A stretch of DNA of 32,061 nt. Source: Caldifarciminota bacterium (GTDB taxonomy: Bacteria; Hydrothermota; UBA3072). Made by a program: the position numbers and the translations under genes. The stretch is taken from assembly GCA_023131835.1 (NCBI GenBank), contig JAGLZA010000114.1, forward strand, positions 1 through 32,061, written 5' to 3'. Positions 1 to 32,061 of the stretch are shown in pieces. The stretch's first letter is position 1. The number at the start of each line of letters is the position of its first letter. The notes under the pieces are model-generated. The model was not told where the DNA came from. It did no database searches and worked only from the letters and a program-made list of their open reading frames with translations.

Positions 1-45
1 CAATCTTCATTTTTCATTGGCGCGAAGCGCTCTTTGTCTTCTCGA
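1..45 (-). repeat. repeat overlapping the end of the HD gene
   Basis: Read on the minus strand, CGCTTCGCGCCAA followed by TGAAAAATGAAGATTG closely matches CGCTTCGCTCCAAT plus TGAAAAATGAAGATTG at 12836-12867 in the spacer after leuS. The copy here supplies the stop codon and the last few residues of the HD protein. Two copies are visible; the extent beyond the window edge is unknown. Confidence 0.55.
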
Positions 46-523
46 TATGAAAATCAATGAAGTCACAGTGATGAACGATGATTGCTTCAGGTGTACGGAT
101 TGTCTTTTCTCCCTCGGCGGAATGTGCTAATATGATATGTTGAACCTTAAGCGGTAACCCTTCCTCACGGGCAAGCATAGCCCCGGAGACAGGGTGGCGA
201 ATCCTTTCCCCATATTCACATTTTTTAATCTTTCCGTCTTTTCTTTCATATTCCAGAAGTTTTCCAACATCATGCAGCAGAGCACCGGATATCAGGATAT
301 CCATATCAATATTATCCCGTTCCTTCCCAACCCCAATACTCATTGCGGTTACAATTCTTGTATGCTCCAGAAGGGTCTTTTTTGTTTCTACAAGTAACGT
401 AAAAGGTATGTCAGATATATCATTCCACCTACCTTCTTTAATAGCATTTTTCCAGACATTTATTGTTTTTTCTCTGATGTCTGCGTTCTTAATAAGATCC
501 AAGGCTTCAAAGGTTATCTCCAT
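14..523 (-). CDS. HD-domain phosphohydrolase, small
   Basis: A 169-residue soluble protein with the HD metal-dependent phosphohydrolase pattern: His54 (in LLEHT), the His84-Asp85 doublet (LLHDVGK), His110 (RHPVSG), His134 (LAHSAEG) and a later HHCDF at 151-155. HD proteins of this size usually hydrolyse a nucleotide or other phosphoester; the substrate cannot be read from sequence. The start has a good ribosome site (AAGGAG, 7 bases before the ATG). It lies 18 bases downstream of the ankyrin lipoprotein gene and is probably cotranscribed with it. Its last few codons and stop fall in a sequence resembling an intergenic repeat (see 14-45), so the C-terminus may be altered. Family assignment is firm, function unknown. 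Confidence 0.85.
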   Translation of the reverse strand: MEITFEALDLIKNADIREKTINVWKNAIKEGRWNDISDIPFTLLVETKKTLLEHTRIVTAMSIGVGKERDNIDMDILISGALLHDVGKLLEYERKDGKIKKCEYGERIRHPVSGAMLAREEGLPLKVQHIILAHSAEGEKTIRTPEAIIVHHCDFIDFHIEKTKSASRQ

Positions 524-541
524 AATAATCTCCTTTTTTAC

Positions 542-1336
542 TCAGTGTGCTCCATTTTCTTTAAGGATTCTGATGGTTTTATCGTAATCAACTTCTTTGA
601 AAAAATCCTTATTGAGTTTTCTGCTTTCCTTAGCATGCGCCTCATCTTCTCTTTCCTTTGCAAAGAACAAAGGGGTCTCTTTTTTATATGTATAGGCTTC
701 TGAATTAACATCTGCTCCATTCCCGATTAAAACCTCTACAACTTCCCAGTATCCCTTCTTTGCAGCATAGTGTAATGGTGTATGCCCTATATCGTTAACA
801 CTATTAACTAAAGCTCCATTCTCAATAAGTAATTTACACAAATCATGCCTGCCATATCCTGCGCTTTTATAAAGTGGAGTACATCCGAATCCATCCTTTG
901 CATTTACCAGAATGCCATGCTGGATAAGCAATTGCATAATTTTATAATCCTTCTTCAACTGCCTTAGTTGATAATCTGTTGTAGCAAGATCAGGGGAAGT
1001 GATAGCAGCATGAAGTGCATTTGATTCTATCTTGTCCACCTTTATATTTACATCGGCTCCATTTTCAAGAAGTATCTTTACAACATCAACATAATGATTG
1101 TTTGCTGCCAGAACCAGAAGCGGGACGCCTACCTCATTCCTTCCGTCCGGATTCCCTTTGTCTTCAATGATTTTCTTTATACTATCCTCAAATGCAACCT
1201 CAAAATTATCCTTCTTATAGGTGGTTAGAGGTTCTTTTCCTCCGGAACCGCAGGAAGGTAACAACATTGCGATCATTAACAATAGTAAAAGACAAACAAG
1301 GTATTTTTTATTAGAGATATTGTTTAGATCATCCAT
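542..1336 (-). CDS. ankyrin-repeat lipoprotein
   Basis: A 264-residue protein. It begins with a lysine pair and a long Leu-rich hydrophobic stretch ending in LLPSC, a lipobox with the lipidated Cys at 29, so it is probably membrane-anchored outside the cytoplasm. The rest is about five ankyrin repeats: LLENGADVN, LLIQHGILVN, CKLLIENGALVN, TPLHYAAKKGYWEVVEVLIGNGADVN and a degenerate last one. Ankyrin repeats mediate protein-protein binding; no enzyme domain is present. The ATG at 1336 is preferred to the TTG one codon upstream because AGGAGG lies 5 bases before it. It is followed by the HD hydrolase gene in the same direction. Partner unknown. Confidence 0.85.
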   Translation of the reverse strand: MDDLNNISNKKYLVCLLLLLMIAMLLPSCGSGGKEPLTTYKKDNFEVAFEDSIKKIIEDKGNPDGRNEVGVPLLVLAANNHYVDVVKILLENGADVNIKVDKIESNALHAAITSPDLATTDYQLRQLKKDYKIMQLLIQHGILVNAKDGFGCTPLYKSAGYGRHDLCKLLIENGALVNSVNDIGHTPLHYAAKKGYWEVVEVLIGNGADVNSEAYTYKKETPLFFAKEREDEAHAKESRKLNKDFFKEVDYDKTIRILKENGAH

Positions 1337-1358
1337 CAAAACCTCCTATTCTGTAGTA

Positions 1359-1386
1359 AGTATAAATTTTTTAAATTGAATGTCAA
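1359..1386 (-). promoter_or_regulatory. sigma70-type promoter of the ankyrin/HD operon
   Basis: On the minus strand, TTGACA (1386-1381), 16 bases, then TATACT (1364-1359). The predicted transcript start is about 15 bases before the ATG at 1336, leaving room for the AGGAGG ribosome site. The -35 box is contiguous with the repeat at 1387-1486. Confidence 0.7.
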
Positions 1387-1497
1387 GGTTGATATTTCCC
1401 CCCACATTACCTTCCCCCTTTTTTTCTCGCAAAGCACGCGAAGGGAGCGAAGTTCGCAAAGCCCCACCAATCCCTTTTATTTATGGTGTTTTTCGGA
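1387..1497 (-). repeat. promoter-linked GCGAGAAAAA repeat, copy A
   Basis: Its reverse complement runs parallel to 16105-16189 with small gaps. Both contain GGGATTGGTGGGGCTTTGCG, a string of CTTTGCG-like words, GCGAGAAAAAA, a G-rich run and ATCAACC just before TTGACA. The outer end (1456-1497, with GCAAAGCCC, CCAATCCC, TTTATTT and TTTTTCGGA) matches 28092-28132 as well. Copies A and B sit directly upstream of promoters in the same relative orientation. Confidence 0.75.
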
Positions 1498-1522
1498 AAG
1501 AAAAAAGGAGAAAGAGAATCTG

Positions 1523-1635
1523 GTAGGGACGTTCAATTAAACGCTCCTACGGGAAGTTAATGTAGGGGTCAGGTTCCCTGACCCTATGGGCGAGGAAACC
1601 TCGCCCCTACAGAGTGCGCAGAGCAAACTCTGCTA
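1523..1635. repeat. cluster of GTAGG-type hairpin repeats
   Basis: Four palindromic units lie in a row. 1523-1550 runs from GTAGGGACGTT to AACGCTCCTAC. 1562-1586 has stem GGGTCAGG/CCTGACCC. 1587-1610 has stem GGGCGAGG, loop AAA, CCTCGCCC, then CTAC. 1613-1633 has stem GCAGAG/CTCTGC. The stems differ in sequence but each is self-complementary. No coding sequence is evident here. Confidence 0.75.
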
Positions 1636-1652
1636 CTCCGAATTAAGAATCT

Positions 1653-1817
1653 CTTTGCGGACTTTATATTCTTTTGCACTCTTTGCGAGAAAAAACGGGG
1701 GCTGATGATGGGCTCTCTCTTCAATTACAAAAATCAGGGGTGGTGAAGGGCTTTGCGCCCTTTGCCTCCTTTGCGTTCTTTGCGAGAAAAATGAGGGTAA
1801 TGATTTATAATTCCCTC
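1653..1817 (+). repeat. promoter-linked GCGAGAAAAA repeat, copy D (two partial units)
   Basis: Two diverged units. 1653-1700 carries CTTTGCG-like words, TTTGCGAGAAAAAA and GGGGG. 1737-1805 carries GGTGGTGAAGGGCTTTGCG, CCCTTTGCC, CTTTGCGAGAAAAA and TGAGGGTAATG. They resemble copy B at 16105-16189 in order and orientation. The second ends just before the proposed rtcB promoter. Part of the stretch reads as an ORF on the minus strand, but this looks fortuitous. Confidence 0.6.
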
Positions 1818-1845
1818 TTGAATTAATGACTGAAATCACTATAAT
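1818..1845 (+). promoter_or_regulatory. promoter of rtcB
   Basis: TTGAAT (1818-1823), 16 bases, TATAAT (1840-1845). The predicted transcript start, near 1852, is only about 3 bases before the ATG at 1855, and no ribosome site fits between, so the rtcB mRNA would be leaderless. Confidence 0.55.
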
Positions 1846-1854
1846 ATAATTAAG

Positions 1855-4671
1855 ATGGAAAAAATAGGAGAGTGTAAGTGGCTGATTGAAAAAGAAGGAG
1901 GGATGAGGGTTCCTGGTATGATCATAGCATCCTCTGAACTTATGGAAGAAATCAGGAATGATAATTCTATCAACCAGGTTCGTAATGTGGCGTATCTGCC
2001 AGGGATTCAACTATATTCACTGGCAATGCCAGATATCCACTGGGGATATGGATTTCCAATAGGCGGGGTGGCTGCAATGGATATCGAAGAGGGAGTTATT
2101 TCACCCGGAGGTGTGGGGTATGATATTAACTGCCTCCCGGGTGATGCAGAGATTTTGACTCCTCTGGGATTTCGGAAAAAGATTAAAAGAATATCAGTTG
2201 GCGATGAAGTAACAGTATTGAATGATATGGTCGCCCGACCTACAGAGGTTATCTTAACCCTTGACAGAGAAGAACCAATCCTTTATACAATAAAGACGAG
2301 AGCAGGTTTTAAACTATCTTTATCTCCTGAGCACCCAATTCTTACAAGAAAGGGTATGAAAGATACCAGAGAACTTTCCAGAGGTGAGAAGGTTGCAATC
2401 CACCCGTTTAAAGGGATGGAATATGAAAGACCTGAAGAATTTGAGGTAATCTCGGAAGATATATTTCGAGAAACGATCAAAAAGGAATTAAAGAACCGGG
2501 GCCTTTTGCCGTTGACATCTCGAAATGAGAAGTTACCATATCTGTTGAAGATTTTTGGGTATCTTTTAGGCGATGGAACAGTCTACAATAAGAATTCTAT
2601 ATTTTATGGAGAAAGAAAAGATTTAGAAGAAATAAAAGAGGATTTGCGATTTTTAGGATACAGTGGCGCGATTTACGAAAGAGACCGTACGTATAATATA
2701 AATGGTTATAAATTTAGCAGAAAAGAAACCTCTCTAAAGGTTTCAGCAAGAAGCCTTGTTGAACTTCTGCGAGCGCTTGGTTACCCACGTGGAAATAAAA
2801 CAACCTCCGATGTCCAAATTCCCTCCTGGATGGTTGAATTACCTATATGGATGAAACGATTATTCCTGGCTTCATATTTTGGGGCCGAGATGTCTAAACC
2901 GAAAACTCCTAATGGTTATAATTTCTATATGCCGGAAGTGAAATTCTCAAGAAAGAAGGGGAATGAAGAAGTAGGATACAAATTCTTGAGCAATTTGCAA
3001 AAGATGCTTGAAGAATTCGGTATAAGTTCTAATATTTCAATAGCCAGGGAGACAAAAGATAGAATTCATTATAGGATTCTTGTCCATGGAAATCCAAAAA
3101 ACCTGCTAACTTTGTGGGAAAAAATAGGGTACGAGTATAACAGAAAAAGGAGAAGTCTGGCAATGGCAGCAATAGTTTACCTCAGGCTTAAACAAGCTGT
3201 CATTCACAAAAGAGAACTTTTACGAAAAAAGATACGAAATGAACAGGGAAAACGCCCCAGAAGAGAAATATTTGAAGAATATCAAGGCCAAATTAATAAG
3301 AGGTTTATTGAAAGAAGTTTATATGGGCAAACCGAAAAAGCCAGGCCTCCAGCTGGATTCATCAAGTTCGAGGAGTTTTTTGATGAGTTCAGTGAAGGGG
3401 AAATAGTTTATGATGAGGTTGTGGATATACAAAAGACTGTTCACAATGATAGAGTATATGATTTTACGATCAAGAATAACCACCATAACTTCGTTGCAAA
3501 TGGCTTTGTTGTCTCGAATTGCGGAGTTCGAGTTGTCAGAACCTCAATCCATTCTGATGATATCAAGGAAAGAATAGAAGATTTGACGAATAAGATATAT
3601 TCTCTTGTCCCTTGCGGAGTAGGTTCTACTAGCAATGTAAAACTTTCACAATCCGAATTAAAAACAGTCTTAAAGGACGGAGCATCATGGGCAGTAAGGA
3701 ATGGATTTGGATGGGACTCTGATATTGAATATACCGAGGAAAATGGTAAAATAGAGGGTGCAGACCCTGATGTGTTATCTGATAGAGCAATACAAAGAGG
3801 GAGGCCACAACTCGGAACATTAGGGGCAGGAAATCACTTTATAGAGATACAAAAAGTGGTTGAGATATATGATAAAGAAGCAGCCAGGGTTATGGGATTA
3901 GAAGAGGGATTGGTTACTGTTATGATACATACAGGCTCTCGTGGTCTTGGACATCAGGTGTGCAGTGATTGGGTGAAGAGCCTGATGAAGGTCCAGAATA
4001 AATTTAATTTCGACCTACCTGATAAAGAATTGATTTCTGCACCCATCCAATCCAAAGAAGGGCAGGGATACCTTTGCGCAATGAGAGCAGCAGCTAACTT
4101 TGCCTGGACAAACCGACAGATAATCCTATCCAGGGTAAGAGATGCCTTCGCTTTATTATTTGGACAATCTGCTGAATCACTTCAGATGAATCTCATTTAC
4201 GATGTAGCCCATAATATTGCAAAGATTGAGACACATACTGTTAACGGCGTAAAAAAGAAACTATGCGTCCATAGAAAGGGAGCAACCAGAGCATTTCCCC
4301 CTGACCATCCGGATATACCCTCGAGATATAAATCTATTGGACAACCTGTTTTGATACCGGGGGATATGGGGACAGCTTCTTATATTCTTGTGGGGACAGA
4401 GTCCGCAATGGAAGAAACCTTTGGTTCTACCTGTCATGGTGCAGGACGCAGACTCTCAAGAAAAAAAGCAATGAAGATAACAGGAGGTAGGTATATAAGA
4501 GATGAACTGGCAAAGAAGGGTATCTACATAAGAGCACATTCAATCAAGACTATCAGAGAAGAGGTTCCCGAAGCATATAAAGATATTGATATGGTAGTAG
4601 ATACTGTTTCCTCTATCGGAATATCAAAAAAGGTTGCCAGGATGGCTCCTATGGCCGTTATAAAAGGATGA
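1855..4671 (+). CDS. rtcB: RNA-splicing ligase RtcB, intein-containing precursor
   Basis: RtcB joins RNA 2',3'-cyclic phosphate or 3'-phosphate ends to 5'-OH ends using GTP and Mn2+, in RNA repair or tRNA splicing. The 938-residue precursor consists of a 475-residue RtcB, the normal length, plus a 463-residue intein (residues 93-555). Known active-site elements are present: DINCGVR with the metal-binding Cys (residue 556 of the precursor), GNHF (His661), HTGSRG (His692), DVAHN (His786) and CHGAGR (His861, equivalent to the guanylated His). The start is set by the conserved N-terminal pattern with a Trp and MRVPG; the in-frame Met18 lies inside that pattern although an AGGAGG precedes it. The stop overlaps the mutL start by ATGA. 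Splicing is needed because the intein lies directly before a catalytic Cys. Confidence 0.96.
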   Translation: MEKIGECKWLIEKEGGMRVPGMIIASSELMEEIRNDNSINQVRNVAYLPGIQLYSLAMPDIHWGYGFPIGGVAAMDIEEGVISPGGVGYDINCLPGDAEILTPLGFRKKIKRISVGDEVTVLNDMVARPTEVILTLDREEPILYTIKTRAGFKLSLSPEHPILTRKGMKDTRELSRGEKVAIHPFKGMEYERPEEFEVISEDIFRETIKKELKNRGLLPLTSRNEKLPYLLKIFGYLLGDGTVYNKNSIFYGERKDLEEIKEDLRFLGYSGAIYERDRTYNINGYKFSRKETSLKVSARSLVELLRALGYPRGNKTTSDVQIPSWMVELPIWMKRLFLASYFGAEMSKPKTPNGYNFYMPEVKFSRKKGNEEVGYKFLSNLQKMLEEFGISSNISIARETKDRIHYRILVHGNPKNLLTLWEKIGYEYNRKRRSLAMAAIVYLRLKQAVIHKRELLRKKIRNEQGKRPRREIFEEYQGQINKRFIERSLYGQTEKARPPAGFIKFEEFFDEFSEGEIVYDEVVDIQKTVHNDRVYDFTIKNNHHNFVANGFVVSNCGVRVVRTSIHSDDIKERIEDLTNKIYSLVPCGVGSTSNVKLSQSELKTVLKDGASWAVRNGFGWDSDIEYTEENGKIEGADPDVLSDRAIQRGRPQLGTLGAGNHFIEIQKVVEIYDKEAARVMGLEEGLVTVMIHTGSRGLGHQVCSDWVKSLMKVQNKFNFDLPDKELISAPIQSKEGQGYLCAMRAAANFAWTNRQIILSRVRDAFALLFGQSAESLQMNLIYDVAHNIAKIETHTVNGVKKKLCVHRKGATRAFPPDHPDIPSRYKSIGQPVLIPGDMGTASYILVGTESAMEETFGSTCHGAGRRLSRKKAMKITGGRYIRDELAKKGIYIRAHSIKTIREEVPEAYKDIDMVVDTVSSIGISKKVARMAPMAVIKG
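2131..3519 (+). mobile_element. intein with LAGLIDADG homing endonuclease, inserted in RtcB
   Basis: Begins with Cys1 in CLPGDAEILTPLG (block A). Block B is GFKLSLSPEHPILT, with Ser replacing the usual Thr of TxxH. It ends with the F/G blocks, VYDFTIKNNHHNFVANG then FVVSN, followed by the +1 Cys of the extein. The terminal Asn is present, but the penultimate residue is Ser rather than the usual His. Two LAGLIDADG-like helices lie between: FGYLLGDGT (Asp240 of the precursor) and LASYFGAEMS, with Glu at the second acidic site. The splicing domain looks complete and the endonuclease plausibly active. Inteins at this YDIN/CGVR site are known in archaeal RtcB proteins; horizontal acquisition is inferred. 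Confidence 0.95.
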
Positions 4672-6254
4672 AATCAGAAAGTAATAGAATTATTCAACTT
4701 TCAAAAGACCTCAGGAATAAGATTGCAGCAGGTGAAGTTATAGAAGGACCCTTTGCCTGCGTTAAAGAATTGATAGAGAATGCAATAGATGCTAATGCCT
4801 CAAAGATTACTATAGATATAGAAAATGGGGGGAAGAGTTTAATAAGTGTTTCAGATAATGGTGTAGGAATCTATCCGGATGATATTCGGCTTGTAATAGA
4901 GAGATATTCGACCAGTAAGTTAGAAAGCAATGATGATCTCCTATCAATAAATTCTATGGGGTTCAGGGGTGAGGCTTTATCGGCTATTGCTTCTGTATCG
5001 CAGGTAGAGATGCTCAGCAGATATATCGAAAGCGATATGGGGAAATATATAAAAATTGAAAACGGAAAAATCATACAGGAAAAGTCAAAGCAGCGTCAAA
5101 GAGGCACCTCTGTTATAGTAAAATATCTCTTTAATAATTATCCTGCAAGGAGAAAATTCCTGCATTCAACAAGTGCAGAATTCAGGAAGATACTGAATGA
5201 GGTTACACCCAAATGTATTGCATTTCCTGAAATTGCTTTCGTTCTCACACATAACGGAAATGAGATTATAAATGTTAGCTCCGGGAGCAGGGAAGAGAGG
5301 CTATTATCAATGATGGATGAATCCTTTTTTAATAGCCTTATACCCATTGAATATGAAGGGACTGATGAAATCAAGATTGAAGGATGGGTGCAGAAACCTA
5401 ATCTTCCTTCACAAAAGAAATACAATCTATTTGTTAATAAAAGAAATGTCTGGGATGGTAGAGTTTTTCGTCTCATTCGCGATTTTTATACACCATTCGG
5501 CAATGAAAATCCTTCGTTTGTATTATTTGTTACACTTCCAACTGATGCGGTAGATGTCAATGTTCACCCAACAAAACGCGAAGTGCGATTTCACAGAGAG
5601 GAAAAAATCCTGGCAAAGATCCATCATTCACTAAATAAAACCATTGGAGAAGGTAGCAAATATAGAGAGCAATTATTCTCTTTTGAAACGGATTATCTCT
5701 TTGAAGGAGATGTAAGGAGTAAGTTCTGGCAATTACATGATTCTTACATTGTAGCCCAAACCAAAAACGGATTAGTAGTTATTGACCAGCATGCAGCCCA
5801 TGAAAGGGTTCTTTATGATAATCTAAAAAGCAGTGATTCACTCCCTTCTCAAACTCTACTTTTTCCCTTACAGATAAAGCATACCCCACTTGAAATATCA
5901 AAACTACAGCAAGTAGAAGATGAATTAGTAAGACTGGGATTTCGTTTCAGAATCCTGAGTGGAAATACCGTGATATGGGAAAATGTTCCGGCAATGGTAG
6001 AGGATATAACTGAGGATGGGATATCCGGAATACTCGAGGACCTTGCAGGAGAGAGAGAAACCAGTCTTCACAATATATTGAAATCGGTCAGTTGCCATAT
6101 GGCGATAAAAGCAGGTGACCCCTTATCACCTCAAGAGATGGAGCACCTTGTGAATCTATTATTCTCCACGGAGACTCCATTCAGATGCCCTCACGGAAGA
6201 CCCATAATTTATGAACTTTCTCTGAAGGAATTGGAAAAGAAATTCCAGAGATGA
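4668..6254 (+). CDS. mutL: DNA mismatch repair protein MutL
   Basis: 528 residues. The N-terminal GHKL ATPase carries NKIAAGEVIEGP, KELIENAIDA with the catalytic Glu, DNGVG, and STSKL/GFRGEALSAIASV; the transducer domain has VHPTKREVRFH. The C-terminal dimerisation domain (from about 350) contains DQHAAHERVLYD at 373-384 and CPHGRP near the end, the metal-site motifs of endonuclease-type MutL. The last acidic residue of DQHA-x2-E-x4-E is Asp here. It is shorter than many MutL proteins because the linker between halves is short. It couples mismatch recognition by MutS to strand incision; no mutS is in this window. ATGA overlaps join it to rtcB before and miaA after, indicating one operon. Confidence 0.96.
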   Translation: MKSESNRIIQLSKDLRNKIAAGEVIEGPFACVKELIENAIDANASKITIDIENGGKSLISVSDNGVGIYPDDIRLVIERYSTSKLESNDDLLSINSMGFRGEALSAIASVSQVEMLSRYIESDMGKYIKIENGKIIQEKSKQRQRGTSVIVKYLFNNYPARRKFLHSTSAEFRKILNEVTPKCIAFPEIAFVLTHNGNEIINVSSGSREERLLSMMDESFFNSLIPIEYEGTDEIKIEGWVQKPNLPSQKKYNLFVNKRNVWDGRVFRLIRDFYTPFGNENPSFVLFVTLPTDAVDVNVHPTKREVRFHREEKILAKIHHSLNKTIGEGSKYREQLFSFETDYLFEGDVRSKFWQLHDSYIVAQTKNGLVVIDQHAAHERVLYDNLKSSDSLPSQTLLFPLQIKHTPLEISKLQQVEDELVRLGFRFRILSGNTVIWENVPAMVEDITEDGISGILEDLAGERETSLHNILKSVSCHMAIKAGDPLSPQEMEHLVNLLFSTETPFRCPHGRPIIYELSLKELEKKFQR

Positions 6255-7171
6255 AACCGGTTATAACTATAGTGGGTCCTACTGCTTCGGGAAAAACCAG
6301 ATTCTGTTTAGGATTGGTAGATTGCTTACCTATAGAAGTGGTTTCAGTTGATTCCAGACAGATATATCGTTGGATGGATATAGGAACGGGAAAGCCAACA
6401 TCAGATGAGAGGGAAAAACTCACTCACCATCTTATCGACATTAGAGATCCTGATGAGAGATATTCTGCTTATCAATTCGGGAAAGATTGTTCTCAAATAG
6501 TAAAGGAGATTCGTGCAAGGAAATGTATTCCTATCATCTGTGGGGGCACAATCCTCTATATTAAAGCCATCCTTGATGGTCTTTTTCCCGAACCAGATAT
6601 TACGCAGGACATAAGAGAGGACATTAGAAGGAGAGTGAAGGAGGAAGGTCCGCAAAAGATGTATGAAAAATTACTTGAGGTGGATTCCGAATCAGCTCAA
6701 CGTATCCACCCTAACGATAAACAGCGTATTGCAAGAGCCCTTGAAGTATACGAAGCGAGTGGTATTTCATTAACAGAGCATTGGAGGAGGGGACAGGAGA
6801 ATAAAATACCAATTGATATTTATTGCTTACTTCCCGAAAGGGAACTGCTCTATAAAAATATTGGAGAACGGGTTAAGAATATGTTTGAAATAGGGTTTGT
6901 TAAAGAGGTGGAAAACTTATTGGGTCTGGGGTTCGATCCTTATTTATATTCCTTTACTTCTCTTGGATATCGCGAGATTGCAGGGTTTATCAAGAAAAAT
7001 GGTAACATTGAAGAGATAAAGAATGATATTATAAAAAAGACAAAACAATTTGCTACCCGGCAAATTACCTATGTAAAGGGATTAGAAGGGGTTCAATATC
7101 ATAGAAATGGTGATTCATTAAAGAGGAGTATCATTGAAAAAATACAAAAGAAAAAAAACCAAAGTCGTTAA
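6251..7171 (+). CDS. miaA: tRNA dimethylallyltransferase MiaA
   Basis: 306 residues, the usual size. MiaA adds a dimethylallyl group from DMAPP to N6 of A37 in tRNAs reading UNN codons. Visible features: P-loop GPTASGKT near the start, VSVDSRQIYR and GTGKP (substrate-binding Asp, Ser, Gln), HHLIDIRDPDERYSA, GGTILYIKAILDG, and the C-terminal KQFATRQITYVKG tRNA-binding stretch. It overlaps mutL by ATGA and its 3' end overlaps the start of ispG by 38 bases. The neighbouring ispG belongs to the pathway that makes the DMAPP substrate. Confidence 0.96.
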   Translation: MKPVITIVGPTASGKTRFCLGLVDCLPIEVVSVDSRQIYRWMDIGTGKPTSDEREKLTHHLIDIRDPDERYSAYQFGKDCSQIVKEIRARKCIPIICGGTILYIKAILDGLFPEPDITQDIREDIRRRVKEEGPQKMYEKLLEVDSESAQRIHPNDKQRIARALEVYEASGISLTEHWRRGQENKIPIDIYCLLPERELLYKNIGERVKNMFEIGFVKEVENLLGLGFDPYLYSFTSLGYREIAGFIKKNGNIEEIKNDIIKKTKQFATRQITYVKGLEGVQYHRNGDSLKRSIIEKIQKKKNQSR

Positions 7172-8258
7172 GGTCGGTAATGTTCCTGTTGGTGGGGAAA
7201 ATCCGATTGTTGTTCAATCTATGACAAACACCGATACTCGTAATTCAAAAGAAACCGTGAAACAGATAAAAGAATTGGAGGATGTCGGCTGTGAAGTTAT
7301 AAGGATCGCAGTACCTGATATAGAGGCAGCAAAGAAGATTGGAGAGATAAAGAAGAATATTAAGATTCCGATAATTGCTGATATCCATTATGATTATCGC
7401 CTGGCTATTGAATCTGTTGAACAGGGAGTAGATAAGATAAGAATAAATCCGGGAAATATTGATGCCAAATGGAAGGTTATGGACATCATCAATACCTGTA
7501 AGGAAAGGAATATTCCAATCAGAGTTGGAGCAAACTCCGGGTCCCTTAAGGAGAAGTATTTATCTCGGTATAACGGGCCAACACCCGAGGCACTTGTGGA
7601 ATCCGTTCTGGATGAAATACGCATAATTGAATCTTCAGGCTTTGAATCAATCATTGTCTCTTTGAAATCTTCGAATGTAATGACTATGATTGAAGCCAAC
7701 CGACTTTTTTCAGAGATTAGAGATTATCCCCTTCATCTTGGTGTAACAGAAGCAGGACCTCCGGGTAGGGGAGAGGTATTCTCTGCTGTGGGTATTGGAG
7801 AACTGCTATACAATGGCATTGGAGATACGATAAGGGTATCCCTCACCGGAGATCCTCTTCCGGAGATTAGGACAGCTTATGACATCCTTTCTGCTTTATC
7901 TCTTCGTCAGCATGGTCCCAGAATCATATCCTGTCCTACCTGTGGGAGACTGGAATTTGATCTGGAAGATGTCTTGAAAGAGATTGAAAATTGCGTGAGG
8001 AATATAAAAAAACCTCTCACTATAGCAGTAATGGGATGTAGTGTTAATGGACCTGGAGAAGCAAAGGAAGCTGATATCGGTATTGCCGGAGGCAAGAAAA
8101 AAGCGGTGATATTTAAAAAGGGGGAAATAGTTGCAACCGTAAAACAAGAAGATCTAATTAAAACATTTTTGTCCGAATTGAAAACCCTGACGGATTATAA
8201 TTGTATTAAAGCCCCCAAAGAAAAAAAGTTGACAAAAAAGGAGGATATATGGCTATGA
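7134..8258 (+). CDS. ispG: 4-hydroxy-3-methylbut-2-enyl diphosphate synthase IspG
   Basis: 374 residues. IspG converts MEcPP to HMBPP in the MEP isoprenoid pathway with a [4Fe-4S] cluster. The N-terminal TIM-barrel motifs are present (VQSMTNTDTRN, RIAVPD, IPIIADIHYDY, DKIRINPGN, RVGANSGSL). The cluster ligands are in ISCPTCGR (Cys267, Cys270) and MGCSVNGPGEA (Cys302, Glu309). The start is TTG at 7134, preceded by GAGGAG and inside the end of miaA; the next in-frame Met comes only after conserved sequence. The last 15 or so residues are Lys-rich and not part of the fold. The bacterial short form lacks the inserted domain of plant enzymes. Confidence 0.95.
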   Translation: MKKYKRKKTKVVKVGNVPVGGENPIVVQSMTNTDTRNSKETVKQIKELEDVGCEVIRIAVPDIEAAKKIGEIKKNIKIPIIADIHYDYRLAIESVEQGVDKIRINPGNIDAKWKVMDIINTCKERNIPIRVGANSGSLKEKYLSRYNGPTPEALVESVLDEIRIIESSGFESIIVSLKSSNVMTMIEANRLFSEIRDYPLHLGVTEAGPPGRGEVFSAVGIGELLYNGIGDTIRVSLTGDPLPEIRTAYDILSALSLRQHGPRIISCPTCGRLEFDLEDVLKEIENCVRNIKKPLTIAVMGCSVNGPGEAKEADIGIAGGKKKAVIFKKGEIVATVKQEDLIKTFLSELKTLTDYNCIKAPKEKKLTKKEDIWL

Positions 8259-8530
8259 AGGTCAATAAGGAAAGAAAAATGGTCTGGATTTACACAGAAA
8301 AATTTAAAGTAGAGGGATATATCTATGTGGTAGCAAACGCGAGATTATCAGATGCCCTTATGGCAATAGCGAAACAATCCCCATTTATTCCGATAACCGA
8401 TGCTGAAATTATGTATGCCGATGGAATAAGAAAAAAGGTAAGGTTTCTTATGATTCAAATTAGTGCCATAGAGATAATATTTGAGGTTGAAAATGTTGAA
8501 AATGAAGAAAATCCACTTGACAATGATTGA
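8249..8530 (+). CDS. small conserved protein, DUF6812-like
   Basis: 93 residues, cytoplasmic, no signal or membrane segment. The order of motifs (VWIYTEKFKVEGYIYV, ARLSDAL, SPFIPITDAEI, DGIRKKVRFLMI) matches what I recall of a small beta-rich bacterial family with the pattern RLSD...FIPxTDA, often labelled DUF6812; function unknown. AAGGAGG lies 4 bases before the ATG at 8249, which overlaps the end of ispG by 10 bases; a second Met at 8255 is an alternative start. The C-terminus is acidic (VENVENEEN), and the promoter of the next gene lies across its last codons. Confidence 0.7.
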   Translation: MAMKVNKERKMVWIYTEKFKVEGYIYVVANARLSDALMAIAKQSPFIPITDAEIMYADGIRKKVRFLMIQISAIEIIFEVENVENEENPLDND

Positions 8531-8544
8531 CAAATCTTTATAAT
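8517..8544 (+). promoter_or_regulatory. consensus sigma70 promoter inside the end of the preceding gene
   Basis: TTGACA (8517-8522), 16 bases, TATAAT (8539-8544): both boxes perfect. The predicted start is about 8551, directly at the ATG at 8552, with no room for a ribosome site. This suggests a leaderless transcript for the SLBB gene and the genes after it. Confidence 0.75.
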
Positions 8545-8551
8545 CAAGAAT

Positions 8552-8956
8552 ATGATGATGATTTGTCTTATAATATTTAACATATCAGCCTCCGAGGTAT
8601 ATCTAAAGGGGGATGTTTCTATTCGCATTCAGGTGTGGGGTGAGGTGCAATCTCCGGGGATGTACCAGGTTCCCCCAACTACAAATTTAGTTGAGGCTCT
8701 TTCCTTCGCCGGAGGACCTACCTCAGAGGGAGATATTAGTATGGTCAAGCTTGTTAGAGTATTGAAGAAGGAGAAGATAGTCTTCTACGATGTTAATGAT
8801 TATATGGACGGGAAAGGATCGCCCCCTCCGATAATGGATTCCGGTGATCTTATTTTTGTTCCGCGGTCTCTATCATCTCGTATATGGGATTTTGTTAGAT
8901 TTACAAGCATCGTTGCAGGAGTTAGTTGGTCGGTCTATATGATCGTATCCAGGTGA
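8552..8956 (+). CDS. SLBB-domain protein with C-terminal membrane anchor
   Basis: 134 residues. A short hydrophobic start (MMMICLIIFNISAS) without basic residues may be a weak signal peptide. Residues 22-105 form one SLBB domain, the beta-grasp ligand-binding module of polysaccharide-export proteins: IQVWGEVQSPGMYQVPP, NLVEALSFAGGPTSEGD, VKLVR and MDSGDLIFVP. It lacks the poly-export domain that normally precedes SLBB in Wza-like proteins. A hydrophobic segment at about 113-132 ends the protein and is probably membrane-inserted. Ten bases separate it from the sensor-like gene, so the two may work together at the envelope. No polysaccharide genes are nearby. Role unknown. Confidence 0.75.
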   Translation: MMMICLIIFNISASEVYLKGDVSIRIQVWGEVQSPGMYQVPPTTNLVEALSFAGGPTSEGDISMVKLVRVLKKEKIVFYDVNDYMDGKGSPPPIMDSGDLIFVPRSLSSRIWDFVRFTSIVAGVSWSVYMIVSR

Positions 8957-8966
8957 GGAGGTAAAA

Positions 8967-10355
8967 ATGATTAAAAGGGGTTTATTATTCGGGGTGCTTG
9001 GTTTTCTTATGTCCTTTGTGACGCTTTTTCTGTATATAGGAATTCCAAAGCCTGAAGAAGTAGAAATCATAGAGCCCTCTATAGAGGAATCTCTCAGCGG
9101 CTGGAACGCTTTAGAGGAATTATTGGTAACTCACTTAAGAGAACCCGTTTCATTTGATGATGACATATTCGTTTCAATCCTGATGCAAGATCTAATGAAA
9201 GGGATTACCTCTTTTAAAAGAATCACAATTACCGGGTACAGTAACTTAGTTTTATGGGATTCTGATCAATCAAGGATGGGCAGAAAGTATAGAGGATGGG
9301 ATATATCCGGGAGCGAGGAGGGAGTTAAGATTACGGATACACTATTAATGATAGGTGAACCTATAACTATGGAAGGTACGAGGGTTGGATATCTTTATGT
9401 GTATATAAGTAATGATATTAAAGCACAGGACATTGCTATCAATGGATGGAAGAATTATATGAATATCCTGGCATATTCAATAAGCAGTGAAGTGGCCATA
9501 AAGGATATGAAATCTATATCAGATATTTCAAGACACACGGTTAAAAGGAAGGATTTATTACATTTTACTGTCTTATCTCAGGATGGAATTATTCTTGAGG
9601 ATATAGATAAATCACTGGTCGGAGAACCATATAAAAAAGGCTGGATTGAAAAGGCCAGAGTTAGAAGTGCTGAAGTAGTAGGCAATAGTCTTTTTATCTC
9701 TATACCTGTCAACAATAGGGGAAATGAGGTTGGAGAAATAGATATTATGGTTCGGATATCAAAACAAGAAGTAGCAGAGAAGAAAACTGGTATTTTCGGG
9801 ATGTTCCCTCCTGAATTGACCAGGATAAAGAATCTCATATATCCAATTGTTTCCTTTATAATCCTCTTTGCTGTGGGATGGATGTTGGGAGGAGCTCCTA
9901 CTGCTATAAGGTCTGCAACTGAGGTTGAGGCCGAGGCTGAGGAGGGGGTTGCTTTATCAGGAGAAAGACTTGAAATAGAGGAAGAACTGGGAAAGCTCAA
10001 AACGAGTAGGGATGATCTCATTTCAGAGATTGCTGAAAAACAGAAACTCGGGAGTGAACTGGATAAGGAAATTGGTGAGAAGCAGAGCCTTAAAGGTGAC
10101 CTTGATGAACAAGTGCAGGCTGCAGAAAAGATTGGAGTCCAAAAAGAAGAAGAAGAAATCTTGTTTGATAGCCTCTTGAAGGAAGATAAAGCGGGAAGTG
10201 CGGAACAAGGCAGAGAAGAACTGGAACTAACCCAGAGAATAGTAGCAAAACGAAGAGAGGAGATAGCTCTATCCGCAAGAGTAGAAGCAAAGAGGAAAGA
10301 ATTGATAGAATTGGAAAGAAAGGCAGACGAATCAAAGGGTGGGTCAGAGGAATAA
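8967..10355 (+). CDS. membrane protein with tandem extracytoplasmic sensor-like domains and coiled coil
   Basis: 462 residues. TM1 spans about 5-25 (LLFGVLGFLMSFVTLFLYI). Residues 75-145 and 190-285 look like two related halves, each with a strand pattern ending in a (V/I)(L)..D.D.S..G..Y motif (LWDSDQSRMGRKYRGW and ILEDIDKSLVGEPYKKGW), resembling a double-Cache-type sensor fold. TM2 lies at about 290-311 (IVSFIILFAVGWMLG). The cytoplasmic tail (325-460) is a Glu/Lys-rich coiled coil with no kinase, cyclase or methyl-accepting domain, so the output partner is unknown. The start follows AGGAGG by 5 bases. It lies between the SLBB gene and leuS. Confidence 0.7.
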   Translation: MIKRGLLFGVLGFLMSFVTLFLYIGIPKPEEVEIIEPSIEESLSGWNALEELLVTHLREPVSFDDDIFVSILMQDLMKGITSFKRITITGYSNLVLWDSDQSRMGRKYRGWDISGSEEGVKITDTLLMIGEPITMEGTRVGYLYVYISNDIKAQDIAINGWKNYMNILAYSISSEVAIKDMKSISDISRHTVKRKDLLHFTVLSQDGIILEDIDKSLVGEPYKKGWIEKARVRSAEVVGNSLFISIPVNNRGNEVGEIDIMVRISKQEVAEKKTGIFGMFPPELTRIKNLIYPIVSFIILFAVGWMLGGAPTAIRSATEVEAEAEEGVALSGERLEIEEELGKLKTSRDDLISEIAEKQKLGSELDKEIGEKQSLKGDLDEQVQAAEKIGVQKEEEEILFDSLLKEDKAGSAEQGREELELTQRIVAKRREEIALSARVEAKRKELIELERKADESKGGSEE

Positions 10356-10366
10356 AAGACGGCCTG

Positions 10367-12781
10367 ATGTATCCATTTAGAGATATCGAAAAGAAGTGGC
10401 AAAAGAGATGGGAGGAAATCGGCCTTTATAGGACTCCGGAAAAACCTGAAGATAAATACTATATCATGGAGATGTGGCCATATACTTCTGGCGACATCCA
10501 TATAGGCCATTTCAGAAACTATTCATTTGGAGACCTCAGGTGGAGGTGGGAGAAGATGATGGGAAAGGATATACTGCATCCCTTTGGTTGGGACGCCTTT
10601 GGACTGCCAGCAGAGGAAGCTGCAATAAAGAAGAACTTAGACCCCAGGGAATGGACATATAACAATATAAAGGCTGCCCGGAGGACTATAAAAAAGTTAG
10701 GGTTCAGTTATGACTGGGAGAGGGAAGTAATAACATCAGACCCGGACTACTACAAGTGGACACAATGGCTACTCATTCAATTATATAAAGAAGGGTTATT
10801 ATACAGAAAAGAAGCCTATGTAAACTGGTGCCCGGGATGCAAGACTGTGCTTGCTAATGAACAGGTAGAAGGAGGACTATGCTGGAGGTGTGATTCTAAG
10901 GTTGAAAAGAGGAAACTTGAACAATGGTTTGTAAGAACCACTGATTATGTTGAAGGATTATTGAATGACATCGAAACACTGGATGAATGGCCTGAAAATA
11001 TAAAAGAAATGCAGAGAAACTGGATAGGCAAGAATGAGGGAGCGACTATTCGATTTACAATGGAAAATGGTGAGGAATTTGAGGTATTTACCACAAGACC
11101 GGATACCATCTATGGAGTAACTTTTATTTGCTTATCCCCTGAAAGTGAAATAGCAGAAGTAATAGCAAAGAAGAATAAAGAGGTAAAGCAATATATCCAT
11201 GATGCCCTCTTGATGAGTAATATCGAAAGAACAATAGTTGACCGCGAAAAGACAGGGGTAAACACCCATTATAATGCAATACATCCACTTACGAATGAAG
11301 AGATGCCTGTTTTTGTGGCAGATTTCGTTCTTGGCTCGTACGGAACCGGAATCGTCATGGGGGTTCCGGCTCATGACCAGAGGGATTTTGAATTTGCGAA
11401 AAAATTTAAACTACCAATAAGACAGGTGATCAAGCCCGAAAAAGAAACAGAAGAAAATACAGCCTTCACAGGACATGGAATTATGATAAATTCCGGCGAG
11501 TTTGATGGAATGAGATCAGAAGAATTCATAAAAAAGATAACACAAGTCCTTGAAAGTAAAGGCGTTGGATGTAAATCTATAAACTATCGCTTAAAGGATT
11601 GGTTGATTGCAAGGCAGCGGTACTGGGGAGCACCCATTCCGATGATTCACTGCGAAAAGTGTGGAATCGTGCCGGTTCCTGAGGAGGATCTTCCTGTATT
11701 GCTTCCACCGACTAAAGAAGTGGATTTTATACCAAAGTCACGTTCTCCGCTGGCTGATCATTCGAACTTTATGAACACAAAGTGTCCAAAATGTGGTGGA
11801 GCGGCTCTCAGGGACCCTGATACTGCTGACACCTTTGTGGATTCTGCCTGGTATCACTTGAGGTATCTTGATGCTAAGAACAAAGCGAAGATATTCGATA
11901 GGGGAGAGGCAGACAAATGGCTGCCTGTGGACCTCTATATCGGTGGTGCAGAGCATGCAACAGGGCATCTTATATATATGAGATTCATTACCAAGTTCTT
12001 GCATAAACTGGGTTATCTTTCGGTCAAAGAGCCAGTGTTAAGGCTATTTAATCAGGGGATGGTGCGTGATGAAAATGGCGTGGTTATGTCCAAATCAAAA
12101 GGCAATGCAGTGGATACAGAGGAGTTGGTAGCCAAGATTGGTGTTGATGCTGCGAAGATCGCAATCTTATTCTTTGGTCCGCCTGATAGTGATATAGACT
12201 GGAGAGAGGAGAATATAAAGGGCTCAACCAGATTTCTGACTAAAATATATGATCTCTTTTATGAAAACGCACGAAAAGGAGCTATAAGCCTTGATATAAA
12301 CGATAAGCAAAAAACACTTTTTAAGGTAGTGGAGAAAACAACAAAGAAGGTTACGAATGATATTGAGAAATTTTCATACAATACAGCAATAGCAGCCCTT
12401 ATGGAACTCCTCAATAAAATAACTGACTATGTAGATAAGAACGATAACCTATTCCAGTACACAATTAGACGATTTATGAGTCTATTGGCACCCTTTGCTC
12501 CTCATATTACCGAGGAGATATATAGTCGATTTGGCAATAAGGAATCGATATTCCTGGAAGATTGGCCTATCTACGATAAAGAAGCCATAATAGAAGAGCA
12601 ATTTACTCTAATAATCCAGATAAACGGGAAACTTCGTGCAAGAGCGGTCGCAGACAAAGGAATCGATAAAGAAAAGGCTTTAGAGATAGCCCTTAAACAG
12701 GAAAATGTCCAGAAATTCATCAAAGGCAACCACAAAAAGGTCATATACGTCCCTGATAAACTGATAAATATAGTTGTTTAA
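10367..12781 (+). CDS. leuS: leucyl-tRNA synthetase
   Basis: 804 residues, class I synthetase that charges tRNA-Leu. The nucleotide-binding motif HIGH is at 45-48 in SGDIHIGHFRNY. A Zn-type cluster follows (CPGC, CWRC), then the CP1 editing domain with FTTRPDTIYG and GVPAHDQRDFEFA. The KMSKS loop reads VMSKSKGN (573-580), with Val in place of the first Lys. The anticodon-binding and C-terminal domains follow (FAPHITEEIY, IQINGKLRARA). It is complete and of bacterial type. It starts 11 bases after the sensor-like gene with no strong ribosome site, so coupling to that gene is likely. No T-box leader is present. Confidence 0.96.
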   Translation: MYPFRDIEKKWQKRWEEIGLYRTPEKPEDKYYIMEMWPYTSGDIHIGHFRNYSFGDLRWRWEKMMGKDILHPFGWDAFGLPAEEAAIKKNLDPREWTYNNIKAARRTIKKLGFSYDWEREVITSDPDYYKWTQWLLIQLYKEGLLYRKEAYVNWCPGCKTVLANEQVEGGLCWRCDSKVEKRKLEQWFVRTTDYVEGLLNDIETLDEWPENIKEMQRNWIGKNEGATIRFTMENGEEFEVFTTRPDTIYGVTFICLSPESEIAEVIAKKNKEVKQYIHDALLMSNIERTIVDREKTGVNTHYNAIHPLTNEEMPVFVADFVLGSYGTGIVMGVPAHDQRDFEFAKKFKLPIRQVIKPEKETEENTAFTGHGIMINSGEFDGMRSEEFIKKITQVLESKGVGCKSINYRLKDWLIARQRYWGAPIPMIHCEKCGIVPVPEEDLPVLLPPTKEVDFIPKSRSPLADHSNFMNTKCPKCGGAALRDPDTADTFVDSAWYHLRYLDAKNKAKIFDRGEADKWLPVDLYIGGAEHATGHLIYMRFITKFLHKLGYLSVKEPVLRLFNQGMVRDENGVVMSKSKGNAVDTEELVAKIGVDAAKIAILFFGPPDSDIDWREENIKGSTRFLTKIYDLFYENARKGAISLDINDKQKTLFKVVEKTTKKVTNDIEKFSYNTAIAALMELLNKITDYVDKNDNLFQYTIRRFMSLLAPFAPHITEEIYSRFGNKESIFLEDWPIYDKEAIIEEQFTLIIQINGKLRARAVADKGIDKEKALEIALKQENVQKFIKGNHKKVIYVPDKLINIVV

Positions 12782-12835
12782 GAAAGGGTTCGATGCCCTA
12801 TCACCTTACCTTTTAAATTCACCACAAAGACATGT

Positions 12836-12968
12836 CGCTTCGCTCCAATTGAAAAATGAAGATTGCAAAGTGCAAAATGAAAAATGCCTCTCCACCCACC
12901 CTTAATTCACCACAATGACACAAAGGGAATTAGTTAAATAGTTGAATGGTTAAATAGTTAAATAGTAG
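12836..12968. repeat. mixed intergenic repeats after leuS
   Basis: This stretch holds no convincing gene. 12836-12867 resembles the repeat at the end of the HD gene (1-45). 12928-12968 is an AT-rich imperfect direct repeat built on GTTAAATA (GTTGAATGGTTAAATAGTTAAATAG). Between them are low-complexity phrases of the kind CACCACAA, also seen near 28045. Confidence 0.5.
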
Positions 12969-13050
12969 GGGCGAACTGCGTTCGCCCTTTTGTAGGAGCG
13001 ACTTCCCAGTCGCGATTATGAAGTAGGGGCAATTCATGAATTGCCTCTAC
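12965..13050. repeat. three GTAGG-type hairpin repeats in a row
   Basis: 12965-12988: stem GGGCGAAC, loop TGC, GTTCGCCC. 12992-13016: GTAGGA then stem GCGACT, loop TCCC, AGTCGC. 13023-13050: GTAGGGGCAATTCA pairing with TGAATTGCCTCTAC, centred on CATG. The middle unit is repeated nearly identically at 14264 and 28185. No gene lies from here to the leader ORF at 13200; 13120-13150 holds short repeats of TAACGCA. Confidence 0.8.
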
Positions 13051-13161
13051 AGGTTTCGCGCTCTGTACCCAGGGAGAATCGGGTTGGGCACTAAATCCAA
13101 AATCCTATCTTCGACTCTTGCCTTTTGACGCATTAACGCACTAACGCAATAAAAAAACACA

Positions 13162-13189
13162 TTGACTTTTCTCTTAAGAACTATAAAAT
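13162..13189 (+). promoter_or_regulatory. promoter of the AbiEii module
   Basis: TTGACT (13162-13167), 16 bases, TAAAAT (13184-13189); an alternative -10, TATAAA at 13182, would have a 14-base spacer. The first ATG downstream is at 13200, opening a leader ORF. Confidence 0.5.
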
Positions 13190-13199
13190 AATAAAAACA

Positions 13200-13283
13200 A
13201 TGAATAAGTCAAATATGAAATATAGAATCATTATATCTGAGACCAATATTTATGCATCCTATATAAACTCGGAGAAAAAATGA
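13200..13283 (+). CDS. leader ORF before the antitoxin gene
   Basis: 27 codons beginning MNKSNMKYRIII, opening about 4 bases after the predicted transcript start. Its TGA (13281-13283) overlaps the ATG of the next gene as ATGA, and the GGAG ribosome site for that gene lies within it. It may couple translation of the toxin-antitoxin genes. Expression is unproven; chance is possible. Confidence 0.35.
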   Translation: MNKSNMKYRIIISETNIYASYINSEKK

Positions 13284-13513
13284 TTCCTGAATTTGTTTCA
13301 AAACTTTTCTGGGATGTTAAAAAGGAATCTGTAGATACACAAAAACATTCTCTTTTTATTATCAGGCGGGTATTAGATTATGGAGATGCTGCTTCTTTAG
13401 CATGGCTACGTAAAACTTATTCAGAAAACCTTATAAAAAAGGTAATTCAGAGCAAACGAGGCTTGCAGCACAAAACCCTTATATTCTGGGAAAAATACTA
13501 TGAAAACATTTGA
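13280..13513 (+). CDS. DUF6922-like small protein, probable antitoxin of AbiEii pair
   Basis: 77 residues. The pattern LFWDV near the start, KHSLFIIRRVLDYGDAASLAWL and a C-terminal FWEKYY resembles a small family I know as DUF6922, typically found directly before AbiEii-type nucleotidyltransferase genes. By position it is the likely antitoxin or cognate regulator; no DNA-binding motif is obvious. GGAG lies 5 bases before the ATG. It overlaps the toxin gene by 14 bases, suggesting translational coupling. Antitoxin function is inferred. Confidence 0.7.
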   Translation: MIPEFVSKLFWDVKKESVDTQKHSLFIIRRVLDYGDAASLAWLRKTYSENLIKKVIQSKRGLQHKTLIFWEKYYENI

Positions 13514-14153
13514 AAATGCTATCCTTGAATCATTACGAACACTACTTGAAAGCCTGAACAGCGAGATCAAGAGATGGAATTTCTATCTGGTAGGTGGAAG
13601 TGGTTTGGCATTGCAAATTGGACACCGAGTTTCTGAAGATTTGGACTTTTTCACACCAGAAAATTTTAGTCTTGAGGTCTTAATACAACATTTAAGGACG
13701 CGCTTTTCTTATCAGGAAACCCTTGTATCTTCGGGGACACTATATTGCAATCTAAATCAGATAAAGGTAAGTTTTCTATATTATGAAGTTCCTTTGGTCT
13801 ATCCAAAAATAAATTATAAAAAAGTTGAAATTGCTGATTGGCGCGACATTTTAGCAGAAAAATTTAAAACACTATCACAAAGGGGAAACCGCAAGGATTT
13901 CTACGACATCTACTTTACACTATTCTTGAAGAATATTACAATAGGTGAAAGTATAGAAACTTTCAAGAAGCGGTTTAAAGGAACCGGGATTAATTATTAT
14001 CATATCCTCAAAAGTTTGGTATTCTTTGAGGAAGCAGAACAAGAGCCAGAGCTGCTCTTATTGAAAGAAGTATCATGGGAAACAGTAAAAACCTTTTTTA
14101 TTAATAATTTAAGAGAATTTGAAAAACATCTTCTAAAAGTAGAGGATGAGTGA
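13500..14153 (+). CDS. AbiEii/AbiGii-type nucleotidyltransferase toxin
   Basis: 217 residues. The nucleotidyltransferase signature is VGGSGLALQIGHRVSEDLDFF (split: GGSGLAL at 32-38, then SEDLDFF at 45-51), with the two metal-binding Asp residues in DLD. A second conserved block is LAEKFKTLSQRGNRKDFYDIYF. In characterised AbiEii-type systems the toxin transfers nucleotides to tRNA or other targets and is held by its partner; this can act in phage abortive infection or plasmid and island maintenance. Here it overlaps its partner gene and sits between repeat clusters beside an insertion sequence, a typical accessory setting. It appears intact. Confidence 0.85.
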   Translation: MKTFENAILESLRTLLESLNSEIKRWNFYLVGGSGLALQIGHRVSEDLDFFTPENFSLEVLIQHLRTRFSYQETLVSSGTLYCNLNQIKVSFLYYEVPLVYPKINYKKVEIADWRDILAEKFKTLSQRGNRKDFYDIYFTLFLKNITIGESIETFKKRFKGTGINYYHILKSLVFFEEAEQEPELLLLKEVSWETVKTFFINNLREFEKHLLKVEDE

Positions 14154-14166
14154 TTGAAGGGATAAG

Positions 14167-14268
14167 GTGAAACTTGATAAAAAATCCAGTCAAGTCATTT
14201 TAATTCTTGTTGGAATTGGAATTTCTTTAACTTATAGCTTACTAACTGCCCTTACTCAAAAAGGGTAG
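14167..14268 (+). pseudogene. small membrane-peptide ORF, possibly a truncated gene
   Basis: From GTG at 14167, 33 codons, beginning VKLDKKSSQ and then one hydrophobic segment (VILILVGIGISLTYSLLTAL). The stop codon is the TAG within the GTAGGA start of the hairpin repeat at 14264. It may be the surviving 5' part of a membrane-protein gene cut by repeat and IS insertion, or noncoding. AAGGG-like bases precede the start. Confidence 0.3.
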
Positions 14269-14290
14269 GAGCGACTTCCCAGTCGCGATT
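14264..14290. repeat. GTAGG-type hairpin repeat
   Basis: GTAGGAGCGACT, TCCC, AGTCGCGAT: identical over about 25 bases to 12992-13016 and 28185-28209. Confidence 0.85.
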
Positions 14291-14293
14291 CTT

Positions 14294-14309
14294 GTAGGGA
14301 CAAGGCATG
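14294..14309. repeat. left half of a hairpin repeat split by the IS element
   Basis: GTAGGGACAAGGCATG continues at 16025 as CATGCCTTGTCC. Removing the IS with one CATG restores a perfect palindrome with CATG at its centre, similar to the unit at 13023-13050. Confidence 0.75.
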
Positions 14310-14382
14310 GAGGCTGTCTCAAAACTCACACAAACAGATTACAAAGTAATCCAGTAAAAAACAATTATTCGCACTTCAAGTA

Positions 14383-14411
14383 TTGACAAAATGCTTGTAA
14401 TTGCTTACTTT
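14383..14411 (+). promoter_or_regulatory. probable transposase promoter
   Basis: TTGACA (14383-14388), 17 bases, TACTTT (14406-14411): perfect -35, weak -10. The first ATG, at 14424, opens an 11-codon leader ORF. Confidence 0.4.
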
Positions 14412-14423
14412 TAGTGAGTTATT

Positions 14424-14459
14424 ATGAAATATGGACTAAAGAATGGAGGAGAGTTATGA
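14424..14459 (+). CDS. leader ORF before the transposase
   Basis: Encodes MKYGLKNGGEL. Its TGA overlaps the transposase ATG at 14456 as ATGA, and the GGAGG ribosome site is inside it. It could limit or couple transposase synthesis. Unproven. Confidence 0.3.
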   Translation: MKYGLKNGGEL

Positions 14460-15874
14460 GCAATGAAATAGAAGCTAATTATAACCAACAGTATCTTTTT
14501 CCGCCGAGGTTAGAGGACTTACTCCCGAGCGATCATCCTGCAAGGTTTATAAGGGAGTTTGTAGATTCCATAAATTTAGATGAATTAGGGTTCAAGAGGA
14601 GAAAATCTGAAGAAGGTAGGCCTAACTATTCAGCTGAGTTATTAACAAAGGTGTGGCTTTACGGTTATTTTATCAGTATAAGGAGCTCCAGGAAGTTAGA
14701 GCAGGCTTGTATGGATAATATAGGGATGTTATGGTTGACAGGGATGAATTATCCTGATCATAACACATTATGGCGTTTTTACAGGGACAACAGAGAAGCA
14801 ATAAAGCAGTTATTTAAGAAAGTGGGAAGGATAGCAATGGAGGGAGGTCTTATAGGTTTAGTGTTAAATGCGATAGATGGGACAAAGATAACAGCTGATG
14901 TTTCTAGAAAGAACACATTGAGTAAGGAAGATCTGGAGGAACTTGCAAAAAAGTTAGAGGATTCAGTAGAGGAGGTCATTTCGGAGATTGAGTCAAAGGA
15001 GGGGGAAGGAGAAGGGGAATATAGATTACCCAAATCCTTAGCGGATAAGGATAACTTAAAGGAGTTTGTCAAGGAGAGATTAGAGAGGTTAGAGGAGGAA
15101 GGCAGGAAGTATATAAATTTGACTGATAAGGATTCAAGAATGATCAAGAACGGAAAAGTGAAAGAGTTTTGCTATAATGCGCAGGCTACCGTAGATAGTA
15201 AGCATGGTCTAATAGTTGGGGCAGATGTTATAGAAGAGGAGTCAGATAACCATCAATTAGTCAATAGAATAGAGGAAGTAAAGGAGACAGTAGGGAGAGA
15301 AGCAGATGAGAATCTCCTGGATGGAGGTTATTTTTCTGGTGAGGAGTTAAATCGTGCAGAGGAGAAGGGTTATAATGTTCTTATAAATATACCGAAAAAC
15401 GATTCTACTTCTAACAATAAATATAATAAATCCAATTTTACTTATGACGAGAAAAAGGATGTATATATATGTCCTAAGGAGAGAGAGTTACATTTTGAAA
15501 GGGAAAACCGAAGGAAAGACAAGGATTACCTAATCCGAGTATATCATTGTGATGGATATAAAGAATGTCCATACAGGTGGGAGTGCAGCGAGAATAAGAG
15601 AGGTAGGACAATAGATAGAACTTCTTACGATAGTGCTATTAGGAGACAAAGAGAGAAGCAAAAAGATGCTAATAAGGTGGAGTTACTTAAAAAGAGGAAG
15701 GAGATAGTAGAGCCAATTTTCGGATATATAAAGGCGATATTTGGGTTCAGGCGTTGGACGGTGCGTGGGATTGAAGGAGTTAGAGCCCAATGGTATATGA
15801 TATGCACGGCAGTAAATCTTCGTAAAATGTATAAGGAATGGTCAAAAGGGTCTTTCAAACTATTGGGAGCATAG
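14456..15874 (+). CDS. IS1182-family transposase
   Basis: 472 residues from the ATG at 14456, chosen because GGAGG lies 7 bases upstream; an in-frame GTG at 14414 would add 14 residues. N-terminal DUF772-like region: LFPPRLEDLLPSDHPARFI, GRPNYSAELLTKVWLYGY and IRSSRKLEQAC. The DDE catalytic residues are plausibly Asp141 (NAIDGTKI), Asp289 (LLDGGYFSG) and Glu419 (VEPIFGYIK). A Cys-rich insert (YICPKE...CDGYKECPYRWEC) precedes the last catalytic block. An acidic, Glu-rich stretch around 165-190 is a coiled-coil-like insertion. No frameshift or internal stop, so the element could be active. Confidence 0.93.
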   Translation: MSNEIEANYNQQYLFPPRLEDLLPSDHPARFIREFVDSINLDELGFKRRKSEEGRPNYSAELLTKVWLYGYFISIRSSRKLEQACMDNIGMLWLTGMNYPDHNTLWRFYRDNREAIKQLFKKVGRIAMEGGLIGLVLNAIDGTKITADVSRKNTLSKEDLEELAKKLEDSVEEVISEIESKEGEGEGEYRLPKSLADKDNLKEFVKERLERLEEEGRKYINLTDKDSRMIKNGKVKEFCYNAQATVDSKHGLIVGADVIEEESDNHQLVNRIEEVKETVGREADENLLDGGYFSGEELNRAEEKGYNVLINIPKNDSTSNNKYNKSNFTYDEKKDVYICPKERELHFERENRRKDKDYLIRVYHCDGYKECPYRWECSENKRGRTIDRTSYDSAIRRQREKQKDANKVELLKKRKEIVEPIFGYIKAIFGFRRWTVRGIEGVRAQWYMICTAVNLRKMYKEWSKGSFKLLGA

Positions 15875-16024
15875 AAAACTAAGGGGCAATCCCTTCAATT
15901 AGTCTTTTCCATCTTCTATTTTTCATATCGGTCACCTCAACTGGGGATAGAAACATATCCATCACTTTATATGATAAATATTTACTATAGTACATAAATA
16001 CAAAGAGTTTTTTGAGACAGCCTC

Positions 16025-16104
16025 CATGCCTTGTCCTTCTGTCTTTCCACTCCACGAACCCTTATCACATATCACATATCACCCAACGAACTCTATGAAC
16101 CCAA
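16025..16104. other. spacer right of the IS
   Basis: Holds the right half of the split hairpin repeat (16025-16036, CATGCCTTGTCC) and short direct repeats of CACATAT (16066-16083). No gene seen. The original right arm of the palindrome ends in TTCTGTC rather than CTAC. Confidence 0.5.
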
Positions 16105-16189
16105 TATAAATAAAGGGGATTGGTGGGGCTTTGCGAACTTTGCGCCCTTTGCGAGAAAAAAAAGGGGTAGTGTGGGGAAAAATCAACCC
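16105..16189 (+). repeat. promoter-linked GCGAGAAAAA repeat, copy B
   Basis: Matches the reverse complement of 1387-1486: GGGATTGGTGGGGCTTTGCG, then TTTGCG words, GCGAGAAAAAAAA, GGGGTAGTGTGGGG and ATCAACC, running straight into the TTGACA of the next promoter. Confidence 0.75.
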
Positions 16190-16217
16190 TTGACATAACC
16201 TTTTTCTTCATTATAAT
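16190..16217 (+). promoter_or_regulatory. consensus sigma70 promoter of the giant exoprotein gene
   Basis: TTGACA (16190-16195), 16 bases, TATAAT (16212-16217). Both boxes are perfect. Predicted start is about 16224, 7 bases before the leader ORF at 16231. Confidence 0.8.
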
Positions 16218-16230
16218 TTTTTACAACAAA

Positions 16231-16281
16231 ATGGAATCTAAAATGCCTGTTAAGGGAATCCTTAGATGGGGGAGGCAGTAA
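16231..16281 (+). CDS. leader ORF before the giant exoprotein
   Basis: 16 codons, MESKMPVKGILRWGRQ. Its TAA shares a base with the ATG at 16281 (TAATG), and the ribosome site GGGGGAGG for the giant gene lies inside it. The ATG is close to the predicted transcript start, so it could be read by a leaderless mechanism and coupled to the large gene. Expression is unproven. Confidence 0.4.
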   Translation: MESKMPVKGILRWGRQ

Positions 16282-19200
16282 TGTCCTTAATTAAAAGAAT
16301 ATTTTTATTTTCGTTTTTTGTCTTTTTTTCTCTTTTTTCAGATGAAATAGATGATGCCCTGAATTTTCTTTATTCAAATCAAAGCACCGATGGAAGCTGG
16401 GGTAATACTGCGCCGAATAAATTTCTATATACTACTGAGGTTCTAAAGACCTTGAAGATGTTTTCAGATACCACTGTTTACTTTCAAAATGGTGTTCAAT
16501 GGCTTATAAATCACTTCCCTGATGATATTGATTTTATCTCACGCAAATTATCAATCCTTGCAATGGAGAATGAAGATATAGAGGTATTAAAAAATAAAGT
16601 TCTTTCCTGGCAGAATGAAAATGGTGGCTTTGGATATAAGGATGGCTATGAGAGTAATCTATATTATACGATTTCAGCAATAGAGGGGCTTTCAAGTGCA
16701 GGGGATATGGATTCCTCAACAATAAAGGGATTGAATTATATAATAATCAATCAGAATCCCGACGGTAGTTTTTCTTTTAAGGATGATGGAGTAAATTCTA
16801 TATTTGTAACTGCACTAAGTTTATCTACACTCTCCAATTTCAGAGGCAATATTAGTGTAGAGAATGCTATTAATACAGGTGTTTCCTATCTTGGTTCACA
16901 GATGAATCCTGATTCAGGTTATGGAGAGGATGGAAGTAGTATCTATGAAACTGCCCTTGTGCTTCAATCCCTTTTTGATGTTAATAAAAGGCCTGATATA
17001 AGAACAATCTTAAAGGATTATATATGGGTTAGGCAGCTCCCTGACGGTTCCTGGAATGAAGATATCTATGAAACTGCCCTAGCTCTAAGGGTTTTGCAGA
17101 AATCAACATTACCTGACCTTTCCCTGGAATCCCTTGAATTAAATCCCACAAATATTAATCAGGGAGACACAGTAAGTGTAATTACAAGGATTGCAAATAT
17201 TGGTGATAGCGATGCACAGAATGTCAATCTCAGACTCTATGATGATGGTCAGGGTATAAAGGATACTCTATGTAATGAAGTCTTATCTGGAGATACCGCA
17301 GAGGTAGAGATTCTGTGGAATACTGGAGAAACGGTTGGATATCGGACAATTGGTGTTAGAATAGACCCTGATAACGAGATAGATGAACTCTCAAAGGAGA
17401 ATAATTATCAGGAGAAGATGGTTTATATTCAGGATACGGTTCCACCTGAGTCCCTGGATATCTATGTGCAGAACCCATATTTTTCACCAAATAGCGATGG
17501 CATAAAGGATATTTCATCTGTCTACTTCAGCGCATCAGAAGATGTCATTGTGGCTCTAAATATTACAGATAAGAATGGTAATACAGTAAAAGAACTACTT
17601 AGAGATGAATCATACTCGCAAGGGACATATTCAGTAGAGTGGGATGGCTCAGATAGCAGTATGAATATACTCAGAGATGGTGATTATGTTTACAATGTAT
17701 CCCTCACAGACAACGGAGGAAATACAGAGATAAGGCATCATTTTGTTGTGATTGATAACAATAAAACCCCTATATTTGAGAGCCTTGAGCCAAATAGAAT
17801 ATATATGGATAGGGTTATGGGAGATGACCCGGAGAATACCAGAGAATTATTGAAATACTATCCGGAATATGACCTTTGTTTTCTCGGTTTTAAAAATGAA
17901 TTTACTCAGGGTTATTTAGATATAGTTTTGAGTAATGGATTGAGAACCTATCTTGACATATTATGCGAATTCTGGGTTGGTCCCTATTACCATGGAAATG
18001 CTGATTTGCAATACTCAGATCCATACAACAAAATTTTCTTTAATGTAAGAAATAGAGAATCCCCTCTATATTCCTTTGATCTAAGTAATGAAGAATTGGA
18101 TAGCATAAGAGATGATGTAGTTAGATATCAGATATCCCCGAATTATAATAAAATCATATGTGAATCATATTCAGGACTATTTTTAACTGATTTTGATGGT
18201 TCATACTTCACTCATATCGGTAGTCACGCTGGAATTATGGAAGGTTCATGGTCTCCTGATGGTAATCTATTTGTCTATTATGACGCGGATAGTTCTGCAA
18301 TATTCTTGGCAGATCAGGCTCTCCTGAACACAAAAAAGATATTTGAATGTACCTTCTTTGATGCTTTTCCTGATGCATTTGCCTGGTCTGAAGACGGTTC
18401 TCGTTTCGCTTTTACGCAAGTTTTAGAAGGTGATTCTGTTCCTATTGCTGGAATCCTTATCTCTGATAGGATGGGCAGTTATCTTGATACTGTTGCCACT
18501 TTCTTGATTTATGGCCCTCATCCCCCCTTGAAAAAGAGAGTTTTAAGAGGGAAAGGGATGGGTATTTTTGAGGGGTTAAAGTGGCATCCTGACGGGAATG
18601 CTATCCTTATTTCCATTAGTAGAGTTGGATGGAAGAGAAAGGATGGGGTTCAGGACAAAAAAGGCTTGTATGAGATAGATTTAGAGAGTGACACAGTAAA
18701 ACTGTTATATGAATGGCCAGGAGGATATTCCGATATGCGGGAATTTCAATATGCATATAAAGGTTCCTTAATACTTTACCGTAAACATAAAGAGTTATAT
18801 TGTATGGACAGGAACGGAGACAACAGGATTTTAGTTTCAGCATTACCCACTTTCAACTGGTATGGAAAAACATATCTTTCTGAGAACGAAACCTTCTTCC
18901 TGTGGGAAGAAGAATATACTGGAATAAACCTTGATAATTTAACGACAAGGTTAAGACTCCAGAGACTTCTGGGGACACCCAATCAACTTACGATATCAGG
19001 TATAGTATGCGATAGAGGTCTTGAATACTATACATTGAGTTACGGTGAAGGAAAAGATCCTTCTGTTTATCAAACCTTTTATTCTAACTCAAATACTGTT
19101 CTTGATACGATTATAACCAATTGGATTCCTCCTCACTCTGGAAACTGGACAATCAGACTCCAGGCATCTGACAGGGCAGGAAATCTTTCGGAGGCAAAGG

Positions 19201-22200
19201 AGTTCATTTGTTGGGAAGGAGATGCATTGCTTACAAATCTATATGCAGAACCTGAATGTTTCTCACCTGGAAGTGAGGATGTAGTTGATTCAACAGTTAT
19301 CTCATATACAATATTAAAAGCAGAACCAGTGTTCTTTAATATAGTTGATCTGGCAGAAAACAGTGTATTTTTTAAGTATATGGAACACCCGATCCCCGGA
19401 GAATATTCATTTATATGGGATGGAAAAGATTATAGCGGAGACATTGTAAAGAATGGAAAATATTTTGTTAAAGCCTGTGGATATTCTACACCATTATATG
19501 TCGATACTATTCCACCAGATGTTTTTATTGATTTAAGTTTTGATCCAGATAATTTTGTTCGAAATGGTTATTATGACATTAGGATTGATGGAATGGTATA
19601 TGATTTAAACTTCAAAGGATATACCCTATATTTTACCTTTGAAGATACGAATCAATTTCTTCCTGTGCTTTCCGGCGCCAGACCCATTCCAGATACAACT
19701 TTCCTAATAGGATTTATTGGTCTTGAGGATCTTGGAACATATTATGCAAAATTTGTAGCAGAGGATTATGTGGGTCATCAAGAAACCGTTATTGACTCGA
19801 TATTTATAGATTCTTTTTATGTTAACGGAGAAATAGGAGAGGAAGAAGAGGATTATATTTTTTATTCAGAAGCAAGGATTTTTTTACCCGAGGTAGATAG
19901 TATTGTATTTTCAGTTCAATTTGGTCGTATTGTATTCGGTGCAGACAGCCTTGTGTGGACTCGACATGTTAGACAGGGAAGGGGGATTCTACTGGAAGAG
20001 AATTTTTACTACTGTAATGATTCTGTCGAAATACCCCACTTTGGTTCTGACGAAATACTATACGCAATACTATTCCAGGGTGATGTCTGGTATGGAGATA
20101 GTAATCATAGGGTTGCGTGTGATATTGATACAATTCCATTTCATAAAGAAGAAGGAAGAGGGTTATTGATTACCAATCCTCTGCATTCTTTTCCTGGAAG
20201 TCCACCACCGGTAGTTTCTAAGATCTATACTGTTGAAGCAGACTACTTCGCAAGAGATTCTGTAGGGAATCTTTTACCACATCCAGAATTCCTTGAATGG
20301 GTAAAATTTCAGTACGCTCCACTTGAAGACACGAGTTGGTTCACTAATATTGGTATAAAAGATGATTCTCTTCCGTTTCAACAACCCTGGAATACCTATT
20401 TATTACCGAATGGATTTTATAGATTGAAGGCAACAGGAATTGATACACTTGGAAGTCTGGATACATTACATGATAGAATTGATGTGGAAGTATTAAATAA
20501 TCCAATAACATTGCTTTTGCAGACCAGAGATTCTTATCTCCACCTTACTGATACAATCTATGCCCAGGTTTTAGCAGATACAATATTCCATGGAACCATC
20601 CAGAGTGTAAAATTCTCTTATATACTTTCTCTTGATACTACCCTTATTTCCGAAGACTTTGAATCTCCCTACCAGGTTCCGTTCAATACTCAACTACTCC
20701 CCGACACTCAAATTACCCTTATCGGCTATACTTGTGATGATATAGGGAACGATGCCTGGTCACAACCTCTGAGAGTAACGATAGATAATACCCTGCCTAT
20801 TGCCGAAATATCATACCCTACCAATGGAATGTCTTTTGATAATCCTGATACAATACCCGTTTTAGGAACAGCAAGCGATATGAATCTAAAGAACACTGAA
20901 ATAAACCTTGGTAGTATGGCAATAACAAAGGACCATTCCATATTTTCTGACACACTTACATTATTTGATACAAGAACACTCCAAACAGGTGATTATGAGA
21001 TTTCTGTGATTGTAGAGGATAAAGTAAACAATATTTCTGCAGATACAGTTGTGATAACAATAACAAATTCACCGATTCCAGATGTCTCTATTCTGAAACC
21101 GGATAGTAATTCCTTCCAGAACGATACAATGGAGATTGTATACAGTGTAACCGATGATAACCTTTCCTATTATGTCTTAAAATATGGAATAGGAGAAAAC
21201 CCTAATTATACTGTAATTGATTCAAATACCTCCAGTGGACAGAATAAACAATATATATTGAATACATCAGGCCTTCAGGATACCTTATATTCCCTGGTCC
21301 TTTATGCAAAGGATTTAACGGATAAGGAGAATAGTGATACATTGTTATTTACCGTTGATAATACAAATCCCTTTGTTTCAATCATATATCCTGAAGAATA
21401 CCAGAGATTAAAGGATAAATTCCCTGTTATTGGTAGTGTTTTAGACAGGAATCTTTATCAAGACACCCTATTTGTTGGAACCGGTGAGAATCCATCCGTA
21501 TGGACTGAGATAAAATCCTCTGATAGTCCTTTTGATAATGATACAATACTTGTTTGGAATCCATTTATGGATTCTGATGTCTACACATTCAGACTCTCTG
21601 CTGTAGATAAGGCTGGAAATATATCCGAGGATTCTGTGACAATATTTCTTGATACAATACCTCCGGCACCACCAGAAGGGATTACTGCGGTAGACAGCAT
21701 CGGCATTGTTGACCTGTCCTGGCTTCCCAATACAGAGGATGACCTGAATGGATATAATCTATTCAGGCAGGGGACTAAAATACATCAGGAATCTCTAACA
21801 GATACCTTTTTTGTGGATACACTCCCAGCAGTAGAGGGAATATATAAATACTATCTAACCGCTGTTGATATTCTTGATAATGAGAGTGAGTCTTCTGATA
21901 CGATCTCTGTAGAGGTTGACCTCTCCGCCCCTTATGCGAAGATTATCTCACCCGATAACAATCAGTGGATAAAGGGGATTGATACAGTAATGGGCACTAT
22001 AACCGATAAGAATCTGCTTGAATACAACCTTGAATATGCTCCTATTTCAGATACTAATTATACCCTCCTTGTTACAGGACTTTCGGAGATCCCTTATGGG
22101 GAAATATATAAATGGGATGTTTCTGGACTTTCAGAGGATTATAACCTGAGACTGAGAGCAGTGGACACCTATAATAATAGAGATACTTTTGAGATTATTG

Positions 22201-25200
22201 TTCGGGTGGATAATACCCCTCCTTTATTACCGGATTCTCTGACGGCAATACCACAGGGTTCACAGGTAGATTGCTCCTGGCTTCCTGCAACAGATGAACA
22301 CCTTTATGGATATTATCTCTACAGGAGTGGGGAAGAGGTGAATACCTTTATTATTCCTGATACATTCTATGTTGATACAGTCCCTGATGGCGAATTTTTC
22401 TATACTGTTGTAGCTTCCGATTCAGCTGGTAATCTGAGTGAGCCTGCAGGTCCTGAGAGTGTTATCGTGGATACAAGAGCCCCATCTGTTGTGATAACCC
22501 ATCCTTCGGAAGGGTCAACAGTGAATGGAGTTATTGATATTGTTACGATGTGTGAGGATTATGACCTATCCAGTGTGGTGTTCAAATATAAAGAGGAATC
22601 TGGGCCTTGGGATACCATAGGAATGATTCCCTTGCCACCATTTGTTATCCAGTTTAACACAGATACACTCTCCGATGGCAAATATTATCTTTCTGCAGTA
22701 GGAACGGATATTTTTGGAAACACAGACAATTCCCCTGATTCAATATTCATTTTCAAGAAGACAGACCTTACCCCACCAGAACCTCCGCAAGGGCTGATCT
22801 GCAATACCTCTCCATTGTTGAATGGGGGAAGGGTAGATTTATACTGGGAAAGGAACCTTGAGGATGATTTAGATAATTACAATATCTACAGGGATACAAT
22901 AAAGATAACATCTGTTTCTGATACATTCTTTACAGAGGATATCTCTGTAAATGAGTATATAATATACAATGTATCAGCGGTTGATACTGCATCAAATGAG
23001 AGTAGTCTTTCGGATTCTGTTATTGCAGACCTTGTTCCACCGGAACTAATTATTCATGGTCCTGAAGAATCTTGTACATATAGCAGAATAATACCAATAA
23101 CTGTAACCGTTAACGATAAAAGCCTTTCTTTATATCAGATACATTATGTATTATCTACTGACACAACTCTCCTTTATCAGGATAGCCTGAATGTGGTTGA
23201 GGGAACCGTTTACAGATGGAATACAGGGGATTTGAACGATACGGTAGTTCTCATCCTTACCGGTAGTGATGTCAACGGTTTTTCAGATACTGCATCTAAT
23301 GAGTTTATTGTTGACAATCTTCCTCCACCTCCTCCGGAAAGCCTTACTGCCGTCTTAAATCCGGATACCTCCATTACTCTGAACTGGTTGCCTGTTACAA
23401 CAGAGTCCGTATTTTACAATATATATTATTCCACGGTCTCAGGTACTGGATATGCAAAATTGAACACCGAACCGGTTTTGAATGAATCCTATCAAACAAG
23501 ATTACCCGGAGGTAAGACCTATTACTTTGTTGCAACTGCAGTTGATGAGGTTGAAAATGAAAGCGGATATTCAAATGAGGCATCCATATCACCACCGGTT
23601 GATGATATTGATATTGTCGTTGGAGATGGTGATATATGGAATTTCCCCTCTTCTCCTGTTGTGGGTGACTCTGTATTTACGGTTGTAAAGGTGCATAATA
23701 CAGGGAGTCACCCTGCAGAAAACTTCTCATTGAGGTTGATGGTCAAGCATAACGATAATTACTTCACATTGAACGAATGGATTGTTAATAATCTACTTCC
23801 TGATTCCTTACAAGAATTCTCATTTAATTGGGCAACCGATGGCCTTGCAGGGTTTGATACACTCTATCTCCTTGCAGACCCTGAGGATTATATAAGGGAA
23901 ACGGATGAATCAAACAATATCTATACCCTGCCCATAGAAATAAGGGAAACAGATATACTATTCTCATATTCTTTAAGCGATTCAGTTATCCCCCCATTCA
24001 CGGATCTAACTGCATATTATTCAATCACAAATACAGACGCGAACCAGAAAGACTTGATACTCTCATTCTCTATCCTTGACTCAGATAGCACTGTTATTAG
24101 CAGGGATTTTGATATTGAGCACCTTATAATTGATTCAATGCCTGCAGAAAGTACTTATGGTGACTTCTTCTACGATACAACCAATGCAAGGTTTGGAAGT
24201 ATCAGTATAACTGATTCAGGTGGTCCGGGAGAACATTCCTTTGGTTTCTCCTCGGATTCAATAATAATGGAACTTTCTGCCAATCAATGCATTGTCCAGT
24301 ATGTATACCTTGATTCAATAAATCCCCCATCAGAGATAATGATGGAATTTGAGGATAGATATGGAAACAGGGCTCACCGTGCTTTCTATGGTTCTGATCT
24401 GATAAACAGAGGAATATCAGGAACCTCATCAAGGAGAAAGCTGGGAGATCTCCCTGAAAAAGGGAAATGGGTAAGGCTCTTAATCCCTCTGGATTCAGTG
24501 GGTATCTATGACGGCGCAATAAAGGGAATAGAATTCCTGCACTATAATGGTAATATATTCTGGGACGGTACAGGTATAACCGGAAACGAAGTTTCCTTCT
24601 CCTTATCCCAGGGAGAAATAGAAGATATAGAGATATTATGGAACTCGGATGTATTTCCAGGTGGAGGATACAGTATAATATCATCCCTTGAGACTGGTTC
24701 TTCTCAAATTGAAAGGGCAATGCAGTTTGAAATAATGGATATCCCCGGAATGACAACCTATGTATATACAGATAAACCAAACTACGATTCCTATGAAAAT
24801 GTATATATAACAGCGGTTGCAATAAACAATAGTCCCAATCATACATATAATGACTTGAAGGAATTTATCACAATAGTTGATTCAATCGATGTGGTTTACT
24901 TTATGGATTCTACCATAATCCCTGTGATGTTACCAGGTTCAGAGGAAGAGCGCCAATTTGTCCATTGCACAGAATCTTCTCATCCAGGTATGTATTATAT
25001 AAAAGAATGTATTGTTTCGGATTCGGATACCCTAACAACCACCGAGAACCAGTTTTATGTGAATCCATCCTGGGGTGAAGATATAATGGTTGCAGGAAGG
25101 ATCTCCTCTACGCCAAAACTTATACCGTATCCTGATTCATTTACTATATCCTACTATCTACTGAATATAGGTAATTTACCAATAGATTCCCTTCCCTTCT

Positions 25201-28019
25201 CAATAAAGATCGTTCAAATGGAAGATGATACTACTCTATACACCCTCTGGGATACAGTTTCTCTTAATGTTTCCGATTCTACAGAAGGAGATTATCATTT
25301 CTCATCATCTTCCTTTGAACTGAAACCCTATGCACTATTCTTAAAAATTCATCCTGAGGATACAACATTGGATGTTGCGCTCTCAGGCTTTTTGGTTTCT
25401 GATCTTACCTCTCCTATAGTGGAAATCCTTGCACCTTCTGGTTTTGTAAACGGTAATGTTACTGTTCTAACAAATGGGATTGATGAAGCGAGTGGGATAG
25501 ATTCTCTCTATTTCAGTATAGATACAATAAATGTAAGGATGAATTTGATTTCAGGTGATTCATTAGACGGACAATACAGTGGTAATTTTGATTCACGAGG
25601 ACTGCCCGATGGTGAATTCAACCTCAATGTTCTGGGTGTTGATTATTATGGTAATTCCTCTCTGGATTCAACATCAATCAGGATAGACAATACTATTCCC
25701 GAGATAACCATTTCAGGGGTTCTGGACAGTTCTTATTATAATTGTGACCTCAATATAGTTGTTGGTTTCTTTGATGAACATCTTTGCACAACCATAGTAA
25801 AACTGAATGATGAAAACGTTTCTGAAAGCCTTTTTGTCTCGGAGGAAGGGAGATATTTGCTCTTTGCCTCTGCAGAGGATTCTGCGGGTAATCAACTGGA
25901 TTCAACCATATTCTTCGTTATTGATAAGACCCCTCCCTTGATAATCATCTCTGGTGTCTCTGATAGTTCTTTTTACAACCATTCTATATTTCCTTCATTC
26001 ACTGTGGCAGATTCAAACCCTGATACAACCTATGCGACCCTGAATGGAAATCCGTTTGAGAGTGGAACTATGATAGAAGAAGAAGGTGATTATGAACTAA
26101 ATGTCTATTCATCGGACCTTGCAGGGAATTTTTCTTCTGAATCCCTGTATTTTGTGATAGATACAACATCTCCGACCCCACCTCTTATAATAAGTCCGGA
26201 GGATTATGATACAATACCTCTTGATACTGTTACAATAACAGGACTTGGTGAAGGTAATTCAGAAATACATCTCTTCAGGGATTCCATTTCCCTTTCTGAT
26301 GTTGCTGATGACTCCGGATATTTTGATTTTCAGGGTGTATCTCTAAGCAGTGGGCTTAATCTCTTCAGGTTTATCTCCATTGACCTTGCAGGGAATGTGA
26401 GTGATACAACCTATCATCATCTTTATCATATTACAACAGAGTTTACCTGTTCTACAGAAATAACTCCCATTGCACGGGTTCTCTCTATAACAGATGATTC
26501 ATTGTTTATAGAGGATATTCTTAATTCAATGGATACATATTACAGGATAGTCAATAAAAAGGATGACTTTGAGAGGGAATTTCGCTCTGGGAAATACAAT
26601 ATATATCTTATCTCTGGAGATCATCCTTATATAGATCCTTTAATCCAGAACGAAATGAGGGAGGCAGTATTCAGGGGTGATGGTCTTGTAATGCTCACAT
26701 CCTCACCCTGCCAACCCGTGCCCCATCTTTACGAGCCTTTTGGTATTTGTGTCTTTGGACATCTTCCGGAATGCAATTATAATGCATTTTTTGACTCATC
26801 AGCAATATCCGATTACGACACCCTTGAACTAAATGGTAAGGTCTTGAGGATTGTCTTGAATGGGGGAGAGGAGATAGCAAGATTCAAGAAGAGGGGAAGG
26901 GAACAGGGATGGGGTTCCATTACATTGAAAGGATGGGTCAATTTCAGAAAGGATAGAGAATACGAGGTAGATATAATAGTATCAAGTGGATTGAATCTGA
27001 ATGACTCAATAGTTTCAGAACAATTCAAAGTTTCAAATACAGGAGAAGGTTTTGAGATCAAAGAAGGGACGGAGGTTGCACCTCCGTCACCATCGTCCCA
27101 TACGGATTCTATCTGGGATATAAGAATTGATTCAATAACCAACAAATTTATAGAATTCACAGTCACTTCCTCACAGATAATGGATGATTATTATACATTT
27201 CTTCTCAAGATAAATGATGAGAAGATTGGCCCTGTTCCAATACCATTAAAGAAGAACGAAGTTCTTGAAAAAGGTATGTCCTTTGGAGGATTTACGATAG
27301 AAAGGATTGAATCGCTATGCTGTGAACATCCGGCAGTTGTTCAGAATCAATATGGTAAAGGTAAGACATTCTTCTTCGGATTCAAACCACAACAGACAGA
27401 TGAAACCCAGAAGATTAAAGAAAAGATAAAGATGGCGGTTCTTAATGTAGTTCCTGACACAGACGAGGTATATATATATAATGTTGTCTCACCCATTGTA
27501 TCCTTATTTACCCCTGAGCCTCTTCAGGATGTAGAAGTCAAGGAAAGGATACCTGAAGGGTTTGAGTCCATTGCGGTTCTTGATTCAGGGGAAATAACAA
27601 TGGATGGGTTCAGGTGGATAAGGGATATCTCTGATTCCCTGATTCTCCGTTCCGTTGTCAGGCTTCCTAAAGAGCCATTTACCGATTCAATCCTTATAAC
27701 CGTAAACAATAAGGATTCACTCTTTATACCACTTGAGGCAGAAAAAGATGTATATGAGATGATCAATGATGTAATTTTCTTTCTTGATACATTAAACCTT
27801 TCAGGAGCGGATGATACAAGGAGAAATCTTGCGATTAGACTATTGAAAAGGGTTTATAATGAAGAGATAAATAAGAAAAAAGACCTTGTATGGAATATAA
27901 GGTTCTCGATTACTGCTGCCTATCTGGTCGGAGAGATAGAATCAATAGATTGTTCATCCTACAGGAGAGAAATAGACAGAACTATAAGGATATGGGAGGT
28001 AAAATGGTTCAAATGGTAA
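16281..28019 (+). CDS. giant secreted multidomain protein (3912 aa)
   Basis: Signal peptide 1-20 (KRIFLFSFFVFFSLFS). Then, by approximate residues: 21-278, an alpha/alpha-toroid of prenyltransferase/squalene-cyclase-type repeats (NQSTDGSWG, NENGGFGY, NPDGSFSF); 279-385, CARDB domain; 390-490, FlgD-like Ig (YFSPNSDGIKD); 497-893, beta-propeller-like (GSWSPDGNLF, LKWHPDGNAI); 980-1070, second FlgD-like; from about 1500, some ten Ig-like modules with (V/I)D(N/T)T.P starts, four FN3 domains (about 1793, 1979, 2163, 2346) and a second CARDB (2442-2556); about 3393-3700, a class-I amidotransferase-like fold ending YGKGKTFFFGF; and a charged helical C-terminus with no sorting motif I recognise. Start at 16281 is set by GGGGGAGG 5 bases upstream; an ATG at 16266 lacks one. 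Probably a surface or secreted adhesion/scaffold protein; function unknown. Confidence 0.88.
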   Translation: MSLIKRIFLFSFFVFFSLFSDEIDDALNFLYSNQSTDGSWGNTAPNKFLYTTEVLKTLKMFSDTTVYFQNGVQWLINHFPDDIDFISRKLSILAMENEDIEVLKNKVLSWQNENGGFGYKDGYESNLYYTISAIEGLSSAGDMDSSTIKGLNYIIINQNPDGSFSFKDDGVNSIFVTALSLSTLSNFRGNISVENAINTGVSYLGSQMNPDSGYGEDGSSIYETALVLQSLFDVNKRPDIRTILKDYIWVRQLPDGSWNEDIYETALALRVLQKSTLPDLSLESLELNPTNINQGDTVSVITRIANIGDSDAQNVNLRLYDDGQGIKDTLCNEVLSGDTAEVEILWNTGETVGYRTIGVRIDPDNEIDELSKENNYQEKMVYIQDTVPPESLDIYVQNPYFSPNSDGIKDISSVYFSASEDVIVALNITDKNGNTVKELLRDESYSQGTYSVEWDGSDSSMNILRDGDYVYNVSLTDNGGNTEIRHHFVVIDNNKTPIFESLEPNRIYMDRVMGDDPENTRELLKYYPEYDLCFLGFKNEFTQGYLDIVLSNGLRTYLDILCEFWVGPYYHGNADLQYSDPYNKIFFNVRNRESPLYSFDLSNEELDSIRDDVVRYQISPNYNKIICESYSGLFLTDFDGSYFTHIGSHAGIMEGSWSPDGNLFVYYDADSSAIFLADQALLNTKKIFECTFFDAFPDAFAWSEDGSRFAFTQVLEGDSVPIAGILISDRMGSYLDTVATFLIYGPHPPLKKRVLRGKGMGIFEGLKWHPDGNAILISISRVGWKRKDGVQDKKGLYEIDLESDTVKLLYEWPGGYSDMREFQYAYKGSLILYRKHKELYCMDRNGDNRILVSALPTFNWYGKTYLSENETFFLWEEEYTGINLDNLTTRLRLQRLLGTPNQLTISGIVCDRGLEYYTLSYGEGKDPSVYQTFYSNSNTVLDTIITNWIPPHSGNWTIRLQASDRAGNLSEAKEFICWEGDALLTNLYAEPECFSPGSEDVVDSTVISYTILKAEPVFFNIVDLAENSVFFKYMEHPIPGEYSFIWDGKDYSGDIVKNGKYFVKACGYSTPLYVDTIPPDVFIDLSFDPDNFVRNGYYDIRIDGMVYDLNFKGYTLYFTFEDTNQFLPVLSGARPIPDTTFLIGFIGLEDLGTYYAKFVAEDYVGHQETVIDSIFIDSFYVNGEIGEEEEDYIFYSEARIFLPEVDSIVFSVQFGRIVFGADSLVWTRHVRQGRGILLEENFYYCNDSVEIPHFGSDEILYAILFQGDVWYGDSNHRVACDIDTIPFHKEEGRGLLITNPLHSFPGSPPPVVSKIYTVEADYFARDSVGNLLPHPEFLEWVKFQYAPLEDTSWFTNIGIKDDSLPFQQPWNTYLLPNGFYRLKATGIDTLGSLDTLHDRIDVEVLNNPITLLLQTRDSYLHLTDTIYAQVLADTIFHGTIQSVKFSYILSLDTTLISEDFESPYQVPFNTQLLPDTQITLIGYTCDDIGNDAWSQPLRVTIDNTLPIAEISYPTNGMSFDNPDTIPVLGTASDMNLKNTEINLGSMAITKDHSIFSDTLTLFDTRTLQTGDYEISVIVEDKVNNISADTVVITITNSPIPDVSILKPDSNSFQNDTMEIVYSVTDDNLSYYVLKYGIGENPNYTVIDSNTSSGQNKQYILNTSGLQDTLYSLVLYAKDLTDKENSDTLLFTVDNTNPFVSIIYPEEYQRLKDKFPVIGSVLDRNLYQDTLFVGTGENPSVWTEIKSSDSPFDNDTILVWNPFMDSDVYTFRLSAVDKAGNISEDSVTIFLDTIPPAPPEGITAVDSIGIVDLSWLPNTEDDLNGYNLFRQGTKIHQESLTDTFFVDTLPAVEGIYKYYLTAVDILDNESESSDTISVEVDLSAPYAKIISPDNNQWIKGIDTVMGTITDKNLLEYNLEYAPISDTNYTLLVTGLSEIPYGEIYKWDVSGLSEDYNLRLRAVDTYNNRDTFEIIVRVDNTPPLLPDSLTAIPQGSQVDCSWLPATDEHLYGYYLYRSGEEVNTFIIPDTFYVDTVPDGEFFYTVVASDSAGNLSEPAGPESVIVDTRAPSVVITHPSEGSTVNGVIDIVTMCEDYDLSSVVFKYKEESGPWDTIGMIPLPPFVIQFNTDTLSDGKYYLSAVGTDIFGNTDNSPDSIFIFKKTDLTPPEPPQGLICNTSPLLNGGRVDLYWERNLEDDLDNYNIYRDTIKITSVSDTFFTEDISVNEYIIYNVSAVDTASNESSLSDSVIADLVPPELIIHGPEESCTYSRIIPITVTVNDKSLSLYQIHYVLSTDTTLLYQDSLNVVEGTVYRWNTGDLNDTVVLILTGSDVNGFSDTASNEFIVDNLPPPPPESLTAVLNPDTSITLNWLPVTTESVFYNIYYSTVSGTGYAKLNTEPVLNESYQTRLPGGKTYYFVATAVDEVENESGYSNEASISPPVDDIDIVVGDGDIWNFPSSPVVGDSVFTVVKVHNTGSHPAENFSLRLMVKHNDNYFTLNEWIVNNLLPDSLQEFSFNWATDGLAGFDTLYLLADPEDYIRETDESNNIYTLPIEIRETDILFSYSLSDSVIPPFTDLTAYYSITNTDANQKDLILSFSILDSDSTVISRDFDIEHLIIDSMPAESTYGDFFYDTTNARFGSISITDSGGPGEHSFGFSSDSIIMELSANQCIVQYVYLDSINPPSEIMMEFEDRYGNRAHRAFYGSDLINRGISGTSSRRKLGDLPEKGKWVRLLIPLDSVGIYDGAIKGIEFLHYNGNIFWDGTGITGNEVSFSLSQGEIEDIEILWNSDVFPGGGYSIISSLETGSSQIERAMQFEIMDIPGMTTYVYTDKPNYDSYENVYITAVAINNSPNHTYNDLKEFITIVDSIDVVYFMDSTIIPVMLPGSEEERQFVHCTESSHPGMYYIKECIVSDSDTLTTTENQFYVNPSWGEDIMVAGRISSTPKLIPYPDSFTISYYLLNIGNLPIDSLPFSIKIVQMEDDTTLYTLWDTVSLNVSDSTEGDYHFSSSSFELKPYALFLKIHPEDTTLDVALSGFLVSDLTSPIVEILAPSGFVNGNVTVLTNGIDEASGIDSLYFSIDTINVRMNLISGDSLDGQYSGNFDSRGLPDGEFNLNVLGVDYYGNSSLDSTSIRIDNTIPEITISGVLDSSYYNCDLNIVVGFFDEHLCTTIVKLNDENVSESLFVSEEGRYLLFASAEDSAGNQLDSTIFFVIDKTPPLIIISGVSDSSFYNHSIFPSFTVADSNPDTTYATLNGNPFESGTMIEEEGDYELNVYSSDLAGNFSSESLYFVIDTTSPTPPLIISPEDYDTIPLDTVTITGLGEGNSEIHLFRDSISLSDVADDSGYFDFQGVSLSSGLNLFRFISIDLAGNVSDTTYHHLYHITTEFTCSTEITPIARVLSITDDSLFIEDILNSMDTYYRIVNKKDDFEREFRSGKYNIYLISGDHPYIDPLIQNEMREAVFRGDGLVMLTSSPCQPVPHLYEPFGICVFGHLPECNYNAFFDSSAISDYDTLELNGKVLRIVLNGGEEIARFKKRGREQGWGSITLKGWVNFRKDREYEVDIIVSSGLNLNDSIVSEQFKVSNTGEGFEIKEGTEVAPPSPSSHTDSIWDIRIDSITNKFIEFTVTSSQIMDDYYTFLLKINDEKIGPVPIPLKKNEVLEKGMSFGGFTIERIESLCCEHPAVVQNQYGKGKTFFFGFKPQQTDETQKIKEKIKMAVLNVVPDTDEVYIYNVVSPIVSLFTPEPLQDVEVKERIPEGFESIAVLDSGEITMDGFRWIRDISDSLILRSVVRLPKEPFTDSILITVNNKDSLFIPLEAEKDVYEMINDVIFFLDTLNLSGADDTRRNLAIRLLKRVYNEEINKKKDLVWNIRFSITAAYLVGEIESIDCSSYRREIDRTIRIWEVKWFKW
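18522..18555. repeat. possible hairpin repeat inside the giant gene
   Basis: CCCCCCTTGAAAAA and TTTTAAGAGGG form an imperfect inverted pair. It encodes a basic stretch (PPLKKRVLRGKG) within an otherwise acidic propeller-like region, as expected of an inserted repeat. Weak evidence. Confidence 0.3.
27067..27091. repeat. hairpin repeat inside the giant gene
   Basis: GACGGAGGT, loop TGC, ACCTCCGTC: a perfect 9-bp stem, of the same form as the intergenic GTAGGG units. It encodes TEVAPPSPS, a linker-like stretch, in frame. Confidence 0.6.
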
Positions 28020-28044
28020 CCCCCATCCCCTTCGCCCTAAATTT

Positions 28045-28209
28045 ACCACAGAGGCAGAAAGGACACCTGTCTGCGTGCAACGCACAGGCAGGCAAAGCCC
28101 TACCAATCCCCTTTATTTTGTGTGTTTTCGGAGTAGCGCAACTTGTTGCGCGGCCCCGTAGGGGCGAGGTCTCCTCGCCCTCTTGTAGGAGCGACTTCCC
28201 AGTCGCGAT
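28045..28209. repeat. repeat cluster between the two large secreted-protein genes
   Basis: Contains an imperfect palindrome at 28066-28092 (CCTGTCTGCGTG to CGCACAGGCAGG), copy C of the longer repeat at 28092-28132 (matches 1456-1497), a hairpin at 28133-28152 (GCGCAAC TT GTTGCGC), one at 28158-28180 (GGGCGAGG TCT CCTCGCCC) and one at 28185-28209 identical to those at 12992 and 14264. No clear promoter was found here. Confidence 0.8.
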
Positions 28210-28221
28210 AATGGAGGAAAA

Positions 28222-31200
28222 ATGATTCAAATGACAATCCTTATTCTTTTTTCGATAACCGGTGAAAGAATTGAATTAAAACCGAAATTCGTTCAGGAAC
28301 CATCAATATATGAAGAACTCTCAAGATCATTAGAAGAAATAAAAACTATCATAATAGAAGCAAAAGAGAGAAAGAGAATGGGTTTCAGAACCGAGATTGA
28401 AAAACAGAAGATAGCGGGTAAATGGGAAGAAATGAAGGTTAACATAGATGAAATAATAAAATTCATCGAAAAAGAAAAGAAAAAGATGGAGAGGATAGGT
28501 TCCGGAAAAGGGGTAAGAAGGGCAAAGGAAACAATAAAGCAAATACAGGATGGAAAGAAGAGGATGGAGAAATTTATTGCAAAAGGTGATTTTGAGTCTC
28601 TTGAAGAAGAGATAAAAAAGGCAATTGGACCTGAGCCTGAGCCCATCCACAGGGATCCTTATGATTACAAGGAGAGAACTGAGCCAATAGAGCCTTTTGA
28701 GGGTTTTGAAGGTTTAAAGAGATCCGAGCCCACCCCTGAAGACACAATGTCCACCTCGGCTGCAGAGATAACTCAGGAGATTATAAAAAAGGCGCAAGAA
28801 TTGGGTAATAATCCCATTAATATATTTAACTATGTAAAGAATGAGATTCATTATGTCCCATACTATGGTTCAATGAAGGGTTCACAAGGAGTGCTCTATG
28901 AATCTTCAGGGAATGATTGTGACCAGGCAGGATTTCTTATTGCATTGCTCAGGTCATTGGGCATTCCAGCAAGGTTTGTGAGAGGAATTATCCATTTATC
29001 GGTTGAAAGAGCGATTGAACAATTCGGTGGTAATGACGAAAATGATGTAACGACTATACTCACAACCGCAGGTATACCATATAGTGCTGAAGAGGAAGAT
29101 GGTGAGGTAAAATATTTCAGGATAGAATGGTTCTGGGTAACCACATATATCCCTTATCAACGATATGGTGGTTCACGAGAGGATGAGAAGGGCAAGGTAT
29201 GGGTAGAATTGTTCCCATCCCTTGAAAAGAAGGATATTGAATTGGGTTTGAATATACCCGGGCTCATTAATTTTGATGCCATGGATTTCCTAAGAAATCA
29301 TTATAAAGAAATACATACATCACCTCTTGAGGTATATAGAGGGATGATTATTGATACCCTGAATGCTCATTTCCCTGATAATGAATATCAAGATGCATTG
29401 ATGAAGATAGAAAAAGAAAGCGAAGAATTCCTTATTCTTCCACTTTCAAAACCTGTTGAAGTAGAAGTGGTTATTGGAGAGTATACAGGGCTGCCGTCTT
29501 CAATATGCTGGAAATTACATATAAATATAAATATGGTGAATTATGTGAATGTATGGAATAGTCTTTCAAAAGTTGTCAATACATCTTCCATATTCTCAAG
29601 GAATCTTTCCATTATCTGGGTTCCAGCCAGTTTTGAGGATTCAACAATAGTTGACTCCTATGGTGGACTCCTTCGGACTCCTCCATATCTTATAAGCGTT
29701 AAGCCTTTATTGAGGTCTAACGGAGAGAACATTACTTATGGCAATGAAAGTGGTTGCCTGGGAGCTCGGTCATATCTTACTGTGAATTTAATAGAACCTG
29801 ATAGGTCAATGGAATTTGAGTTTAATTGTGGAACAATGATTGACCTCAGTTTATTCTTTACTCAGTCTCCTGCGAATCTGTTTTTTAGTAATCCACCTGA
29901 GAATGAGGGTATTACTCCCCGTGAGGAGAAACTATACAATACAGGAGTAAAATGGGCAATAATGAAGGTTAATGCTGTAGAAGAGATCGCATCCAGTATG
30001 AATATTATAGGTGAGAATATATGTGATTTAGGAATGATAACCAGTAATGCACCTTTTCTTATGTACGGTTGGCCACTGAATTTTTCCTGGCAGGGACTTA
30101 TAATTAATATACCCTGTAATGCATTACGTCTGTTTGATCCCTATTCCACAGGGAACAAAAAGGATTTCTGGTTTCTCTATTCCCTCCAGTGCTCATATCT
30201 TGAGAATAAGGTATTTGAGGAATATTTTGGGGTTGAGGCAATATCAGCAACAAAATGCATAACAGTTGCTGAAAGTCTTGATATTGCTATATACTCTATT
30301 ACCAAAGGAGGGGCAGAACCGTTTATTATCCCGGATGTAGGAGCAACTTCCCGCTCCCGAGAATTCAAAATGGGAAAACCCCTCACAAAGCTTGATTTTC
30401 CCGAAAAATCAATAAATCAAATAATAGTAAAGATAAAGAAGGGGTATAAGGTTGAAGAGATTATAAAAGATGGTAAAATATTAGAAAGTGATGGAAGAAG
30501 GGGTTATCTTATTGAGGTCTCTGATGTAAGGGCATCAATTGATAAATTAAAGAGGGAAAAAGGTGTTGAATATGCTGAGGAGAATGTGTATTGTTTTGTA
30601 ACGGGTGTGAGGGGGACTGCACCCAATGATCCGCTCTTTCCTGAACAATGGTCAATGAGGAGAATACTTGCCCCATCTGTCTGGGATTCTACTACCGGAG
30701 ATACAAATATAGTAATTGGACTTCTGGATACCGGTATAGATACAGGAAATGTTGAATTTTCTGGAAGGATAAAGAATGGATATGACTTTGTGAATGATGA
30801 TTCCATTCCTTTTGATGATAATTGTCATGGGACGGAGATTGCGGGAATAATTGGGGCAAAAGGTAATAATGGAACAGGTATAGCAGGGATTGGTTGGAAC
30901 CTATCTTTATTACCTGTAAAGGTCTTTAATGCTGATGGTTGGGGAGCAAACTGGGATATCGGACAGGGTATAATGTTCGCTTGTGATAGTGGTGCGAGGG
31001 TAATCAATATGAGTTTTGGCGGTTATGAGAGCTCATCATATATTGAGGATGCAGTGGATTATGCTTATGGTATGGGATGTATCCTTGTTGGAGCTGTTGG
31101 TAATGATAATATATTCAGCCCACTCTACCCGGCTGCATATGATAATGTCATAGCTGTATCAGCAACAGACAGGGATGATAGAAAGGCATGGTTTACGAAT

Positions 31201-32061
31201 TATGGAGGTTATATCTTCTGTTCAGCCCCAGGAGTTGGTATTTATACAACGATGCTTGATAATGAATATGGACTTATGAGTGGGACATCTGCCTCCTCTG
31301 CAATTGTTTCAGGGATGATAGGGTTGTTATTATCTAAAGAGCCTTATCTCACCCCAGATGAGGTAATGCAGAGGATACAGGATTATTCGGATGATATTGG
31401 TCTTCCCGGTTGGGATAATGTTTGTGGATATGGAAGAATAAATGGATTTAAACTCTTATTCGGAGACATCCCTTCATATCTTGCCCTCTATGGATGGGAG
31501 ATATCCGGGGGTAATAACAATGGTTATCCTGAAAAAGGAGAGACGTTTATCCTGAAGCCTACAATTAAAAACACAGGTGTAATAGACACATTAAGAGGGG
31601 TTTATTGTATAATTTCTGTAGATGATTCCCTGGTAGAGATTGTGGATGATATATGTGGAATAGGAGACCTTAAGCCAGGAGAAGCATTGAAATCCCCTGA
31701 TGGTTTTTCGATTAAGTTCTCTTCTGGTATGCCTGATAAGTATATCTCTCATTATGGGATAACCATCCAGGATACAATGGGAAGTGTGTTTACGGATGAA
31801 CTTACATTAAAGGAAGGGGATCTCCTGTCTATGTTGGACTATGAATGGGAAGATATATATTACAAGGCAGTACTAAACGCCTGGATACAGGCTGGATATG
31901 AGGTGATAGTGCCTTCGAGGTTAGTGCCTTATCATTCCTGGCATGATATAGGTTTTATAGCAAGGAATCCCTGGAAGGGTTCGGCTGGTATGCTGATATT
32001 TACAACCACTTATGGAGGAGTAACCGTGGTCGGGATTGATGGGTGGCCGATGGAAACGAGA
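28222..32061 (+). CDS. secreted transglutaminase-like / subtilisin-like protease fusion (partial, 3' end cut by window)
   Basis: 1280 codons, open to the window edge. Start at 28222 follows GGAGG by 5 bases. A short hydrophobic start (MIQMTILILFSITG) may be a signal peptide. Residues 30-140: Lys/Glu-rich coiled coil. About 180-340: transglutaminase-like domain with Cys233 (GNDCDQAGFLIALLRSLGIPAR), but Trp303 and Phe331 where the catalytic His and Asp of the family are expected (EWFWVTTYIPY, WVELFPS). Region 350-700 resembles the long tail of bacterial transglutaminase-like proteins (ISATKCITVAESLDIAIY). About 732-790: S8 propeptide-like (IIVKIKKGYKVEEI...YAEEN). About 800-1080: subtilase with Asp836 (LLDTGID), His869 (HGT), Asn961 (VGND) and Ser1023 (GTSAS), so the protease looks active. 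Beta-rich domains follow. Confidence 0.88.
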   Translation, partial: MIQMTILILFSITGERIELKPKFVQEPSIYEELSRSLEEIKTIIIEAKERKRMGFRTEIEKQKIAGKWEEMKVNIDEIIKFIEKEKKKMERIGSGKGVRRAKETIKQIQDGKKRMEKFIAKGDFESLEEEIKKAIGPEPEPIHRDPYDYKERTEPIEPFEGFEGLKRSEPTPEDTMSTSAAEITQEIIKKAQELGNNPINIFNYVKNEIHYVPYYGSMKGSQGVLYESSGNDCDQAGFLIALLRSLGIPARFVRGIIHLSVERAIEQFGGNDENDVTTILTTAGIPYSAEEEDGEVKYFRIEWFWVTTYIPYQRYGGSREDEKGKVWVELFPSLEKKDIELGLNIPGLINFDAMDFLRNHYKEIHTSPLEVYRGMIIDTLNAHFPDNEYQDALMKIEKESEEFLILPLSKPVEVEVVIGEYTGLPSSICWKLHININMVNYVNVWNSLSKVVNTSSIFSRNLSIIWVPASFEDSTIVDSYGGLLRTPPYLISVKPLLRSNGENITYGNESGCLGARSYLTVNLIEPDRSMEFEFNCGTMIDLSLFFTQSPANLFFSNPPENEGITPREEKLYNTGVKWAIMKVNAVEEIASSMNIIGENICDLGMITSNAPFLMYGWPLNFSWQGLIINIPCNALRLFDPYSTGNKKDFWFLYSLQCSYLENKVFEEYFGVEAISATKCITVAESLDIAIYSITKGGAEPFIIPDVGATSRSREFKMGKPLTKLDFPEKSINQIIVKIKKGYKVEEIIKDGKILESDGRRGYLIEVSDVRASIDKLKREKGVEYAEENVYCFVTGVRGTAPNDPLFPEQWSMRRILAPSVWDSTTGDTNIVIGLLDTGIDTGNVEFSGRIKNGYDFVNDDSIPFDDNCHGTEIAGIIGAKGNNGTGIAGIGWNLSLLPVKVFNADGWGANWDIGQGIMFACDSGARVINMSFGGYESSSYIEDAVDYAYGMGCILVGAVGNDNIFSPLYPAAYDNVIAVSATDRDDRKAWFTNYGGYIFCSAPGVGIYTTMLDNEYGLMSGTSASSAIVSGMIGLLLSKEPYLTPDEVMQRIQDYSDDIGLPGWDNVCGYGRINGFKLLFGDIPSYLALYGWEISGGNNNGYPEKGETFILKPTIKNTGVIDTLRGVYCIISVDDSLVEIVDDICGIGDLKPGEALKSPDGFSIKFSSGMPDKYISHYGITIQDTMGSVFTDELTLKEGDLLSMLDYEWEDIYYKAVLNAWIQAGYEVIVPSRLVPYHSWHDIGFIARNPWKGSAGMLIFTTTYGGVTVVGIDGWPMETR
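30337..30360. repeat. GTAGGAGC-type repeat inside the protease fusion gene
   Basis: GTAGGAGCAACTTCCC followed by GCTCCCGA matches 20 of 24 bases of the intergenic unit at 12992, 14264 and 28185. It encodes VGATSRSR (706-713), in frame, in the linker just before the S8 propeptide. Base pairing of the arms is partly lost. Confidence 0.6.

Follow-up and report, generated by a model that had tools for sequence, protein, structure and literature searches.

A repeat that precedes promoters in the 32,061-nt stretch of DNA analysed here (the window; contig C18 of the 3.89-Mb, 537-contig home genome) is very probably a non-autonomous DNA transposon (MITE), moved by the transposase of a parent insertion sequence and inserted 3–4 bp from the motif TTGAC through a 10-bp staggered cut. 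The ends of the element, its target-site duplications, spacing and orientation bias, elements of the same architecture in sister genera, and transposase-like coding pieces in a related element can all be read directly from the sequences. At that level the mobility of the element and its target rule are well supported; we infer the transposase assignment and the mechanism of recognition.

Copies of the repeat and their surroundings

The preliminary description of this DNA had reported two similar sequences, at 16105–16195 and, on the minus strand, at 1381–1486, each before a TTGACA promoter. Both are confirmed, with boundaries now placed at 16095–16174 (+) and 1403–1493 (−); copies at 1727–1802 (+) and 28082–28131 (−) had been missed. 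The copies and the features around them are:

16095–16174, + strand: element copy 1, the right part of the MITE (AATAAAGGGGATTGGTGGGG, CTTTGCG array, GAGAAAAAAAAGGGGTAGTGTG); profile match of 72.2 bits, aligned with 15 other copies
16175–16189, + strand: linker GGGAAAAATCAACCC from the end of copy 1 to the -35, read from the sequence
16190–16217, + strand: promoter TTGACA-N16-TATAAT of the giant exoprotein gene, also the target site, read from the sequence
16266–28019, + strand: gene for a 3917-aa CARDB/Big-domain exoprotein (Pfam), 3′ of copy 1
1403–1493, − strand: element copy 2; profile match of 86.7 bits
1387–1402, − strand: linker from copy 2 to the -35, read from the sequence
1359–1386, − strand: promoter TTGACA-N16-TATACT of the ankyrin lipoprotein gene, also the target site, read from the sequence
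542–1339, − strand: ankyrin-repeat protein gene (Pfam), 3′ of copy 2
1673–1726, + strand: upstream unit TTTGCGAGAAAAAACGGGGGCTGATGATGGGCTCTCTCTTCAATT of a composite element ending in copy 3; the junction recurs at C513, C124 and C348
1727–1802, + strand: element copy 3, divergent from copy 2 and facing rtcB; profile match of 45.5 bits
1818–1845, + strand: rtcB promoter TTGAAT-N16-TATAAT, faced by copy 3, read from the sequence
1855–4671, + strand: RtcB gene with an intein (Pfam), 3′ of copy 3
28082–28131, − strand: copy 4, a half copy covering profile positions 2–50 only; 36.1 bits

The promoters beyond copies 1 and 2 each have a 16-nt spacer (TTGACA at 16190–16195 and TATAAT at 16212–16217; on the minus strand, TTGACA at 1386–1381 and TATACT at 1364–1359), and the linker between repeat and TTGACA measures 15–16 nt at both. 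Copy 1 has lost its left end. The left-half sequence of copy 2 runs on to ~1550 (palindrome GTAGGAGCGTTTAATTGAACGTCCCTAC; left-half match at 1490–1550), in a divergent intergenic region that it shares with copy 3, and copy 4 lacks the right end and has no relation to any promoter. The window copies themselves show no target-site duplication. No partner was found for the GGGAAAAATCAACCC linker of copy 1, whose left end is lost; by the linker rule of full elements, this linker is expected to contain one copy of the duplicated target. The exoprotein promoter would be pre-existing, older than the insertion of copy 1.

The window holds other features of its own. Directly upstream of copy 1, an insertion sequence at 14298–16036 encodes a DUF772/DDE_Tnp_1_6 transposase (14414–15874) and is bounded by perfect 27-bp inverted repeats, TTTTGAGACAGCCTCCATGCCTTGTCC, with ends unrelated to those of the repeat. 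The RtcB intein (1855–4671) contains a LAGLIDADG domain. Other dispersed palindromic repeats (GTAGGAGCGACTTCCCAGTCGCGA, GTAGGGGCGA and others) populate intergenic DNA, in the window at 12991, 14264, 28184 and 30336 and at many more places, and tandem arrays (TTTAACTA, TTTTGCA, ATCTGCG) likewise belong to the intergenic fill. An Rfam scan of the window matched no model.

In the home genome, a 101-nt query matches at least 52 places and a profile search yields at least 153 matches at E ≤ 1, at least ~130 of them above 24 bits, so the likeness of the two window copies is not due to chance; all genome counts are lower bounds, and the end position of the repeat is fuzzy by 1–3 nt. Aligned copies share a layout of AATAAAGGGGATTGGTGGGG, a variable array of CTTTGCG- or CTCTGTG-type units, an A-tract and GGGGGGTAGTGTG. 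Full elements, recovered by searching with left-hand sequence, begin with CNNNCTACCCCCCA and end in TGGGGGGTAGTGTG; their consensus of ~216 nt runs from CTGCCTACCCCCCAAAATTTTA to a G-rich right end, TGGGGGG(TAGTGTG), and has an inner palindrome, GTAGGGGCGTTCAATTGAACGCCCCTAC. The terminal inverted repeats are imperfect (left CTGCCTACCCCCCA, right reverse complement CACACTACCCCCCA), and in most copies the left end is no longer recognisable. More than 100 copies are present, ~200–390 nt in length (~205–390 nt in the MITE test), with no coding capacity seen. In its sequence features the repeat fits a non-coding MITE: short (within 50–1000 bp) and high-copy, lacking a transposase gene, with terminal inverted repeats and target-site duplications. 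REP/BIME identity was rejected, as the element is directional and longer than 200 nt, and its 28-bp palindrome is an inner part rather than a 20–40-nt palindromic unit.

Target-site duplications and the linker

Duplications of 10 bp are exact in C139, C488 and C3, match at 9 of 10 positions in C434, C104 and C211 and at 8 of 10 in C120, and reach 10 of 11, judged by eye, in C49. Most elements with a clear left end show 8/10 or better, and mismatched pairs of left and right flanks, used as a control, reach 9/10 or better in 0.3%. Thirty-one candidate left ends were scored, most of them weak matches with background-level flanks; the duplications come from the clear ones. It follows that the linker between element and -35 is the duplicated target plus 3–4 nt, and the distance from element end to TTGAC is accordingly 13–14 nt. 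In C488, a young element occupies the gap that separates an older CTCTGTGG-type unit from the -35, with the old linker duplicated. The same site was thus hit again, which explains the stacks of repeats; at least 34 copies are inner units with a further unit after them, and they include many of the copies without a promoter of their own.

The linker bears directly on one reading put forward earlier, that of a mobile, promoter-carrying repeat; on this view genes would receive from it the -35, perhaps with more. Its first half stands: mobility is well supported at the sequence level by the 10-bp duplications, by ends that resemble inverted repeats and by an element of a sister genus that has this type of end and a transposase-like gene. 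Its second half does not, since the -35, once taken as part of the similarity, lies outside the element, past a variable, non-conserved linker that equals the duplicated target. ATCAACC, also assigned to the repeat, belongs to that linker (ATCAACC-N0-3-TTGACA occurs at least 4 times in the home genome). The near-constant distance to the -35 would suit a carried promoter, and promoters are indeed present within Correia and BrickBuilt MITEs (PMC10969869, PMC4596501), but beyond the hexamer the sequence logo reveals nothing shared at or after the -35. Moreover, three paralogous genes have one promoter and coding start in common with different repeat stacks in front, and in C139 the element faces TTGACA with its other end. 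Promoter donation is thus largely refuted, and we consider it highly improbable.

Position and orientation relative to promoters

When copies were mapped over the home genome and compared with shuffles, the bias of position and orientation towards promoters, whose absence had been set beforehand as a refutation, proved very strong. Among the 121 listed copies whose right part is intact, a same-orientation promoter (TTGACA-N15-18-TATAAT-like) lies within 60 nt in 58, against 13.5 in shuffles; the other three strand and side arrangements account for 11, 8 and 5 of the same 121. The -35 of these promoters peaks 10–17 nt after the repeat (median 13). A pattern independent of the repeat, with AAAANGGGG of the right end alone before a promoter, gave at least 39 matches in the home genome, against 0 with the end turned around and 0 for a reversed-letter control. 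By eye, about 12 or 13 of 30 sampled exact-consensus promoters of the home genome carry the repeat. Random insertion, with survivors only at harmless sites just upstream of promoters, would produce the intergenic bias, but it predicts an excluded zone rather than a 13-nt peak with fixed orientation. That peak refutes it and, with the orientation control (39 against 0), leaves it next to no probability.

TTGAC is the commonest 5-mer in the zone after the repeat (58 of the 108 copies listed), and 59 of the 74 terminal right ends listed face it; five of the other 15 face TTGAA, TTGAT or TTGAG, and about ten face no TTGA motif. The full copy at C139 has no TTGAC on its right and has TTGACA 13 nt from its left end, which indicates that the target, not the element, sets orientation. 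Just right of this element (L236), GCGTATAACGTTCTGTGTG...GCACACACGTTGTCATG resembles an integron attC-type imperfect palindrome.

Under the transposon reading, a parent insertion sequence with matching ends would supply the transposase that moves the MITE, and a 10-bp staggered cut 3–4 bp from TTGAC would place one element end 13–14 nt from that motif. Insertions would land ~50 bp upstream of transcription starts, beside already existing promoters and in an orientation set by the target; they would pile up there because TTGACA is also the consensus -35 hexamer. Stacks would arise as later insertions hit the linker that separates an older copy from the -35, and placement upstream of the -35 would be tolerated because the promoter is left intact. 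The feature recognised would be DNA sequence.

Most faced TTGACs are -35 boxes. A -10 accompanies 83% of them, compared with 47% of other intergenic TTGACs (Fisher p = 6e-7) and 22.5% of those in coding sequence, so the bare motif is not the whole story and real promoters are favoured beyond it. Faced TTGACs also have C at -1 in 80% versus 48% and are T-rich at -6 and -7. The excess of -10 boxes may reflect a longer recognised signal, bound polymerase, or survival. Recognition of a promoter complex (RNA polymerase holoenzyme, or sigma region 4 at the -35) instead of bare TTGAC would account for it, and the footprint of RNA polymerase at promoters ends about where the element end lies. However, copies at C37, C24 and C533 face TTGACG or TTGACT inside the coding sequence of convergent genes, the TTGACA at C139 has no good -10, and purifying selection in genes combined with the rarity of non-promoter TTGAC could yield the same ratio; we regard this version as possible but doubtful. 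Directional erosion, raised since right ends abut convergent stop codons, was dropped, as TTGAC motifs and duplications explained several cases.

The other earlier suggestion, an upstream element that jointly controls envelope or secreted proteins, does not fit the downstream genes, which are unrelated and in many cases housekeeping (SMC/RecF, DHDPS, glutamyl-tRNA synthetase, 5′-3′ exonuclease, a Fur-family protein, a sigma factor, RNase P protein, NAD synthase, rtcB and a tRNA). More generally, an UP-element-like or regulator site might have been copied around and kept by selection for raising or insulating transcription; its position near -50, the A-tract and G-rich blocks, and its occurrence at promoters in other genera of the family would agree with this, and it could apply as later domestication. 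Nevertheless, spacing varies over 10–17 nt and not by helical turns, copies form tandem stacks or abut convergent stop codons, the targets are unrelated housekeeping genes, and the hallmarks of insertion account for the position without selection, which makes such a site unlikely.

Two further observations concern what follows the element. At tRNA-like genes (L220/L013, C35:9300; L074 in G004; tRNA identity by eye), it lies ~9–15 nt upstream of the promoter TTGACA, and the leader after the element at C5:21739 (L094, C5 near 21,600) resembles a cobalamin riboswitch (GTTAAGGGAAAACGGTGAGAATCCGTTGCAGCCCCGCTACTG).

Sister genera and known systems

A sister genus, G002, holds a multi-copy element that breaks contigs, with ends CTGACAACCCCCCAAAATTTT and AAAATGGGGGGTTGTCAG and perfect 13-bp end repeats, CTGACAACCCCCC. 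Four of six of its ends face TTGAC or TTGAT, at 13, 13, 14 and 13 nt, and a fifth faces TTGACA at 22 nt; two contig ends carry an identical 10-bp flank, TATGTTCTTT, which would fit one insertion with a 10-bp duplication. The interior holds the start and end of an open frame, an N-terminal piece of 84 aa and a C-terminal one of 58 aa, the latter being 48–50% identical to a frame in a ~395-bp deleted relative at C129 of the home genome. This relative ends in GGGGGGTAGG, 18 nt before TTGACA, and holds the 3′ end of a transposase-like gene. From its position in the element, we infer that the frame encodes the transposase. Neither piece matched a Pfam or NCBIfam model, and no plasmid or viral relatives of them were found. 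No full-length transposase or complete autonomous element was recovered, the G002 copies being broken by contig ends, and a left-end pattern search of the home genome found no autonomous copy (the C129 relative was found later). The right end of the MITE also precedes promoters in other genera of the family. A GTDB-wide pattern (TCTGTGGTTAAAA plus promoter) gave at least 18 matches, of which those in a WOR-3 relative resemble this element; several in other phyla lack the array and may be chance, and cross-phylum spread is not claimed. A phylum search with the CTTTGCG variant matched only 3 of 147 genomes.

MITEs are an ordinary kind of element. The target rule that these sequences support, TTGAC-N3/4-(10-bp duplication)-end, was not found described, and searches of the literature on the repeat sequence and on promoter-targeted insertion returned nothing matching. 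With a fixed TTGAC rule, regulation need not be invoked to explain a large class of this lineage's intergenic repeats, and such repeats could be used to mark real promoters in an uncultured phylum. The rule also urges caution: conservation of a sequence ahead of many promoters does not in itself make that sequence a regulatory motif. Duplications of 9–12 bp and terminal inverted repeats are features of insertion sequences of the IS4 type and other DDE types. Our element resembles these in both respects; its transposase-like pieces (84 and 58 aa only) match no Pfam or NCBIfam model and are assigned to no family.

Among bacterial repeats, the BrickBuilt MITE of Porphyromonas gingivalis, as far as its published account was available, is likewise intergenic and MITE-like; it has terminal repeats and, inside, a tandem-repeat array whose number of units varies. 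It differs in having 19 copies, variable duplications and a promoter inside the element, and that text describes no constant spacing to -35 boxes (PMC4596501). Correia elements of Neisseria, RUP/BOX and ERIC are, as here, high-copy non-autonomous repeats near genes, and pneumococcal elements cluster and nest, but Correia elements carry promoters, unlike this repeat (passages of PMC10969869). On insertion-site preference, the same passages of this prokaryotic MITE review give a general intergenic location and no fixed -35 spacing (PMC10969869). None of the papers found describes a bacterial transposon that spares its host by targeting a promoter element.

The closest parallels in placement are Dictyostelium TRE5 and DGLT-A and yeast Ty3, which insert ~50 bp or 15 bp upstream of tRNA genes, Ty3 being steered by a Pol III factor (PMC5006619). 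Like our repeat, they are mobile, occupy compact genomes and keep a short, constant distance from the transcription units that they precede; they are eukaryotic retrotransposons, whereas here a bacterial DNA element lies at sigma-70-type promoters. By analogy, the insertion sequence and its MITEs might find promoters through contacts with sigma factor or with RNA polymerase during initiation; to this tentative idea we give a minority chance. If true, it would be a bacterial counterpart of Ty3/TRE5 targeting, a safe-site strategy that built promoter-proximal repeat stacks across a WOR-3 family.
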